Shown: positions 1 through 64,000 of the stretch, one piece after another
How the letters are laid out: every line of letters starts with the position of its first letter
How positions within the stretch are numbered: position 1 is the first letter of the stretch
Assembly (NCBI RefSeq): GCF_021310995.1
Contig: NZ_CP054150.1
Coordinates: 248,001 to 312,000 of the forward strand
Length of the DNA: 64,000 nt
Source: Agrobacterium vaccinii
GTDB lineage: Bacteria > Pseudomonadota > Alphaproteobacteria > Rhizobiales > Rhizobiaceae
Reading direction: 5' to 3'
Program-made: the position numbers and the translations under genes
Notes under the pieces: generated by a model
What the model saw: the letters and a program-made list of their open reading frames with translations, nothing else
The model's database searches: none
What the model was told of the DNA's origin: nothing

Positions 1-133
1 AATTGACGACGAAGATCAGGATCGCCACGCCCAGAAGCAGCACTTCCCAACTGGCCATGATGCGCTTGAACGGCGTACCGAGCTTGTCTGGAATGACGCG
101 CGGCGTTGCGGTGTCGGGTGCTATCACGCTCAT
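1..133 (-). CDS. rhaQ: L-rhamnose ABC transporter permease RhaQ (partial, N-terminus only)
   Basis: Only the first 44 codons lie in the window; the rest is beyond the left edge. The ATG (131-133) overlaps the stop codon of the upstream permease gene in an ATGA arrangement, which indicates translational coupling. The visible peptide has a short polar start ending in RIMASWEVLL, then the beginning of a hydrophobic segment (LLLGVAILIFVVN), as expected for the cytoplasmic N-terminus and first membrane helix of an inner membrane sugar permease. In known rhizobial rhamnose loci a second permease, rhaQ, follows rhaP, so the name rests on position and this short stretch. It would pair with RhaP as a heterodimeric channel. 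Confidence 0.8.
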   Translation of the reverse strand, partial: MSVIAPDTATPRVIPDKLGTPFKRIMASWEVLLLGVAILIFVVN

Positions 134-1131
134 GCCGAAGCCTCCTTGGTGATTTCGGTCCTGGCCCTGTCGCGCAGAATGATGCGGCCCTTTTTGGCTT
201 CGGCGCGGGCGTTGAACACCACGGCAAGCACGATGACGACGCCTGAAATTGCCATCTGCGCAAAGGGCGAAATGCCGATGACGGGCAGCGCATTCTTGAT
301 GACACCGAGAAACAGAGCCCCCAGCACCGCACCGGCAACCGAGCCGATGCCACCCGCAATCGAAATGCCGCCGATGACGTTTGCGGCGACGCTATCCAGT
401 TCGAAACCGGATGCGATATCGACATAGGCCACGGCGTAGCGCGACACCCAGAGGTAGCTCGCCAACCCCGCCAAAGCACCCGAAAGTACAAAGGCCAGAA
501 AGCGCGTGCGGCCGACATCGATGCCCGCATAGACCGCAGCGCCCGGATTGCCGCCCGAGGCATAGGCGGAACGCCCGAAGGAGGTGCGGGTTAGGACTAG
601 CCATGCGCCCGCAATGATGAGGACGGCGACCCAGGATAGAACAGGCATTCCAAAAATCGGCGTGCGTGGAATATTCAGGAACGTCGGCGACATCTGGTGT
701 GCGTTGATCCATGCGCCACCGGAGAGAACAAAGGCCATGCCACGATAGATGGTCAGCGTTCCCAGTGTGACCACGATGGAAGGCAGGCCCAGCCACCAGA
801 CAAGAATGCCGTTGATCGAGCCAAGAAGTGCGCCGATGACAACCGCCATGGCAATGAGGAAGGGCAGGGGTATCGAGGGAAAAGCGGCATTGGTCATCGC
901 CACGGCCATGCCGGTAAAGGCAAGGTTGGCGGCAACAGAGAGATCGATGGATTTCGTCAGGATCACCGCCATCTGGCCCAGCGCCAGAATGATGAGGATC
1001 GACGTGTCATTGAAGATATTGACGAGATTGGCCGGGCGCTCGAAACCGGGGGAACGCATGGAGAAGCCCGCGATCAAGGTGATGATGATGCCTGCCAGCA
1101 GCCATTCGCGATTTTTCAATAGTCTTTTCAT
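130..1131 (-). CDS. rhaP: L-rhamnose ABC transporter permease RhaP
   Basis: A 333 residue inner membrane protein of the ribose/rhamnose type permease family (BPD_transp_2). Many hydrophobic segments are visible from residue 12 onward, with the family-typical stretches IDLSV near residue 62, LPSIVVTLGT near 118 and the glycine-rich block NVIGGISIAGGIGS near 255. It forms the transmembrane channel for rhamnose with RhaQ and is powered by RhaT. It starts 13 bases after rhaT ends, with GAGAGGACC as ribosome binding site, and overlaps rhaQ by 4 bases. The substrate assignment is inferred from the adjacent rhaR, rhaS, rhaD and rhaI genes. Confidence 0.9.
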   Translation of the reverse strand: MKRLLKNREWLLAGIIITLIAGFSMRSPGFERPANLVNIFNDTSILIILALGQMAVILTKSIDLSVAANLAFTGMAVAMTNAAFPSIPLPFLIAMAVVIGALLGSINGILVWWLGLPSIVVTLGTLTIYRGMAFVLSGGAWINAHQMSPTFLNIPRTPIFGMPVLSWVAVLIIAGAWLVLTRTSFGRSAYASGGNPGAAVYAGIDVGRTRFLAFVLSGALAGLASYLWVSRYAVAYVDIASGFELDSVAANVIGGISIAGGIGSVAGAVLGALFLGVIKNALPVIGISPFAQMAISGVVIVLAVVFNARAEAKKGRIILRDRARTEITKEASA

Positions 1132-1144
1132 GGCGTTGGTCCTC

Positions 1145-2695
1145 TCACGCGTTTCCTGTGGCAGCGCGCACCAGCTTTTCGGCGGAAAAATCTGGTCGTT
1201 CGAACACGCCCGCCATCAGACCTTCGCGCATGACGATGGCGCGGTCCGACATGCCCAGAATTTCCGGCAGTTCGGATGAAATCATGATGATCGACAGTCC
1301 CTCGGCGGCAAGCTCGCTGATGAAGCCGTGGACTGCGGCCTTGGAGCCGATATCGATGCCCTTGGTCGGCTCGTCCAGAATGATGACCTTGGGCTGGGTG
1401 GCCAGCCACTTGCCGATGACCACCTTCTGCTGGTTGCCGCCCGAGAGCGTACCGACTGGCACCGACAGGGCGGCGGCGCGCAGATCCAGACGCGAGGCAT
1501 ATTTGCGGGCGAGCGCAAATTCATTGGCAGCGGCCAGAAACCCCTTGCGGGATGTGCGCGCCAGCGATGGCAGCGACATGTTCTGATAGATCGGCAGTTC
1601 GAGCGCCAGCCCGTGCCGCCCGCGCTCTTCCGGCACATAGACGATGCCAGCATGAATCGCGTCTTGCGGGCTGCGAATGGAAATCTGCTGACCATCCAGC
1701 GTCAAGGTGCCGGATGCAGGGCGGGTGATGCCGAACAGCGACTGGCAAAGCTCCGAACGCCCGGCACCAATCAGGCCGTAAAGCCCGAGAATCTCGCCCT
1801 TGCGCAGATCGAAGGAAATGTCGCGAAACTCGGTATCGTGGCAATAGCTTTTGACAGAGAGCGTCGTGGTGCCGATGTTGACGGCCTGCTTGGGAAAGGC
1901 ATCCTTCACATCGCGTCCCACCATCAGCCTGACGATTTCGTCCTGTGGTGTCTGCTTGAGGTCACCCGAACCGACCATCTTGCCATCACGGAACACGGCA
2001 TAGCTTTCGGCGATCTCATAGACCTCATCGAATTTGTGGCTGATGAACAGGATGGCTTTGCCCTGTCGTTTCAGGTTCTCGACAATGCGGAACAGATCGT
2101 CGATTTCCTTGCGCGAAAGGGCGGCTGTCGGCTCGTCCATGATGACGATGCGGGCTTCGACAGACAGTGCACGGGCAATCGCTACCAGATGGCGCTGCGC
2201 GATGGAGAGGTCTTTCAACCGGATGGTCGGATCGATCTTGCTTTCCAGCCGCTCCAGCAAAGCGCGGGATTTGTCGTTGATTGTTTTCCAGTCGATCAGC
2301 CCGAAGCGCCCCTTCGGCGCGTGGCCGAGAAAGATGTTTTCACCCACCGAAAGCTCGTCAAACAGCACGGTTTCCTGATGGATGGCAGTCACGCCGGCAT
2401 CGATGGCATCCTGCGCGCTGTGGAATGTGACGGGCTGACCATCCAGCAGGATTTCGCCCTCATTGGGGCGGTAAATACCGGTGAGGATTTTGACGAGCGT
2501 GGATTTTCCAGCACCGTTTTCACCGATGAGGGCCGTGACCTTGCCGGGGTAGAGGCGGACGTTGACGGCATCCAAGGCTTTGACGCCGGGGAATATCTGG
2601 CTGATGCCGCGCATTTCGAGAATGGGCGCTGAACTTCCCATTGCTTGTGCGTGTGGCGCTGTCGCGTCGGTGATTTTCTCTACAGCCATTGTCAT
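1145..2695 (-). CDS. rhaT: L-rhamnose ABC transporter ATP-binding protein RhaT
   Basis: A double-domain sugar ABC ATPase of about 516 residues. The first domain has a complete Walker A (GENGAGKST) and a Walker B ending in MDEPTAAL; the second has the weakened P-loop GLIGAGRSEL usual in this family, with the signature LSGGNQQKV and a second aspartate box ILDEPTKG. It energises the RhaPQ channel. An in-frame start further upstream (2752) would run into the palindromic repeat, so I prefer the ATG at 2695 (a second ATG lies at 2689). The ribosome binding site is weak. It belongs to the leftward rhaR-S-T-P-Q unit; the 200 bp gap to rhaS holds a repeat. Confidence 0.9.
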   Translation of the reverse strand: MTMAVEKITDATAPHAQAMGSSAPILEMRGISQIFPGVKALDAVNVRLYPGKVTALIGENGAGKSTLVKILTGIYRPNEGEILLDGQPVTFHSAQDAIDAGVTAIHQETVLFDELSVGENIFLGHAPKGRFGLIDWKTINDKSRALLERLESKIDPTIRLKDLSIAQRHLVAIARALSVEARIVIMDEPTAALSRKEIDDLFRIVENLKRQGKAILFISHKFDEVYEIAESYAVFRDGKMVGSGDLKQTPQDEIVRLMVGRDVKDAFPKQAVNIGTTTLSVKSYCHDTEFRDISFDLRKGEILGLYGLIGAGRSELCQSLFGITRPASGTLTLDGQQISIRSPQDAIHAGIVYVPEERGRHGLALELPIYQNMSLPSLARTSRKGFLAAANEFALARKYASRLDLRAAALSVPVGTLSGGNQQKVVIGKWLATQPKVIILDEPTKGIDIGSKAAVHGFISELAAEGLSIIMISSELPEILGMSDRAIVMREGLMAGVFERPDFSAEKLVRAATGNA

Positions 2696-2740
2696 TGTCA
2701 GAATTCCGAACGCTCGTTGTTGAGCAGGGGCGCCCCACAC

Positions 2741-2836
2741 CCTCGACGTCATCCTCGGGCTTGTCCCGAGGATCTAACCACGTTCGATGTCGGGGTTCGT
2801 TAGATCCTCGGGACAAGCCCGAGGATGACGTCGAGG
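2741..2836. repeat. Perfect long inverted repeat between rhaS and rhaT
   Basis: Two identical 38 base arms (2741-2778 and 2799-2836) face each other across a 20 base loop. Each arm also contains a smaller palindrome (CCTCGGG, five bases, CCCGAGG), so the whole can fold as one long hairpin or as two short ones. This matches the style of palindromic elements scattered in rhizobial genomes. In the rha transcript it could stabilise the rhaS message or limit readthrough into rhaT, which would suit the higher demand for binding protein; that role is inference. Confidence 0.9.
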
Positions 2837-2904
2837 ATGTGGATGCGACTTGAGATCCCCGGCAGCGATCACCGACCAATGCCGCCGGGAGAACCGTCAA
2901 AAGA

Positions 2905-3915
2905 TCAGAAAATCTTCGAGAACTGATCGATATTGGACGAGTTGTAGACGAAGGGATCGGCCATCGCGGCTTCGCTGTTCTCGCCGACCTTGATCTTGCC
3001 CATGCGTCCGGCTGCGATTTCCGAACCGGCCTTGCCGTCTGCTTCGCCCTTGACGAGGCGGTAGGCGATCTGGGTGGCGGAATAGCCGAGGTCAATGGGG
3101 TTCCAGATGGCGAATTCCTTTGTCGCGCCGGACTTGATGGCACCGGCCATTTCGGATGGAAGGCCGAGGCCGGTGACGAAGACCTGGCCGATCTTGCCGG
3201 CATCCTTCACCGCCTGCGATGCCGCCAGCACGCCGACCGTGGTGGGGGCGACGATGACCTTCACATTGGGCTGCGAGGTGAGAAGGCCCTGGGCTTCGCG
3301 GTAGCTCTTGTCGGCAAGGTCGTCACCGTAAACTGTCGTGACGAGGTTAAGGCCGGGGAAGTCCTTCAGTTGCTTCTTCATCTCTTCGATCCAGATGTTC
3401 TGGTTCGTGGATGTCGTGGTGGCAGAGAGGATTGCGAAATCGCCCTTGCCGCCTTCCAGATGGTCTGCCGCCAGTTGCAGGCACATCTTGCCGATCAGCG
3501 CGTTGGAAGATGGGTTGAGCTGGAGAATGCGGCCTGCCGGTGCAACACCGCTATCCCAGGAGATAACCTTGATGCCACGCTGTGCCGCCTTCTTGAGGGC
3601 TGGAACGACCGCGTCCGGATCGTTGGCGGAAATGGCGATGGCATCCACGCCCTGCGCGATCAGCGAATTGATGACCTCGATCTGCCCTTCGGCTGTTGTC
3701 GTGGTTGGGCCGGTATAGATGATTTCGACCCCGCCCAGTTCCTTGGCCGCTTCCTGCGCGCCCTTGTTGGCGGCTTCGAAGAAGCCGTTGCCGAGCGATT
3801 TCACGACAAGCGCGATCTTGATGTCTTCGGCCTGCGCCATGCCGCCAAAACCGGCAACGCCGATGGCAACGCTGAGTGCCAGGGCCTGGCTTAATCTTCT
3901 GCGTGACAGTTTCAT
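2905..3915 (-). CDS. rhaS: L-rhamnose ABC transporter periplasmic binding protein RhaS
   Basis: A 336 residue periplasmic binding protein of the ribose-binding type (Peripla_BP_4). It starts with a signal peptide: MKLSRRRL, a hydrophobic core, then a probable cleavage after MAQA. The mature start DIKIALVVKSLGNGFF and the later block ALKKAAQRGIKVISWDSGV are typical of this family, in which the two lobes close on the sugar. The ribosome binding site GGGAGGAG sits just before the ATG. It lies 46 bases after rhaR and is followed by a large inverted repeat, which fits differential expression within the operon. Specificity for rhamnose is inferred from context. Confidence 0.92.
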   Translation of the reverse strand: MKLSRRRLSQALALSVAIGVAGFGGMAQAEDIKIALVVKSLGNGFFEAANKGAQEAAKELGGVEIIYTGPTTTTAEGQIEVINSLIAQGVDAIAISANDPDAVVPALKKAAQRGIKVISWDSGVAPAGRILQLNPSSNALIGKMCLQLAADHLEGGKGDFAILSATTTSTNQNIWIEEMKKQLKDFPGLNLVTTVYGDDLADKSYREAQGLLTSQPNVKVIVAPTTVGVLAASQAVKDAGKIGQVFVTGLGLPSEMAGAIKSGATKEFAIWNPIDLGYSATQIAYRLVKGEADGKAGSEIAAGRMGKIKVGENSEAAMADPFVYNSSNIDQFSKIF

Positions 3916-3961
3916 GTTGGTTCTCCTCCCGATTGAACTTCATTCTCCGCTGCGGTGCTCC

Positions 3962-4789
3962 TCAAGCAACCGAAGCGGAATCCTCCTCGTCTGGCGGTCG
4001 CGTCTGCGCCGCCGCTGCCGGTCCGGCCACGATCAACGTCACGCCCGCCGCCTCCACCATCCGTGCTGCCTCGTCTGAAATGCCCTCATCGGTAATGATG
4101 GTGGACACGTTTTCCAGCGGGCAAAGGATAAGGCTTGAGCGTTTGCGGAACTTGGAGGAGTCGATCATCACGATCAGCTCTTCCGCCTGCCGCATCAATT
4201 TCTGTTCGCTCTGAATGACGAGCGCATCCGACTCCATGATGCCAAGCGCGCCGACACCCTGTGCGCCTATGAAGATCCTGCGCGCATAAAAATTGCGGAT
4301 CGCGTCGTTTTCAAAGGGCGACAATATCAGGCTCTGGTCGCGGTAGATCGCGCCGCCGGGAACGCTGACATTGCACTTGGAATGCTTGACCAGATGTTCG
4401 GCAATGGCGAAGGAATTGGTCATGACCTGCAAACGGCGGGCCAACATGTAATGCACCATCTGGAATGTCGTGGTGCCACCATTGATGATAATGGCGTCGC
4501 CTTCCTCACAGAGATCCACCGCTTTGCGTGCAATTGATCGCTTCTTGTCGATATTGACCGATTCCGACACGCGAAACGGTCGTGCCGCGAGATTGCCGAG
4601 CTGTGGTGGATGCACTGCTTCTGCCCCGCCGCGTACCCGCCGCAGCTTTCCCTGAACATGCAAGGAAGCGATATCGCGCCGGATCGTCGCTTCGGAAGCG
4701 TCCGTCAATTCGGCAATATCCTGCACCGTCACCACAGGCTTTTCCTGTATGGCGCTCAAGATGATGCGATGGCGTTCGCTTTCGTGCAT
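3962..4789 (-). CDS. rhaR: DeoR family transcriptional regulator of rhamnose genes, RhaR
   Basis: A 275 residue DeoR family regulator. The N-terminal winged helix covers about residues 6-60 (ASEATIRRDIASL is the recognition helix signature), and the rest is the sugar-phosphate sensing domain with NGGTT near residue 102 and the aspartate region VMIDSSKF. Rhizobial RhaR is reported as a negative regulator of rhamnose genes, probably responding to a catabolic intermediate. The gene is first in the leftward unit rhaR-S-T-P-Q and divergent from rhaD. TAGGAGG precedes the ATG at 4789. It probably represses both directions by binding the inverted repeat between the two genes. Confidence 0.9.
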   Translation of the reverse strand: MHESERHRIILSAIQEKPVVTVQDIAELTDASEATIRRDIASLHVQGKLRRVRGGAEAVHPPQLGNLAARPFRVSESVNIDKKRSIARKAVDLCEEGDAIIINGGTTTFQMVHYMLARRLQVMTNSFAIAEHLVKHSKCNVSVPGGAIYRDQSLILSPFENDAIRNFYARRIFIGAQGVGALGIMESDALVIQSEQKLMRQAEELIVMIDSSKFRKRSSLILCPLENVSTIITDEGISDEAARMVEAAGVTLIVAGPAAAAQTRPPDEEDSASVA

Positions 4790-4990
4790 GGGTCCTCCTA
4801 ATGGTCAGTTATTCGTAAAGTTCTGATGTTGTCAATCAAGTTCGATCAAAATAAACAATGGTGCGATGCAGCATGAAAATTTATGATCGTTTTTGATTGA
4901 CATTGTCGTTTTGAATGCGCGATACCTGCCTGCATTGGGAGGCGGGCTGGTTTGAAAGTCTGCAGATAAACGACATGGGAGGATATTGCG
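4790..4990. promoter_or_regulatory. Divergent rhaR/rhaD promoter region with a candidate RhaR operator
   Basis: Two 19 base half-sites, 4830-4848 and 4884-4902, form an inverted repeat (16 of 19 positions complementary) with 35 bases between. Each carries a TTGACA -35 hexamer in the outward direction. Rightward: TTGACA at 4897-4902 with a poor -10 (GATACC near 4921). Leftward: TTGACA at 4835-4830 and, 17 bases on, ATAACT at 4812-4807. A repressor on both half-sites would therefore cover both -35 elements, possibly by looping. Promoter and operator assignments are by eye. Confidence 0.6.
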
Positions 4991-7084
4991 ATGGGCCAGA
5001 CGGGTCTTCTCGAAAACCGCTGGGATGATGCCTATGCGGCAACACTCGATGAGCCGGGCAAGCTGCTCTATCGCTCCAATCTCCTGGGTGCAGACAAGCG
5101 CATCACCAATTATGGCGGCGGCAACACCTCTGCGAAGGTTCTGGAAACTGACCCGCTGACGGGCGAAAAGGTCCGCGTCATGTGGGTCAAGGGCTCCGGC
5201 GGCGATGTAGGCACCATCAAGCTGGATGGCTTTGCCACGCTCTATCTCGACAAGCTGGAAGCCTTGAAAAGCATTTATAAGGGCGTGGAAGACGAAGACC
5301 GCATGGTTGGTTTCCTGCCCCATTGCACCTTCAATCTCAACCCGCGCGCCGCCTCCATCGATACGCCGCTGCACGGTTTCGTGCCGTTTGCCCACGTCGA
5401 TCACATGCACCCGGATGCAATCATCGCCATTGCCGCTTCGAAAAACTCCAAAGAGCTGACGCAGCGGATTTTCGGGTCCGATATCGGCTGGCTGCCATGG
5501 CGCCGCCCCGGCTTCCAGCTGGGTCTCGACCTCGAAGCTTTCGTCAAGGCCAACCCCGCCGCCAAGGGCGTGGTTCTGGAAAGCCATGGCCTGTTTACCT
5601 GGGATAATGATGCCAAGGCCTGCTACGAACTGACGCTGAAGATCATCAACAAGGCCATCACCTGGTTTGCCAAGGAGACGGAAGGTAAGACTATTTTCGG
5701 TGGTGCGGTTGCCAAAAGCCTTTCACCAGAACAGCGCCGAGACATCGCAGCCCGCCTGATGCCGGAAATTCGTGGCCGGATCGGTCGTGATGAGCGCAAG
5801 CTCGGTCATTTCGACGATCAGGATGCCGTGCTGGAATTCGTCAATTCCAAGGATTTGAAGCCGCTGGGTGCGCTCGGCACATCCTGCCCGGACCATTTCC
5901 TGCGCACCAAGATCCGCCCGTTGATCCTCGATCTCGATACGGCAAATCCCGATGTGGATGCGCTGCTTGGCGGTCTTGATCAGGCGCTTGCCGATTATCG
6001 CGCCGATTACGTCAGATATTACGAGACCTGCAAGCACGACAACTCGCCTGGGATTCGGGATCCCAACCCGGTGATCTTCCTCATTCCCGGCGTCGGTCTG
6101 CTGTCCTTCGCCAAGGATAAGGCGACCGCGCGCATTGCCGGTGAGTTTTACGTCAACGCCATCAATGTGATGCGTGGCGCTTCCACGGTTTCGGACTATC
6201 ACGGCCTGCCGGAGCAGGAAGCCTTCGATATCGAATATTGGCTGCTGGAAGAGGCGAAGCTTCAGCGTATGCCAAAGCCGAAGAGCCTGGCTGGCCGCGT
6301 CGCCTTCATCACTGGCGGAGCCGGTGGCATCGGTCGTGCGACGGCGCAACGTCTGGCAAATGAAGGTGCCTGCGTGGTGCTGGCCGATATTGACGAAGGC
6401 GCTTTGGAAGCAACCAAGTCGGATTTCGAGAGGCGTTTCAGCCCGGATGCCGTGCGCACCGTCAAGCTTGATGTGACGAAAGAAGACGCGGTGCTGTTAG
6501 CCTTTACCCAGGCCAGCGTTGAATTCGGCGGCATCGATATTCTCGTCTCCAATGCCGGCATTGCCTCGTCTGCGCCTGTCGAAGACACCACACTTGCCAT
6601 GTGGAACAAGAACATCGACATTCTGGCAACCGGCTATTTCCTCGTTTCACGAGAAGCCTTCCGGCTGTTCCGTCGCCAGAAGCTCGGCGGCAACGTGGTC
6701 TTCGTAGCATCGAAGAACGGTCTGGCTTCTTCGCCAAACGCTTCCGCCTATTGCACGGCAAAGGCTGCCGAAATCCATCTGGCGCGTTGCCTTGCGCTCG
6801 AAGGTGCAGACGCGGGCATCCGTGTCAACACGGTCAATCCTGACGCGGTTCTGCGCGGTTCAAAGATCTGGAATGGTGAGTGGCGGGAGCAGCGGGCTGC
6901 CTCCTCGAAGATCGAAGTCACCGATCTCGAAGAGCATTATCGCAATCGCTCCATGCTGAAGCTGAATGTATTCCCGGAGGATATAGCGGAAGCGATCTAC
7001 TTCCTGACATCGGATGCATCGGCCAAATCAACCGGCAACATCATCAATGTCGATGCGGGCAATGCGCAAAGTTTCACCCGCTAA
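4991..7084 (+). CDS. rhaD: Bifunctional rhamnulose-1-phosphate aldolase / short-chain dehydrogenase RhaD
   Basis: A 697 residue fusion. The N-terminal part is a class II aldolase domain with zinc-ligand histidines in FAHVDHMHPD and ESHGLF; the C-terminal part, from about residue 425, is a short-chain dehydrogenase with the nucleotide fold GGAGGIGRATA, the NAG motif and the catalytic YCTAK. The aldolase splits rhamnulose 1-phosphate into dihydroxyacetone phosphate and lactaldehyde, and the dehydrogenase half is expected to oxidise lactaldehyde. It is the first gene rightward of the shared promoter region. A strong GGGAGG lies about 10 bases before the ATG. Substrate names follow from the family and the locus. 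Confidence 0.93.
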   Translation: MGQTGLLENRWDDAYAATLDEPGKLLYRSNLLGADKRITNYGGGNTSAKVLETDPLTGEKVRVMWVKGSGGDVGTIKLDGFATLYLDKLEALKSIYKGVEDEDRMVGFLPHCTFNLNPRAASIDTPLHGFVPFAHVDHMHPDAIIAIAASKNSKELTQRIFGSDIGWLPWRRPGFQLGLDLEAFVKANPAAKGVVLESHGLFTWDNDAKACYELTLKIINKAITWFAKETEGKTIFGGAVAKSLSPEQRRDIAARLMPEIRGRIGRDERKLGHFDDQDAVLEFVNSKDLKPLGALGTSCPDHFLRTKIRPLILDLDTANPDVDALLGGLDQALADYRADYVRYYETCKHDNSPGIRDPNPVIFLIPGVGLLSFAKDKATARIAGEFYVNAINVMRGASTVSDYHGLPEQEAFDIEYWLLEEAKLQRMPKPKSLAGRVAFITGGAGGIGRATAQRLANEGACVVLADIDEGALEATKSDFERRFSPDAVRTVKLDVTKEDAVLLAFTQASVEFGGIDILVSNAGIASSAPVEDTTLAMWNKNIDILATGYFLVSREAFRLFRRQKLGGNVVFVASKNGLASSPNASAYCTAKAAEIHLARCLALEGADAGIRVNTVNPDAVLRGSKIWNGEWREQRAASSKIEVTDLEEHYRNRSMLKLNVFPEDIAEAIYFLTSDASAKSTGNIINVDAGNAQSFTR

Positions 7085-7102
7085 GTGCGGGTGAAAACAG
7101 GC

Positions 7103-7261
7103 TTACTTGCGTAGGATAACCCAGATGGCGTGGATGATGCCGGGAATATAACCGCACAGCGTCAGCAGGATGTTGAGCCAGAAGTGCAGGCCAAGGCCAA
7201 CCTGAAGGAACACGCCGACCGGCGGCAGGAAAATGGCAAGAATAATACGAATTACGTCCAC
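7103..7261 (-). CDS. Pmp3/YqaE family small membrane protein
   Basis: A 52 residue protein, the usual family length, that begins VDVIRIILAIFLPPVGVFL and has two hydrophobic helices joined by a short polar turn; it ends IPGIIHAIWVILRK. I chose the GTG at 7261 because the residues before it do not resemble the family. Pmp3 proteins sit in the plasma membrane and are tied to salt and cold tolerance or membrane potential. The gene is antisense inside the rhamnose catabolic unit: its stop is 18 bases after the rhaD stop and its start 92 bases before rhaI, so rhaD-rhaI readthrough would produce antisense RNA to it. Confidence 0.85.
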   Translation of the reverse strand: MDVIRIILAIFLPPVGVFLQVGLGLHFWLNILLTLCGYIPGIIHAIWVILRK

Positions 7262-7352
7262 GATTGAATATCCCGTCTGTTTGTTGCTGCCCCCATAACG
7301 TGGGAAACGCCGGATTGGTTTCAAATGCGAGGACGCGGACCGGGAGGAACAC

Positions 7353-8645
7353 ATGGTTGAACTGAAGATTGCCGCCGATATTGTCGGGCGCGAGAACGAA
7401 AAGCGCCAGTCGGCCCAAGGGTCAGACTATGATGCGCTGGGCGAACATCTGGCGCGGCGCAATATCGATATCGAAGCTATTACCGAGCAGGTGTCGAAAT
7501 TCTCCGTGGCTGTCCCGTCCTGGGGTGTGGGCACCGGCGGCACGCGCTTTGCCCGCTTTCCCGGAAAGGGCGAGCCGCGCGGCATCTTCGACAAGCTGGA
7601 TGATTGCGCCGTTATCAACCAGCTGACAGCAGCAACGCCAAACGTCTCGCTGCATATTCCCTGGGACAAACAGGACCCGAAGGCGCTGAGAGCCCATGCC
7701 GATGCGCTGGGTCTCGGCTTTGATGCGATGAACTCCAACACGTTTTCGGATGCGGAGGGACAGCAACATTCCTACAAATACGGCTCGCTCAGCCATGCCG
7801 ATTCGGCAACGCGGCAGCAGGCTGTCGATCACAACATCGAATGTATCGAAATCGGCAATGCTCTCGGCTCCAAGGCGCTGACGGTGTGGGTTGGCGATGG
7901 CTCCAACTTCCCCGGCCAGAGCAATTTTACCAGAAGCTTCGAGCGGTATCTCTCCGCCATGGCCGATATCTACAAAGCGCTGCCGGATGACTGGCGCATC
8001 TTTTCCGAACACAAGATGTATGAGCCCGCCTTCTATTCGACCGTGGTGCAGGATTGGGGCACGAACTACCTCATCGCCAATACGCTGGGCGACAAGGCCT
8101 TCTGCCTCGTGGATCTCGGCCACCATGCGCCCAACACCAACATCGAAATGATCGTCGCCCGCCTGATCCAGTTCGGCAAGCTCGGCGGCTTCCATTTCAA
8201 TGACAGCAAATATGGCGATGACGATCTGGATGCAGGCTCCATCGATCCCTACCGCCTGTTTTTGGTCTTCAACGAGCTTGTCGATGCCGACCACCGCGGC
8301 GTCAAGGGCTTCCACCCGGCCCACATGATCGACCAGTCGCACAATGTAACCGACCCCATCGAAAGCCTCATCTCCAGCGCCAACGAAATCCGCCGCGCCT
8401 ATGCGCAGGCGCTTCTGGTGGACCGGGTGGCACTCGATGGATACCAGCAGGAAAATGATGCGCTGATGGCATCCGACACCCTAAAACGCGCTTACCGCAC
8501 AGATGTTGAGCCTATTCTGGCCGAAGCGCGGAAGAGATCAAACGGTGCCATCGACCCCGTCGCCACCTACCGCGCCAGCGGCTACCGTGCCAAGGTGGCA
8601 GCCGAACGCCCGGCATCGAAGGGCGGCAGCGGCGGCATCATCTAA
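7353..8645 (+). CDS. rhaI: L-rhamnose catabolism isomerase RhaI
   Basis: A 430 residue sugar isomerase of the TIM barrel type (the rhizobial L-rhamnose isomerase family, unlike E. coli RhaA in sequence). Metal-ligand acidic and histidine residues are visible in the stretches EIGNALGSK, IFSEHKMYEPAF, LVDLGHHAPN and GFHFNDSKYGDDDLDAGSID. It converts L-rhamnose to L-rhamnulose in the cytoplasm, the step before phosphorylation by RhaK and cleavage by RhaD. A strong GGAGGAAC ribosome binding site precedes the ATG. It is probably cotranscribed with rhaD despite the intervening antisense Pmp3 gene, although the 268 bp gap leaves room for its own promoter. Confidence 0.92.
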   Translation: MVELKIAADIVGRENEKRQSAQGSDYDALGEHLARRNIDIEAITEQVSKFSVAVPSWGVGTGGTRFARFPGKGEPRGIFDKLDDCAVINQLTAATPNVSLHIPWDKQDPKALRAHADALGLGFDAMNSNTFSDAEGQQHSYKYGSLSHADSATRQQAVDHNIECIEIGNALGSKALTVWVGDGSNFPGQSNFTRSFERYLSAMADIYKALPDDWRIFSEHKMYEPAFYSTVVQDWGTNYLIANTLGDKAFCLVDLGHHAPNTNIEMIVARLIQFGKLGGFHFNDSKYGDDDLDAGSIDPYRLFLVFNELVDADHRGVKGFHPAHMIDQSHNVTDPIESLISSANEIRRAYAQALLVDRVALDGYQQENDALMASDTLKRAYRTDVEPILAEARKRSNGAIDPVATYRASGYRAKVAAERPASKGGSGGII

Positions 8646-8678
8646 CTCCATTCGCGCGCACCGAAAACCTTAACAAAC

Positions 8679-8702
8679 GAAGGCACGCAACAGCGTGCCT
8701 TC
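8679..8702 (+). terminator. Hairpin after rhaI
   Basis: A perfect 10 bp stem (8679-8688 with 8693-8702) closed by a four base loop lies 34 bases after the rhaI stop. The following bases are only mildly T-rich, so it is a candidate terminator or transcript-end stabiliser for the rhaDI message. Confidence 0.55.
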
Positions 8703-8788
8703 ACGCTTTCATAACCAAATATGTCCGCCGTTAAAAAAACGTGTTTTTCGCCCCATCATCTTCACATTCACGGTTATGTTAGCGAGGC

Positions 8789-8953
8789 ATGAAGAAGCCA
8801 ATAGACAAATCCGGCCTGATTTTCGTAGCAATGCTGTGCGTGCTCGTGGGCATCGTGCTGAGCATCGCCTTCCTCAACGGCGACAGGCAGCTTTCACCAC
8901 AAAGTCAGGACGGGACGTTGATCCCGAGGACGACGGCTCAACCGCAGCAGTGA
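8789..8953 (+). CDS. Small single-pass membrane protein (54 aa), unknown function
   Basis: A 54 codon reading frame with GCGAGG five bases before its ATG. The peptide begins MKKPIDKSGL, continues with one clear hydrophobic helix (residues about 10-28, IFVAMLCVLVGIVLSIAFL), and ends in a polar glutamine- and proline-containing tail, so it is probably a type II membrane anchor with a short periplasmic tail. It sits between the rhaI terminator hairpin and the convergent antitoxin gene, whose stop lies only 15 bases beyond its own stop. No family recognised. The good start context and membrane pattern support it being real. Confidence 0.5.
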   Translation: MKKPIDKSGLIFVAMLCVLVGIVLSIAFLNGDRQLSPQSQDGTLIPRTTAQPQQ

Positions 8954-8968
8954 TGCTTGCGGCTTTCG

Positions 8969-9358
8969 TCATGCGTATTTTCGTTCGCAAAGATGATACG
9001 GCTCCACTAGAGATTCCGCCGGGATGCCCCACTCCTTATGCAGCCTATGGATCATATCCACGGTAAGAGCGCGTTTCCTGTTCAGGACTTCTGAGGCGCG
9101 CGAGCGTGAACCGAAAAGCGCGGCAAGATCACCTTGAGTCCGACCAGTCATCTCCATATGCGTTTTGATCAATTCCACCGGCTCAGGCGCGTCGATGTGA
9201 TAATGCTTGTTCTCAAAAGCTTCGATGAGCGTAGCTAGCACATCGAACCTGTCGGCATCAGGCGTTCCGAGATCAGGCGGATTGTCAAAATAAGGGCTGA
9301 TCTCCGCAATGGCCCAGGCAAGATCAGCATCGGTTTTGATGGCGCGAATATTGTCCAT
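8969..9358 (-). CDS. higA: HigA family antitoxin (XRE helix-turn-helix)
   Basis: A 129 residue protein of the COG5499 type. Residues about 65-115 form the helix-turn-helix region: MEMTGRTQGDLAALFGSRSR is the DNA-binding core, followed by SEVLNRKRAL. The N-terminal half (DADLAWAIAEISPYFDNPP) is the usual antitoxin arm that would cover the toxin. It follows the toxin gene with a one base overlap (TAATG), the toxin-first order of higBA systems. HigA is expected to neutralise HigB and repress the pair by binding the palindromes at 9673-9709. The family is clear; activity is untested. Confidence 0.85.
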   Translation of the reverse strand: MDNIRAIKTDADLAWAIAEISPYFDNPPDLGTPDADRFDVLATLIEAFENKHYHIDAPEPVELIKTHMEMTGRTQGDLAALFGSRSRASEVLNRKRALTVDMIHRLHKEWGIPAESLVEPYHLCERKYA

Positions 9359-9654
9359 TACACTGTCTCCGGGTCTATCTGGTCGTAGTCTTTATGGGTG
9401 CCGACAAAGTTGATCAAAACGCGTTTGTAAGCATATGCGACATGGACAATCAGGCGATATTTGTTGCCCGAAATGTCGAAAATGATGCGGTTATCCGAAA
9501 CGAAATCCACCGTTGAACCAAACGCTGTCTTGACGTCTGAAGGTCCGCTCCACTCTGCCTTGCTGACAATCGCATACCACGTCTTCAATGCTGTTTCGGC
9601 CTGAGCATGGCGCTCCCAAAACAGCTTCAGTGTAGACTTTGCGATGATCTGCAT
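9358..9654 (-). CDS. higB: HigB family toxin (RelE-like mRNA interferase)
   Basis: A 98 residue protein beginning MQIIAKSTLKLFWERH, the usual start of the HigB toxin family (PF09907), and containing the basic barrel strands IFDISGNKYRLIVHVAYAYKRV and the end FVGTHKDYDQID. Family members cleave mRNA on the ribosome. An in-frame start 12 codons upstream would overlap the operator palindrome, so the ATG at 9654 is preferred. It forms a two-gene unit with the antitoxin downstream. Length and key blocks look intact, so the pair is probably functional. Confidence 0.85.
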   Translation of the reverse strand: MQIIAKSTLKLFWERHAQAETALKTWYAIVSKAEWSGPSDVKTAFGSTVDFVSDNRIIFDISGNKYRLIVHVAYAYKRVLINFVGTHKDYDQIDPETV

Positions 9655-9672
9655 GAAGCAGACTATACGGCA

Positions 9673-9709
9673 TTCCCAATTTGGGAACAACGGGAAATTA
9701 CCAAATTGG
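9673..9709. promoter_or_regulatory. Candidate operator of the higBA pair
   Basis: A 15 bp palindrome at 9673-9687 (TTCCCAA, T, TTGGGAA) lies 19 bases upstream of the toxin start. Its inner CCAATTTGG (9676-9684) is nearly repeated as CCAAATTGG at 9701-9709, 25 bp centre to centre, or about two and a half helical turns. Such paired palindromes ahead of a toxin-antitoxin unit usually bind the antitoxin. Confidence 0.65.
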
Positions 9710-9801
9710 CGACTTTAAGTAGGCGCGGCTTAATGCTGAGCTTTCACAGCAAGCATATCAATAAAAAGGTGTAAAATGAGATTGAGTGCCGTTACAAAAA
9801 C

Positions 9802-9877
9802 TGGTGCCGCTTGCAGGACTCGAACCTGCGACCCCATCATTACGAATGATGTGCTCTACCACCTGAGCTAAAGCGGC
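9802..9877 (-). tRNA. tRNA-Thr (anticodon CGT)
   Basis: A complete 76 base tRNA with encoded CCA. The acceptor stem GCCGCTT pairs with the 3' end before the discriminator, the D arm contains AGCTCAGGTGGTAGAGC, the anticodon loop is TTCGTAA giving anticodon CGT (reads ACG, threonine), and the T loop is GTTCGAGTC. No sign of an integrated element beside it. Confidence 0.96.
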
Positions 9878-10002
9878 TTGCCAAGCGCCGAATATGTCTC
9901 GGCTCGGCGTATGGCGGGCTGATACAGGCATTGGGGATGGATTTCAAGCCTTGAATACGGGTTCGACTAAAAATCCCGTATCGCCAACCCTCGCAAGCTC
10001 CA

Positions 10003-10959
10003 TCACGCCAGAATGCGGGCCTTGGCGGCGTCGTATTCCCGGGCGAGCCGTTCGACCACGGCGGCAACGGGCTGCACGGCTTTCACCGCGCCTACGCCCT
10101 GACCTGCGCCCCAGATGTCTTTCCAGGCTTTCGCGCCACTGGTGGCTGCTCCGAAATCCATTTTGGAAGGGTCTGCTTCCGGCAGGTTATCTGGGTCCAG
10201 ACCGGCTGCGATGATCGATGCTTTCATGTAGTTGCCGTGAATGCCGGTGAAATAGTTGGAGTAGACGATGTCGTTGGCTTGGGCGTCCACAATGGCTTGC
10301 TTGTAGGCATCGGTCGCGCGCGCTTCCGTCGTGGCGATAAAGGGGGAGCCGATATAAGCCATGTCGGCACCCATGGCTTGGGCTGCGAGAATAGCGCCAC
10401 CATTGGCGATGGCGCCTGCCAGAAGCAGGGGGCCGTCGAACCATTCGCGGATTTCCTGAACCAGCGCGAAGGGGGAAAGCGTGCCCGCATGACCGCCCGC
10501 ACCCGTCGCCACCGCAATCAGCCCGTCCGCACCCTTGCGGATGGCGGAATTGGCGTGGCGGTTGTTGATGACGTCATGCAGCACGATGCCGCCATAGGAA
10601 TGGATCGCGGCATTCACTTCCGGCACAGCCCCCAGCGAGGAGATGACGATCGGCACCTTGTATTTCACGCAGAGACCCAGATCATGCTCCAGCCGCTTGT
10701 TGGAGGTGTGGACGATCTGGTTGACGGCAAAGGGCGCTGCCGGTGTCTCAGGGTTTGCAGCATTATAGCTCGCCAAATCCTCGGTCATCATCGCCAGCCA
10801 TTCGTCCAGCTGGCTTTCAGGGCGCGCATTCAGCGCCGGAAACGCCCCCACGATACCTGCCTTGCATTGCGCGAGCGTCAGCTCCGGGTGGGAAATGATG
10901 AACAGCGGAGAGGCGACCACCGGCAGTCTCAGATTGTCTTTCAATACGGATGGCAGCAT
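10003..10959 (-). CDS. Nitronate monooxygenase (2-nitropropane dioxygenase family)
   Basis: A 318 residue flavin-dependent TIM barrel enzyme. It begins MLPSVLKDNLRLPVVASPLF, and has the FMN-binding blocks VATGAGGHAGT and LAGAIANGGAI followed by MGADMAYIGSPFIATTEA. The family oxidises alkyl nitronates or propionate 3-nitronate, and some relatives act as enoyl reductases, so the substrate is uncertain. A longer in-frame start exists but the ATG at 10959 has TGGGAGGA immediately upstream and matches the family start. An operator-like palindrome (10975-10996) overlaps its probable promoter and shares its core with the promoter of the beta-oxidation operon at 56461, hinting at common control with acyl-CoA degradation. 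Confidence 0.85.
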   Translation of the reverse strand: MLPSVLKDNLRLPVVASPLFIISHPELTLAQCKAGIVGAFPALNARPESQLDEWLAMMTEDLASYNAANPETPAAPFAVNQIVHTSNKRLEHDLGLCVKYKVPIVISSLGAVPEVNAAIHSYGGIVLHDVINNRHANSAIRKGADGLIAVATGAGGHAGTLSPFALVQEIREWFDGPLLLAGAIANGGAILAAQAMGADMAYIGSPFIATTEARATDAYKQAIVDAQANDIVYSNYFTGIHGNYMKASIIAAGLDPDNLPEADPSKMDFGAATSGAKAWKDIWGAGQGVGAVKAVQPVAAVVERLAREYDAAKARILA

Positions 10960-11283
10960 GGTTCCTCCCACAGGCTTACGTTTACGCGCACGTAAGATGT
11001 AACGAAGGCTATCCGATATGAAAAGCAGAAAATTGCGTGCTGGTTTCGGTTGGAACCTTTGAAGAAGCGCAGGCCAAGCGATAGTGCTCATAGCCTTAAC
11101 TTGAACGTCTAGACGTTGCGTGAGGCGTGTTTTCCCCAAGCCATTCCGATAATTGCGAAACACGTCCCTTGCGGTTGGGCAAACGAGAGGTTACCGAATC
11201 GTAAACGAAGGCGGCGCGCCTTGTTGCTTGAGTGACAGCGTGGATAATGCAGCGCCTCTTCGACGAAAAGCAAAGGACCGACA
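10960..11283. promoter_or_regulatory. Intergenic region with two palindromes
   Basis: This 324 base gap between two divergent genes holds two operator-like palindromes. The first, 10975-10996, has 7 base arms CTTACGT and ACGTAAG around TTACGCGC; its 16 base core (10978-10993) recurs exactly at 56465-56480. The second, 11104-11117, is a perfect 14 bp palindrome AACGTCTAGACGTT of unknown use. No further gene seen. Confidence 0.6.
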
Positions 11284-12459
11284 GTGAGCGGACTGGAAAC
11301 GGCAATCAGAAATGCCCTTGAAAAATCGGACCGATCGAGTGCCGAGGTGCGGGCGCGTATTTACCAGTCCTCGCGTCAGGCGCTGGAAGCGGGCTTGCGC
11401 AAACAGGGCATAGACGATCCCGAAACCGTGGCGCAGCAGCGTCAACGGCTGGAGGCGCTGGTTCACGCCATTGAAAGCGAAGAGCGCAACCGTCTTTTGA
11501 GCGTCGTCGAAGACCATGTGCGCCGGGAAGCGGCACGGGCACCAGCTCCGCCGCCCATACAGACTGTCACGCCAACGGTCTCTGCACAGAACCGCGAAGA
11601 CTACGACCAAGAAGACGTGCTGCCGGTGGACGCCGAAATCCGCAGTGAGCGCGACGATAGCGAGCCCGCCTCCAATGATATTGGCGATATCAGAGCAGAG
11701 CGCGGCGTGGTCGCACCGGATGCGCGGTCAAACCCGCGCACAGATGCGGCATCATCGCTAGCCTTCACACCGGAACGTGCTGCCAAGGCGCGCCGCAAGA
11801 AGGGGCTTGTCGCACGGCTGTTCATCTATTTTACCTTGCTTGCCTTTATCGGCTTGGGCGCTTGGTGGGTCTATAGTTCAGGCCTGCTTTTGTCACCGAG
11901 CGAACGCGACACCGGCGTGCCGAACCCGCCTCCTGAGGTGCAGTCGGAAGATTTCAATGGCGCAGAAGCCACGCCGCAGCCAAGTGTCGAGGCCGGTCGC
12001 GGCTTTTCCGATGCCTGGGAAGATGTCTTCAACGCTGAGCGCGGCACGAACGGCATCCAGGCGGCGTCGCTCTCGGTGGTAGAGCCCATCACCACGCCAG
12101 CCGGAAAGGCCGTGCGCCTGACATCGCGGGTCGGCGAAGTGGATGGCAATGTCAGCATCACCGTGCCTGCGGAGGTGCTGAAGGAAATGGCGGGCAAGTC
12201 CTCCACCATTTCGATTACACTGCAATCCTCCAGCGACCGGCAGACACAGCTCTCCGTCAGCTGTGATTTCGGCAGCCTCGGTGATTGCTCCCGTCATCGT
12301 TTCACCGCAACGCCGGAGCGGGCGGATATGCTGATCAACGTCGCATTCGACCGCACGCTCGCGCCCAATAGCCCGGGCCGCATCATCATCAACAGCGATA
12401 TCGATGGCAATGGACTGCCGGTCAATCTCTACTCGGTCCGTATTCTGCCGGGCGAGTGA
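11284..12459 (+). CDS. Conserved-looking single-pass membrane protein, unknown function
   Basis: A 391 residue protein starting at GTG, with AAAGGAC about 5 bases upstream. The first 80 residues are charged and helical (ALEKSDRSSAEVRARIYQSS; RQRLEALVHAIESEERNRL) and suggest a coiled coil. A low-complexity acidic linker follows. A single membrane helix at about residues 178-198 (LFIYFTLLAFIGLGAWWVYS) is preceded by the basic stretch KARRKKG, so the N-terminus is cytoplasmic. The C-terminal 170 residues are a probable periplasmic domain with beta-strand pattern (GNVSITVPAEVL, STISITLQSSSDRQTQLSVSCDFG) and two cysteines that might form a disulfide. I recognise no family. It stands alone, divergent from the nitronate monooxygenase gene and convergent with ppk2. 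Confidence 0.75.
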   Translation: MSGLETAIRNALEKSDRSSAEVRARIYQSSRQALEAGLRKQGIDDPETVAQQRQRLEALVHAIESEERNRLLSVVEDHVRREAARAPAPPPIQTVTPTVSAQNREDYDQEDVLPVDAEIRSERDDSEPASNDIGDIRAERGVVAPDARSNPRTDAASSLAFTPERAAKARRKKGLVARLFIYFTLLAFIGLGAWWVYSSGLLLSPSERDTGVPNPPPEVQSEDFNGAEATPQPSVEAGRGFSDAWEDVFNAERGTNGIQAASLSVVEPITTPAGKAVRLTSRVGEVDGNVSITVPAEVLKEMAGKSSTISITLQSSSDRQTQLSVSCDFGSLGDCSRHRFTATPERADMLINVAFDRTLAPNSPGRIIINSDIDGNGLPVNLYSVRILPGE

Positions 12460-12504
12460 TATGCTGCCCCACTCCCCGCATCGACAGGGAGTGAGGGCTT
12501 GATA

Positions 12505-13392
12505 TCATGATTTCAGAAAATCAGGGCCAAATCCGAGAATTTTCTCGTCGATATCGCCGATGACACTCTTGTCTTTACCCTCGTAATCCAGCGTTTTTAG
12601 AATGTGACGGATAAGGTTGATGCGGGCGCGGCGCTTGTCGTTGGCGCGGATCACAGTCCACGGCGCGTCATCGATGTGGGTCTTTTCCAGCATCAAATCC
12701 CGCATGGCGGTGTAATCGTCCCACTTGGTCAGCGCTGCGATGTCCATATCGGACAGTTTCCAGGCCTTCAGCGGGCTGTGCCGCCGGTCGTGAAAACGCG
12801 CGATCTGGGTTTCGCGACCGATATCCAGCCAGAACTTGAACAGATAGGTGCCCTCGTGCTCCACCATCTTTTCCAGACGCGGCGTTTCCTTGAGAAAGCG
12901 CTTGTGTTCGTCAGGAGTGCAGAAACCCATGACCGGTTCCACGCCCGCGCGGTTGTACCATGAACGGTCGAACATGACGATTTCGCCAGCGGTCGGAAAA
13001 TGCGAGATGTAGCGCTGGAAATACCATTGCCCACGCTCCGTCTCAGTTGGTTTGGACAGAGCAACCACGCGTGCGGCGCGAGGGTTGAGGTATTCCTTGA
13101 CGACCGAGATAGCACCGCCTTTGCCCGCCGCATCACGGCCTTCGAAGACGGAAAGCACGCGACTGCCCGTGGCCTGTAGCCAGTATTGCACCTTCACCAA
13201 CTCGATCTGCAACGCTTCCAGCGTCTTGTCATAGTCGTCTCGGTTCATCTTCTTGTCATAGGGAAAGCCGCCCGCAGACAGCTTCTTTTCTTCCACCCAG
13301 TCCGGCAAAACCGGGTCGTCTATGTTGAAGATGCGGGTCTTCCCACCGATTTGAAGTTCGACCGAACGGTCCTTGGCGTTTTCGCTCATCAT
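12505..13392 (-). CDS. ppk2: Polyphosphate kinase 2 (PPK2)
   Basis: A 295 residue PPK2 family enzyme of normal length. Walker A is [10 protein letters not shown] near residue 85, Walker B is [11 protein letters not shown] near 145, and the lid stretch is [14 protein letters not shown] near 210. PPK2 enzymes transfer phosphate between polyphosphate and nucleoside diphosphates in the cytoplasm, usually favouring nucleotide regeneration; the exact nucleotide preference cannot be read here. The start has two ATG codons in a row, with GGGAGCG upstream. It is divergent from phoR, which fits a role in phosphate storage. Its upstream region holds only a single weak Pho half-site, so Pho control is not shown. 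Confidence 0.92.
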
Positions 13393-13583
13393 CGCTCCCT
13401 GTGTGGCGGGTTCATCGTGCGGTTCGTCTGCATCAACTCACAGTCTGTGCCGAAGTTCAATATAGTGCGTTTCGCGGCGCGTGCCGGAAGATCAAGCTGT
13501 GGGAAAAGACACAGTGATGAATCTCTGTCATGAAAGAGCGATAAAAGGGTCGATACGCTGATTTCGGCGGCAGAGGAAAGCAG

Positions 13584-14858
13584 ATGGCAATGGCGGTGAT
13601 GGAAAGCGGCAGCACGCTGGCAAGATATTGGCATGGACTTCGCCGCAGCTGGCTGCCCATTTCCGTCGTCACCCTTCTGGCACTCGTCACACTTTCTGAA
13701 CTGCGCACGCCCTATGTACCGCTGGTGCTGTGGGTCGGCGCGGTGCTGGCCATTCTTGCCGTCAACTCCGGCAAGGTCGCCAAGGTCACGAAACGTGCGG
13801 CAGAGACGGTTGTAGACGAGGAGCAGGCGGTCAGCGAAAGCCTGATTGCCGGGGTGCGCTCCGGGCTCGCGGTTCTCGACACGCCCGTCTTCATTCTGGA
13901 TCGCAACGCCAGCGTCCTGTTTGAAAACAGCGCCGCAGACCGGGCTTTCGGCACCCTGCCAGTCGGTTCGCATATATCGGGGCGTTTGCGGTCTCCGGGC
14001 CTGCTGGATGTTATCAGGGAAACCATCGCGACCGGTCAGCCCAATCAGGTCGAACATTCCGAACGGCTTCCGTCGGAGCGGGTCTTCATCGTCCGCATCG
14101 CGCCTGCCGCGACCCAGGAGCAGGCTGGAGCGCCGATCTATATTCTGTCTTTCCGCGATGTTTCGGAACTGCGCCGGATCGATCGCATGCGCAGCGATTT
14201 CGTGGCGAATGCGAGCCATGAGCTGCGCACGCCGCTGGCATCCTTGCGCGGCTTTATCGAAACCATGCAGGGCCCGGCCCGCGATGATCCCAAGGCGCGG
14301 GAGCGGTTTTTAGGCATCATGCTGGATCAGGCCACCCGCATGAGCCGCCTCGTGGATGATCTTATGTCCCTGTCGCGGCTGGAATTGCGCGCCAATATCG
14401 CCCCGGATCAACGCGTGGATCTCGTGCCGCTCCTCGGCCACGTGCGGGACTCGCTGCTGCCGCTGGCCGAAGATCTCGAGATCGGCATCAATTTGCACAT
14501 CCCCGAGGGCAAGGTGGAAGTGACCGGTGACCGGGACGAACTGGTGCAGGTGTTCCAGAACCTCGTCGAAAATGCCTGCAAATATGGTCAGGACGGCAAG
14601 GTGGTGGATGTCTTCTTGCGCGCCGACGCTGGAAAGCCCGTCGAAGTCAGCGTCGTGGACAAGGGGCCGGGCATTCCGGCAGAGCACGTGCCGCGTCTCA
14701 CAGAGCGGTTTTACCGGGTCAGTGTCGCAGACAGCCGCTCCAAAAAAGGCACCGGTTTAGGCCTTGCCATCGTCAAGCACATCCTCACCAGACACCGGGC
14801 TCGCCTCATCATTCGCTCGGAACTGGAGGTCGGCACGGACTTCACCGTTAGATTTTGA
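13584..14858 (+). CDS. phoR: Phosphate regulon sensor histidine kinase PhoR
   Basis: A 424 residue membrane kinase. Two hydrophobic segments (about 23-40 and 45-61) anchor it with little periplasmic sequence, as usual for PhoR. A PAS domain follows (about 90-195), then the dimerisation domain with phospho-accepting His212 in ASHELRTPL, and the ATPase domain with N box LVENACKYG, G1 box DKGPGIP and G2 box GTGLGLAIV. It phosphorylates PhoB under phosphate limitation and senses the state of the Pst transporter through PhoU. GAGGAAAG precedes the ATG. It heads the block phoR-pstSCAB-phoU-phoB; pstS has its own Pho box after phoR, so phoR is probably at a lower basal level. Confidence 0.95.
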   Translation: MAMAVMESGSTLARYWHGLRRSWLPISVVTLLALVTLSELRTPYVPLVLWVGAVLAILAVNSGKVAKVTKRAAETVVDEEQAVSESLIAGVRSGLAVLDTPVFILDRNASVLFENSAADRAFGTLPVGSHISGRLRSPGLLDVIRETIATGQPNQVEHSERLPSERVFIVRIAPAATQEQAGAPIYILSFRDVSELRRIDRMRSDFVANASHELRTPLASLRGFIETMQGPARDDPKARERFLGIMLDQATRMSRLVDDLMSLSRLELRANIAPDQRVDLVPLLGHVRDSLLPLAEDLEIGINLHIPEGKVEVTGDRDELVQVFQNLVENACKYGQDGKVVDVFLRADAGKPVEVSVVDKGPGIPAEHVPRLTERFYRVSVADSRSKKGTGLGLAIVKHILTRHRARLIIRSELEVGTDFTVRF

Positions 14859-14919
14859 CACATAATGCTTTGCTCGTGCATTGCGGATAAAAATAGATAT
14901 TGAAAATCATATACTTGAC

Positions 14920-14948
14920 CTGTCACAAATCTTTCACCCAAATGACAT
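14920..14948 (+). promoter_or_regulatory. Pho box ahead of pstS
   Basis: CTGTCAC at 14920 and CTTTCAC at 14931 are separated by four bases, which fits the rhizobial PhoB box (CTGTCAT, N4, CTGTCAT). A third 7-mer in phase, ATGACAT at 14942, matches 5 of 7. The units repeat every 11 bases, as expected for tandem PhoB dimers on one helix face. The box lies about 135 bases before the pstS start. Confidence 0.88.
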
Positions 14949-15071
14949 AAAAGGGTGTGGCAAGACTGGTTAAGAAGAGGCCGCCGGGGCAGCCCAGATT
15001 GGGCAAGAGGGTAAAGTTACTGCCGGCAGCGTCTATAAAAGCCCAATGCGGGCCCCATACGGGAGAGTTAC

Positions 15072-16106
15072 ATGAATATCGTAAAATTGTCCGCCGCCGC
15101 CTTGGTGGCCTCCGTTGCCTTTGCGGGTGCCGCATCTGCTCGTGACCAGATCCAGGTTGCCGGCTCGTCCACGGTTCTGCCTTACGCAAAGATCGTTGCT
15201 GAAACTTTTGCTGAAACTTTCCCTGACTTCAAGGCTCCAGTCGTTGAGTCCGGCGGCACAGGCGGCGGCTTGAAGGCATTCTGCTCCGGCGTTGGTGAAG
15301 GCACCATCGACGTTGCAAACGCCTCGCGCCCAATCAAGGCCGACGAACTTGCAGCCTGTAAGGCAGCAGGCGTGACCGACGTTCAGGAAGTCAAGATCGG
15401 TTACGACGGCATCGTCTTCGCCATGGACAAGTCCAACAAGGACGTGAAGCTCGAGCCAAAGGACCTCTACCTCGGTCTCGCTGCTGAAGTCGTCAAGGAC
15501 GGCAAGCTGGTTGCCAACCCTTACAAGAAGTGGTCGGAAATCAACAAGGAACTGCCTGACGTCGCCATCGCTGCCTACATCCCAGGCTCCAAGCACGGTA
15601 CACGCGAAGTCTTCGAAGAGAAGATCATGGCTGACGGCTGCAAGGAAGCTGGTGCGACCGACGCGATCAAGGGTCTCGTTGCCGACGCCAAGCAGGCTGC
15701 TGCAAAGTGCGTTGCTGTTCGTAAAGACGGCGCTGCTGTCGACATCGACGGCGACTACACAGAGACGCTCGCTCGCATCGACGCCAACAAGACCGGTCTC
15801 GGCGTATTCGGCCTCGCATTCTACGAAAACAACAAGGACAAGCTGAAGGTTGCAACCGTCAGCGGCGTTGTTCCAACGACTGAATCCGTTGCAAGCGGCA
15901 AGTACCCTGTGTCTCGCCCGCTGTTCTTCTACGTCAAGAAGGCACATGTCGGCGTTATTCCTGGTCTGAAGGAATATGTCGAGTTCTTCACCTCCGACGA
16001 GATGATCGGCCCTGACTCGCCGCTGTCCAACTACGGTCTGGTTGCGGCGCCTGAAGCCGAGCGCAAGGAAATCCGCGCTCAGTTCGAAGCTGGCAAGATC
16101 ATGTAA
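15072..16106 (+). CDS. pstS: Phosphate ABC transporter periplasmic binding protein PstS
   Basis: A 344 residue periplasmic phosphate-binding protein. A signal peptide is visible (MNIVKLSAAALVASVAFAGA, cleavage probably after ASA). The phosphate contacts lie in AGSSTVLPYA, ESGGTGGG and the later SKHGTREVFE. It delivers inorganic phosphate to PstCA. GGGAGAG precedes the ATG. Codon use differs from its neighbours: 13 of 15 proline codons are CCT or CCA and only 2 are CCG, whereas the genes around it prefer CCG and CCC. A hairpin follows its stop and a 274 base gap separates it from pstC, so pstS is probably made in large excess over the membrane parts. Confidence 0.95.
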   Translation: MNIVKLSAAALVASVAFAGAASARDQIQVAGSSTVLPYAKIVAETFAETFPDFKAPVVESGGTGGGLKAFCSGVGEGTIDVANASRPIKADELAACKAAGVTDVQEVKIGYDGIVFAMDKSNKDVKLEPKDLYLGLAAEVVKDGKLVANPYKKWSEINKELPDVAIAAYIPGSKHGTREVFEEKIMADGCKEAGATDAIKGLVADAKQAAAKCVAVRKDGAAVDIDGDYTETLARIDANKTGLGVFGLAFYENNKDKLKVATVSGVVPTTESVASGKYPVSRPLFFYVKKAHVGVIPGLKEYVEFFTSDEMIGPDSPLSNYGLVAAPEAERKEIRAQFEAGKIM

Positions 16107-16113
16107 TAGGTCT

Positions 16114-16143
16114 GGAAGGCGCGGCGACATCGTCGCGCCTTCC
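16114..16143 (+). terminator. Hairpin after pstS
   Basis: A perfect 10 bp GC-rich stem (16114-16123 with 16134-16143) starts 7 bases after the pstS stop and lacks a T run. It is well placed to protect the 3' end of a short pstS message or to attenuate transcription into pstCAB. The rest of the gap to 16380 shows no gene. Confidence 0.6.
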
Positions 16144-16380
16144 GTCCATCTATCTGTTGGCAAGGCGCTGTGTGGGTTGACAGTTCCTATTTATCGCATG
16201 ATCAAGCGGCCGATACATATGATGTATCAACCCGGAATGCCTGAGCCAAAATAGGGAAGACGGCACTGTCGCGAAGCCATCGAGCTGAAAGAAGTTCGGT
16301 GCGGTTTTTCGATGATCCGATGTGCAAGTAACAAAGCTGCCTGATACCGCATCCCTTTCTGGTGCGCCGAGGAAAGTCTC

Positions 16381-17865
16381 ATGAACACATCCATTCTTTT
16401 GCTGATATTGGCGCTGATCGGCATAACCAGCTATGTGCTGGGTTCACGCCGCGCTGTCGCCCTGGCGGGCGGTCGTCCGTCCTCCATGCATTCCCGTGCC
16501 GGTTATCATGGTTCCTATGTTCTCATATGGGCCGTCCTGCCTGCCGCATTCATTTTAGCACTCTGGCTCATCATCAGCCCCATGATCGTCACTGCAGCCG
16601 TCCGGGGCGAGTTTCCCGAAGACATCAAGGCGCGGTCCGAGGCGCAGCAGAGCCTCAGCTACGGCATGGTCGGTTCCATCGCCCGCGGCCTTCAACGGCT
16701 GACGGCAGATGAAACTGCCCAGGCAAAGGCCGATCCGGCCAAATTGCGTCCGCTGCTCGGCTCCAAGGGTGTCGCCATTGCTGGCGATCCCGAAGCCTAC
16801 ATGGTCGAAGCGGCTGAAACGCTCAATACCATGACGACGGCCAGCCGCCTTGGCATGGTCATCATCGTGCTGGGCACGGCCTTCGCTGGCGCCTTCTACG
16901 CCATGCGCGGCATCGCACCTCGGTTCCGGGCGCGCAACAATGTCGAGAAGGTCATTCTCGCAGCCCTGCTGCTGGCCTCTTCCATCGCCATCCTCACCAC
17001 CATCGGCATCGTATTGTCGATGCTGACGGAAGCCATCCAGTTCTTCAACATGGTCCCGGCTCAGGAGTTCTTCTTCGGAACGGTCTGGGACCCGCGGTTT
17101 GCCGCAGCGGGCTCGACGGACAGTGCCGGTCAGTTCGGTCTCATTCCACTTTTGGCGGGCACGCTTTACATCGGCTTCGTCGCCATGCTGGTTGCCGTTC
17201 CCGTCGGTCTGTTCTCGGCCATCTACATGGCGGAATATGCCAGCCCTCGCTTCCGCTCGGTCGCAAAGCCGCTGCTGGAAGTTCTGGCCGGTATCCCCAC
17301 CATCGTTTACGGCTTCTTCGCGCTGACAACGGTCGGTCCCTTCCTGCGGGACATCTCCTCGCAGATCAATGGCCTGACGACTGGCGATTACACTAACTTC
17401 ATTCAGGCGCAGAGTGTCATCACCGCCGGTTTCGTCATGGGTATCATGTTGATCCCTTACGTCTCCTCGCTGTCCGATGACATCATCACAGCCGTTCCTC
17501 GCACGCTGCGCGATGGTTCGCTGGGTCTGGGTGCAACACGCTCCGAGACGGTCAAGAAGGTCATCCTGCCTGCCGCTCTTCCCGGCATCGTCGGCGCCAT
17601 TCTGATGACTGCTTCGCGCGCCATCGGTGAAACGATGATCGTGGTTCTGGCCGCCGGTGTTGCCGCACGCCTTCAGATCGATCCGTTCGAGCCGATGACG
17701 ACGGTCACCGTCAAGATCGTCAGCCAGTTGACGGGCGACCTTGAATTCACGTCGCCGCAGACACTGGTTGCCTTTGCGCTTGGCATCACCCTGTTTGCCA
17801 TCACGCTTTGCCTCAATATCTACGCGCTCTATATCGTGCGCAAATACCGGGAGCAGTACGAATGA
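16381..17865 (+). CDS. pstC: Phosphate ABC transporter permease PstC
   Basis: A 494 residue inner membrane protein, longer than E. coli PstC because of an extended N-terminal section with two extra membrane segments (about 4-22 and 42-66) and a periplasmic loop; this long form is common in alphaproteobacteria. The binding-protein-dependent transport domain spans about 255-480, with the EAA loop pattern GSLGLGATRSETVKKVILPAALPGI coupling it to PstB (only part quoted matters: GATRSETV near 385). It forms the phosphate channel with PstA. Its stop overlaps the pstA start (ATGA). The start ATG at 16381 has GAGGAAAG upstream. Confidence 0.93.
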   Translation: MNTSILLLILALIGITSYVLGSRRAVALAGGRPSSMHSRAGYHGSYVLIWAVLPAAFILALWLIISPMIVTAAVRGEFPEDIKARSEAQQSLSYGMVGSIARGLQRLTADETAQAKADPAKLRPLLGSKGVAIAGDPEAYMVEAAETLNTMTTASRLGMVIIVLGTAFAGAFYAMRGIAPRFRARNNVEKVILAALLLASSIAILTTIGIVLSMLTEAIQFFNMVPAQEFFFGTVWDPRFAAAGSTDSAGQFGLIPLLAGTLYIGFVAMLVAVPVGLFSAIYMAEYASPRFRSVAKPLLEVLAGIPTIVYGFFALTTVGPFLRDISSQINGLTTGDYTNFIQAQSVITAGFVMGIMLIPYVSSLSDDIITAVPRTLRDGSLGLGATRSETVKKVILPAALPGIVGAILMTASRAIGETMIVVLAAGVAARLQIDPFEPMTTVTVKIVSQLTGDLEFTSPQTLVAFALGITLFAITLCLNIYALYIVRKYREQYE

Positions 17866-19184
17866 CCGAGGTCGTTACTCCGGGCGTCATCGCCCCCGCC
17901 GCAACGAAGAAGGTCCGTCGCGATATCGGCATCAAGCGCCGTTACGCCTCAGAGCGCCGCTTTCGGACCTATGGTCTGGCGGCCATCTCCTTCGGCCTGC
18001 TGTTTCTGTTCCTGCTTCTCTGGTCCGTCGTCGGCAAAGGCTACACGGCGTTCCAGCAGACCATGATCACCGTTCCGGTCGAGTTCTCGCAGCAGATCAT
18101 CGATCCCGACAATGTCCGTGCCCAGAACCCCGGCAAGCTGATGACCGCGAACTATCCCGTGGTTGCCCGCAATGCGGTGGCAAAGGCACTCGGCGTGTCC
18201 TTGGATGATCGTGATGCCCTGAAGGCCGTGAATGCGATGATCTCCGACAGCATCCGAGGACAGCTTCGCGATCTGGTGGTGGCCGATCCTAGCGTCATCG
18301 GTACCACGCGCACCGTTGCCCTTCTGGCATCCGGCGATCTCGACAGCGTGGTCAAAGGTCAGGTCGATGTTTCCGTCAACGAACAGAACCGTCGCATCTC
18401 CGACCAGCAGCTCGGCTGGGTCAAGCAACTGACCGATGCGGGGCAACTGGCCAAGGAGTTCAACACCGGCATCTTCTTCAACGGCGCATCCAGCCGTCCA
18501 GAGGCCGCAGGTGTCGGCGTGGCGCTGATCGGCTCCTTCTATATGATGCTGATCGTTCTGGTGCTGTCCCTGCCCATCGGTGTCGCCGCTTCCATCTATC
18601 TGGAAGAATTCGCACCGAAGAACCGCCTGACGGACCTGATCGAGGTCAACATCAACAACCTCGCAGCCGTTCCGTCGATCGTCTACGGTCTGCTCGGCCT
18701 GTCGGTCTTCATCAACTTCATGGGCTTCCCGCGCTCGGCCTCGCTGGTCGGTGGTCTGGTCCTGACGCTGATGACGCTGCCGACCATCATCATCGCCACA
18801 CGTGCGGCGCTGAAAGCCGTACCGCCATCCATCCGTGCTGCGGCCCTTGGGCTTGGCGCATCGAAAATGCAGACGATTTTCCACCACGTGCTGCCACTGG
18901 CCATGCCGGGAATTCTCACCGGCACCATCATCGGTCTGGCGCATGCCCTAGGCGAAACCGCACCGCTGCTGCTCATCGGCATGGTCGCCTTCGTCGCAAA
19001 TTACCCGACAACGCCGATGGACCCGTCCACGGCACTGCCGGTACAGATCTACATGTGGGCGAACGAAGCAGAACGTGCCTTTGTCGAGAGAACATCAGGC
19101 GCTATCATCATTCTGCTCATGTTCCTCGTCGTCATGAATGTTGGAGCAATCCTGTTGCGCCGCCGCTTCGAGCGTCGCTGGTAA
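17862..19184 (+). CDS. pstA: Phosphate ABC transporter permease PstA
   Basis: A 440 residue inner membrane permease, the long alphaproteobacterial form. A first helix near residues 37-55 is followed by a periplasmic domain of roughly 150 residues and then the conserved transport domain, with [20 protein letters not shown] near 224 and the EAA loop [12 protein letters not shown] near 325. It makes the phosphate channel with PstC. I chose the ATG at 17862 because it overlaps the pstC stop (ATGA) and gives the usual start MTEVV; an upstream in-frame start would lie inside pstC. A hairpin follows before pstB. Confidence 0.93.
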
Positions 19185-19194
19185 GCATTTCCTG

Positions 19195-19215
19195 AAAAAC
19201 CGGTCTCCGGTTTTT
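19195..19215 (+). terminator. Intrinsic terminator-like hairpin between pstA and pstB
   Basis: A 9 bp stem AAAAACCGG / CCGGTTTTT with a three base loop starts 10 bases after the pstA stop and ends in five T. Its form is that of an intrinsic terminator, yet pstB follows in the same direction 42 bases later. It may reduce transcription into pstB-phoU-phoB or mark a processed end. Confidence 0.6.
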
Positions 19216-19257
19216 CCTCTGGACGTGCGATGTAACGGAAACCGGGAGCTTGAGGCT

Positions 19258-20073
<816 letters not shown>

Positions 20074-20158
20074 TTGGCCGTAGGTTTAATCATTCGCGCC
20101 AAACGCTGGAGCCCTACCGGGCTTGCGAAAAAGCGCATCGAAACTGGAGAGTTCGAAC

Positions 20159-20875
20159 ATGCCGACACATTCGCATATCATGTCCGCCTACGATGAAGAG
20201 CTGAAGTTCCTGACCCGCCGTATCGCCGAAATGGGCGGTCTGGCAGAGCAGATGTGTGCCGATGCGGTGCGCGCGCTGGTCAACTCCGACGCGGCTCTAG
20301 CCCAGAAGGTCATCTCGGACGATACGATCCTCGATCACGCCGAGCGCGAGATTGGCGATAAGGCTATCGTTACCATTGCAAAGCGTCAGCCCATGGCGGC
20401 GGACCTTCGCGAGATCATCGGTTCGCTGCGCATCGCAGCCGATCTGGAGCGCGTGGGCGATCTGGGCAAGAACACCGCCAAACGTGTCATCGCGGTTGCC
20501 GGTACGGGTGTTCCGCGCAAGTTGGCGCGCGGTCTGGAGCATCTCTCCGAACTGGCTCTGGTGCAGCTCAAGGAAGTGCTCGACGTCTACTCCACCCGTT
20601 CCGCGGAAAAGGCGCAGGCCATCCGTGAGCGTGACGAGGAAATCGACGCCATGTACACGTCGCTGTTCCGCGAACTTTTGACCTACATGATGGAAGATCC
20701 GCGCAACATCACGACCTGCACGCACCTTCTGTTCTGCGCCAAGAACATAGAGCGCGTGGGTGACCACGCCACCAATATCGCCGAGACCATCTACTATATG
20801 GCAACCGGCAGCCAGCCGGAAGGCGAGCGTCCCAAGGACGACAGTTCCAACACGCTCGGTGCGATCACCGAGTAA
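20159..20875 (+). CDS. phoU: Phosphate signalling complex protein PhoU
   Basis: A 238 residue all-helical protein with two PhoU repeats (about 15-105 and 120-210); the metal-binding signatures appear as EREIGDKAI and RVGDLGKN in the first and RVGDHATNIAE in the second. PhoU bridges PstB and PhoR, holds PhoR in its phosphatase state when phosphate is plentiful, and limits Pst activity. The ATG at 20159 has CTGGAGAG upstream and gives the family start MPTHSH; a start 12 codons earlier lacks support. It follows pstB by 85 bases and precedes phoB by 111. Confidence 0.95.
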   Translation: MPTHSHIMSAYDEELKFLTRRIAEMGGLAEQMCADAVRALVNSDAALAQKVISDDTILDHAEREIGDKAIVTIAKRQPMAADLREIIGSLRIAADLERVGDLGKNTAKRVIAVAGTGVPRKLARGLEHLSELALVQLKEVLDVYSTRSAEKAQAIRERDEEIDAMYTSLFRELLTYMMEDPRNITTCTHLLFCAKNIERVGDHATNIAETIYYMATGSQPEGERPKDDSSNTLGAITE

Positions 20876-20986
20876 GCCTCGTCGCATCGGCCCGATCCGT
20901 TCGGTCGGGCCGGATGCGTAAACCCACATGCCAATGCGTCCTTGCGGGCGCATGGCGTTCTCCCAAGATGGGCGGAGTCCTGAGCT

Positions 20987-21670
20987 ATGGTGCCGAAAAT
21001 CGCAGTTGTCGAAGACGAGGAAGCCCTCAGCGTTCTTCTTCGATACAATCTGGAATCTGAAGGTTACGACGTGGACACCATTCCGCGTGGCGACGAGGCG
21101 GAAATCCGTCTGCAGGAGCGAACCCCGGATCTTCTGATCCTCGATTGGATGCTTCCAGGCGTTTCCGGCATCGAGCTGTGCCGCCGCCTGCGCATGCGCC
21201 CGGAAACGGAGCGACTGCCGATCATCATGCTGACGGCCCGTGGCGAAGAGAGCGAGCGCGTACGCGGCCTGGCAACCGGCGCCGACGATTACGTAGTCAA
21301 GCCGTTCTCGACACCGGAACTGATGGCACGAGTCAAGGCCATGTTGCGCCGCGCCCGCCCGGAAGTTCTGTCATCGCTGTTGAAATGCGGCGATATCGAG
21401 CTGGACCGCGAAACCCATCGCGTCCATCGCAAGACGCGCGAAGTGCGTCTGGGGCCGACCGAATTCCGCCTGCTGGAGTTCCTAATGGTATCGCCGGGTC
21501 GAGTCTTCTCGCGCTCACAGCTTCTCGACGGTGTCTGGGGCCACGATATCTACGTGGATGAACGCACCGTGGACGTCCACGTAGGCCGTCTGCGCAAGGC
21601 GCTCAACTTCTCCAACATGCAGGATGTCATCCGCACCGTACGCGGCGCTGGCTACTCCATGGAAGCCTGA
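20987..21670 (+). CDS. phoB: Phosphate regulon response regulator PhoB
   Basis: A 227 residue OmpR/PhoB family regulator. The receiver domain carries the acidic pair VVEDEE at residues 8-12, the phospho-acceptor Asp53 in LILDWMLPG, and the lysine in VVKPFSTPEL near 105. The C-terminal winged helix has LGPTEFRLLEFL and RTVDVHVGRLRKAL. Phosphorylated by PhoR, it binds Pho boxes such as the one ahead of pstS. It is the last gene of the block and is followed by a hairpin. Confidence 0.95.
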   Translation: MVPKIAVVEDEEALSVLLRYNLESEGYDVDTIPRGDEAEIRLQERTPDLLILDWMLPGVSGIELCRRLRMRPETERLPIIMLTARGEESERVRGLATGADDYVVKPFSTPELMARVKAMLRRARPEVLSSLLKCGDIELDRETHRVHRKTREVRLGPTEFRLLEFLMVSPGRVFSRSQLLDGVWGHDIYVDERTVDVHVGRLRKALNFSNMQDVIRTVRGAGYSMEA

Positions 21671-21689
21671 GAGCTTCAATACGCTCTGC

Positions 21690-21713
21690 GATGACGCCAA
21701 TTGAGGCGTCATC
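21690..21713 (+). terminator. Hairpin after phoB
   Basis: A perfect 9 bp stem GATGACGCC / GGCGTCATC with a six base loop starts 20 bases after the phoB stop. No T run follows, so it is a candidate 3' end of the pst-pho message rather than a strong intrinsic terminator. Confidence 0.5.
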
Positions 21714-22183
21714 AGCTGCGCCGAAATGGACGGCGTTCTCTATGAAATTGCAGAAAGCCAAGCCAAACCAAAGCCTGATGCATATCCCCGGCCATATATT
21801 TTCTACCTCTTTGACGGCTCCGAATGACGCTTATGGAGGGTGATTGTCCGGCGTGCAAGAGGCGAGGGCGGTCTGGTATTTGTTCAGCGAAATCAGTTAT
21901 ATCGGAGATATTGATCGTCGATTTGAATGAACAGTGAATAGGATTCCAAGTCGAATTTCAAATGACTGTCGCTGACGCCAAGAACAGGAATTTTGAAAAT
22001 TAAGTTTGACTAGCTCGCCATAAACCTCTATCAATACGTCATCGATCTTTTGCTTGCTGAGCTTTGGTTACCGCGCGATTAGCACCGCGCTTTGAACTAA
22101 CACTTCCTTTCAAAAAAATCGCTATATTCGCACACAGGGCACCTGTCCTGTGATCTGTAACTTATGCTTTGAAAGGGTTCATT
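21714..22183 (+). promoter_or_regulatory. Cold shock gene promoter and long leader
   Basis: This 470 base gap has no gene. A promoter TTGACT, 17 bases, TATCAA lies at 22006-22034 and would give a leader of about 140 bases before the cold shock gene. Within the leader is a small hairpin CACAGG / CCTGTG (22133-22152). Long structured leaders are a known feature of cold shock mRNAs, where they act as temperature switches; that role here is inference. The part before 22000 is AT-richer and shows no feature I can name. Confidence 0.5.
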
Positions 22184-22393
22184 ATGACCACAGGCACAGT
22201 AAAATGGTTTAACTCCACCAAGGGCTTCGGCTTCATTCAGCCAGACAACGGCGGCGCTGATGCATTCGTGCACATCTCTGCTGTAGAGCGTGCAGGCATG
22301 CGCGAAATCGTAGAAGGCCAGAAGCTGAGCTACGATCTTGAGCGGGACAACAAGTCCGGCAAGATGTCTGCCTGCAATCTTCAGGCTGCTTAA
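22184..22393 (+). CDS. csp: Cold shock domain protein
   Basis: A 69 residue single cold shock domain. RNP1 appears as KGFGFIQ and RNP2 as VFVHI-like DAFVHIS, with the usual start GTVKWFNSTKG. Such proteins bind single-stranded nucleic acid and melt RNA structure, and not all are cold-induced. GAAAGGG stands nine bases before the ATG at 22184; an ATG five codons earlier is less suitable. A strong intrinsic terminator follows, so it is a single-gene unit. Confidence 0.95.
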   Translation: MTTGTVKWFNSTKGFGFIQPDNGGADAFVHISAVERAGMREIVEGQKLSYDLERDNKSGKMSACNLQAA

Positions 22394-22457
22394 TACGGAA
22401 TCTACTTTCCTTTGACCACGGATGTACTGGCACTGTTGAAAGTATGAGACCAACCGA

Positions 22458-22487
22458 GGTCAGGCAACGTTGCCTGGCCTTTTTTTG
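22458..22487 (+). terminator. Intrinsic terminator of the cold shock gene
   Basis: A stem built on CAGGCA / TGCCTG around ACGT, extended by GG-T and GCC on each side, is followed by seven T. This is the clearest intrinsic terminator in the window. Confidence 0.85.
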
Positions 22488-22641
22488 TGCCGCATGTCGG
22501 CCAGTCCCTTTAGGCGTCCATAAGCGTGTCGCACGAAATGTGCAGCAGTTTTGCGATAATGATATGCTTGAATGGACGCGAGGCGCTCTGAGCCAACCAC
22601 TTCACATCCCGTTTAGGTCGATGTGACAGAAAGGGAATTCC

Positions 22642-22863
22642 ATGACAGAAACGTATAGCAAGTCTCGCCAGCAGGCGGAGATCGCTTTCGGTGCGGCGCA
22701 ATCCCAGTTTTTCGCCAAGGGCCATGCGGTTGACGAACTCAACTCGATCGCTCAAGCTCGTGATGAAAAGACGCTTCGGCTGCGTGAAGCGCGTCTTGCC
22801 AAGGAATTGCAGGACAGCACCACGCCTAAACCCACCCCTTCAAAGCGTGTCAAGAAATCCTGA
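22642..22863 (+). CDS. Small charged protein (73 aa), unknown function
   Basis: A 73 residue, highly charged, helical protein: MTETYSKSRQQAEIAFGAA, then alternating acidic and basic residues (LNSIAQARDEKTLRLREARL), ending in the lysine-rich tail TPSKRVKKS. GAAAGGGAATTCC precedes the ATG. It has no membrane segment or signal peptide and I recognise no family. It sits 37 bases before another small basic helical protein, and both follow the cold shock gene, so the two may be cotranscribed. The tail could contact nucleic acid, but that is only a guess from charge. Confidence 0.65.
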   Translation: MTETYSKSRQQAEIAFGAAQSQFFAKGHAVDELNSIAQARDEKTLRLREARLAKELQDSTTPKPTPSKRVKKS

Positions 22864-22899
22864 GCCCGATCAGGCTGACACTTTCACTGGAGTAGAGAT

Positions 22900-23289
22900 T
22901 TGAAAAATACTAAAAACGTGAAGAACAACGATCTTTCTGACCGTCGCAGCGCCGCTGCCGACGCGAAGGCAGCCCTTCTTCAGGCCTATCGTGCCGCCAA
23001 GGAAGCTGCCGAACCTTTGCGCGAAGCCAAGCAGGCCGAACGTATTGCCGCAGCAGAAGCCCGTGAGGCACGCCGTGCAGAGCGCGAGCAGCTGAAGCTG
23101 GAAGAGAAGAAGCAGGCCGAAGCTGAAAAGCTTCAACGCGAAGCTGAAATCGAAGCCGCAGCCAATGCTGAAGCCGAAGAGCGTAAGCTCGCCGAGAAAA
23201 GCCGCGTTGCCCGCGTGATCGAAGACGAAGCAGCCCGTAAGGCCGCGCGTGACCTTCGCTACGCCAACCGCAAGGCCCGCCAAGGCTGA
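22900..23289 (+). CDS. DUF6481 type alanine/glutamate-rich coiled-coil protein
   Basis: A 129 residue protein of almost continuous alpha helix rich in Ala, Glu, Lys and Arg (AAKEAAEPLREAKQAERIAA, LEEKKQAEAEKL). It resembles the rhizobial DUF6481 family, which has the start NDLSDRRSAAADAKAALL. I use the TTG at 22900 with GGAG eight bases upstream; the next possible start is a GTG six codons later. Function is unknown; the highly charged single helix suggests a scaffold or RNA-associated role, which is inference. Confidence 0.75.
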   Translation: MKNTKNVKNNDLSDRRSAAADAKAALLQAYRAAKEAAEPLREAKQAERIAAAEAREARRAEREQLKLEEKKQAEAEKLQREAEIEAAANAEAEERKLAEKSRVARVIEDEAARKAARDLRYANRKARQG

Positions 23290-23652
23290 TACTGATAGCG
23301 CCACGGGTCCTTCGGGACGTACCAAGGGCGCTGTGAGTTTACATCGACATTGTGCAGTCTGAAAATCGATTTCGGTTTTCAGACCGATGCTTTGAAGTGC
23401 TGCGCGTCCAGCAGGGATGCGCCGCTTCGATCTTGATCAAAGTGATCACGGCTGCGAAAGCCGTTGCAATTTTCGCCCCCAATCCCGCAGTTCCCACCGT
23501 TTGCAACGTCCGAGCATCCCTCGGACGATCACAATGCTGAGTTTTCGCGACGCTGTCGCCGACGAGCGAGGCGGCGCCTTCCCGACATTAAAACCGTAAG
23601 ACGGACATCAACCGTGATGGTCTATCGGCCAGCGAATGTATGATCTAAAACG
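23290..23652. other. Non-coding stretch with one hairpin
   Basis: No convincing gene. The only structure is a perfect 9 bp stem GTCTGAAAA / TTTTCAGAC (23357-23365 with 23376-23384) around a ten base loop; it may end the upstream message. The rest has no feature I can name. Confidence 0.4.
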
Positions 23653-23680
23653 AAAAAAGCGGGCCCTTTGACCCGCTTTT
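23653..23680 (-). terminator. Intrinsic terminator of gcrA
   Basis: On the minus strand a 9 bp stem AAAAGCGGG / CCCGCTTTT (arms 23672-23680 and 23655-23663) is followed by TTTTTT counting the stem end, 22 bases after the gcrA stop. It is convincing as the gcrA terminator. Confidence 0.75.
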
Positions 23681-23702
23681 CGTCGTCAATGTCTGGAAGC
23701 AA

Positions 23703-24239
23703 TCAGGCGCGGCGGCGTTCGCTCACCGGCTGGTACGCCATCTTTGCGTGGAACTTGCAGTAAGGAGAGGATTCCGACGCGTCGCAGCCGCAAAAATGGA
23801 AGTCATCCTTCAGCGGATCGCCAACCGGCCACTTGCAGGTGCGTTCCGTCAGTTCCGTCAGCGTCAGGCGAAGCGATGTCGGCAGCGTGGCGTTGCTGAC
23901 CGGTACGTATTCGAGAACCTGCGCGGTATCCATGTCCATCTCGTCCTTCAGCGCGGTTGCGCCTGCGGTGCGGATGTTGGGACGGGAAGGGGCGACGCGT
24001 GCCTGAAAATTGGCGGCGCGTGGAGCAGCCGTTGCTGGCGCTGCCGGGCGCTTGGCGGCAGGACGTGTGGTTGCAACCGTGCCACCAGCCTTGGCGCGGC
24101 CAGGCAGGTTCAGACGGTGCACTTTGCCGATGACTGCGTTACGGCTGACACCGCCCAACTGGGCAGCGATCTGGCTGGCGCTCAGGCCTTCAGACCACAG
24201 TCGTTTCAGTCTCTCGACTCGTTCATCAGTCCAGTTCAT
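23703..24239 (-). CDS. gcrA: Cell cycle regulator GcrA
   Basis: A 178 residue GcrA protein. The N-terminal helix-turn-helix like domain is MNWTDERVERLKRLWSEGLS followed by NAVIGKVHRL; a proline/alanine-rich linker follows, and the C-terminal domain has CKWPVGDP and the cysteine cluster FHFCGCDASESSPYCKFH. In alphaproteobacteria GcrA works with sigma-70 at promoters whose GANTC sites are methylated by CcrM, and so couples transcription to DNA replication. The gene has its own terminator. Its upstream region contains an unusual cluster of GANTC sites. Confidence 0.95.
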   Translation of the reverse strand: MNWTDERVERLKRLWSEGLSASQIAAQLGGVSRNAVIGKVHRLNLPGRAKAGGTVATTRPAAKRPAAPATAAPRAANFQARVAPSRPNIRTAGATALKDEMDMDTAQVLEYVPVSNATLPTSLRLTLTELTERTCKWPVGDPLKDDFHFCGCDASESSPYCKFHAKMAYQPVSERRRA

Positions 24240-24529
24240 GCCGTTTCTCCGCTGGTCGCGAAGGCAGAATCATTCTGCTATGCCGTGGAGCAAACCACGC
24301 GCAGAGTATCCGCCAGATTGTAGGTGACTAGGTCCGCCGCTTGCGATCTAGTAATTGAGAGTTAACCTAATCGTCGGCAGACTCCGTGACAAGAGTCGGG
24401 AGAATCATCTGGAATCGATTTTCCGGTTTTCCCCAACTTGCTGTGTCCAGTGAGTCAGAAAAGCAACACACTGAGGGCCATCGTGACGTCATCCCACCTC
24501 TTGGAAGTGCCGGGAAATGTGGACATTTG
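24240..24529. promoter_or_regulatory. gcrA upstream region with clustered GANTC (CcrM) sites
   Basis: Six GANTC sites lie at 24267, 24380, 24393, 24402, 24412 and 24452; five fall within 77 bases. The first is at the centre of the small palindrome CAGAAT-C-ATTCTG (24265-24277), 26 bases from the gcrA start. Chance expectation is about one per 256 bases. Methylation here could tie gcrA or argD side transcription to the replication fork. Confidence 0.6.
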
Positions 24530-24612
24530 TTGACATCCTCGGGCGAAGTGACAATAGTGCGCTCGCAGTTACAGGGATACCCCAAGCCGCCGCGAGGCGG
24601 CATTTTTGATTT
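24530..24612 (+). promoter_or_regulatory. Promoter followed by an orphan intrinsic terminator ahead of argD
   Basis: TTGACA (24530-24535), 17 bases, AATAGT (24553-24558) make a good promoter. About 20 bases after the expected start, a 6 bp stem GCCGCC / GGCGGC with loop GCGA (24586-24601) is followed by ATTTTTGATTTT. The terminator ends 62 bases before argD and has no gene in front of it, so it either attenuates argD or ends a very short RNA. Confidence 0.5.
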
Positions 24613-24674
24613 TCAGGCACGGTATAACCGATAAGCCCTATTGACAGCGCGTTTGCGCAGGGAGTGATGCAGCC

Positions 24675-25883
24675 ATGGCCGACACTGTGCTCGAAACTGG
24701 GCCATTGTTCGATACGTTTTCCAGAGCCCCTTTGCGCTTCGAGCGAGGAGAGGGCGTGTGGCTCGTGACCGAGACCGGAGAGCGATATCTGGATTTCGGC
24801 GCAGGCGTCGCGGTCACCTCCGTCGGCCACAGCCATCCACACATGGTCGATGCGCTCAAGTCGCAGGCCGAGAAGGTCTGGCACCTGTCCAATCTCTATG
24901 AGGTTGCGGGTCAGGAAACGCTCGCCAGACGGCTGACCGATGCAACCTTTGCGGATAAAGCCTTTTTTACCAATTCCGGGGCCGAAGCCTTGGAATGTGC
25001 GATCAAGACCGCGCGCCGGTATCACTATACCCATGGCAATCCTGAGAAATTCCGCATCATCACGTTCGAAGGTGCATTTCACGGGCGCACGCTGGCAACC
25101 ATCGCAGCCGGTGGCCAGCAGAAATATATCGAAGGCTTTGGGCCCAAGGTCGAAGGTTTCGATCAGGTGCCCTTCAATGATCTCGACGCGCTGAAGGCGG
25201 CCATCGTGCCGGAAACGGCAGCGTTGCTGATCGAGCCCATTCAGGGCGAGGGCGGTATTCGTCCCGTGGCGCCGGAGTTCCTGCGTGAGCTTCGCGCGCT
25301 GTGCGACGAGCACGGTCTGTTGTTGATCTATGATGAGGTTCAGACCGGCGTTGGCCGTACCGGCAAGTTCTTCGCTTATGAGTGGTCGGGCGTGGCACCG
25401 GATATCATGGCTGTGGCCAAGGGCATCGGCGGCGGCTTCCCATTCGGCGCATGCCTTGCAACGGCAGAGGCCGCATCCGGCATGACGGCTGGCGTTCACG
25501 GCACGACCTATGGCGGCAACCCGCTGGCCATGGCCTGCGGCAATGCCGTGCTGGATATCGTTCTGGCCGATGGTTTCCTCCAGCATGTGCGCGATGTCGC
25601 GCTGGTGTTCCGTCAGGGACTGGCCTCGCTAAAAGACCGTTTTCCAGACGTGATCGAGGAAATTCGCGGTGAGGGCCTGCTTTTGGGCGTCAAGGCGAAG
25701 GTTCCGTCATCCGATCTTCTCGCTGCCATTCGCGCCGAGCATCTCCTTGGCGTTCCCGCTGGCGATAACGTCATCCGTCTGCTGCCACCGCTCGTGGTCA
25801 CGGCGGAAGAAGCGCGCGACGGTCTGGCACGGCTTGAAAAGGCTGCAGAAGCAGTCACCTCGAAACTGGCAAAGAGCGCCTGA
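24675..25883 (+). CDS. argD: Acetylornithine aminotransferase ArgD
   Basis: A 402 residue class III aminotransferase. The PLP lysine is in [13 protein letters not shown], preceded by the cofactor aspartate in [29 protein letters not shown] is the phosphate cup. It makes N-acetylornithine from the semialdehyde in arginine synthesis, with possible side activity in lysine synthesis. The start ATG has GGGAG ten bases upstream. It is followed 106 bases later by argF, the natural partner, so they are probably cotranscribed. A promoter and a leader terminator lie upstream. Confidence 0.95.
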
Positions 25884-25989
25884 CGCCTGTTGCACAAAGG
25901 CGTGCAGCGGTTTCGGAACAACGACATGCACCAAGATAACGCATCCGGGCTGGCAAAGAGGTCGCCCGTAGTGATGGGACTATATTGAA

Positions 25990-26907
25990 ATGGCATCAGC
26001 TAAGCATTTTCTAGACCTTTCGACCGTCGGCTCGGAAGACCTGCGGGTCATTATGGACGACGCCCGCGCCCGCAAGATCGCAACCAAGAACGGCACGGCG
26101 GAAAAGCCATTGGCTGGCAAGATGCTGGCGATGATCTTCGAAAAGCCCTCGACGCGCACCCGCGTTTCCTTCGATGTCGGCATGCGCCAGTTGGGCGGCG
26201 AAACGCTGTTTCTCTCCGGCACCGAAATGCAGCTCGGTCGCGCCGAAACCATTGGCGATACGGCCAAGGTGCTGTCGCGTTATGTGGATGCGATCATGAT
26301 CCGCACGACCGACCACAAGCGCCTGCTGGAGCTGGCCGAACACGCTACCGTGCCCGTCATCAATGGCCTGACGGACGATACGCATCCGTGCCAGATCATG
26401 GCCGATATCCTGACCTTCGAAGAGCACCGTGGCCCGGTCAAGGGCAAGACGATCGCCTGGACGGGTGATGGCAACAACGTGCTGCATTCGCTGGTCGAGG
26501 GTTCTGCCCGCTTCGGTTACAAGATGAACATGGCCGTGCCCATGGGTTCCGAACCGCATGACCGTTTCCTGAACTGGGCGCGCAACAATGGCGGCGACAT
26601 CATGCTGTGCCATGATGCGGAACGTGCCGTCGAAGGTGCGGACTGCGTTGTGACCGACACCTGGGTGTCCATGAACCAGGAACACAAGGCCCGTGGCCAC
26701 AACATCTTCCAGCCCTATCAGGTCAATGCCGGTTTGATGGGCAAGGCGAACAAGGACGCGCTGTTCATGCATTGCCTGCCCGCCCACCGTGGCGAGGAAG
26801 TGACCGACGAGGTCATCGATGGCCCGCAGTCTGTGGTGTTCGACGAGGCAGAAAACCGTTTGCACGCACAAAAGGCCATCATTGCCTGGTGCATGGGCGT
26901 CATCTGA
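25990..26907 (+). CDS. argF: Ornithine carbamoyltransferase ArgF
   Basis: A 305 residue transcarbamoylase. The carbamoyl phosphate loop is [11 protein letters not shown] near residue 50, HPCQIMAD near 133 is the second phosphate-binding block, and the ornithine-binding cysteine sits in [13 protein letters not shown] near 265. It forms citrulline from ornithine and carbamoyl phosphate. It follows argD and precedes hslO in the same direction, with 254 bases of non-coding sequence before hslO. Confidence 0.96.
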
Positions 26908-27161
26908 TTTCAACATCTCGTCGCGCGTGCCGGGCTGCTTGAAATCCCGATCTGGCTTCCCATTTGTAGGCCAGGTCGATGCCGCCGGAGTGTTTGAAGG
27001 CGGCTTTTCATCAATTGTTCATCGCATACAGCCCCGGCAGCGGTTTCGCTTTCCGGGCGTCTGTGCAAGAACGAATATCATGTCCGTCGCGACGCCGGTT
27101 ACGGCATAGCTGTGTCCCCATGCGGTTGCGCGCATGCAGACGGGCGTCAAGGAGTTGGAAT

Positions 27162-28154
27162 ATGGCAGACGTAACGGTAGAGCTGGACGAGCTTCAATTG
27201 GCTGGCGATGACAAGGTCGTTCCCTTTCAGGTCGAGGGGTTGGATGTGCGTGGCCGCGCCGTGCAGATCGGTCCTTTGTTGAACTCCATTCTGGAGCGGC
27301 ATGATTACCCGCCGGTCGTTGCCTGCCTTCTGGCGGAGGCCGTGGTGCTGACGGCGCTCATCGGTACATCGCTGAAATTTTCCGGCAAGCTGACGCTCCA
27401 GACCAAGGGTGATGGCCCGGTCGATCTGTTGGTCGCCGATTTCACAGCGCCCGAAAACATGCGCGCCTATGCCCGTTTCGATGAGGAGCGTTTGCAGCAG
27501 GCCATCGCGTCTGGTGAAACCTCGCCGGAAGAGCTGCTGGGCAACGGCATCCTCGCCTTCACCATCGATCAGGGCGTCGGCATGCAGCCTTATCAGGGCA
27601 TCGTGCCGCTGGATGGATCGTCGCTGGAAGACATTGCAGGCGTCTATTTCCGCCAGTCGGAACAGCTTCCGACCCGTGTGCGCCTGGGTGTTGCCGAACT
27701 CTTCGACCGTGACGAGGATGGCAAACCACGCCACGGCTGGCGCGCTGGCGGCATCATCGCCCAGTTCCTGCCGCAGGCCCCGGAGCGTCTGCGCCAGCAG
27801 GACCTTCACGGCGGTGATGGCGATGAGGGCGCAGTCGATTTGGCCTATGACGACGCCTGGAACGAGGCGGTGGCACTGATCGACACCGTGCATATGGACG
27901 AGTTGACGGACCCGCAGGTGCCTGCCGAAAAGCTGCTGTTCCGGCTGTTTCACGAGCAGGGCGTGCGCGTCTACGATCCGCAACTGATCGTGGACCGATG
28001 CAATTGCTCACGCGAAAAGATCAAGGGCGTCCTCACAGGCTTCACCGCCGAGGAAATCCGCGACAGCCAGGAAGACGGCGTCATCTCCGTCACTTGCGAG
28101 TTCTGCTCCACGACCTACCACTACCCGGTAGACGAAGTCGCGGCGATCAGTTGA
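27162..28154 (+). CDS. hslO: Redox-regulated chaperone Hsp33
   Basis: A 330 residue Hsp33. The C-terminal zinc switch is complete: the CNC of DRCNCSREKIKG near residue 283 and the CEFC of VTCEFCSTTYHYP near 315. Under oxidative unfolding stress the cysteines release zinc, form disulfides and activate the holdase. The frame is open for 61 codons upstream, but the ATG at 27162 follows AAGGAG and gives the family-like start, so the shorter form is chosen. It is convergent with the tannase gene across a hairpin. Confidence 0.95.
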   Translation: MADVTVELDELQLAGDDKVVPFQVEGLDVRGRAVQIGPLLNSILERHDYPPVVACLLAEAVVLTALIGTSLKFSGKLTLQTKGDGPVDLLVADFTAPENMRAYARFDEERLQQAIASGETSPEELLGNGILAFTIDQGVGMQPYQGIVPLDGSSLEDIAGVYFRQSEQLPTRVRLGVAELFDRDEDGKPRHGWRAGGIIAQFLPQAPERLRQQDLHGGDGDEGAVDLAYDDAWNEAVALIDTVHMDELTDPQVPAEKLLFRLFHEQGVRVYDPQLIVDRCNCSREKIKGVLTGFTAEEIRDSQEDGVISVTCEFCSTTYHYPVDEVAAIS

Positions 28155-28162
28155 GAAGAGAA

Positions 28163-28184
28163 GGGCGGGACCATGATCCCGCCC
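28163..28184. terminator. Hairpin between convergent hslO and tannase genes
   Basis: A perfect 8 bp stem GGGCGGGA / TCCCGCCC around a six base loop lies 9 bases after hslO and 8 bases from the end of the tannase gene. It could serve both strands, although neither side has a T run. Confidence 0.55.
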
Positions 28185-28191
28185 GTTATCG

Positions 28192-29766
28192 TCAGGGGGC
28201 CTGACACGCAAAGTTTGCACCGTCATTGATATTGCCGCTACCGGAGTACTTTGCAGATTCCGGGTATGGGCAAAGCGGACGCGTCATCGTGGTTTTGTCG
28301 GCAACGATCTTTTTGGCCTCGATGACATCAGGTGCCTTGCCGTTTTCTACCCAATCCATCAGCGGCGTGAAGGCATCGAACGTATCCGTGCCGTAGCCCA
28401 TGCGGCAATGGAACATGCCGGGCACCATGAACATCCGATAGAAATCGGCAACCTTCTCTGCCCCCATCGTCTTGCGCACGGATTCGTAATAATCGACGCC
28501 CATCAGTGGGTTCAACGCCGGGTCCGACCATCCGAAATAGGTGATCATCCGTCCGCCGCGTTTGTGAAACGCACTGAGGTCGGGATCGTCAGCATCAACA
28601 AGCCCACGCACCATCACCGTCTTTTCATACTGCGTGTCGAAGTCGTAGCGTTTCCAGTCTATGTCCTTGCCGGATGCAGGCAGCATGGCCATGTTCTTGA
28701 CGAAGGTATCGCCATAGGCCAGTTGTCGGCTTGGTCCCTTTTCCGAAATCACCCATTCTTCCCAGCCGCTCACGCCAGCGGCGTCGATCCCCTCCGTGCC
28801 GGGCAGCACACCGGGAAACACGGTTTGACCCTTGACCTTCACGCCGTCAGCGAGTGTTTTCAGCGTATCGACCTGCGCTGTCGTAAAGCAATCATCGCCG
28901 CCATTTTCGCACATCTTCAAATCCTTGGCAGGATCGAAATTGCATTGGCGCGGATCCGCAATCAGCCCATCCTTGGCGCCATCGATCGCGTCACATTTGT
29001 CCATGACGGCTTTGGCCAAGGCAGGCAGTTGCGCCTTGCTGATGGGCGCCTTGGCCAGCGCCTGCGCGTTCCAGATGTTCCACAGGCCCGTATCGCTGAA
29101 ACGCAGAACCGGGGCACCCGCCAGAATGCCATCGAAATCGCCGGGATAGCGCTGCGCCGCCATCAGTCCCTGACGACCGCCGGTCGAGCATCCATCCCAA
29201 TAGGAGAACGAGGGGTCTCGGTCATAATACTGTGCCGCGACGGCCTTCGCCGTTTGCAATGTCACGTGGACCGCCCGCGAACCGTAATCCACCAGGAGCG
29301 CCATATCCGACGCAAAGTCTCCCAGATCATAGGTTTTCGCGTCATGACCGGTGTTTTGCTGGACGCTGATGAATCCCCTTTGCAAGGCAGCGTTACGCGT
29401 CTCGAGGCGGGACGGGGCGGCCAGATCCTCTCCGGCATAACCGCCATTTCCGAACATGTAGACGCGCCGATTCCAGCTGTCCGGCAGTGCAATTTCAAAC
29501 CGAATCTGGGGTTGGATATATCCGGTGACATGGCAAAAGCCCGGCACCTTGCCCTGCGCTTCCACATGCCGGACGCTCAGCATCGTCACCTCATCAAATG
29601 TCTGCGCCGCAAGCACGCTGCATTGCATATTGGCCGAGACGGTGGCGGAAGACAGGTCCGTCCGGTCATCCTGAACGAGAAAGCTGCTTCGATTTTGCGC
29701 GAGTTCCGAGGTGGAAACGAGCAGACCGAGAAACACCGGGCCTGCCAGCAGGATAGATCGCGTCAT
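28192..29766 (-). CDS. Secreted tannase / feruloyl esterase family hydrolase
   Basis: A 524 residue secreted alpha/beta hydrolase. A signal peptide (MTRSILLAGPVFLGLLVSTS) is visible. The nucleophile is the serine of DGCSTGGRQGL near residue 180; the later aspartate and histidine regions are SDPALNPL and PGMFHCRMG near 430 and 465, the latter beside a cysteine as in the family, where a disulfide joins neighbours of the catalytic residues. It should cleave ester bonds of plant phenolics such as gallates or ferulates outside the cytoplasm, fitting a plant-associated life. The ATG at 29766 has TGGGAGGA upstream; an earlier start would spoil the signal peptide. Confidence 0.88.
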   Translation of the reverse strand: MTRSILLAGPVFLGLLVSTSELAQNRSSFLVQDDRTDLSSATVSANMQCSVLAAQTFDEVTMLSVRHVEAQGKVPGFCHVTGYIQPQIRFEIALPDSWNRRVYMFGNGGYAGEDLAAPSRLETRNAALQRGFISVQQNTGHDAKTYDLGDFASDMALLVDYGSRAVHVTLQTAKAVAAQYYDRDPSFSYWDGCSTGGRQGLMAAQRYPGDFDGILAGAPVLRFSDTGLWNIWNAQALAKAPISKAQLPALAKAVMDKCDAIDGAKDGLIADPRQCNFDPAKDLKMCENGGDDCFTTAQVDTLKTLADGVKVKGQTVFPGVLPGTEGIDAAGVSGWEEWVISEKGPSRQLAYGDTFVKNMAMLPASGKDIDWKRYDFDTQYEKTVMVRGLVDADDPDLSAFHKRGGRMITYFGWSDPALNPLMGVDYYESVRKTMGAEKVADFYRMFMVPGMFHCRMGYGTDTFDAFTPLMDWVENGKAPDVIEAKKIVADKTTMTRPLCPYPESAKYSGSGNINDGANFACQAP

Positions 29767-29868
29767 GTGTTTTCCTCCCAGAAACGGTGACGCGACAAGT
29801 TTTAAGGATTGCAACCGGAAGAACAAATAACAAAAACGGCCCGATTCATAACCGTAAGCTGTATTCGT

Positions 29869-30261
29869 TCAATTCAGCACGCGCGACAATCCGGGGCTGT
29901 CGAGGGAAAAGGCGGGAATGGCGACGGTGAAGACCTCGCCCGTCTCGGCCTGCATTTCGTAATGGCCGAACATCAGCCCGGACGGCGTATCCAGCGGGCA
30001 GCCAGATGAATATTCGTAGGTATCGCCGGGCTTCAGATGCGGCTGTTCGCCGATCACGCCGGGGCCGGAGACCTCGTCCACTTGGCCATTTTCATCGGTA
30101 ATGTGCCAGTAGCGACTGACCAGCGTCACCGATATATCCGAGTTGTTGGAAATCACGACCGTGTAGCCCCAGACGTAGCGGTTGTCATCCGGGTCGGACT
30201 GCTCCTCAAGATAATACGGGTCTACGGTGACCTCGATCTCTCTTGTCAGTGCACGGTACAT
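29869..30261 (-). CDS. apaG: ApaG (Co2+/Mg2+ efflux-associated protein)
   Basis: A 130 residue ApaG domain protein of normal length, an immunoglobulin-like beta sandwich. Typical blocks are [39 protein letters not shown] and VVGEQP-like [19 protein letters not shown]. Its biochemical role is poorly defined; mutants in other bacteria are affected in cobalt resistance and magnesium efflux. It lies downstream of metZ in the same direction, behind a terminator-like hairpin, so it probably has its own promoter. Confidence 0.93.
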
Positions 30262-30408
30262 TCACAGGGCCCTAAGTCATTGTTGTCAAGACATTCTACA
30301 CTACAGGCGCGGGCCGTGGTCAAGAAAGGTAAGACCCATATTAGCTTTGCTTTACAAAACAGCCGTGCATTTCGTCTGTCAGGGATAAGTTTATTGGTAA
30401 ACAGAAGC

Positions 30409-30431
30409 GGCCCGGCTGATAATGCCGGGCC
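30409..30431 (-). terminator. Terminator-like hairpin after metZ
   Basis: An 8 bp stem GGCCCGGC / GCCGGGCC with a seven base loop lies 12 bases beyond the metZ stop. The following minus-strand bases (GCTTCTGTTT) are moderately T-rich. Confidence 0.6.
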
Positions 30432-30442
30432 TTAAGGGTCTC

Positions 30443-31627
30443 TTAGGCCGAGACCTGTGCCAGCGCTGCTGCGAAATCTTCCAACAGGTCGTCGGTGTCC
30501 TCGATGCCGCAGGACAGGCGCAACGTGCCGCCGGAAATACCGAGCTCAGCACGCGCCTCGTCCGTCAGGTTCTTGTGCGTTGTCGTGCCGGGATGTGTAA
30601 TCAGGCTCTTGGCATCGCCCAGATTGTTGGAAATCTTGACGACTTCAAGCGCGTTCTGCAGCTTGAACGCCGCCTCCTTGCCGCCCTTCAATTCGAAGCA
30701 GACCAGCGTCGAGCCGCCCGTCATCTGCTTGGCAATGATATCGGCCTGCGGATGGTCGGCACGGCCCGGGTAGATGACCTTGGCGACCTTGTTCTGCTCG
30801 GCGAGAAAATCTGCAATCTTGCCTGCATTCGCCGTCTGCTGGCGCACGCGCAGCGGCAGCGTCTCGATACCCTTCAACAGCGTCCATGCGTTGAAAGGCG
30901 AAAGGGCAGGGCCGGTGTGGCGGAAATAATCCTGAAGCTCTTCCTCGATCCATTTCTTGTCCGAGAGAACGACGCCACCCAGGCAACGGCCCTGGCCATC
31001 GATATGCTTGGTTGCGGAGTAGACGACGATATGCGCCCCCAACTCCAATGGCTTCTGGAAAAGCGGCGTGGCAAACACGTTGTCGACCACCACTTTCGCG
31101 TCGATCTGGTTGGCGAGCTTGGCCACGCCAGCAATATCGACCACTTCCAGCGTCGGGTTCGTCGGGCTTTCAAGGAAGAACAGCTGGGTGTTCGGCTGGA
31201 TCGCCTTTTCCCAATTGGCCAGATCACGACCATCGACCAGCGTGCACTCGATGCCGTATTTCGGCGCCAGCGTTTCAACAACCCAGCGGCAGGAGCCGAA
31301 CAGGGCGCGGGCAGCCACGATGTGATCGCCTGCCTTCAACTGGCACAAAATGGCGGCGCTGACGGCAGCCATGCCGGATGCCGTGGCGCGGGCATCTTCG
31401 GCACCCTCCAGCAGGCACATGCGCTTTTCAAACATGTCATTGGTGGGGCTGGCGTAGCGGGCGTAGATGAAGCCCTCGGTTTCGCCCTTGAAACGGGCTT
31501 CCGCCGCTTCCGAGCTGTCATAGACGAAGCCTTGGGTCAGATAGATTGCCTCAGAGGTCTCGCCATATTCGGACCGCAGCGTACCGCCGTGAACCAGTTG
31601 CGTTGCCGGGCGCCATTTCTTGCTCAT
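30443..31627 (-). CDS. metZ: O-succinylhomoserine sulfhydrylase MetZ
   Basis: A 394 residue Cys/Met metabolism PLP enzyme. The PLP lysine is in YSATKHIDGQGR near residue 207; family blocks YARYASPTNDMFE and LESPTNPTLEVVDI are clear. It makes homocysteine from activated homoserine and sulfide in methionine synthesis. Choice of MetZ over cystathionine gamma-synthase rests on sequence style and the riboswitch. AAGGTGA precedes the ATG. A SAM-II riboswitch with an intrinsic terminator lies immediately upstream, so expression should fall when S-adenosylmethionine is plentiful. Confidence 0.92.
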   Translation of the reverse strand: MSKKWRPATQLVHGGTLRSEYGETSEAIYLTQGFVYDSSEAAEARFKGETEGFIYARYASPTNDMFEKRMCLLEGAEDARATASGMAAVSAAILCQLKAGDHIVAARALFGSCRWVVETLAPKYGIECTLVDGRDLANWEKAIQPNTQLFFLESPTNPTLEVVDIAGVAKLANQIDAKVVVDNVFATPLFQKPLELGAHIVVYSATKHIDGQGRCLGGVVLSDKKWIEEELQDYFRHTGPALSPFNAWTLLKGIETLPLRVRQQTANAGKIADFLAEQNKVAKVIYPGRADHPQADIIAKQMTGGSTLVCFELKGGKEAAFKLQNALEVVKISNNLGDAKSLITHPGTTTHKNLTDEARAELGISGGTLRLSCGIEDTDDLLEDFAAALAQVSA

Positions 31628-31643
31628 GTCATCACCTTACAAA

Positions 31644-31674
31644 CAAAAAAACCGGTCGCAAAAGCAGACCGGTT
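31644..31674 (-). terminator. Riboswitch-controlled terminator ahead of metZ
   Basis: On the minus strand AACCGGTC (31674-31667) pairs with GACCGGTT (31657-31650) around nine bases and is followed by a run of T. It sits between the SAM-II aptamer and the metZ ribosome binding site and is the expected expression platform. Confidence 0.85.
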
Positions 31675-31683
31675 ACAAGCGCA

Positions 31684-31742
31684 CCCGGTCTTTTTAGCCA
31701 CTTATTTAACGTGGCTGCAAGCCGACCGGCCAAATCACCACG
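31684..31742 (-). ncRNA. SAM-II riboswitch aptamer of metZ
   Basis: Read on the minus strand, CGTGG (31742-31738) pairs with CCACG (31714-31710) as stem P1; after P1 5' come TGATTT and GGCTTGCAG, and after P1 3' come TTAAATAA and GTGGCTAAAAAG, the conserved parts of the SAM-II pseudoknot. An added pairing, GGCCGGTC (31731-31724) with GACCGGG (31690-31684), extends the pseudoknot. Binding of S-adenosylmethionine should favour the terminator that follows. SAM-II was first described ahead of methionine genes in alphaproteobacteria. Confidence 0.9.
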
Positions 31743-31826
31743 GGATAAGATTGCCATAACTCCGTTAACGACTTGCGTCAATGCCTGGCTTTTGGTTTTG
31801 TCGCCGTGAAAAGGGATGATCAAAAG

Positions 31827-32924
31827 ATGACGAGAACGACGGGCATACTGGCGGATGGCGCGATCCGGGAACTGTTCGCTTCAGGCCAATTGACGAGCGA
31901 ACGGTCGCTGGATGCCGACCAGATTCAGCCTGCCAGCCTCGATCTGCGTCTGGGCGCGAAAGCCTATCGCGTGCGCGCCAGCTTCATGCCCGGCCCCACG
32001 ACAAAGGTCATCGAAAAGCTCACACGTCTCAGCCTGCACGAGATCGATCTCAGCGACGGCGCGGTTCTGGAAACCGGCTGCGTCTACATCGTGCCACTGA
32101 TGGAAGCTCTCGCACTTCCGCAGGGCATGTCGGCCTCGGCAAACCCGAAAAGCTCCACGGGCCGTCTCGATATTTTCACCCGCGTCATCACCGACCACGC
32201 GCAGGAATTTGACAAGATCCCAGCAGGCTATAACGGCCCACTTTATCTGGAAATCAGCCCGCGCACCTTCCCCATCGTCGTGCGCCAGGGCTCGCGCCTC
32301 TCGCAAATCCGCTTCCGCATCGGCCATTCCGTGCTGGCCGATACCGAGCTGCTGGCCCTGCATGAAAGTGAAATACTGGTTGCCAGCGAGACGCCCAACG
32401 TCTCCGGCGGAGGCATTGCCCTGTCCATCGATCTCCAGGGGTTCGGTGAGCTCGGGCTGATCGGCTACCGTGGCAAGCATCACACGGCGGTTGTCGATGT
32501 CGACCAGAAGGCGGCCCATGACGTGCTGGATTTCTGGGACCCGATCTATTCGCGGGGTCGAGCCGAACTCATTCTCGATCCGGATGAATTCTACATCCTC
32601 GTCTCGCAGGAAGCCGTCCACGTTCCACCGCTCTACGCTGCCGAAATGACGCCCTTCGATCCGCTGGTCGGCGAATTCCGCGTCCACTACGCCGGCTTCT
32701 TCGACCCCGGCTTCGGCCACGCCAGCGCCGGCGGCACCGGCAGCCGCGCCGTCCTCGAAGTCCGCAGCCACGAAGTCCCCTTCATCTTGGAACACGGCCA
32801 GATCGTCGGCCGCCTCGTCTATGAACACATGCTCACCAAACCCGAAGGCCTCTACGGCTCGGGCCTGGGCTCCAACTATCAAGCGCAGGGCCTGAAACTG
32901 TCCAAACACTTCCGCGCCGAATAA
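31827..32924 (+). CDS. dcd: 2'-deoxycytidine 5'-triphosphate deaminase
   Basis: A 365 residue protein of the long alphaproteobacterial Dcd form (PF06559), about twice the size of E. coli Dcd and apparently a tandem of two dUTPase-like folds. Conserved blocks are QIQPASLDLRLG at the start, SASANPKSSTGRLDIFTRV near 107, and the second-half NH2-type stretch YIHVSQE-like YILVSQEAVHVPP near 255. It converts dCTP to dUTP for thymidylate synthesis. The ATG at 31827 follows AAAGGGATGATC. It is divergent from metZ and followed by tRNA-Gly. Confidence 0.9.
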   Translation: MTRTTGILADGAIRELFASGQLTSERSLDADQIQPASLDLRLGAKAYRVRASFMPGPTTKVIEKLTRLSLHEIDLSDGAVLETGCVYIVPLMEALALPQGMSASANPKSSTGRLDIFTRVITDHAQEFDKIPAGYNGPLYLEISPRTFPIVVRQGSRLSQIRFRIGHSVLADTELLALHESEILVASETPNVSGGGIALSIDLQGFGELGLIGYRGKHHTAVVDVDQKAAHDVLDFWDPIYSRGRAELILDPDEFYILVSQEAVHVPPLYAAEMTPFDPLVGEFRVHYAGFFDPGFGHASAGGTGSRAVLEVRSHEVPFILEHGQIVGRLVYEHMLTKPEGLYGSGLGSNYQAQGLKLSKHFRAE

Positions 32925-32971
32925 CCACAAAGCTTGACAGCCTCCAGGAACTATCAGACCCTCAGGTCTGC

Positions 32972-33045
32972 GCGGGTGTAGCTCAATGGTAGAGCAGCAG
33001 CTTCCCAAGCTGAATACGAGGGTTCGATTCCCTTCACCCGCTCCA
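32972..33045 (+). tRNA. tRNA-Gly (anticodon CCC)
   Basis: A complete 74 base tRNA with encoded CCA. Acceptor stem GCGGGTG pairs with CACCCGC, the D arm is GCTCAATGGTAGAGC, the anticodon loop TTCCCAA gives CCC (reads GGG, glycine), and the T loop is TTCGATTC. An integrase remnant begins 32 bases after its end, so the 3' part of this gene was probably an attachment site. Confidence 0.95.
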
Positions 33046-33076
33046 GTAACTTTAATGAAATTTCGCGCCACTTTTG

Positions 33077-33295
33077 TCAGGTGCGGTTTTTAGCCCGCGC
33101 TTCGGCAACTTTACGGCTCATATCTAGACCGTCACCACGGCTGTAGCGTTTGGTCATCTTTACGGTCGTATGCCTGGCCAACTCTCTGGCTGCTTCAATC
33201 GACTCTGTTGCCTCAATTGTTTTAGACACGGCGCCGGCGCGGGAATACTTACATTCGAGGAGACGCCAGCCGCATTTCTCACCTTTCTGAATTTT
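33077..33295 (-). pseudogene. Tyrosine recombinase (integrase) C-terminal remnant
   Basis: On the minus strand an open stretch of 72 codons ends at 33077. Its last 45 residues (EATESIEAARELARHTTVKM followed by TKRYSRGDGLDMSRK) have the pattern of the end of a phage-type integrase: a helix, the R/H-containing ARHTT box and the catalytic tyrosine of MTKRY. An in-frame TGA at 33296-33298 closes the upstream side and no larger integrase body is present. The position 32 bases from a tRNA 3' end, facing the tRNA, is typical of an element that integrated at tRNA-Gly and later decayed. Confidence 0.7.
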
Positions 33296-33511
33296 TCAGC
33301 GTAACGATTTCCGCGCTGATGCTAGAGCACATAGTTGTGGTCGGGCAAGTTCAGAGAGTCTTGGTCGATTTTGCGTAACGCACCAATTGATATGGGCGCG
33401 CGTTATGCCGAAGCCATCGTCAAGGGTGATTGCCTATTCCAAAGGGCTATATTCGGCCGAGGCAAAACTGAAAACTGTAAAAACTTCAGCCACGAAGCGT
33501 TTATCCCAAAT

Positions 33512-34596
33512 TCAAGTATATTTCCAGCTTCGAGGCGTCGCGAGTGGTTCTGGCATCTGAATGGAACCTTCCAGTGCGTATAGACTAAAATCATCAATTC
33601 GAACTGGTGAGCGAAAGAAATCGTTGCCAATCAATGGCATAAATTCCAAGAGGTATGGAAGAGAGAATTCGAAATCTGCATCTATGTTGTCGCGTATCTC
33701 CAAAACTCTATCGACGTATTGCGAATGTTTACACAAATACAGGGCGGATTGAGGAACTAAGTCTTTATTATTTTTATAATAATCAGAAGATGAAAGAAAG
33801 ACATTGCGTGATATTTCATCCAATCCCTTGATGTGGTTGCTTGGCTTCAGAAATGTGTTGCGTCCTTCCGATGCGAATAAGATGGAAGGATTTGCCGCTG
33901 CGAGCTCGACAAGGTCTGCTAGTGGTGTTCTCCCCAGAAATGCTTCGGGCACGCGGTCGCATTGCTCGTCCTCCCAAAACGCTGACATCCCGTGCTGGTC
34001 GAGCGACATTTGCACAAAGTATGCGAGTGACGCTTTAGACGGTGGATTATCGGTCGATATCAGGGTGGAAAATGCAAAGTTTTCTTCGCTAGTACTTGGA
34101 CCGGTCCATGCTTCAGCAGTGATGAAAACTTCGCCCCAAGGATACTCAAGTGTCAACGACCTTAAACGTTCAGTGAATTTTTCACTGTAGCTTTCTATCA
34201 TGGACTTTTGGAAAAACGGTTTACTAAACAGGTCACAGTCGATGAATTCGCAAAAGCTTTTACCAATGAAGTAAAACCGAACTAATTGATCTGACGTATC
34301 GGGATATATTTCTGCTTTGAGGTCATCTGACTGAACATGTTGACAAGCATCAAAAATAGCTTTCTTGGCAAGAGGAAAAATACCTACATGTCCCTTATCT
34401 ATGTCCAGCCTCCTCAAAATTGCATCCTCTATAAACGTGATTGCCGGTGCCAGAACGGTGGTTGGCCCGTTCTTCGGTCTACCAGTATAAATTGTTTCAA
34501 ATCTCTTACCCAAGCTCTATCGGAGCGATTTGGATTAAGTCTTTCAAGTTTGCGATAATAATCCCTGATGGACCCCATTTCCGGATTAGTATGCAT
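33512..34596 (-). pseudogene. Orphan gene of unknown function, apparently broken by a frameshift
   Basis: The main frame (33512-34513, 333 residues) opens right after a TAG and its only early start is a TTG without a good ribosome binding site. A second frame starting at ATG 34596 (MHTNPEMGSIRDYYRKLERL) runs 55 codons and overlaps it. Adding one base in the CCC run at 34466-34468 joins them into about 361 residues, reading through ILVDRRTG into PTTVLAPAITF. The protein is soluble-looking, acidic, with blocks such as FYFIGKSFCEFIDCDLF and SLPYLLEFMPLIGNDFF; I recognise no family. It is AT-richer than its neighbours and lies in the decayed island, so it was probably acquired. Confidence 0.6.
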
Positions 34597-34787
34597 TACG
34601 AAATTCTGAGTTTGACCTTTCTCAATCGCTGTTCATCTGGTTTACCATCGCCGTTTGATCAAAGGTCTGGTGTTTTCTGCGGCTGATTTCTAACGAAGGG
34701 AAAGTCGCTTTCTACAAGACGCTGGGTGCCCTCCCGCGAATGATTTTTCCGGCTTTTCCTTGAGGGGTCGTCGAGCATATCGATCTA

Positions 34788-35636
34788 GGTCCTGTTGACA
34801 AAGTGGATTCCCAAATCAGCGGAAGCATGATTCAAGATTGCCTTTTAGGAGGCAGTTTTGGCTCGCGGCGACCTGACGGATATAGAATGGCGGATCATTG
34901 AGGGGCTGTTGCCCACCGAACGCGGCAGGAAGTCTCGTCCCTCACACGATAATCGACGATACCTGAACGGCATGCTACATGTTCTTCGGGTCGGATGCCC
35001 ATGGCGCGACATGTATGACCGATACGGAAAGTGGAATTCCGTCTATGTGCGCTTTCGCCGTTGGGCCGAGCAAGGAGTTTGGGACGCTCTGCTTGAAACA
35101 CTCGTTGAACTGGGACTGACGGATGACTGGCAACACATGATCGACAGCACCACGGTTCGCGGCCATTCTCAGGCTGCGGGCGCTAAAGGGGGACTTATCA
35201 GGAGGCTTTTGGTCGATCACGCGGCGGCTTTACGACGAAAATCCACGCCCGAGCAGACGGTCAAGGACGCCCTCTTGGCTTCGTCCTGACGGGTGGTGAG
35301 GCTTCAGACTTCAACGCCGTTCCGGACCTGCTGGCAATACCGGTCGGCAAGCCGAGGCTGTTCCTTGCTGACAAGGGCTACGACGGCGATTTCCTGCGCG
35401 AGGAACTCCTGATCCACGGGATCAGGCCGGTCATTCCGCCGAAGGCCAACCGGAAGAACCCGCCTGCCTGCGACTTCCGGGCATACAAGGATCGAAACCG
35501 CATCGAGCGGATGTTCAACCGCCTCAAACAGTTCCGTCGCGTTGCGACCCGATACGACAAGACCCGAAAAGCCTTCTCAGCATTTCTCGCCCTGGCCGCC
35601 GTAAAGATATGGCTGCCATACTTTGTCAACAGGCCC
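34788..35636 (+). mobile_element. IS5 family (IS427-like group) insertion sequence, complete
   Basis: 849 bp bounded by 17 base inverted repeats: left 34788-34804 begins GGTCCTGTTGACAAAGT, right 35620-35636 is its complement with one mismatch. The dinucleotide TA flanks both ends (34786-34787 and 35637-35638) as the probable target duplication. One transposase is encoded in two overlapping frames. It lies within the island beside tRNA-Gly. Confidence 0.88.
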
Positions 35637-35639
35637 TAG
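34858..35639 (+). CDS. IS5 family transposase in two frames (orfA/orfB)
   Basis: OrfA starts at TTG 34858 with AGGAGG upstream (MARGDLTDIEWRIIEGLLP) and carries the first DDE aspartate in MIDSTTVRGH. After AKGG the product continues in the -1 frame as GTYQEAFGRSRGGFTTKIHA, through the second aspartate in LADKGYDGDFLRE and the glutamate of RNRIERMFNRLK, to the end LPYFVNRP. The switch falls at AAAGGGGG (35185-35192), a plausible slippery run; IS427-like elements are known to use -1 frameshifting, but a one base loss cannot be excluded. The TAG stop (35637-35639) lies outside the element and uses the target TA. Confidence 0.8.
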
Positions 35640-35891
35640 TAACCCCGTTTCTGAAGAGCTTTTCGCTTCACCGACCTTTCCAATGAGTTCACCTACGTTG
35701 CTAAGCACTGGGTTATCATCGCTTTAGCATGACGAAGCGCAGCATATTGCAATGATATATTGAGGAAATTCAACATCGCGTCGCACGTCGATTTTTTGCG
35801 TGTCAATACGAAATTTTAACTTTCTTCACTTTTCCGGAACAAAAGGCGTAGGCCTGACGTTGGTATTCCAAATAGAAAAAAGGAATTACCG

Positions 35892-36215
35892 ATGTCTATT
35901 CTGGTAAAACTCGTTTCTGTCGTTGCAGTGAGCATTGGTTTCTCGACAGTTACTACAATACCTGCTCACGCCCTCAGCATCATCTCTCCTGCCTATGAAG
36001 GCCAGGCAGAAGCCCAAGGCTCCACCTATGGCAACGCGCCCGTTGCCTTTACAGGCGGTGTTGCGCAGAGCGCCAATTCCAGCGGTTTGTCTCTGTCTGC
36101 CCAGGAAATCAAGCATGTTACGTGGTGTGCGAAGACATATACATCTTACCACGCAACTGATAACAGCTATCAGACCAAGCAGGGTTCGCGCACGGAGTGC
36201 CGCTCACCATACTGA
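35892..36215 (+). CDS. BA14K-like secreted small protein
   Basis: A 107 residue protein with a signal peptide (MSILVKLVSVVAVSIGFSTV, cleavage probably after AHA). The C-terminal block VTWCAKTYTSYHATDNSYQT followed by GSRTEC matches the BA14K pattern: two cysteines around a Y-x-S-Y-x-x-x-D/N-x-x-Y core. The Brucella founder is an immunoreactive lectin-like surface protein, and rhizobial genomes carry many copies. AAAGGAATTACC precedes the ATG. It lies just beyond the island end and is convergent with the glycosyltransferase gene. Confidence 0.8.
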   Translation: MSILVKLVSVVAVSIGFSTVTTIPAHALSIISPAYEGQAEAQGSTYGNAPVAFTGGVAQSANSSGLSLSAQEIKHVTWCAKTYTSYHATDNSYQTKQGSRTECRSPY

Positions 36216-36278
36216 GTGAAACGAAAATTGCGTTTCCAGTTATACTTTAAAAAAACTATATTTTAATTAGAAATTTAC

Positions 36279-38216
36279 TTAGTTATTCTTGGCGGTCGGC
36301 TTGTGCGGCGTCTTGTTCCAGACAAATGGCTTATATCGTAATTTGTAGACTGCTCTCCATGCCGCGACTGATAGAAGAAGCCAATAAACCGGCGTCGCAA
36401 TCCACCGTCGTCCCACCATGCCCCGCTCGTGTGCGATCATTGCGCGCGTGCCCATTAGCAGAAAAATCGCGTAACTTGCCGCCATGTTGAGCAGATCGAC
36501 TCCCGCTAGCGCGAGCTCGGCGTGAGATAGCGCGCTTGGCCCCTCTAGAAGAAGAGTCTTGCTGACCATCAACAGGTAGATGATGAAAATTGGATGTGTC
36601 AGCGAAGAGAGTAGCATACCGCCGATCAATAGGTGGAACACCGCATAGGCTTTCCAGCCCATCTCTTCGCCAACGCGTAAGGGCGACCGCATCATCACCA
36701 GCCAGCTTTGAAGCCAGCCCTTGAACCAGCGGCTGCGTTGCGCCAACCACACTGAAAGATCGGTCGGTGCATCCTCCAGCGTCTGGTAGCTGATGACATC
36801 TGAATAATAGCCCAACCGGTAGAGCCGCATGCCTAGATCGGCATCCTCGGTGACGTTGTAAGGGTCCCATGCCCCGACCTCACGGAGGATCGATGCGCGA
36901 AAATGGTTGGACGTGCCACCCAGTGGCAGAGGCATTTTCATACGCGCCAGCATCGGCAGCATGCGCCTGAACAGGGCGGAATATTCCAGCGAGAAGGATG
37001 AAGTCATCCACGAGACATGCGCATTGCTGATGATCAACGGTGCCTGCAGGCAGGCCAGCTTGTCGCACCCATCGCGAAAACGCGCATAGGCTTCGCGCAA
37101 TTGCTTGGGGTGCGGGCGGTCTTCGGCATCGTAGATGGCGATGAACTCGCCCCTTGCTCCGGCAAGAGCGTAGTTCAGAGCCTTCGGCTTGGTCCGTGGC
37201 AATGAGGGAGGGACGGTGACGATTTCGAATTGAGGACCGGGCCGCAAGCGCTCTATCGCCGCGATGGTAGAGGCATCGTCCGCCTCGCAGACCAGCTTGA
37301 TATCGAGCCTGGATTTCGGCCAGTCGAGCCGGTTCAGCGCCGTGACAAGTTGCTCGACCACGGCTTCCTCGCGGTAGAGCGCCACCAGTATCGTATAGAC
37401 GGGCAGGGGGCCGTCTGGCGATTGCTCCACCAGCTTCAACGTTCGTCGGTCCGGCTTTGCGCGCAGCGGTACCAGCCGGAACAGAATAGCCGCCATGTAA
37501 AGTGCTGCCGTCAGAATATGCAGCAGCTGAAAAGTCATATCAGGCGAAATCAGGATCAGGCACGCCAGCAGCGTTGCGCCGACACCCAGCAGAAATCCCT
37601 GTTTTCCATGTAGCGTGATCCGTGCCGAATAATGAGGTTTGGCATCGAACAGGGCGTTGACCGTCTGGCGTGTGCGGCGATCTTCGCCCACCTCCCAAAC
37701 TGCTTTTCGCAGCGCCGTTGGTGTCGTCACGACGAGGTTCCTGCCGAAGTCGGGTGACGTCTCCAGCGCCTGTTTTAGCCGCTCGATGCTGCCCACGTCC
37801 GGCACCATCGCGATGTAAGGCGCTGCGTCTTTGGGAGACAGGCGTACCATCCGCGTGTCCAGAAGCTGCACGTCCAGCGATGGCGTGTCCACCACCAGAC
37901 CACTGTCCAGCTCGGCCAGGAACGGCAGCCGCAAAAAGCGCGCAAAAGCGCCGAAATAGGCGTCTTCCGTCACCGTTCCGCTCTGCAACAACTCCGCCTC
38001 GAAGGTGGAACCGTTGCGAAGGGCGCGAGCGGTGAAGTCTTCTATATAGGGCTTGCCCAACCCCAGTGCTTTGAGAAATGTAGCCGCGTCGCTGTCTTGC
38101 GACGGCCCGTCCAAAAAAGGAATGAGCTCGCCCTCGAGCCTGTCGAGCGCGACAATTTCACCCTTCACAAGCATCGCTTTTTGCGATTCTTGTGTATACT
38201 CGTCAAAACGCAACAT
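36279..38216 (-). CDS. Membrane glycosyltransferase, family GT2 (cellulose synthase-like fold)
   Basis: A 645 residue processive-type GT2 enzyme. Residues 1-190 form a soluble domain resembling the N-terminal domain of type II secretion ATPases (MshEN like); two membrane helices follow near 205-245, then the catalytic domain with VCEADDAST, the DxD-like YDAEDRPHP, the acceptor base ED in VTEDADLGMRLYRLGY and the QxxRW motif QRSRWFKGW; C-terminal helices complete it. It should polymerise or transfer a sugar at the inner membrane for a surface polysaccharide; the sugar is unknown. It is divergent from a periplasmic binding protein gene. Confidence 0.85.
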   Translation of the reverse strand: MLRFDEYTQESQKAMLVKGEIVALDRLEGELIPFLDGPSQDSDAATFLKALGLGKPYIEDFTARALRNGSTFEAELLQSGTVTEDAYFGAFARFLRLPFLAELDSGLVVDTPSLDVQLLDTRMVRLSPKDAAPYIAMVPDVGSIERLKQALETSPDFGRNLVVTTPTALRKAVWEVGEDRRTRQTVNALFDAKPHYSARITLHGKQGFLLGVGATLLACLILISPDMTFQLLHILTAALYMAAILFRLVPLRAKPDRRTLKLVEQSPDGPLPVYTILVALYREEAVVEQLVTALNRLDWPKSRLDIKLVCEADDASTIAAIERLRPGPQFEIVTVPPSLPRTKPKALNYALAGARGEFIAIYDAEDRPHPKQLREAYARFRDGCDKLACLQAPLIISNAHVSWMTSSFSLEYSALFRRMLPMLARMKMPLPLGGTSNHFRASILREVGAWDPYNVTEDADLGMRLYRLGYYSDVISYQTLEDAPTDLSVWLAQRSRWFKGWLQSWLVMMRSPLRVGEEMGWKAYAVFHLLIGGMLLSSLTHPIFIIYLLMVSKTLLLEGPSALSHAELALAGVDLLNMAASYAIFLLMGTRAMIAHERGMVGRRWIATPVYWLLLSVAAWRAVYKLRYKPFVWNKTPHKPTAKNN

Positions 38217-38272
38217 ACGCTACCCGCCACCGTTGAGGTGGAGCCCCTAAATTCCCCAGCCGGATCATATGC

Positions 38273-39151
38273 ATGCGCTCTTTGGTTGCAACCTTGAAAA
38301 TTACGGGGATTTTGGTTTCCGCCATCACCGCGTCGTTGTTTATTGGCCCGAACTCTGCCGTTGCAGATGGGCTGGTGGAAAATGGACGCCTGCCGGTGCT
38401 GTTCGATACGCAGGAGCGTCTACCCGGCGCCGACCTCTCGACCATTCCGCGCGTTCGTTTCCTGATGTCGGTGGATTTTCCACCTTTCAACTTCACCGAT
38501 CAGGATGGGCGTCTGGTCGGCTTCCACGTCGATCTGGCACGGGAGATTTGCGCGCAGCTGAAAATCGAAAACAAATGCCAGGTGCAGGCTTTGCCGTTCG
38601 ATGAGCTTGAGGCGGCTGTCGAAATGGGCGAGGGCGAGGCTGTCATGTCCGGCATCGCCTCCAGCGCTGATCTGCGAAAAAGTTTCAGTTTTACGCGCCC
38701 CTATACGCTTCTGCCTGCCCGTTTTGCGGTGAATAAGGCGACGAAACTCGATGGGCAGTCAGCCACTGCGCTATCTGGCAAAAAGGTCGGCGTTGTCACC
38801 AATTCGCGTCATGAGGCCATGCTCAAGGCATTTTTCCCGGCGGTTCTGATCAATGGTTTCGATGGTTACGAGCCAATGTATGAGGCGCTGAAATCCGGCA
38901 AGATAGATGCTGTCTTTGCCGATGGCCTGCGCCTGCCCTTTTGGGTATCGGGCACGGCGTCCAGTGGCTGCTGCGCCATGTTCGACGGCCCCTATATGTC
39001 GGACCGGTTTCTGGGTGAGGGGCTGTCCATCATGACCGTCGATCCTGAAAACAAGCTGGTTCCCGCCTTTGATCAAGCGCTGGCCGCTCTGTCGCGCAAC
39101 GGCCGTCTGGAAGAAATCTACCGCAGGTATTTCCCCTACGGAATGTTTTAA
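38273..39151 (+). CDS. Amino acid ABC-type periplasmic substrate-binding protein (orphan)
   Basis: A 292 residue SBP_bac_3 family protein. A signal peptide is visible (hydrophobic stretch TGILVSAITASLFI, cleavage probably near AVADG). The family core is VRFLMSVDFPPFNFTDQDGR with VGFHVDLAREI, and RPYTLLPARFAV later. It has no transporter genes beside it, so it may work with a distant permease or as a sensor. It contains a CC pair (SSGCCAMF) near residue 228 that could form a disulfide. It is divergent from the GT2 gene with 56 bases between starts and convergent with the S24 regulator, 6 bases apart. Confidence 0.85.
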   Translation: MRSLVATLKITGILVSAITASLFIGPNSAVADGLVENGRLPVLFDTQERLPGADLSTIPRVRFLMSVDFPPFNFTDQDGRLVGFHVDLAREICAQLKIENKCQVQALPFDELEAAVEMGEGEAVMSGIASSADLRKSFSFTRPYTLLPARFAVNKATKLDGQSATALSGKKVGVVTNSRHEAMLKAFFPAVLINGFDGYEPMYEALKSGKIDAVFADGLRLPFWVSGTASSGCCAMFDGPYMSDRFLGEGLSIMTVDPENKLVPAFDQALAALSRNGRLEEIYRRYFPYGMF

Positions 39152-39157
39152 CGCTAA

Positions 39158-39823
39158 TTATTGGCTGGCCCAGATGATACGCGCCATCCACTCCACATCC
39201 GCTAGATCGAAGCTGCGATTGGGATGCTCGGGGTTGAGCGAAAAAAGCTCGATGGTTTTGGCGGTCTGGCGGGCCAGCACCTTTGCCATGACTTCGCCAT
39301 CCCGGCTTTTGACGACGACGCGGTCGCCCCGACGCACCTGCGCGCCCGGCTCCACGATCAGCACGTCGCCGTCGCGGTAGAGCGGCATCATGCTTTCGCC
39401 CTGCACTTCCAGTGCATAAACGCCGACCTTGTTGGCGGGGGAAGCGGGGAAATCCACGACATCCCAGCCTTGGCCAGCGGGGAAACCACCATCATCGAAG
39501 AAACCACCGGAACCGGCCTGCGCAAAGCCCAGCAACGGAATGGCGCCCGGCTGCGGCGGAAAATTGCTTTCGGGCAGCGTATTTCTGTCCGCATGGTTCA
39601 GCACATAGCCGAAAAACTGGTCGACTGTCGCCCCGGTCGCCTCCAGCACCTTGGACACGGACTCGGTGGAAGGCCAGCGCTGGCGTCCATCCGGCCCCAG
39701 CCGCTTGGATTTGTTGAACGAAGTCGGGTCCAGCCCCGCTTTCCGCGCCAGCCCGGAAGGGGTCAACTGGTTACGGTCCGCAAGCGTATCGATCGCACTC
39801 CAGATATTATCGTGTGACAGCAT
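39158..39823 (-). CDS. XRE/S24 (CI/LexA-like) transcriptional regulator
   Basis: A 221 residue protein with an N-terminal helix-turn-helix (LTPSGLARKAGLDPTSFNKS) and a C-terminal S24 peptidase-like domain: the serine in VQGESMMPLYRDGD near residue 137 and the lysine in GEVMAKVLARQ near 180 form the usual catalytic dyad. Such proteins bind DNA and may self-cleave after DNA damage, or simply dimerise through the domain. Rhizobial genomes carry this as a housekeeping gene, and no prophage genes surround it here. Both catalytic residues are present, so cleavage is possible. Confidence 0.88.
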   Translation of the reverse strand: MLSHDNIWSAIDTLADRNQLTPSGLARKAGLDPTSFNKSKRLGPDGRQRWPSTESVSKVLEATGATVDQFFGYVLNHADRNTLPESNFPPQPGAIPLLGFAQAGSGGFFDDGGFPAGQGWDVVDFPASPANKVGVYALEVQGESMMPLYRDGDVLIVEPGAQVRRGDRVVVKSRDGEVMAKVLARQTAKTIELFSLNPEHPNRSFDLADVEWMARIIWASQ

Positions 39824-39937
39824 GGTTCAACGGTCCGGATGGAGCGGCGTCGTCACGCGGCTCGCTTCAGTATCTGGCGAAATTTAACCAAAGACGCTCG
39901 AAGAGTAAAGTCGTAAAAGGAATAAAATCCTTAATGA

Positions 39938-40588
39938 TCAGGCCACCAGTGTCGACATATTGATCTTGGAAAGCTGGATCACGGCCTGCGTGCGGCTGTC
40001 CACCTTCAGTTTCAGCAAGATGGCAGAGACATGCGCCTTGATCGTGGCTTCGGAAACGCCGAGTTCATAGGCGATCTGCTTGTTCAGCAACCCTTCGCCC
40101 AGCATGCCCAGAACCCTGCTTTGCTGCGGCGTCAGCGTGCGCAAGCGGTGTATGAGGTCGGCCATGTCAGGGTCCTGCTCGTGGCCTGACTGACAGGATG
40201 CGGGTATCCAGACGTCGCCCTCCAGCACGGCACGAATACCGGCGCGCATGTCTTCGATGCCCGAGGATTTGGAAATGAAGCCGGACGCGCCAAGCTCGAT
40301 GGCACGGCGCATGGTGGCAGGGTCGTCGGTGGCCGAGACGATGACGATGGGCAGGCTGAAAAACTCCGCCCGCAGCGCCATCAACCCCGAAAACCCGCTG
40401 ACGCCTGGCATGGCGAGGTCCAGCAGCATCAGATCGGCATCGGGCTGCTGCCCTGCGGCGGCCTTCGCCGCTTCGAAATCGCCCGCTTCGATGATGGCGT
40501 TGTCGCCTTCCAGCCCCGTCACCGCCTGGCGAAGCGCGCCGCGAAACAGGGGATGATCATCTGCAATGATAATGGTGAGTTGTGACAT
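39938..40588 (-). CDS. LuxR/NarL family response regulator, orphan
   Basis: A 216 residue two-domain regulator. The receiver has IIADDHPLFRGAL, the phospho-acceptor aspartate in LMLLDLAMPG near residue 58, and the lysine in FISKSSG near 107. The C-terminal GerE domain is LTPQQSRVLGMLGEGLLNKQ with the recognition helix EATIKAHVSAIL. No kinase gene is adjacent, so its partner is encoded elsewhere. The ATG at 40588 starts MSQLTIIIADDH. The 236 bases upstream, before the DUF952 gene, show no feature I can name. Confidence 0.9.
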   Translation of the reverse strand: MSQLTIIIADDHPLFRGALRQAVTGLEGDNAIIEAGDFEAAKAAAGQQPDADLMLLDLAMPGVSGFSGLMALRAEFFSLPIVIVSATDDPATMRRAIELGASGFISKSSGIEDMRAGIRAVLEGDVWIPASCQSGHEQDPDMADLIHRLRTLTPQQSRVLGMLGEGLLNKQIAYELGVSEATIKAHVSAILLKLKVDSRTQAVIQLSKINMSTLVA

Positions 40589-40824
40589 GCAGCGCCCCCT
40601 CCCAAAGGCATTTCATGTGCGTCCCATATTTGGCGCAGAACAGTTGGCCGTCAAGCGACCGCAATCCAAATCTAAATCAAGAATTGCGTGAAATGCGGCT
40701 GCAACACAAGCGCTAGATTGCATGCAGCACCCCTCAGGTGCCATCTACACGCAAAATTCTGTGTGAAGCGGTGGACAAGGACCCGCATTTGCGGCAAACC
40801 GCCCGCATATGAAGGAGACGCCGC

Positions 40825-41190
40825 ATGAGTGAAACGCCCCCGATTATCAATCAGGTCATTTACAAGATCGTGCCGACAGGCCTTTGGCGGGACGCGAAGG
40901 AAGCGGGTGTTTTCAACGGCGCGGCCATAGACCTCGAGGATGGTTATATCCATTTCTCCACCGCAGCCCAGGTCAAGGAAACCGCGCTCAAGCACTTCGC
41001 CGGTCAGGACGATCTTCTGCTGGTCGCCGTCGATGGTGGCGTGCTGGGTGACAAGCTGGTGTTCGAAACCTCACGCGGTGGAGATCAGTTCCCCCATCTT
41101 TACGCGCCTCTGCCCTTGAACGCGGTCCTTTGGGAAACACCGCTGACACTTGATGATGATGGTGCCCACCAGTTTCCGGAGATTGCATGA
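40825..41190 (+). CDS. DUF952 domain protein
   Basis: A 121 residue DUF952 protein; typical blocks are IYKIVPTGLWRDAK, DGYIHFSTAAQV and FPHLYAPLPLNAV. The fold resembles ADP-ribosyltransferase-related proteins in some family descriptions but no activity is established. AAGGAGACGCC precedes the ATG. It overlaps pyrD by 4 bases, a placement common in rhizobia, so the two genes are translationally coupled. Confidence 0.9.
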   Translation: MSETPPIINQVIYKIVPTGLWRDAKEAGVFNGAAIDLEDGYIHFSTAAQVKETALKHFAGQDDLLLVAVDGGVLGDKLVFETSRGGDQFPHLYAPLPLNAVLWETPLTLDDDGAHQFPEIA

Positions 41191-42278
41191 TGAGCGGAAT
41201 TTTTTCCTCAATCGGTCGGCGCGGCCTGTTTCTCATAGACCCGGAAGTGGCCCACGGCATGTCGATCACGGCGCTGCGCTCCGGCTTCATCCCCACCTGC
41301 ATGGTGCCGCACGATCCCCGCCTGCAACAGACGGTCGCTGGCCTCGTCTTTCCCAACCCACTTGGCATGGCGGCGGGCTATGACAAGAACGCGGAAGTGC
41401 CTGGCCCATTGCTGAAACTCGGCTTCGGCTTCACAGAAATCGGCACGGTCACGCCGCGCCCGCAATCGGGCAATCCGAAACCCCGCATCTTCCGCCTCGT
41501 GGAAAACGACGCCGTCATCAACCGTCTCGGCTTCAATAATGAAGGCCATGCGGCAGCCCTTGCCCGCCTGATCGCCGCTGGCCTGCGCGGCCTTGTTGGC
41601 GTCAATATTGGTGCCAACAAGGATAGCGAAGACCGCATTTCTGACTACGTGAAGGGCATCGAGACCTTCGCCTCTGTCGCCTCCTATTTCACGGCCAACA
41701 TCTCCTCGCCCAACACGCCGGGCCTGCGCGATTTGCAGGCGCGCGAAAGCCTGTCTGCCCTGTTGAAAGCCGTGCTGGAAAAGCGCGATGCCGAGGCGGC
41801 AAAGCTCAATCGCCCGCTTCCAGTCTTCCTCAAGATCGCACCCGATCTGACCGAGGAAGGGCTTGATGATATCGCCGCTGAAGTGCTGGCGCATAATCTC
41901 GATGGTCTGATCGTCTCCAATACCACGCTGTCGCGCGATGGCCTTCGACCCGGCCCCAACAATCATGAAACGGGTGGTCTGTCCGGCAAACCACTCTTCG
42001 ATCTCTCCACCACCGTGCTCGCCAAAATGCGCAAACGCGTCGGCCCTGATCTCCCCATCATTGGGGTCGGTGGCGTGTCATCGGCGGAAACCGCGCTCGA
42101 AAAAATCCGCGCCGGTGCCGATCTTGTGCAGCTCTATTCCTGCATGGTCTATGAGGGGCCGGCTCTACCGGGCCGCATCGTGCGCGGGCTTTCCACCTTG
42201 GTGGAGCGCGAGCGGGTTGGGAATGTCAGGGAGTTGCGTGATAGCGCTGTGGACCGCTGGGCCGAGCGGACGATTTAG
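41187..42278 (+). CDS. pyrD: Quinone-dependent dihydroorotate dehydrogenase
   Basis: A 363 residue class 2 enzyme. The N-terminal helix that inserts in the membrane (SSIGRRGLFLIDPEVAH) is present; FMN and substrate blocks include GMAAGYDKNAEV, RLGFNNEG, the catalytic serine region NISSPNTPGLR, and the phosphate-binding IIGVGGVSSAE. It oxidises dihydroorotate to orotate in pyrimidine synthesis and passes electrons to quinone. Two ATG codons lie at the start; the first gives the 4 base overlap with the DUF952 gene. A composite palindromic repeat follows. Confidence 0.95.
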   Translation: MMSGIFSSIGRRGLFLIDPEVAHGMSITALRSGFIPTCMVPHDPRLQQTVAGLVFPNPLGMAAGYDKNAEVPGPLLKLGFGFTEIGTVTPRPQSGNPKPRIFRLVENDAVINRLGFNNEGHAAALARLIAAGLRGLVGVNIGANKDSEDRISDYVKGIETFASVASYFTANISSPNTPGLRDLQARESLSALLKAVLEKRDAEAAKLNRPLPVFLKIAPDLTEEGLDDIAAEVLAHNLDGLIVSNTTLSRDGLRPGPNNHETGGLSGKPLFDLSTTVLAKMRKRVGPDLPIIGVGGVSSAETALEKIRAGADLVQLYSCMVYEGPALPGRIVRGLSTLVERERVGNVRELRDSAVDRWAERTI

Positions 42279-42311
42279 TGATCTTACGTCGTGTATGCCT
42301 TGAGCGAGCGA

Positions 42312-42489
42312 ACCCCTCACTTGCGATTTCTAACACTTAAGCGAGCTTAAGATGTTGAAATCGCTTTCTCTCCCACAAGGGGAGAGATAAGATTGCCGCG
42401 CCGCCGCGGGTTACCTCTCCCCTTGTGGGAGAGGAAGAAAAATCATGATCTTAGCGTCAGCTAAGTCATAGATTTTTCAGGTGAGGGGT
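42312..42489. repeat. Composite nested palindromic element after pyrD
   Basis: Outer arms ACCCCTCAC (42312-42320) and GTGAGGGGT (42481-42489) enclose two more inverted repeats: 42323-42341 with 42346-42364 (15 of 19 complementary), and 42368-42386 with 42415-42433 (19 of 19, core CTCCCACAAGGGGAG). The third unit is related in sequence to the hairpin at 58352. The element sits between convergent pyrD and CAP genes and may end both transcripts. Confidence 0.85.
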
Positions 42490-42516
42490 GCCTTCACGGG
42501 CGCAGGTTCAACCCCA

Positions 42517-43014
42517 TCACCGACACAGCACCATTGCCCAATAAGGCCGGTTCTTCGCCGCCGCATCATAAGCAACCGCCACACCGAGCCCGCCATAATT
42601 GCCCAGCATATTCTCCAGATGGTGCGGAGAGCTAATCCACGCCTTCACCACGCGCTCGACCGTATCCTGCCCAGCCGCAACATTTTCAGCCGCAGGCAAC
42701 GGTACGCCGCCGTCCTTCATGCGAATGAGAAAACTGTCCGTAAGGCCGATGAGATGCGCCATTTTCTGCGCTTTCACCATGCGGTTGGCCTGATAGGCGG
42801 CGGCCTGCTGCGCCGCGCTGTTGGCGGACAGCGTGGGTAACCCCTTCGAGCGGCGAAGCTCGTTGACCATAGGCAAGGCCGCAGCTGTCTCATCGCGCGT
42901 GCCGGAGGCCACGCCCTTGTTGGTGGGCGTGGAAACGCAGGCGGACAGTGCAGCACCAGCGGAAACCAGCACGAAGCCGCGCCGGGAAAACGTAAGCAGG
43001 GAATGTTGGGTCAT
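42517..43014 (-). CDS. CAP (SCP-like) domain lipoprotein
   Basis: A 165 residue protein with a lipoprotein signal: SRRGFVLVSAGAALSAC, the lipobox cysteine at about residue 26. The CAP domain shows MVNELRRSKGLPTL, a histidine in MAHLIG, the central ENVAAGQ, and VKAWISSPHHLENML near the end. Bacterial CAP proteins are extracytoplasmic and of mostly unknown function. The stop codon and the following small membrane protein gene (upstream on this strand) are separated by one base, so the two are cotranscribed. Confidence 0.9.
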   Translation of the reverse strand: MTQHSLLTFSRRGFVLVSAGAALSACVSTPTNKGVASGTRDETAAALPMVNELRRSKGLPTLSANSAAQQAAAYQANRMVKAQKMAHLIGLTDSFLIRMKDGGVPLPAAENVAAGQDTVERVVKAWISSPHHLENMLGNYGGLGVAVAYDAAAKNRPYWAMVLCR

Positions 43015-43015
43015 A

Positions 43016-43282
43016 TCAGCGGCGGAAGCTCAAAAGGCGCAGGATGATGAAAACGGGGACGACGATTACGGCACCCGCCAGCAGATAGTCGCCAATGCTG
43101 CCCAGAGCACGGAAGCCGCTATGCCAGAGGTCGAGCACGAAATTTCTGACGCCATAGATGATGTTCCATGGTGTCAGGCCGAAGACAGCCATGACGAAGC
43201 CGACGATCAGCGATACGACCAGCAACTTTATGATCGTGCGCGCTACGCTGTCACCCAGCACCTTATCCACCTCACCGGCCAT
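43016..43282 (-). CDS. DUF6460 family small membrane protein
   Basis: An 88 residue protein with two hydrophobic helices (TIIKLLVVSLIVGFVMAVFG and LLAGAVIVVPVFIILRLL). It resembles the alphaproteobacterial DUF6460 family. I place the start at ATG 43282, with GGAGA nine bases upstream; a TTG two codons earlier is possible. It is the first gene of a two-gene unit with the CAP lipoprotein. Function unknown. Confidence 0.8.
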   Translation of the reverse strand: MAGEVDKVLGDSVARTIIKLLVVSLIVGFVMAVFGLTPWNIIYGVRNFVLDLWHSGFRALGSIGDYLLAGAVIVVPVFIILRLLSFRR

Positions 43283-43440
43283 CTGCAAAATCTCCTAATT
43301 CAGCCAAGACATAGAAAGCATGGTGCCTCTATGCAAGCGTCGGCGCATTATCAGCGCCATATTGGCCGCTGCCATGAAATAGGACTTGAGTTTTTTTATG
43401 GCCTGATGAAAGACAGCCCACCTCTTTCAGGAAAGCGTGC

Positions 43441-44385
43441 ATGGCCCCACACCAGTTTTCGTCCGGCGATGCCATCGCAGACCGGCGCGCAGATTACGCC
43501 CGCATGCTGGCGGAAAGCGCAGATCACGCCGCCGCTGCCGAACTGATGGAGCAGGCGCTGGAACTGACCCCATCATGGGCCGCAGGCTGGGTCCAGCTGG
43601 GAGATTATTGCGACAAGGCTGGGCAAAGGGAAAAGGCAATTACGGCCTACGAGACAGTCGATCGGCTGGACCCCGAAGGTATCTTCGCAGCCCCGCTCAA
43701 ACTCGCCGTACTCGGTGCCGCCGCAACACCGGAGCAACCGCCAAGCGCTTATGTCGAAGGCCTGTTCGATGATTACGCCGACCGTTTCGAAACCTCGCTG
43801 GTGGAAAAGTTGGAATACAGCGTCCCACAGAAACTGGCAGCGTTGATCGAAACGGCAAGACCAGGTGGCGGCCAATTCAATTGCACTGTCGATATCGGTT
43901 GCGGCACCGGCCTGCTGGGTCTCGAAATCCACGGCTGGACGCAACGCCTCGAAGGCTTCGACATCTCCACCAACATGCTGGCCAAGGCCGAAGAAAAGGG
44001 CATCTACAACCATCTGGCGCAAGCCGATCTTTCGCTGGCGGCAGAAACATCCGGCCTCTTTACCGATGACCTTCCCCATCGCCGCGCCGATCTGGTCGCC
44101 GCCGCCGATGTGATGATGTATCTCGGCAGTCTGGAAACCGTCATGCCGCTGGTCCTGGCGCTGCTGGCAGCTGGAGGTACCTTCGCTTTTTCGGTGGAAG
44201 ATGCAGGGAGCGAGGAGGGCTTTGTCCTCCAGCCGTCCCTGCGGTATGCCCATTCGGAAGCCTATGTCCGAGCTCTCCTGGAGGCCTCCGGCCTGCAAAC
44301 AATGCAAACCCGCAAAACCACCATTCGCAAGGACGCCGGAAAACCTCTCGCTGGCATTCTGTTTCTTGCCAGAAAACCCACCTGA
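43441..44385 (+). CDS. TPR-containing SAM-dependent methyltransferase
   Basis: A 314 residue protein. The first 85 residues are helical and look like two TPR units (ADHAAAAELMEQALELTPSW; AGQREKAITAYETVDRLDPE); the rest is a class I methyltransferase with VDIGCGTGLLG near residue 145, LEGFDISTNML and the later ADVMMYLGSLE. The fusion suggests the TPR part recruits a protein substrate, which is not identifiable. AGGAAAG precedes the ATG. It stands alone between DUF6460 (divergent) and YitT. Confidence 0.85.
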   Translation: MAPHQFSSGDAIADRRADYARMLAESADHAAAAELMEQALELTPSWAAGWVQLGDYCDKAGQREKAITAYETVDRLDPEGIFAAPLKLAVLGAAATPEQPPSAYVEGLFDDYADRFETSLVEKLEYSVPQKLAALIETARPGGGQFNCTVDIGCGTGLLGLEIHGWTQRLEGFDISTNMLAKAEEKGIYNHLAQADLSLAAETSGLFTDDLPHRRADLVAAADVMMYLGSLETVMPLVLALLAAGGTFAFSVEDAGSEEGFVLQPSLRYAHSEAYVRALLEASGLQTMQTRKTTIRKDAGKPLAGILFLARKPT

Positions 44386-44556
44386 TCTTTTCGTTTCTTG
44401 CCTTTTTATCGATAGGTCAGCCTTGCTTACATATCGATGTTGAAACGCCGCCTCTTGCAGTGCAAAATAGACCCCGTTGAGCTGGCCCAATCGCAAGAAT
44501 GACGATGCGGCGATGCCCTCTCATAAAACTGGCAGTTCCATTTCGGGGTAGCGCGC

Positions 44557-45195
44557 ATGGCATTCACGAGAAGCGTTTATGGCATGTGGAGTGCCGATCC
44601 GGCCAAGCACGCGCCGGTGGAAGACATTCAGGGCATCGTCACCGGCAGCATCGTCTCGGCGCTCGGTTTCTACCTTCTCGCCAAGGTCGGCCTGCTCACC
44701 GGCGGCACGGCGGGCGTGGCCTTTCTTCTGCATTACGCCTTCGGCATCAGTTTCGGCCTGCTGTTCTTCCTCGTCAATCTTCCCTTCTACTACCTGTCCT
44801 TCCGTCGTTTGGGCCTTGCCTTCTCGCTTAAAACCTTCATCGCCATCGGCCTCGTGTCGGTGCTGACGGAGCTGGAAAGCCGCTGGATGGTGGTGGAAAG
44901 CATCAATCCGCTCTGGGCGGCACTGCTCGGCGGTCTTCTTCTGGGCTACGGCCTTCTGGCGCTCTATCGTCACCGCGCCAGCCTTGGCGGCATCGGCATT
45001 CTCGCCATCTACATTCAGGATCGTTTCGGCATCCGCGCCGGTCTCATCCAGCTTGCTTTCGATATCTGCGTCATGATCGCCGCCTTTGCCGTCATCAACC
45101 CCGAAACGGTGCTCTACTCCATCGTCGGCGCCTTTGTGCTCAATCTCTTCCTCGCCATCAACCACCGCTCGGATCGCTATATCGTCGTGCGCTGA
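44557..45195 (+). CDS. YitT family membrane protein
   Basis: A 212 residue integral membrane protein with about five to six helices (DUF161/YitT type): IVTGSIVSALGFYLLAKVGL, GGTAGVAFLLHYAFG and the following segments. Short cytoplasmic ends. The family has no firmly assigned substrate. A start at 44557 has GGGGTAGCGC upstream, which is weak. It is followed 45 bases later by the helicase gene. Confidence 0.85.
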   Translation: MAFTRSVYGMWSADPAKHAPVEDIQGIVTGSIVSALGFYLLAKVGLLTGGTAGVAFLLHYAFGISFGLLFFLVNLPFYYLSFRRLGLAFSLKTFIAIGLVSVLTELESRWMVVESINPLWAALLGGLLLGYGLLALYRHRASLGGIGILAIYIQDRFGIRAGLIQLAFDICVMIAAFAVINPETVLYSIVGAFVLNLFLAINHRSDRYIVVR

Positions 45196-45240
45196 CCTCC
45201 AAGGCCTTCTTTTTCGCCCAGGTTTCACTACTTTAGATCA

Positions 45241-47760
45241 GTGAAACACACTGAGCCCCCCATCTCCGGCGTCGACGTCGGCACCTTGCCTTTATCCTTC
45301 CAGAAATGGTTCGGCGAAAAGGGCTGGAGCCCCCGCGCCCATCAGCTGGAATTATCCGCTCGCGCTCGCGCGGGTGAAAACATGCTGCTGATTGCGCCCA
45401 CGGGTGCGGGCAAGACGCTGGGCGGCTTCATGGCCTCGCTCACCGATCTCGCAGAACGCGGCAAGGTGCCGCCCGGCTCGGCCTTCGTCGGCGTCCACAC
45501 GCTCTACATCTCGCCGCTTAAAGCCTTGGCCGTCGATATCGAGCGCAACCTGATGAAGCCGGTGTCGGAAATGGGCCTGCCCATATCTGTCGAAACCCGC
45601 ACCGGCGATACGCCACAGGCCAAGCGCCAGCGCCAGAAGCTGAAACCACCCGACATTCTGCTGACGACACCCGAACAGGTCTCCCTGCTGCTCGCCAACA
45701 AGGAAGCCGAACGCTTCTTCAAGGACCTGAAATATGTGGTGCTGGATGAGCTGCATTCGCTCGTCACCTCCAAGCGCGGCCACCTGCTATCTTTGGCCTT
45801 GGCGCGTGTGCGCAAACACGCCCCCGCCATGCGCACTATCGGCCTGTCCGCCACCGTCGCTGACCCGATGGATTTGCAACGCTATCTCAGCCCGCAGACA
45901 GAGGGCGAACCCACCGCCGGTCTCATCACCGTGGATGGTGGCGCAAAGCCCGACATCGCCATTCTCGGCACCGAAGAGCGCATTCCATGGTCCGGTCACT
46001 CGGCGCGCTATGCGATGCAGGATCTCTACCCGGCCTTGAAGGCGCACAAGACGACGCTGATTTTCGTCAACACCCGCTCTCAAGCCGAGCGCATTTTTCA
46101 GGAACTGTGGACCATCAACGACGACAATCTGCCGATTGCGCTGCATCACGGCTCGCTCGATGCGGGCCAGCGCCGCAAGGTGGAAGCGGCGATGGCCGAC
46201 AACAAGCTGCGCGCCGTCGTCGCCACCTCCACGCTCGATCTCGGCATCGACTGGGGCGATGTCGATCTCGTCGTGCATGTCGGTGCGCCCAAGGGTGCCA
46301 GCCGCCTTGCCCAGCGTATCGGCCGTGCCAACCACCGCATGGACGAACCCTCCAAGGCCATCCTCGTGCCCGCCAACCGTTTCGAGGTCATGGAATGCCG
46401 CGCCGCACTGGATGCCAACTACATCGGCGCACAGGACACGCCGCCGATTGCCGAGGGCGCGCTGGATGTGTTGGCCCAGCATGTGCTCGGCATGGCCTGC
46501 GCCGAACCCTTCGATGCGGATGACCTCTACCGCGAAGTCACCACCGCCTCACCCTATGCCGATCTGCCGCGCGAAACCTTCGACCGTATCGTGGATTTCA
46601 CCGCCACCGGCGGCTATGCCCTGCGCACCTATGAGCGTTACGCCCGCATCCGCCAGACGAAAGATGGCCTTTGGCGCGTCTCCAACCCGCAGGTCGCGAT
46701 GCAATATCGCCTCAACCTCGGCACGATTGTCGAGGCGGCGGAACTGAATGTCCGTATGGTCAAACGCAACGCCAAGGGTACCATCGGGCGCGGCGGCATG
46801 ACGCTCGGCAAGGTCGAGGAGCATTTCTTAGAGCAGTTGGTGCAGGGCGATACCTTCCTCTTTGCGGGTAAGGTGCTGCGCTTCGAAGGTATCCGCGAAA
46901 GCGAATGCCTCGTCAGTCAGGCCTTTTCCATGGACCCGAAAATACCGTCCTATGCAGGCGGCAAGTTTCCGCTCTCCACCTATCTGGCAGACCAGGTCCG
47001 CTCCATGCTGGCCGATCCCGCCCGCTGGCACGCCTTGCCGGATCAGGTCCGCGATTGGCTGGCCATCCAGAAAGAGAAATCCATCATCCCCAAACGGGAT
47101 GAACTGCTGGTTGAGACCTTCCCTTTCCGCAAGCGCTTCTTCATGGTCATGTATCCCTTCGAGGGGCGGCTGGCGCACCAGACGCTGGGCATGTTGCTGA
47201 CGCGGCGGCTGGAGCGGGCAGGGGCCAAGCCCATGGGCTTCGTCGCCACGGATTATTCACTGGCCATCTGGGCGCTGGAAGATATCGGCATGCGCCTGCA
47301 ATCCGACCGCCTTTCGCTGCCCGATCTCTTGGATGAGGATATGCTGGGTGATGATCTCGAGGCATGGCTCGACGAATCCTTCATGCTCAAACGCACCTTC
47401 CGCAATTGCGCGATCATTTCTGGCCTCATCGAACGCCGCCATCCCGGCAAGGAAAAGACCGGGCGGCAGGTCACGGTCTCTGCCGATCTTATTTATGACG
47501 TTCTTCGCAGCCATGAGCCCGATCACATCCTGCTGGAAGCCACGCGGCGCGATGCCGCAGCCGGACTTTTGGACATTGGCCGTCTTGGCGATATGCTAAG
47601 GCGAATCAAGGGCCACACCACCCATTGCGCTCTGGAGCATGTCTCGCCGCTGGCCGTTCCGGTTATGATGGAAATAGGGCGCGAGACGGTGCCGGGCCAA
47701 GCCTTGGACGATGTGCTGGCCGAAGCCGCCGACGAACTGATTGCGGATGCGATGTCATGA
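45241..47760 (+). CDS. Ligase-associated DNA damage response DEXH box helicase (Lhr-like)
   Basis: An 839 residue superfamily 2 helicase. Walker A is APTGAGKT near residue 57, the DEXH box is VVLDELHSLV near 165, motif III is LSATV, and the C-terminal helicase domain has HHGSLDAGQRRKVE and the arginine finger motif QRIGRANHR. The remaining 400 residues match the Lhr-type extension. The family is named for its association with an ATP-dependent DNA ligase and an exonuclease gene; here only the phosphoesterase PdeM is adjacent. It starts at GTG with a weak ribosome binding site, and overlaps pdeM by 4 bases. Confidence 0.92.
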   Translation: MKHTEPPISGVDVGTLPLSFQKWFGEKGWSPRAHQLELSARARAGENMLLIAPTGAGKTLGGFMASLTDLAERGKVPPGSAFVGVHTLYISPLKALAVDIERNLMKPVSEMGLPISVETRTGDTPQAKRQRQKLKPPDILLTTPEQVSLLLANKEAERFFKDLKYVVLDELHSLVTSKRGHLLSLALARVRKHAPAMRTIGLSATVADPMDLQRYLSPQTEGEPTAGLITVDGGAKPDIAILGTEERIPWSGHSARYAMQDLYPALKAHKTTLIFVNTRSQAERIFQELWTINDDNLPIALHHGSLDAGQRRKVEAAMADNKLRAVVATSTLDLGIDWGDVDLVVHVGAPKGASRLAQRIGRANHRMDEPSKAILVPANRFEVMECRAALDANYIGAQDTPPIAEGALDVLAQHVLGMACAEPFDADDLYREVTTASPYADLPRETFDRIVDFTATGGYALRTYERYARIRQTKDGLWRVSNPQVAMQYRLNLGTIVEAAELNVRMVKRNAKGTIGRGGMTLGKVEEHFLEQLVQGDTFLFAGKVLRFEGIRESECLVSQAFSMDPKIPSYAGGKFPLSTYLADQVRSMLADPARWHALPDQVRDWLAIQKEKSIIPKRDELLVETFPFRKRFFMVMYPFEGRLAHQTLGMLLTRRLERAGAKPMGFVATDYSLAIWALEDIGMRLQSDRLSLPDLLDEDMLGDDLEAWLDESFMLKRTFRNCAIISGLIERRHPGKEKTGRQVTVSADLIYDVLRSHEPDHILLEATRRDAAAGLLDIGRLGDMLRRIKGHTTHCALEHVSPLAVPVMMEIGRETVPGQALDDVLAEAADELIADAMS

Positions 47761-48527
47761 TGCATCCGCTTGCCAAGAATGAAGGACAAAACCGAAACGT
47801 GCTGAGCCGACTTGCCCTGAGCGACAAATTTGCCACTGGCTTCGAATGCCTCGGCTCGGAAACCGCCATCAACGGCGTCGCTGGCTGGTGCGATCCGCTG
47901 GGCGGGCTCTATCTGCCCGACCTGTCGCTGCTGGTCGTCTCGGATTTGCACCTGGAAAAGGGTGCCGCCTTTGCCCGTCGCGGTCGCTTGCTGCCGCCCT
48001 ACGACACCATCGCCACCCTCAAAATCCTGTCCTCGTTGATCACACGCTACGACCCGAAGATCGTCGTCAGCCTCGGCGATAATTTCCACGATCGCATCGG
48101 CTCGCATCATCTGCCGCTGCCTCTGCGGGATCTCATCAAGGAAATGGCCCGGGGCCGCGAATGGATCTGGATCAACGGCAATCACGATCCCGATGGCACG
48201 GTGGATTTGCCGGGCTCATCGTCCGATGAAATGTTCTACGGCAACCTCGTTTTCCGGCACGAGCCGAAACCGGGCGCATCATCAGGCGAAATCGCCGGCC
48301 ACCTCCACCCCGCCGCCACCGTCCGCCGCCGCGATAAATCGGTGCGCCGCCCCTGCTTCGCCACTGACGGAACCCGCATGCTGATGCCAGCCTTCGGCGT
48401 GCTCAGCGGCGGGCTTGATCTGCGCCACAAGGCGATGAAGGGCCTATTTGACCATTCGGCGCTGGTTGCGCATCTGCTGGGGCGGGACCGGATTTATTCG
48501 GTTCGGTTCGGGAACTTGCTGGGGTGA
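47757..48527 (+). CDS. pdeM: Ligase-associated DNA damage response endonuclease PdeM
   Basis: A 256 residue calcineurin-like phosphoesterase. Metal-ligand motifs in order are SDLHLEKG, SLGDNFHD, INGNHDPD and the late histidines of EIAGHLHPAA. Proteins of this family accompany the Lhr-like helicase and are predicted to act as a nuclease in repair. The first ATG overlaps the helicase stop (ATGATG), so coupled translation is likely. The usual ligase (ligD-like) and exonuclease partners do not appear in this window. Confidence 0.92.
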   Translation: MMHPLAKNEGQNRNVLSRLALSDKFATGFECLGSETAINGVAGWCDPLGGLYLPDLSLLVVSDLHLEKGAAFARRGRLLPPYDTIATLKILSSLITRYDPKIVVSLGDNFHDRIGSHHLPLPLRDLIKEMARGREWIWINGNHDPDGTVDLPGSSSDEMFYGNLVFRHEPKPGASSGEIAGHLHPAATVRRRDKSVRRPCFATDGTRMLMPAFGVLSGGLDLRHKAMKGLFDHSALVAHLLGRDRIYSVRFGNLLG

Positions 48528-48566
48528 GGGGTGTGGGCGGTTGGCCGCAGAGTACGCCGCTCACCC

Positions 48567-48765
48567 CCCTCTGTCCTGCCGGACATCTCCCCCTCAAGGG
48601 GGGAGATCGGCAAGAGGCGCGATCACCGCTCTAATTACAGCCGTTAGACGGTTGGTCGGCAATACACGTCGTACCCAGTGCAGCAGCGCAACGCTCAAGA
48701 TGGTCGAGCGCCATCCACGAGTCGATCTCCCCACCTGAGGGGGAGATGCCCGGCAGGGCAGAGGG
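48567..48765. repeat. Long inverted repeat after pdeM
   Basis: Two 43 base arms, 48567-48609 and 48723-48765, are complementary at 39 of 43 positions, with 113 bases between. Each arm also has a small palindrome around CTCCCCCTCA. The form is that of rhizobial palindromic repeats. The sequence in the loop and up to 48887 has no gene. Confidence 0.85.
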
Positions 48766-48887
48766 AGGTAAACCCCACTCTCTGACCTCACGATGCACTC
48801 CCCAAAACACCTCAAACAAAAATACTTCCAATCTAAATCAACAACTTAAAATAAATCCCGCAAAAAACACCAAAATCCCCCCCGCAA

Positions 48888-49690
48888 CTTTCTCAATGAC
48901 GCGCGAATCACCCGCACAATTGCCCCGTTCCGCCCTCGGATACACCGCAAGGCGTTGCGGCGAGGCGGGACCGGCGCTGGGGTTGAGAGGGTGACGCAAA
49001 CCTTTCAACCTCGGGGTCGAGCAGCGATCTCCCCGGTGGGACGGGAGAAAGGCGGCGGCGGTTTCGGACCGGCTGTCGCAGCCTTTCCAATGTCCGGACC
49101 GGCCCGGCATGTCTGCGCCCCAAAACACCGTTTCGGGTTTTGTGGCGGGTCATGACGGTCCGGTTCGCCAGCCACCGGGTGTACCGACAGCTCATTGGCA
49201 CCGGGTCGAACGCGACCGCAGGGGCTTGAAGCGAAAGTCAGGCGGTACACAGGAACACGCTGCATCTGCCCCGCACTGTCGATGAGACAGCGCGGACGGA
49301 CCGCAAGGGACGCACAAGCCATGGATGGCGAGTGTGGCTCTTGCGGAGAACGGATCGATGGCTGCGGGCGCTTCGTCAGAATGAACGCTCGCATCCTCGA
49401 AGGCAGATGTGGCCGAACTGGCAGGCGACGGCTTTGGCAACAAAGCCGCCGTCACCCGGGTGGGTAAGGGCCGGACCTTGGAAATGTCCGACCGTTCCAA
49501 CGGCAAGGCCCCCTTGCCCTCCGGGATATGCCAGCCGTGGCAAGAGGATCGCTGTTTGGCCAAAAGAGCTGAACGGGGCGCTGCGAGGTGCCATTCTTTA
49601 GACTACCCAACGAGGCAACTTACAGCGCCCCGTCCGAAATACCATGGCCGCGAATGGCTGTGGACACTGATTGAAGGTCAAGCCACGGGC
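48888..49690. ncRNA. Candidate large structured non-coding RNA locus A
   Basis: An 800 base stretch without a convincing gene but dense in exact stems: CCGCAA/TTGCGG (48945 and 48955); 48981-48990 with 49001-49010 (9 of 10); CAAAAC/GTTTTG (49121 and 49137); GTGTACCG/CGGTACAC (49179 and 49243); CTGTC/GACAG (49276 and 49286); GGCTTTG, loop GCAA, CAAAGCC (49430-49447); GGGGCGCTG/CAGCGCCCC (49575 and 49623). Several stems nest. Its first 50 bases resemble the start of locus B at 63640. Strand is undecided. No known RNA class recognised; tmRNA and RNase P RNA landmarks are absent. Confidence 0.35.
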
Positions 49691-49822
49691 AGATGCTGCC
49701 GCGTGAACGGCGAAGCTTGTTTGAGCGGTGGCCGGGGTTTTTGATAGCGATGGATTGGTGACGTTTAGGCCGCTGGTTGCCGGTGCAAGCTGCGTTCGCT
49801 GGGCCGCAGGCAGCAACGTAGC

Positions 49823-49941
49823 AACCCTCATCCTGAGGTGCCCCGCAGGGGCCTCGAAGGACGGGGGTTGCGGGCTTGAGGCAGAGTATGCGGCGGATGC
49901 TTCGAGGCTTTGCCCTTCGGCCAAAGCACCTCAGCATGAGG
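49823..49941. repeat. Palindromic repeat, copy 1
   Basis: Bounded by CCTCATCCTGAGGTG (49826-49840) and CACCTCAGCATGAGG (49927-49941), inverted with one mismatch. The interior contains GCCCCGCAGGGGCC and TTCGAGGCTTTGCCC. A second copy lies at 50090-50230 in the same orientation. Confidence 0.85.
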
Positions 49942-50089
49942 GCAGTGGGTGAGGTTGCCCTCTCCAATACCGGACCAACGCGGAATGCGACCATGTAGGA
50001 GGAATGCTTGGCGATGATGCAGGCCGCAGGCCGCAACCCTCACCACCATGAGAGCCGAACGAGGTGCCACGCAAAGGGCACGACAGAGC

Positions 50090-50230
50090 AACCCTCATCC
50101 ATCATCCTGAGCTTGTCGAAGGAGAGGTGCCCCGCAGGGGCCTCGAAGGACGAGGGTTGCGGGCTTAGTTACAGAATGCGGCGGATGCTTCGAGGCTTTG
50201 CCCTTCGGTCAAAGCACCTCAGCATGAGGG
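50090..50230. repeat. Palindromic repeat, copy 2
   Basis: Same family and orientation as 49823-49941: the block around GAGGTGCCCCGCAGGGGCCT is identical, as is the end around TTCGAGGCTTTGCCCTTCGG. The left edge differs by an inserted stretch (GAGCTTGTCGAAGGA), a known variant style of these elements. It ends 26 bases before the TIGR02186 gene. Confidence 0.85.
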
Positions 50231-50256
50231 CGGAGTACGCCGCTAGCCCCTCAATC

Positions 50257-51078
50257 CTAATCCCGCCGGAACAAAATACTCGCACCCCAACCCGTCACCA
50301 CCGCCAGCAACACACACAAAAAGCCATAAACCACCGGCGTCTGGTGTGCCGCATCCGTTATCGCCTGCTCCATGCCCGTTTTCACCACGCGCAGCCGCAA
50401 TTCCTTCTGCGCAATCGGCAGGCCGCTCTTGAACAGATAGGCGCGGGCCGTGTGGACGCCGTTGGGCACGTTGGCGGGCAGGCGCAGCGTTGCCCAGAAG
50501 AGGCCGGTGCGCTCCAGACGAACACCGGTCGTGTCGTTGCGGTAGATGCCGCTCGATAGTTTCAGGCGGCGATAGGCATCCTGGAAGTCGTAGACATTGT
50601 CAGGCACGCCGGAAAAGACGGCGCTACGCAGTGGCAGGTGGTCCACGCCCAGGCCCATGGCCTTCAGCGTACCCGCCGTTGCTATGGTGTCGATGCTGCG
50701 CGTGCTGGCCATGGAATAGGATTCCGGCAGCGGCGCAAAGGTGATCGCGCTGGTGTTGATCCAGATACCCGCTACCCGGCTTTTTTTGCGCACGGTGGAG
50801 TAATCGTTGGGGCCTTCCAGCGTCACGACGATGTCGTATTGGCCGATGGCCAGCAGCAACTGGTCGGCATTGTTCAGCGCGCCGAACATGGTGAAATCCG
50901 CGCCGCGAAAATCTGACGCGATGGAGATTTCGGTGGTCGATGCGCCGATCTCGATGTTTTCCTGCAAGGTGCGGGTCTGCCCGCGCGCATCCGGCAAAAT
51001 CGCAAGCGGTGGCGTTTGCGCCTGGGCAGCGCTACAGCACAGGCCGAAGATCGCAGCGATGAGGGTGCCACGGATCAA
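50257..51078 (-). CDS. TIGR02186 family exported membrane protein
   Basis: A 273 residue protein with a signal peptide (MIRGTLIAAIFGLCCSAAQA), a periplasmic domain of about 210 residues with beta pattern (GASTTEISIASDFRGADFTM, VVTLEGPNDYSTVRKKSRVA), and a C-terminal membrane helix (VYGFLCVLLAVVTGWGASIL) with a basic end. It matches the alphaproteobacterial family TIGR02186, normally found beside a TauE-type permease as here. Its start overlaps the permease stop by 4 bases. It may be a periplasmic partner of the exporter; direct function is unknown. Confidence 0.85.
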   Translation of the reverse strand: MIRGTLIAAIFGLCCSAAQAQTPPLAILPDARGQTRTLQENIEIGASTTEISIASDFRGADFTMFGALNNADQLLLAIGQYDIVVTLEGPNDYSTVRKKSRVAGIWINTSAITFAPLPESYSMASTRSIDTIATAGTLKAMGLGVDHLPLRSAVFSGVPDNVYDFQDAYRRLKLSSGIYRNDTTGVRLERTGLFWATLRLPANVPNGVHTARAYLFKSGLPIAQKELRLRVVKTGMEQAITDAAHQTPVVYGFLCVLLAVVTGWGASILFRRD

Positions 51079-52001
51079 TAGCCCAGCCCCCCAACAGCCA
51101 CCGAAAACAGGTCTTCTGGTCGTACAACCAGCCCGATGGCAAGACGGATGCCGACGGCCAGAACCAGCAGCGCCAAGAGCGCGCGCAACTGTTCGCCGCG
51201 CAGCTTCTGCCCCACCCGCACGCCATATTGCGCGCCGATCACGCCCGCCAGCATCAGAATGAAGGCCAGCACGATATCGACGGAGTAGTTCGTTGCCGCC
51301 TGCACGATGGTGGTGTAGGCGGTAACGAAAATGATCTGGAACAGCGAAGTGCCGACAACGACGTTGGTGGGAATGCGCAGGAGATAGATCATGGCGGGCA
51401 CCATAATGAAGCCGCCGCCCACACCCATGATCGAGGTCAGAACGCCGATGCCGAAGCCGAGAACGATGATGGGAATGACGCTGAGATAGAGCTTCGATTT
51501 CTTGAACCGCATTTTCAGCGGCAGGCGGTGCACCCAGTTGTGGTGGCCGGGGCGGCGCAGCGTCACTGTTTCATTGCGCGCCGTGCGGCGAATGGCCGAA
51601 ATGCTTTCCTTCAGCATCAGCGCGCCGACGGTGGAAAGCAGGATGACGTAGAGGAGCGAAATGATGAGGTCGAGTTGGCCGACGCTGCGCAAAAGCGTAA
51701 ACAGCCACACGCCGAGCGTCGCCCCGCACAGGCCGCCGATCAGCAGCACGGTTCCCAGCTTCACATCCAGCGTGCCGCGCCGGAAATGGGTGATCGAACC
51801 CGAGACGGAGGAAGCGACGACCTGGTTTGCGCCGGTTGCTACGGCAACGACGGGGGGAATGTTGTAGAATATCAGCAGCGGCGTGATCAGAAACCCGCCG
51901 CCGACGCCAAACATGCCGGACAAAAATCCCACAGCCGCGCCCATGCCGAGAATGATGAAGATATTCACCGAAAGTTCCGCAATGGGCAGATAGACAGTCA
52001 C
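51075..52001 (-). CDS. TauE/SafE family anion exporter
   Basis: A 308 residue membrane protein with about eight hydrophobic segments. The two family repeats are visible as GFLSGMFGVGGGFLITPLLI near residue 26 and VLTSIMGVGGGFIMVPAMIY near 195. The family moves sulfite, sulfoacetate or related anions across the inner membrane. It is first in a two-gene unit with the TIGR02186 protein. The substrate cannot be read from the neighbourhood. Confidence 0.9.
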   Translation of the reverse strand: MTVYLPIAELSVNIFIILGMGAAVGFLSGMFGVGGGFLITPLLIFYNIPPVVAVATGANQVVASSVSGSITHFRRGTLDVKLGTVLLIGGLCGATLGVWLFTLLRSVGQLDLIISLLYVILLSTVGALMLKESISAIRRTARNETVTLRRPGHHNWVHRLPLKMRFKKSKLYLSVIPIIVLGFGIGVLTSIMGVGGGFIMVPAMIYLLRIPTNVVVGTSLFQIIFVTAYTTIVQAATNYSVDIVLAFILMLAGVIGAQYGVRVGQKLRGEQLRALLALLVLAVGIRLAIGLVVRPEDLFSVAVGGLGY

Positions 52002-52120
52002 ATCAGGACCTCTGGCATGGTTCCGTGTAGAAAAGGCAAAGCGCCGTCAAGGCAGGGCTTGCGGCGATTGGGCGGTCTGTGTCTGAGAGGCGAAGGCCTT
52101 GGCCATCCGACCTGACATCG

Positions 52121-52143
52121 GTCATGCCCGTGGTGGGCATGAC
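52121..52143. terminator. Hairpin between podJ and the TauE gene
   Basis: A perfect 9 bp stem GTCATGCCC / GGGCATGAC with a five base loop lies 58 bases beyond the podJ stop (podJ reads leftward). It has no T run; a candidate podJ transcript end. Confidence 0.45.
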
Positions 52144-52201
52144 TGTCAATTATTCAACGGCAAATACGTTGATAATTAGGAAAGATCGGGTCCGGCTAAA
52201 A

Positions 52202-55200
52202 TTACTTGTTGCGCGCCAGCAACGCTGTGACCAGCTCGTCGGTAATACGGCCATCCGGCGTCTGGCCCACGGACTTCTGGAAGTCCTTGATAGCCGCCAC
52301 CGTCGCACGGCCCAGCTTGCCATCCGGCTCGCCTGCCTTGAAGCCATTGTTGTTGAGAATGGCCTGAATGTTGCGGATCGCCTTCTGCATATCGACAGAC
52401 GATGTCTTGACCTCTTCGCCGCCGGTCCATTCGGCTGGCGGGTTGACCGAGTTCGCTTCGTCGTTGAGCGGCGTCACCTGCCATGCATCCACCTTGGCCT
52501 TGGCGCTGGCCAGTTGTTCGGGCCGCATGGCCTTGGCAACATCGTCGCGCTTCTGACCGGCATCGGCATCGCCATCACGAGCGGCAATCGCGAACCATTT
52601 GTAGGATTCCTCCAGGCTCTGGGGCACGCCGCTGCCACGAGCATAGAGAATGGCAAGGTTGAACTGGCTGTCACGGACGCCAAGGTTGGATGCCTTGATG
52701 AACCAGTCACCGGCAGTCTTGAAGTCAGGGGCACCGGCAGCATCGGAAGCCAGAAGCACGGCCAGATTATGCATGGCCCCGGCATTACCCTGGTCAGCCG
52801 CCATCTGGTAGTAGCGCTTGGCCTCGGAAAGGTTGCGCTCTACGCCGTTGGCCTTCTCATACATGTTGCCAAGGCGGTATTGGGCCGGTGCAAGACCACG
52901 ATCTGCGGACAGCTTGTACCACTTGGCGGCCTCGGTGCGGTCGGCAGCAACGCCGCGACCATCTGTAAAGCGCGCGCCGATTTCAAACAGGGCCTGCCTG
53001 TCACCCTTGACCGCAGCATCCGCCAGTGATGGCGGCGTGATGCCTGCGGGAACGGCAATGATCTCTTCTAGCTGCAAAGGCTGCTGCTGGGCTTGTGGCT
53101 GTGCCTCGGGTGCCTGTGCGGCAGGGCGCAGATCGGCAATATCGGCCCCGGCGGATGGCGCAGGCGCTTCCACGGCGGGCGTTTCATCGGGCATTGGTGC
53201 CCCGCCAACCTGCCTTGTGTCGATGTCAGGCGCGGCCCGGTCGGCATCGGCCTGCATGCGCTCGCCTGCGGCGCGCGCACTTTCGTCCATCGCTTCGGTT
53301 GATGGTTCGGTCACGGCTGGCGTGACGGAGGCTGGCACGGTGACGGCTGCTGCTGGCGCAACCGGCTTTGCCTGGGTGGGCAGAACCGGCAGCATCGACA
53401 TGTCGTTGTTGGCCTTCGGTTCAATCGTTGCGGCAGGAGGCGTGGTTTCGCCGCCGACGAACGACTTGATCGCAGGCATGGCCATCATCGCCAGAAGAAT
53501 GGCGCCGATGCCCAGAAGCAGCGGGCGGCGGTAACGGGAAAGTGCTGAGCCTTCCTTCTGCTCGACACCCTTGCTGCTGCGCGATGGGCGCGAAGTGATG
53601 CTTCTGTCCGGTACGCTTTCCTGGGCTGCGGCCTGCGCTGCACGGCGGGCGGCGGCAATGAAGTCGGCGCGGTTGTCGCTTTCGCTCGCACCGGCGCGAG
53701 CCGCTGCCGTCTGGCTGGCACGCACGCGTTCCAGAATTTTCTTGATGTCGGGAGCGCCCGAGCCGGGCTCCAGCAGTTCGGTTTCGATATCGGCCTGCAG
53801 CACATCGACAGGGTCGAGCGCAGGTGCCGGGTCGATCTGGGTACGGGCCGAAACCTGCTCCTGCGGTGCATCTTCGGCCTTTGCCGCGCTGGATTTGAAA
53901 CGGCGCGTCAGACCGGCCAGAAGCCCGCGCTTTTCCTGCGCGGCAGGCTTTTGCGCTTCCGGCGGCGTAAGCGTGTCGGTGTCGACGCCAGCCTCATGTT
54001 CGTTCTGCGCAATCAGGCCCTCTTCAGGGAAGGTGGCGGCAGGCATGCGTGCATTGCCGTCATAGTCGGCCCAGTCACGGTCGGCATCTGCCGGTGCCGC
54101 GGCTGTCGGGCGCGCGCTGCCGCGGCTGTCCAGATTGTCCAGGCGACCGGCAATCTGCACCAATGTTTCATGCAGTGCCTCGAAGGTGCGGTGCGTGCGC
54201 TCTTCGGTGTTGCGGCTCAACCCTTCCAGCTTGCGCAGGTCGTTGGCCAGCTCGGTCAAAATGGCGATGTCGCCATTGGTGGCGGTTTGCGCCAGATTGT
54301 TGCGCGTGTGGGCTTCCAGCACGGCTTCCGCCGCCTGTCGTGCCGCTTCGATAATATACTCGTCGCTCGACGCCATATACTCTTCGATCGCGGACATGCG
54401 GTCGTTCAGCTCCGGCGACATGCCGGAAACGACAGGTGTTGCCGGTGCCTGCGTCTCGTCCAGCTTGGCGGCAATGTCGCTCAGCCGGTCTTCCAGCCGC
54501 TTGAAGGCGGTGTCATAGGATGGGTTTTTGGCAGGGGCGGGCTGCGCCTCGATCTGCTCGATGCGGCGAGCGATTTTTTCCAGACGCTCGGCCAGCTTGT
54601 CATTGACCGCACCACTGCCCAGCTCGTCGATCTTGCGCGAGATATCGGTCAGAAAGCGTGTCAGTTCAGGTTGACTGGATGGGCGCTGCGAACGCTCCAG
54701 CAACAGCGAAAGCTGATCCAGCCGTTCGCCCAGCTGCGCCACGTTGCGCTCGGCAGACAGTTCCTCGATGCGGCTGGTCAGCGCATCGAGACGCAGACCA
54801 AGGGCTTCGGAAGGCTTGTCTTTTGCGCTCGCAAGGTCGTTCAGCACGTCCATCTGCGAAGAGAGCGCCTGCAAGCGGTTTTCCAGACGCTCGGCAAGGG
54901 CCGGATCGACGGAGGGTGCCGCGCGGTTTCCGGCAGCGGCAATCGCACGGCTGATTTCGTCGAGACGCTGGTCCAGACCGGAGAAATGCTCGCTATAGGC
55001 CTGATCGTTGGGCTGAACATGCTTGCCGATATGCTCTACGGCACTGGCAATGGTCAGAAGCTTTTCTTCCAGCGCACGCACGGTGGCATTGCTGCCGCTC
55101 ATCGAACCCAGCTGGCTCTTGATGTCATCCAGCCGGTAGGCCAGCGCCACGATTTCATCCTGAAGCGGAACGGTGTCGAAACCGCTCAACCGGTCGTCCA

Positions 55201-55960
55201 CGCTGTTGAAGCGGCTTTCCATGCGGTGCAGGCTGTCTTCGCGGGCAACCTGGTCCATCAGGCTGCGAAGCTCTTCGAATTCGCTGCGCAGAGCCTCGAC
55301 ATCAGGCGACGTCGTCTCGCCCATGCGGTCGATGCTGGCGGCCAGCCGGGCGACATCCTCGCGGATGTCCTCGGCGAAATCCTGGGTTTCGGCAAAAGTG
55401 CGGATGTTGCGCAGTTCGGAACGCACACCCTGCATTTCGCGGGCAACGCCTTCGGAAATCTCGTGCTTCAGTTCCTGACGCAGGCTGACCAGCGCTTCAG
55501 CCACTTCGCGCAGCGCCGCATCACTCTGATTGGGTGCTGCTGGGGCTGGGGCAGGCGGCGCACTGCGCTCGTAACGGGCTGTGGGACGCTGGCGGGCTGG
55601 GGGAATGGCGGTCGAGGCACGGTATTCGCGCTCGCTATAGCGGTGGTCCAGTTCCCGTTCAGCGGAAAGGTCGGTGCCACGCGGAGCTTCCGTCTGCTGG
55701 CGTTCCCAGCGGGCGTCCAGTGCCTGCTGGCGCTGGCGGATTTCATTGACGGGGTCGAAGCGTGGCTTGGATGCGGGCCGTGCAGCATTGGCAGTGCGCT
55801 CGGTCTCAGTCCGGGCAGGGGCGCTTTCATAGGGAGAACGCGTGGGTTTCGCGCCCAGCAAATCCTCTATCCGGGCTTCCAGGCCTTCGATAGTGCGATT
55901 GAGCGCATCCAGAGACGATCTGTCGCTATGCTGCTGGGAATTCGATCGCAATCCGTTCAT
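52202..55960 (-). CDS. podJ: Polar organelle development protein PodJ
   Basis: A 1252 residue protein close in architecture to PodJ of Agrobacterium. Residues 1-620 are mainly coiled coil (repeated MDVLNDLASAKDK-like heptads, many LEERLENRLQALSS type blocks). A basic juxtamembrane stretch and a single membrane helix (about 830-850, LLLGIGAILLAMMAMPAIKS) follow, then a proline/alanine-rich periplasmic linker, four Sel1 repeats (about 1015-1160; EAAKWYKLSADRGLAPAQYR is one) and a peptidoglycan-binding domain (about 1190-1250). It organises the pole; in Agrobacterium it is needed for the switch of the growing pole. The upstream region carries a CtrA-type site. Confidence 0.92.
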   Translation of the reverse strand: MNGLRSNSQQHSDRSSLDALNRTIEGLEARIEDLLGAKPTRSPYESAPARTETERTANAARPASKPRFDPVNEIRQRQQALDARWERQQTEAPRGTDLSAERELDHRYSEREYRASTAIPPARQRPTARYERSAPPAPAPAAPNQSDAALREVAEALVSLRQELKHEISEGVAREMQGVRSELRNIRTFAETQDFAEDIREDVARLAASIDRMGETTSPDVEALRSEFEELRSLMDQVAREDSLHRMESRFNSVDDRLSGFDTVPLQDEIVALAYRLDDIKSQLGSMSGSNATVRALEEKLLTIASAVEHIGKHVQPNDQAYSEHFSGLDQRLDEISRAIAAAGNRAAPSVDPALAERLENRLQALSSQMDVLNDLASAKDKPSEALGLRLDALTSRIEELSAERNVAQLGERLDQLSLLLERSQRPSSQPELTRFLTDISRKIDELGSGAVNDKLAERLEKIARRIEQIEAQPAPAKNPSYDTAFKRLEDRLSDIAAKLDETQAPATPVVSGMSPELNDRMSAIEEYMASSDEYIIEAARQAAEAVLEAHTRNNLAQTATNGDIAILTELANDLRKLEGLSRNTEERTHRTFEALHETLVQIAGRLDNLDSRGSARPTAAAPADADRDWADYDGNARMPAATFPEEGLIAQNEHEAGVDTDTLTPPEAQKPAAQEKRGLLAGLTRRFKSSAAKAEDAPQEQVSARTQIDPAPALDPVDVLQADIETELLEPGSGAPDIKKILERVRASQTAAARAGASESDNRADFIAAARRAAQAAAQESVPDRSITSRPSRSSKGVEQKEGSALSRYRRPLLLGIGAILLAMMAMPAIKSFVGGETTPPAATIEPKANNDMSMLPVLPTQAKPVAPAAAVTVPASVTPAVTEPSTEAMDESARAAGERMQADADRAAPDIDTRQVGGAPMPDETPAVEAPAPSAGADIADLRPAAQAPEAQPQAQQQPLQLEEIIAVPAGITPPSLADAAVKGDRQALFEIGARFTDGRGVAADRTEAAKWYKLSADRGLAPAQYRLGNMYEKANGVERNLSEAKRYYQMAADQGNAGAMHNLAVLLASDAAGAPDFKTAGDWFIKASNLGVRDSQFNLAILYARGSGVPQSLEESYKWFAIAARDGDADAGQKRDDVAKAMRPEQLASAKAKVDAWQVTPLNDEANSVNPPAEWTGGEEVKTSSVDMQKAIRNIQAILNNNGFKAGEPDGKLGRATVAAIKDFQKSVGQTPDGRITDELVTALLARNK

Positions 55961-56545
55961 CGTCCTGCCCGCTTCGTCTTTGCCCGATGGTGTTCCCCCT
56001 TCTGGTCGACACCGTCGAGGCGAACATAGGTCTTTTCGATTTCATTAAAGGACCCCCACGATTCCCGAAGCAGTCCCCTGAAGAGGAACAATTGACGAAG
56101 TGTGGTTAATTAATTATTAATTAGAGGTTCCTTGTTTAACGATTTCTTCAGTATTTAGCTTGTGCGAAACTTGCCGAAATGGCGAAATTTCACCATTAAA
56201 TTGATTTAGAGGTATCTAATTATAATTATTCGATTGACGTAATCGCTGTGCGCAAAGCTGACAATGCACTGGTTTCATTGAATTGCGAGTTCGCTTGAGG
56301 ATCGAAGCACCGCTTCGTACGCATTTAAGCCCTGCGCGCATCGCTTGCGTTAAGATTACGCCGTGCGGTTGTGTAAAAGCTGCGCACCGCTTTCACGAAG
56401 CCGCAATGTTTATCGTCCAACATCCCAGCCTTCCCTGACGAAATTTTGTTCTGAAAGCCATTTGACGTTTACGCGCACGTCAAATATTGTTGGTCTATCT
56501 TGAGGCCGGATGATCTCCGGCGAGCGATGCGGAGGATCATCGGTA
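55961..56545. promoter_or_regulatory. Divergent promoter region of podJ and the beta-oxidation operon
   Basis: No gene lies in these 585 bases. A CtrA-type site TTAA-N7-TTAA is at 56106-56120, on the podJ side. On the other side a 24 bp palindrome (56461-56484; arms TTTGACGT and ACGTCAAA around TTACGCGC) overlaps a promoter TTGACG (56462-56467), 17 bases, TATTGT (56485-56490) for the acyl-CoA dehydrogenase operon. The stretch 56130-56260 is AT-rich. Confidence 0.65.
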
Positions 56546-58342
56546 ATGCCTGTTTACAAGGCCCCTGTTAAGGATACGCTTTTCATTCTGAACGACGTGC
56601 TCGGTATCGAGCGCTACAACAACCTTCCCGGTTTTGAAGACGCCACGCCCGATATGATCGAGGCGATTACTGGCGAAGCCGCAAAGCTGGCGGAAGAACA
56701 GCTTTTCCCGCTCAACCTGTCTGGCGACCAGCAGGGTTGCAAGCGCGCCGAAGATGGCTCGGTCTCTGTGCCGGACGGTTTCAAGCAGGCCTACGATGCC
56801 TATTGCGAAGGCGGCTGGACCGGCCTTGCCGTGCCGCCGGAATATGGCGGGCAAGGGCTGCCCTATACGCTGCATGCGGCCATCGGTGAATATATGTCGT
56901 CCGCCAACCTGTCGCTGATGATGTATCCCGGCCTGACGCAGGGCGCGATTGCGGCCGTTCTGGCGCATGGCTCCGACGAGCAGAAGCAGACCTATCTGCC
57001 GAAGATGGTCGAGGGCACATGGTCCGGCACCATGAACCTGACCGAGCCCCATTGTGGCACCGATCTCGGTCTTCTGCGCACCAAGGCCGTGCCGCAGGGC
57101 GATGGTTCCTACAAGATTTCTGGCCAGAAGATTTTCATCTCGGCTGGCGAACATTCCATGACCAGCAACATCATCCATCTGGTTCTCGCCCGCATCGAAG
57201 GCGCGCCCGAGGGGACCAAGGGTATCTCGCTGTTCATCGTGCCGAAGTTCCTCGTCAATGACGATGGATCGGTCGGCGCGCGCAACGGCGTGGTCTGCGG
57301 TGCGCTTGAGCACAAGATGGGCATTCACGGCAACGCCACCTGCGTCATGAATTACGATGATGCGACCGGCTACCTCATCGGCGCGGAGAACAAGGGCCTG
57401 TCGGCCATGTTCGTGATGATGAACGAAGCCCGCCTTGGCGTTGGTCTTCAGGGCCTGTCGGTTGGCGAAATCGCCTATCAGAACGCGGTGGAATATGCCC
57501 GTGAGCGCATTCAGGGCCGCTCTCTCTCAGGCGCTAAGGCTCCAGACAAGAAGGCCGATCCGATCATCGTCCATCCTGATATCCGCCGCACGCTGATGAC
57601 CATCAAGGCCTATAACGAAGCCAGCCGCGCCTTCCTTCTCTGGACCGCGCTGCAATCGGACATCGCTCATCGCGCAGCAGATGAGAAGGAACGTCAGGCA
57701 GCAGACGATATTCTCGGCCTCGTCACCCCCATCCTCAAGGGTGTGTTGACCGACAAGGGCTTCGACCACGCCGTTATGGCGCAGCAGGTGTTCGGCGGTC
57801 ACGGCTATATCGAAGAACACGGCATGAGCCAGTATGTGCGCGATGCGCGCATCACCATGATCTATGAGGGTGCCAACGGCATTCAGGCGCTCGACCTCGT
57901 CGGCCGCAAGCTGGGCCTCAATGGCGGACGTGCCGTGATGGCGCTGTTCAAGGAAATCGGTGATTTCTGCGAGGAAAACCGTGGCGATGAAGCCCTGACA
58001 CTCTACACCAAGGGCCTCAAGAAGGGCCTGAACGACCTGCAGGCGGCCACCATGTGGTTCATGCAGCATGCCATGGCAAAGCCAGACAATGCCGGTGCCG
58101 GTTCCACAGACTACATGCACCTCTTCGGCCTTGTGGTGCTGGGTTACATGCAGGCCCGCATGGCAAAGGCCGCGCAGGCTGCCTTGTCGTCGGGCTCTGC
58201 CTCTGACGAGCAGTACCTCAAGACCAAGCTCGTCACCGCTAAGTTCTTCATGGAACGCATTCTGCCGGAAACGGCGGTTCGCAAGATCCGCATCGAGGCT
58301 GGTGCCGATACGATGATGGAACTGGCTGCTGAGGCGTTTTGA
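56546..58342 (+). CDS. Acyl-CoA dehydrogenase with C-terminal extension
   Basis: A 598 residue flavoprotein of the long acyl-CoA dehydrogenase group. After an N-terminal helix bundle come the FAD and substrate blocks [32 protein letters not shown] and the catalytic glutamate region [19 protein letters not shown] near residue 450; the last 120 residues are the family's C-terminal domain. It introduces the alpha,beta double bond in acyl-CoA. I chose ATG 56546 because GGAGG lies just upstream. It is first of an operon with thiolase, a small membrane protein and FadB, and its promoter overlaps a palindromic operator. Confidence 0.92.
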
Positions 58343-58351
58343 GCAGAGACA

Positions 58352-58372
58352 CCCTCCCCCTTGTGGGGAGGG
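58352..58372. repeat. Short palindromic repeat between acyl-CoA dehydrogenase and thiolase genes
   Basis: CCCTCCCC and GGGGAGGG pair around CTTGT 10 bases after the dehydrogenase stop. It is related in sequence to the arms at 42368-42433, the same repeat family. It may modulate message stability inside the operon. Confidence 0.7.
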
Positions 58373-58443
58373 TTGGGGAGGGGTTCTTCCCAAGGTCTGT
58401 GCCGGTGAATTAGGGCGCCCATGCGCCGACAGGGAGATGAGAA

Positions 58444-59652
58444 ATGACTGACGTATACATTTATGACCACGTCCGCACTCCGCGCGGGCGCGGCAAGAAG
58501 GATGGTTCGTTGCACGAAGTGCCGTCCGTTCGTCTGGCCGCCAAGACGCTGGAAGCCATCCGCGACCGCAACGGGCTCGATACATCCACCGTCGATGACA
58601 TCATCATGGGCTGCGTCGATCCGGTCATGGATGCCGGTGCTGTCATTGCCAAGGGTGCCGCCTTCGAGGCCGGTTATTCCACCAAGGCACCGGGCATGCA
58701 AATCTCGCGCTTCTGCGCCTCGGGTCTCGATGCCATCAATTTCGCAGCCGGAAAGGTTGCGGCAGGTGCCGATGAGATTGTCATCGCGGGCGGCGTGGAA
58801 AGCATGTCGCGCGTCGGCATGGGCATGTCCGGCGGTGCCTGGTACATGGACCCCTCGGTCAGCTTCCCGGCTTACTTCATGCCGCAGGGCGTATCCGCCG
58901 ATCTTATCGCCACCAAATACGGTTTCAGCCGCGATGACGTGGATGCATTTGCCGTGGAAAGCCAGAAGCGCGCCGCCCACGCCTGGGAAAACGGCTACTT
59001 CAAGAACTCCGTCATTCCGGTGAAAGACCAGAACGGTATCACCATTCTCGACCGCGACGAGCATATGCGTCCCGGCACGGACATGCAGGCGCTGGCCTCG
59101 CTCAACGCATCCTTCCAGATGCCGGGCGAAATGGGCGGCTTCGAGGCCGTCGGTATCATGGCGCACCCGGAAGTCGAGCGCATCAATTATGTCCACCATG
59201 CGGGCAATTCATCCGGCATCGTCGATGGCGCCGCTGCCGTGCTGGTCGGCTCCAAGGCTGGCGGCGAGAGCATGGGCCTGAAACCCCGCGCCCGCATCCG
59301 CTCCTTTGCCAATATCGGCTCCGACCCGGCGCTTATGCTGACAGGCCCGGTGGACGTGACCGAAAAGCTGTTGGCGAAAACCGGCATGTCGATTTCCGAT
59401 ATCGACCTCTTTGAACTCAACGAAGCCTTCGCCGCCGTCGTACTGCGTTACCTTCAGGCCTTCGACATCAGCCACGACAAGATGAACGTCAACGGCGGCG
59501 CGATTGCCATGGGCCACCCGCTGGGCGCCACCGGCGCAATGATCCTCGGCACGGTTCTGGACGAGTTGGAACGCCGCGATCTCAACACCGCGCTGGTCAC
59601 GCTCTGCATTGGCGCGGGCATGGGTACGGCGACTGTCATCGAGCGGGTTTGA
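58444..59652 (+). CDS. Acetyl-CoA C-acyltransferase (thiolase, FadA-like)
   Basis: A 402 residue thiolase of normal length. The nucleophilic cysteine is in [13 protein letters not shown] near residue 90, the catalytic histidine in [15 protein letters not shown] near 355, and the second cysteine in LCIGAGMG near 385. It cleaves 3-ketoacyl-CoA to acetyl-CoA and a shortened acyl-CoA. The adjacent dehydrogenase and FadB argue for the degradative role rather than a biosynthetic one. GGGAGATG precedes the ATG by a few bases. Two genes downstream in the same direction complete the unit. Confidence 0.94.
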
Positions 59653-59666
59653 TTGGGACGACGAGC

Positions 59667-59867
59667 ATGGCGGGCTATCAAAACGAGACAAAGCGCCACT
59701 TCCAGACGAGGCAACTCGACAAGGACATGGCCGAGGCTGCTGAAGCAGCCGGTCGCGTTGCGCCTGCCCAAAGCCACGCACGGATGAAAGCAGAGGGGCG
59801 AGGACTGATTATCGTTCTTGCTCTGCTTGTCGTTCTGCTTTGCTACCTGCTCGGCGTCTTCGGTTAG
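59667..59867 (+). CDS. Small tail-anchored membrane protein (66 aa) in the beta-oxidation operon
   Basis: A 66 residue protein starting [20 protein letters not shown], continuing with a charged helical part and ending in a single hydrophobic helix ([21 protein letters not shown]) at the very C-terminus, so it is probably tail-anchored with the N-terminus in the cytoplasm. It starts 14 bases after the thiolase stop and ends 31 bases before fadB. The ribosome binding site is weak. Function unknown; placement suggests it might tether the multienzyme set to the membrane, which is inference. Confidence 0.65.
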
Positions 59868-59898
59868 CACAAGAAATTCAGGGAAGAGGAATCCCACT

Positions 59899-62115
59899 AT
59901 GAGCACTTACACCAATTTCACCGTCGAAACAGACGCAGACGGCATCGCCCTCGTCACCTGGGATATGCCGGAAAAATCCATGAACGTCTTCACAGCCCAA
60001 GTGCTGGAAGAACTGGATGCCATCGTGGATGCGACGGTGGCGGATGCCGCCGTCAAGGGCGTGGTGTTCACATCGGGCAAGAGCACATTTTCCGGCGGCG
60101 CTGATCTGTCGATGATCAAGTCCATGTTCTCCTTCTATCATGAGGAGAAGGAAAAGAACCCGGATGAGGCCGCCAAAAAGCTGTTCGACCTCGTCGGCAA
60201 GATGAACTGGTTGTACCGCAAGCTGGAAACCAACGGCAAACCCTGGGTGTCTGCCATCAACGGCACCTGCATGGGCGGCGCGCTGGAACTGTCGCTGGCC
60301 TGCCATGGCCGCGTTGCCTCCAATGCTAAAAGCGTCAAGCTGGCGCTGCCGGAAATTAAGGTCGGCATTTTCCCCGGTGCCGGTGGCACACAGCGCGTCT
60401 CGCGCCTCACCGACGCGCAGTCCGCGCTTCAGATGATGACGACCGGCCAGTCGCTGACGGCAAGCCGCGCGAAGTCCATGAACCTCGTGCATCAGGTGGT
60501 GGAGCCCGATCAGCTGATCCCCGCCGCCAAGCAGATGATCAAGGACGGCCTGAAACCCGTCGCCCCATGGGACGAAAAAGGCTTCAAGGCCCCCGGTGGT
60601 GGCATCTGGACGCCCGCTGCCGCTCAGCTCTGGCCAGCAGCCCCAGCCATTCTGCGCCGCGAAAGTGCTGGCAATTACCCCGCAGCACTCGCCATTCTCA
60701 AATGCGTTTACGAAGGCCTGCAATTGCCCTTCGATACCGCTTTGAAGGTGGAGCAGCGCTATTTCACGGAAATCCTTCGTTCGAAGGAAGCCTTCGCAAT
60801 GATCCGCTCGCTGTTCATTTCCATGCAGGAACTGGGCAAGGGTGCGCGCCGCCCAGCCGGTCAGCCGAAGAGCGATCTGAAGCATGTCGGCGTCGTCGGT
60901 GCAGGCTTCATGGGTGCGTCCATTGCGTACGTTACAGCCGTTGCTGGTCTCGACGTCACCCTGATCGACCGTGACGACGAAGCCGCCGCCAAGGGCAAAA
61001 CCACCTGCGAAGGTCTGGTGAAGGACAGCGTCGGTAAGGGCCGCATGACGCAGGAAGAGGGTGCCGCCATCCTCGCCCGCATCACGCCAAGCTCGGATTA
61101 TGCCTCGCTCAAGACCGCAAACCTTGTCATCGAAGCCGTGTTCGAAGACCGCGACGTGAAGAAAGCCGTGATCGAAGCCGTGGAAGCTGTCCTTCCCGAA
61201 GGCGCGATCTTCGCTTCCAACACCTCCACTTTGCCCATCACCGGTCTGGCGCAGAATTCCAAGCGCCCGACCGATTTCATCGGCATCCACTTCTTCTCGC
61301 CCGTCGAAAAGATGATGCTGACGGAAGTCATTCTCGGCAAGGAAACCGGCGACAAGGCGCTGGCCGTGGCGCTGGATTACGTCGCGAAAATCAAGAAGAC
61401 GCCGATTGTCGTTAACGACACCCGTGGCTTCTTCGTCAATCGCTGCGTGCTGCGTTACATGGCCGAAAGCTATGACATGCTGATCGAAGGCGTGCCCGCC
61501 GCCATGATCGAGAATGCCGCGAAATTCGCCGGCATGCCTGTGGGACCACTGGCGCTGAACGACGAAGTCGCCATCGACCTCTCCTACAAAATCCTCAAGG
61601 CCACTGTCGCCGATCTGGGCGAAAAGGCCGTGGACCCGCGCCATATGGAGCTGGTCAAGACGATGGTGGAAGGCGAGGGCCGCTTTGGCCGCAAGAACGC
61701 CAAGGGCTTTTACGATTACCCGGCCAAGCCTGCCAAGAAATCTCTCTGGCCAGGTCTGAAAGACCTCCATGCGCAGAAGAAGCCTGAGGATGTGGACATG
61801 GAGGTGCTGAAACAGCGCTTCCTCGTCACCATCGCTCTGGAAGCCGCCCGCACAGTCGAAGAGGGCATAGTGACCGATCCACGCGAAGCCGACGTCGGCT
61901 CCATCCTCGGCTTCGGCTTTGCGCCCTACACCGGCGGTGCGCTGTCCTACATTGATGGCATGGGCGTGAAGACTTTCGTGGAACTGGCCGAAAAGCTCAG
62001 CCAAACCTACGGTCCGCACTTCAAACCCACCCCGTTGCTGCAAGACATGGCCTCCAAGGGCGACACCTTCTACGGCAGGTTCGATCCCTATGGGGCCGCC
62101 GCAAAAGCTGCCTGA
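59899..62115 (+). CDS. fadB: Fatty acid oxidation multifunctional protein (enoyl-CoA hydratase / 3-hydroxyacyl-CoA dehydrogenase)
   Basis: A 738 residue fusion. The N-terminal crotonase domain has the oxyanion and glutamate regions [29 protein letters not shown] and [14 protein letters not shown]; from about 330 comes the dehydrogenase part with the NAD fold [11 protein letters not shown], the catalytic histidine in [11 protein letters not shown] and the C-terminal helices. It hydrates enoyl-CoA and oxidises the 3-hydroxyacyl-CoA, the two steps between the dehydrogenase and thiolase of this operon. The ATG at 59899 follows GAGGA; earlier in-frame starts overlap the preceding gene. An intrinsic terminator follows. 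Confidence 0.94.
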
Positions 62116-62138
62116 GATCAAAATCACGCAACCATCAG

Positions 62139-62164
62139 CAGGCCCTTGGGGGCCTGTTTCTTTA
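62139..62164 (+). terminator. Intrinsic terminator of the beta-oxidation operon
   Basis: A 7 bp stem CAGGCCC / GGGCCTG (62139-62145 with 62150-62156) around TTGG, followed by TTTCTTTA. It lies 24 bases after the fadB stop and ends the four-gene unit. Confidence 0.8.
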
Positions 62165-62401
62165 TCGAGCCATCTCGATATCAATCTGTAATTGCGGAGC
62201 CAGTGTATAATGCAAAATTTATAGAGGGCTGTTACAGAGAATGACCGTCCTGGGCCACGTTAACTCTGGTCGTAACATTCTCCATTACTTGATATTATTC
62301 TGATGACATAATAACGGCTTTTCCTTTATATCCATTTTGGCAACGGCTGGGGCACCATTGCTCACCTGATATTGCGCGCCTCGATTCCAGAGGATTTTTC
62401 C

Positions 62402-62893
62402 ATGAAAAGAACCATCTTGGCCGCCGCCTTTGTGCTGGCGCCGTTTTTTGCGCAGGCCGAAACACTCAAGTTTCCCAGCGACGCGCCAATCGCATCGGTC
62501 AAAATTCCCAATGACTGGGAGCCGAAGGAAACCGAATCCGGCGTTGACGCCACATCGCCCGATGCCGCGATCTACTTCTCCATCGATGTCGCCAGCGACA
62601 AGACCATGGACAAGGTCATCGATGACGCCATCAAGTTCTTGACCGACAATGGCGTGGAGATCGATGCCAGCACCAAGTCGGATTCCGGCGATGTCGAGAT
62701 TAACGGCATGCAGTTCGGCAGCATCGAATTCGATGGCAAGGATGAGGATGGCCCGGTCGAAGTCTCCCTTGGCTTCGCCTCGCCACGCGAGGGCAAGATG
62801 CTGGTCGTGACCTATTGGGGCACCAAGGCCACGCAGGACGCCCACCACTCGGAACTGGTCGGCATTCTCCAGTCGCTGAAGCCTGTCAAGTAA
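62402..62893 (+). CDS. Small periplasmic protein (163 aa), unknown function
   Basis: A 163 residue exported protein. The signal peptide is MKRTILAAAFVLAPFFAQA, cleaved before ETLKFPS. The mature part is acidic and beta-rich (ASVKIPNDWEPKETESGVDA, AAIYFSIDVASDKTMDKVID) and ends VGILQSLKPVK. I recognise no named family; the pattern is like small proteins that carry an error-tolerance type fold. It lies 286 bases after fadB, beyond a terminator, so it is an independent gene. The ATG at 62402 gives the better signal peptide than the one ten codons earlier. Confidence 0.75.
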   Translation: MKRTILAAAFVLAPFFAQAETLKFPSDAPIASVKIPNDWEPKETESGVDATSPDAAIYFSIDVASDKTMDKVIDDAIKFLTDNGVEIDASTKSDSGDVEINGMQFGSIEFDGKDEDGPVEVSLGFASPREGKMLVVTYWGTKATQDAHHSELVGILQSLKPVK

Positions 62894-63089
62894 ACGGCCC
62901 TGCACCGCATGACGATACGACCAGACGCCGCAGTCAACATGCGGCGTCAGTCGGTCTGGCTGTCCGGTTTTTGACGGACATAGCAGGTCCTCATAAAACA
63001 CTGCATCCTTTTGCGCCTCTCTGCGTTTGCAAAACATCCATGATCCGGTCGCAAGATTGCGACCTACACGCACGTGAGAGGAAAATTGC

Positions 63090-63509
63090 ATGAGGGCGCC
63101 GATCCGTTCCCATGGGTTCGACAAACCGTCAGACCTTGAAGACGAACTTTCTCAACTGGATGATGACGTGAAAGCAACGCCGACAAAACCATCCGCCCGC
63201 GCCAAGCCGCCGCAAAAACCTGGCATCGACGCATCGTTGCGCCGCGAGATAGAAGACCTGCGCCGCGATATCGACACCATCCGCAAGCAGGTGGAAGAGC
63301 TTCAGGAGGCGCAGTCGTGCGCGATGCGTTCCGCGTCACCCCGCCAGAACGCATCGCGCCACAGCACAGATATCGCCAATTGGCTACCGGTCGTCCGCTC
63401 CGTCGCCATCACCTCGCTGGCAGGCCGCATCTTCGCGTCCTCCCCCGTCATGGCACTTTTGGTCGCAGCCGTTCCATTCGCTCTCGGTCTTTCTGCCGGG
63501 TCGAAATAA
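63090..63509 (+). CDS. Small coiled-coil plus C-terminal membrane helix protein, hypothetical
   Basis: A 139 residue frame beginning MRAPIRSHGFDKPSDLEDEL. Residues about 45-75 (SLRREIEDLRRDIDTIRKQV) form a coiled coil; after a polar linker the last 30 residues are hydrophobic (VMALLVAAVPFALGLSAG). GAGAGGAAAATTGC precedes the ATG. Coding appearance is good in the first 80 residues. No family recognised. It is the last gene in the window. Confidence 0.6.
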   Translation: MRAPIRSHGFDKPSDLEDELSQLDDDVKATPTKPSARAKPPQKPGIDASLRREIEDLRRDIDTIRKQVEELQEAQSCAMRSASPRQNASRHSTDIANWLPVVRSVAITSLAGRIFASSPVMALLVAAVPFALGLSAGSK

Positions 63510-63639
63510 GCACTATTCCTGTCAGACAGACTGCCTGCGGCCCGCCCAATGCGGGCCGTTTGCATGTCCGCAGATACGTTTTGTAAAAATATCTTTTTTA
63601 AAACAGATGCTTACTCAAAAAATGCAAAATAATCCAAAA

Positions 63640-63960
63640 ATCTTTCTCAATGGCACCAAAACCGCCCGCACAATGCCCCTGCTTCCGCCACCAAACTGTA
63701 TCGCGAGACAGTGAGGTGGCGGGGCTGGTGCGCAATTGTCTGGCTGTAACGTGCGGTCAGATATGTCGGGCCATCGAAGGGCTGACCCGTCGACACCAGA
63801 AGGGCGTCGGGTCAGCCCGACTTCTCATGTGCAAAACACATGGGAGGAATACATGCCTTGAAGGCAGCGCATGGTCCCGGAGTGTTGATCCGGCCAGGAC
63901 GATGCGTGTTGCCTGAAGGTGTGCGTGCAGGAAATGAAATGGGGATAGCGATATCCCCGC
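63640..63960. ncRNA. Candidate structured non-coding RNA locus B
   Basis: Beyond the last gene the sequence contains a chain of exact stems: CCGCCACC/GGTGGCGG (63685 and 63715) with inner CTGT/ACAG; an 11 bp stem GGGCTGACCCG/CGGGTCAGCCC (63779 and 63808); CATGTG/CACATG (63826 and 63837); TGCC/GGCA (63854 and 63863); GCAT-GTCC-CCGGA with TCCGG-GGAC-ATGC (63869-63905); GGGGATA, loop GCGA, TATCCCC (63941-63958). It starts with a block related to locus A. It may continue past the window end. Strand undecided; no class recognised. Confidence 0.4.
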
Positions 63961-64000
63961 AGTCCGAAGGCCACGCAAATGCGGATGCCAACAGACTTAC

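What the first reader, a model, noticed from the sequence alone, without database searches (positions are those of the whole stretch)
48888..49690. Locus A: an 800 base stem-rich non-coding stretch
Between pdeM and the TIGR02186 gene there is no convincing coding sequence, yet at least seven exact or near-exact stems of 5-10 bp are packed into 800 bases, several nested (positions are listed in the feature). One hairpin has a GCAA tetraloop closed by a 7 bp stem. Random GC-rich DNA gives some stems, but this number with tidy loops is unusual. No tRNA, tmRNA, RNase P or SRP landmark is present. It may be an undescribed large RNA, or a decayed mobile element with structured ends.
Basis: partly seen in the sequence, partly recalled or inferred. 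Interest (0 to 1): 0.7.

Follow-up and report, generated by a model that had tools for sequence, protein, structure and literature searches.

The report
New large structured RNA in Rhizobiaceae
The stretch is very likely a gene for an unlisted, roughly 820-base folded RNA that many Rhizobiaceae soil bacteria carry in several copies, with a distant relative next to the telomeres of Agrobacterium's linear chromosome; its job is unknown.

Summary
The stretch holds one structured element, inferred RNA 48926-49742, + strand. It folds far better than shuffled sequence (z -10.25, 20 shuffles). The host genome has four near-full copies. Its two modules occur in 58 (3') and 63 (5') of 394 Rhizobiaceae genomes. 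Thirty-two Agrobacterium copies show strong compensatory change: 346 double-change cells against 119.5 +/- 11.1 shuffled and 41-87 with the pairing slid. It does not look coding; Rfam has no match at E <= 1. Many copies share orthologous sites, yet resemble genome-mates more than same-site copies, as under concerted evolution. Neighbouring gene orientation is random, which argues for action in trans. Unexpectedly, 26 weaker matches (E 4e-12 to 1e-6) in 39 Agrobacterium genomes all lie 86-532 bases from a contig end, strand outward: a divergent telomere-side branch, also at an end of the replicon identified by length as the A. fabrum C58 linear chromosome. Transcription and function are untested. 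Best reading: a new family of large, probably RNP-forming RNA.

The parts
48815..48925 (+). Conserved upstream region of the RNA gene (inferred promoter)
   Evidence: Similarity between copies begins near 48815. A -10-like hexamer precedes the 5' stem in most of 40 anchored copies; a TCCCCGC box further up is seen in most non-Agrobacterium copies but not in the window copy. The E. coli-type promoter scan found nothing.
48915..48920 (+). CACAAT, -10-like hexamer just upstream of the 5' stem (inferred)
   Evidence: Aligned with TACAAT/CATACT forms; final T in 35 of 40, second A in 30 of 40 anchored copies
48926..49742 (+). Large structured RNA, about 817 nt (both ends inferred from the -10-like motif and the T run)
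   Evidence: RNAalifold with ribosum scoring: -442 on +, -399 on -.
48924..48974 (+). 5' stem with nested hairpin 48945-48960; motif CGGATACACC
   Evidence: 98.9% and 100% of cells paired (helices 2 and 3); across genera the inner stem changes by covariation, 4 of 6 pairs
48977..49014 (+). Highly covarying hairpin, 14-15 bp
   Evidence: 9 of 14 pairs with double changes (helix 5)
49015..49561 (+). Long-range helix 49015-49030 / 49546-49561 that closes the central multi-branch region
   Evidence: 95.6% and 96.8% of cells paired; 4 of 12 pairs with double changes (helices 6 and 7; coordinates)
49047..49087 (+). Stacked stems with strong covariation
   Evidence: 10 of 16 pairs with double changes (helices 10 and 11)
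49073..49175 (+). Peripheral module, largely absent from some copies
   Evidence: Missing or mostly missing in rows L043, L044, L045, L055, L056, L061
49180..49249 (+). Domain that stands where copies of other genera have a short hairpin; contains GCGAAAGTCAGGCGGTACACAGG
   Evidence: a stand-alone relative of 49181-49300 in A. fabrum pAtN33_94
49276..49402 (+). Second peripheral module, absent from some copies
   Evidence: Missing in rows L035, L046, L047, L058, L059, L060, partly in L050
49424..49453 (+).
   Evidence: helix 23: 4 of 4 pairs with double changes, but only 84.8% of cells paired
49570..49636 (+). Most conserved hairpin (GGGGCGCTG..AGGTGCCA..ACGAGGCA..CAGCGCCCC); core of model R2 and of the telomere-side relatives
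   Evidence: 14 of 18 pairs never vary, 99.1% paired; R2 searches
49684..49705 (+). 3' hairpin CACGGGCAG..CTGCCGCGTG
   Evidence: 99.3% paired, 8 of 9 pairs never vary
49708..49742 (+). Short CGGC/GCCG pairing followed by TTTTT (possible terminator, inferred)
   Evidence: T run (49738-49742) nearly invariant, 90% or more of 32 copies; not among the two sites of the terminator scan
48548..48784 (.). Flanking palindromic repeat pair (62-nt arms, 81% complementary), not part of the RNA
   Evidence: I1
49821..50231 (.). Flanking REP-like palindromic repeats, two units about 289 bases apart, not part of the RNA
   Evidence: D1, D2, I2

Best explanation
Window 48926-49742 is a gene for a free-standing, roughly 820-nt RNA of a new family. 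SHOWN: a multi-branched secondary structure kept by compensatory substitution; several copies per genome; presence so far only in Rhizobiaceae genomes apart from one MAG labelled Arenimonas; no coding signal; copies within a genome more alike than same-site copies of other genomes. INFERRED: it is transcribed on the + strand from its own upstream motif, ends at the T run, folds on its own, and acts in trans as the RNA core of a ribonucleoprotein or an RNA-only assembly. Peripheral stems come and go while the 5' stem, the long-range helix and the 49570-49636 hairpin form the working core. Several gene copies may raise dosage, and gene conversion may keep them alike. A divergent branch sits beside the ends of Agrobacterium linear chromosomes.
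For: MFE z -10.25, 20 shuffles. Covariation in 32 Agrobacterium copies: 96.5% of cells paired, 346 double-change cells against 119.5 +/- 11.1 shuffled, 0 of 500; slid 41-87. 39 copies of many genera, 5' module: 191 against 73.5 +/- 6.1, 0 of 500; slid 31-58. R2 in 58 and R3 in 63 of 394 family genomes. + strand more stable. -10-like motif before the 5' stem in most of 40 anchored copies. Gap lengths 629, 267, 24 for remainders 1, 2, 0. Downstream gene on the same strand in 27 of 53 loci, so no cis bias. Identity 86.7% within genomes (49 pairs), 76.2% at one site in different genomes (29 pairs), 74.0% otherwise (418 pairs); the tree needs 11 changes of genome label (10 genomes, minimum 9; 32 rows) and 16 of site label (7 sites, minimum 6; 23 rows).
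Against: No transcript evidence. Standard promoter consensus absent; the T run is not in the terminator scan. The further-up TCCCCGC box of other genera is lacking in the window copy. Presence is patchy: 12 of 39 Agrobacterium genomes hold strong R2 matches, so it is dispensable. Trans action, RNP or oligomer formation and dosage are untested. The shuffles do not keep relatedness, and the structure was derived from the rows it was tested on; 'pairs with a change on both sides' for the 39-copy set was reached by 11 of 500 shuffles and 'further pair types' for the 32-copy set by 3 of 500. With default RNAalifold settings the covariation term is small (-11.96 of -193.24; 29 of 155 pairs with double changes).
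Confidence: 0.75

Rival explanations
1. A selfish, non-autonomous mobile element whose structured RNA serves its own spread, moved in trans by an enzyme encoded elsewhere.
For: Several dispersed copies on both strands, 4 near-full in the host genome. Site A (pdeM/TIGR02186) is empty, with 13-19 bases between the aligned genes, in G009, G010 and G001; acnA and dapF lie only about 160-180 bases apart in G011, G021 and G001. Palindromic repeats flank the window copy; IS110 transposases stand beside 2 of 58 copies examined.
Against: No gene recurs beside most of 19 loci; no terminal repeat or target duplication was shown (neither was searched systematically); sites are shared between species and one (dapF side) with another genus; internal structure is conserved, not only ends.
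Confidence: 0.17
2. A cis-acting leader or riboswitch-like element for neighbouring genes.
For: Same-strand ORFs start within 150 bases downstream in 8 of 53 loci; five telomere-side members examined are followed by a small conserved ORF.
Against: Orientation is random, 27 of 53 same strand, and neighbours mostly differ from locus to locus. In the window the downstream gene TIGR02186 is on the other strand.
Confidence: 0.05
3. Structured DNA, not RNA: a palindromic chromosomal element (REP/RIME type) such as a protein-binding or nucleoid element.
For: REP-like palindromes surround it; copies are intergenic; no transcript shown.
Against: G-U pairs are frequent among the varying pairs and the consensus fold is stronger on one strand; a GNRA loop, a long-range multi-branch closure and a one-sided upstream motif fit RNA.
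Confidence: 0.03

Closest known systems
GOLLD RNA (large ornate bacterial/phage RNA)
   Same: About 800 nt, conserved 3' part with less conserved other part (GOLLD features from passages of PMC12286853)
   Different: No Rfam match. GOLLD is encoded in phages and prophages, often near tRNAs; here intergenic copies in Rhizobiaceae, no blastn match among 50,697 phage records
ROOL RNA
   Same: Large, ornate, function unknown (PMC12286853 passages)
   Different: No Rfam match; ROOL is phage-linked, this family has no phage match
OLE RNA
   Same: Large (about 600 nt), intricate secondary structure (PMC9723947, abstract start in the listing)
   Different: Gram-positive extremophiles, known RNP; no Rfam match here
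REP/RIME-type intergenic palindromes of rhizobia (names recalled)
   Same: Multicopy, intergenic, palindromic; such repeats lie on both sides of the window copy
   Different: Those are short repeats; this is an 0.8-kb block with a covarying multi-branch fold
Rhizobiales-1 candidate motif (Weinberg 2010)
   Same: Host group by name only (table row in PMC2864571, passage)
   Different: Its sequence was not seen; the row shows no Rfam accession and a '?'. Identity could not be tested

Membership tests
GOLLD, ROOL, OLE and the other families of Rfam 15 (4227) | Match to the family's covariance model | tested here: not met
   No match at E <= 1 for window 48000-50500 or for the C58 telomere-side member. 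On the compact copy L123 one glycine-riboswitch match, 19.3 bits against a cut-off of 32, E 0.4. That GOLLD, ROOL and OLE are in Rfam is stated in PMC12286853
GOLLD / ROOL | Encoded in phages or prophages, often near tRNAs | tested here: not met
   No blastn match in 50,697 phage records (DNA only, limited reach); 2 viral contigs by pattern, context not examined; nearest tRNA in the window at 32972-33045
GOLLD / ROOL / OLE | Homo-oligomeric RNA assembly | not testable with these tools
   Needs cryo-EM or light scattering
Group I / group II introns | Intron core recognised by Rfam models (their presence in Rfam is recalled) | tested here: not met
   No Rfam match at E <= 1
IS110 bridge RNA / IS-borne RNA | Lies inside an element with its recombinase gene | tested here: not met
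   The IS110 transposase found by tblastn in the flanks of 2 of 58 copies only, in different relative orientation
Cis-regulatory leader | Constant position upstream of a same-strand gene of one kind | tested here: not met
   27 of 53 same strand; neighbours mostly differ
New free-standing RNA family | Covariation in homologues | tested here: met
New free-standing RNA family | Own transcript from the + strand | not testable with these tools
   -10-like motif before the 5' stem but no RNA data; the Northern table of PMC3738593 lists no RNA at the C58 linear-chromosome ends, its Table S3 was not readable here

The most novel reading that the evidence does not exclude
The family includes a telomere RNA: next to the TelA hairpin telomeres of Agrobacterium linear chromosomes sits a divergent member, its RNA strand pointing toward the chromosome end, that helps form, replicate or protect the hairpin ends. 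The dispersed chromosomal copies descend from the same RNA and share its partner. This would be a noncoding RNA tied to bacterial telomeres.
Probability: 0.15. Interest if true: 0.95.

Novelty: categorically new. Interest (0 to 1): 0.8.

Why it matters
Large structured bacterial RNAs are few, and the functions of GOLLD, ROOL and OLE remain poorly understood (PMC12286853 passages). A family with many natural paralogues, compact and expanded forms, and a member in a laboratory strain (C58, identified here by replicon length) would be tractable. The telomere-side branch raises a directly testable question about RNA at linear bacterial chromosome ends. What is claimed as new is the RNA family; broadly it joins the large structured bacterial RNAs of unknown function. 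'New' rests on Rfam 15 and on nine searches of an open-licence paper library, not on all literature.

Tried and rejected
Coding gene: rejected. In each of six frames at least one of 32 copies has no stop-free run longer than 52-71 codons, though single copies have runs up to 278; gap lengths are mostly not multiples of three.

Known RNA: rejected by Rfam. A by-eye resemblance of GCGAAAGTCAGGCGGTACACAGG to RNase P was a recalled lead that no tool supported.

IS110 guide RNA: at first a 356-aa ORF upstream of the dapF-side copies looked like the same transposase; script 108 showed a different protein (MBL-fold-like by eye), so only 2 of 58 loci have that IS110 gene.

Shared neighbour gene: in 19 loci no gene recurs widely; shared were the IS110 gene (2 loci), dapF with the radical-SAM gene beside it (2 loci) and some small ORFs. 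Related downstream ORFs in L091, L093 and L112 may mark an orthologous site.

G033: duplicated pieces of about 70-145 bases inside its copies look like draft-assembly joins; G033 copies were left out of the alignments, as were partial copies (for example L034, L048, L057, L062); G019b was left out of A1, A3 and the tree.

Site A gaps in other genomes: 85 bases (G013), 308 (G022), 636-705 (eleven genomes) and 1366-1384 (G016, G020, G011); none has a BLAST match to the RNA, and their contents were not studied.

Ancestral or repeated insertion at dapF: undecided. RNA lies between acnA and dapF in G261; the two genes are close without RNA in G011, G021, G001 (about 160-180 bases) and G010 (about 335); dapF-side RNA with acnA far away in G000, G002 and G009.

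Literature: the Northern table of PMC3738593 (section 10 read, other passages seen) lists no RNA at the C58 linear-chromosome ends; Wilms 2012 is not held. Searches listed no paper that I recognised as describing this family; listings only, plus passages of PMC11109978, PMC2864571, PMC12286853, PMC10469942, PMC4201532 and PMC3558466.

Full report
OBSERVATION. The 1.7-kb gap between pdeM (TIGR04123) and a TIGR02186 gene holds no tRNA or tmRNA and no Rfam match at E <= 1. The + strand of 48918-49745 folds at -430.1 kcal/mol against -357.6 +/- 7.1 for 20 shuffles, z -10.25. The GCAA hairpin is at 49430-49447.

COPIES. A DNA search of the host genome found four near-full-length copies, 91-100% identical, on both strands, and one 41-base match. 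Among 61 genomes (host included) 12 had matches, all in the host's genus. That genus is Agrobacterium: G006 belongs to it and its contig C2 has 2,075,577 bases, the length of the A. fabrum C58 linear chromosome in Table 1 of PMC10469942 (passage). These namings rest on length alone.

STRUCTURE. I aligned 33 copies, leaving out G033 (apparent assembly duplications) and partial copies. RNAalifold gives -442 on the + strand and -399 on the - strand. On A3 (32 rows) the tested structure has 215 pairs in 33 helices: 96.5% of cells are standard pairs (shuffled 92.2), 51 pairs have double changes (39.6), 346 cells have double changes (119.5 +/- 11.1; slid versions 41-87), covariation score 0.208 (0.134). 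Four helices are weaker, 78-89% paired (1, 12, 20, 23). With default settings RNAalifold predicts 155 pairs, 29 with double changes, and a covariation term of only -11.96 of -193.24. For the 5' module in 39 copies from many genera there are 191 double-change cells against 73.5 +/- 6.1. Caveats: shuffles do not keep relatedness, and the structures came from the same rows; the 215 pairs had been filtered to those paired in at least 75% of rows with letters. Two peripheral modules (about 49073-49175 and 49276-49402) are missing from some copies. In 29 copies of other genera the span from the start of the 5' module to the end of the 3' module is 289-586 nt, and a short hairpin stands where Agrobacterium has the 49180-49249 domain.

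NOT CODING. In every frame some copy has no stop-free run beyond 52-71 codons, although single copies reach 278; gap lengths are 629, 267 and 24 for remainders 1, 2 and 0.

DISTRIBUTION. Model R2 (3' module): 58 of 394 Rhizobiaceae-family genomes, 20 of 109 genera (at most 7 candidates scored per genome). Model R3 (5' module): 63 of 394, 18 of 109 genera, up to the limit of 10 scored candidates. Across the order: 5 of 397, all in the host's family. These large runs use stricter filters that lose weak matches. Phage records: no blastn match. Plasmid records: 16 of 72,556, none covering 80% of the query. Viral contigs: 2 by pattern, both with R2 and without R1 matches.

TRANSCRIPTION (INFERRED). 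Forty of 41 copies tested could be anchored on the 5' stem (a few of them some bases off). Just upstream lies a -10-like hexamer (TACAAT, CATACT, CACAAT; final T in 35 of 40); most non-Agrobacterium copies also have TCCCCGC further up, where the window copy reads TTTCTCAATGACG. A T run nearly invariant in 32 rows follows the 3' hairpin. The standard promoter scan found nothing (shuffles 0.2), and its two terminator-like sites (shuffles 1.5) are not the T run. There is no RNA evidence.

EVOLUTION. Of 58 loci, 43 share at least one flanking gene, same side and strand, with another locus, often by one flank only and in a few cases through small ORFs or repeats; 15 have no partner. Site A (window) is shared with G027 (both flanks) and G019 (one flank); the dapF side with G002, G027, G009, G033 and with G261 of another genus. 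Site A is empty, 13-19 bases between the aligned genes, in G009, G010 and G001. Yet pairs within a genome are 86.7% identical on average (49 pairs) against 76.2% at one site in different genomes (29 pairs) and 74.0% for the rest (418 pairs); the tree needs 11 changes of genome label (minimum 9) and 16 of site label (minimum 6), counts not compared with shuffles. This fits gene conversion among stably placed copies; G002, G027 and G009 nevertheless hold two or three subtypes. Orientation to neighbours is random: 27 of 53 downstream ORFs are on the same strand (5 of 58 loci left out at contig edges; ORF calling was crude).

TELOMERE-SIDE BRANCH. With R2 in 39 Agrobacterium genomes, 23 have matches. 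Twelve hold strong matches (E < 1e-25). Another 26 matches, E about 4e-12 to 1.4e-6, all lie 86-532 bases from a contig end with the RNA strand pointing outward; 11 genomes have only these. Four still weaker matches (E 7e-5 to 4.5e-4: G033:C1:463058, G016:C27:326, G016:C23:79933, G027:C20:545069) were not examined and at least the first is internal; the other weak rows are opposite-strand shadows. G025 has one at each end of its 2.13-Mb replicon. I aligned 20 of the 26 loci. R3, run without filters, matches 7 of the 20 at E < 0.01 (best 8.5e-6; C58 0.0067) just upstream of R2, and 13 of 20 not at that level, among them the ends of the host, G020, G011, G030, G033 and G019. Where R3 matches, the alignment shows a like upstream motif. 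Contig G011:C26 reads through a palindrome centred on TCATGA, the six bases given for the TelA hairpin in PMC3558466 (passage); the C58 end stops at ...AATATCA. In the five ends tested, a small basic ORF (39, 51 and 60 aa in G006, G018 and G023; within an 89-aa ORF in G025 and G007) follows the RNA.

READING. The evidence makes a real, new RNA family very likely. Its action in trans as an RNP or RNA assembly is inference from its free-standing, orientation-free copies and from likeness in size and complexity to GOLLD, ROOL and OLE, to none of which it belongs by model search. The telomere link is solid as position and, for the 3' hairpin, as homology; it is open as function.

Noticed in passing
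L110/L352 (host C2:1557367-1557509) and telomere-side loci L341-L366: A divergent relative of the RNA lies 86-532 bases from contig ends in Agrobacterium, including the replicon with the length of the C58 linear chromosome (L344, about 480-860, minus strand) and both ends of G025:C2.
   Followed up: partly
L344 about 369-488 minus strand and equivalents in L341, L345, L349, L359: A conserved small basic ORF (MGLYEMYVLA.RADTAL.RRR...) preceded by GGAAAGG or similar follows the telomere-side RNA.
   Followed up: partly
L279:4001-4118 (A. fabrum pAtN33_94 30463-30580): The 49181-49300 domain of the RNA occurs alone, 77% identical, in an intergenic gap between SIR2/AAA genes and further on an HsdR-like gene (defence-like neighbourhood).
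   Followed up: partly
window 48548-48784 and 49821-50231: Palindromic repeats (GATCTCCCC..GGGGAGAT and CCTCATCCTGAGGTGCCCC types) flank the RNA; short matches to them recur in many of the genomes searched.
   Followed up: no
L108:3680-4750 and L109:6106-7173: Two identical IS110-family transposases lie beside two of the four host copies.
   Followed up: yes
L091, L093, L112 downstream of the RNA: Related 140-181 aa ORFs with CRR..C motifs follow the RNA in three genera; possibly an orthologous site.
   Followed up: partly
L213 (JAIBEK010000015.1): An R2 match (no R1 match) in a MAG labelled Arenimonas, outside Rhizobiaceae, perhaps a misplaced contig.
   Followed up: partly
L277, L278: R2 matches in two IMG/VR contigs; whether these are viral or host DNA was not examined.
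   Followed up: no
Site A in G016, G020, G011 and eleven other Agrobacterium genomes (L130, L132, L142, L134 and others): The pdeM/TIGR02186 gap holds 636-1384 bases of other sequence without the RNA.
   Followed up: no
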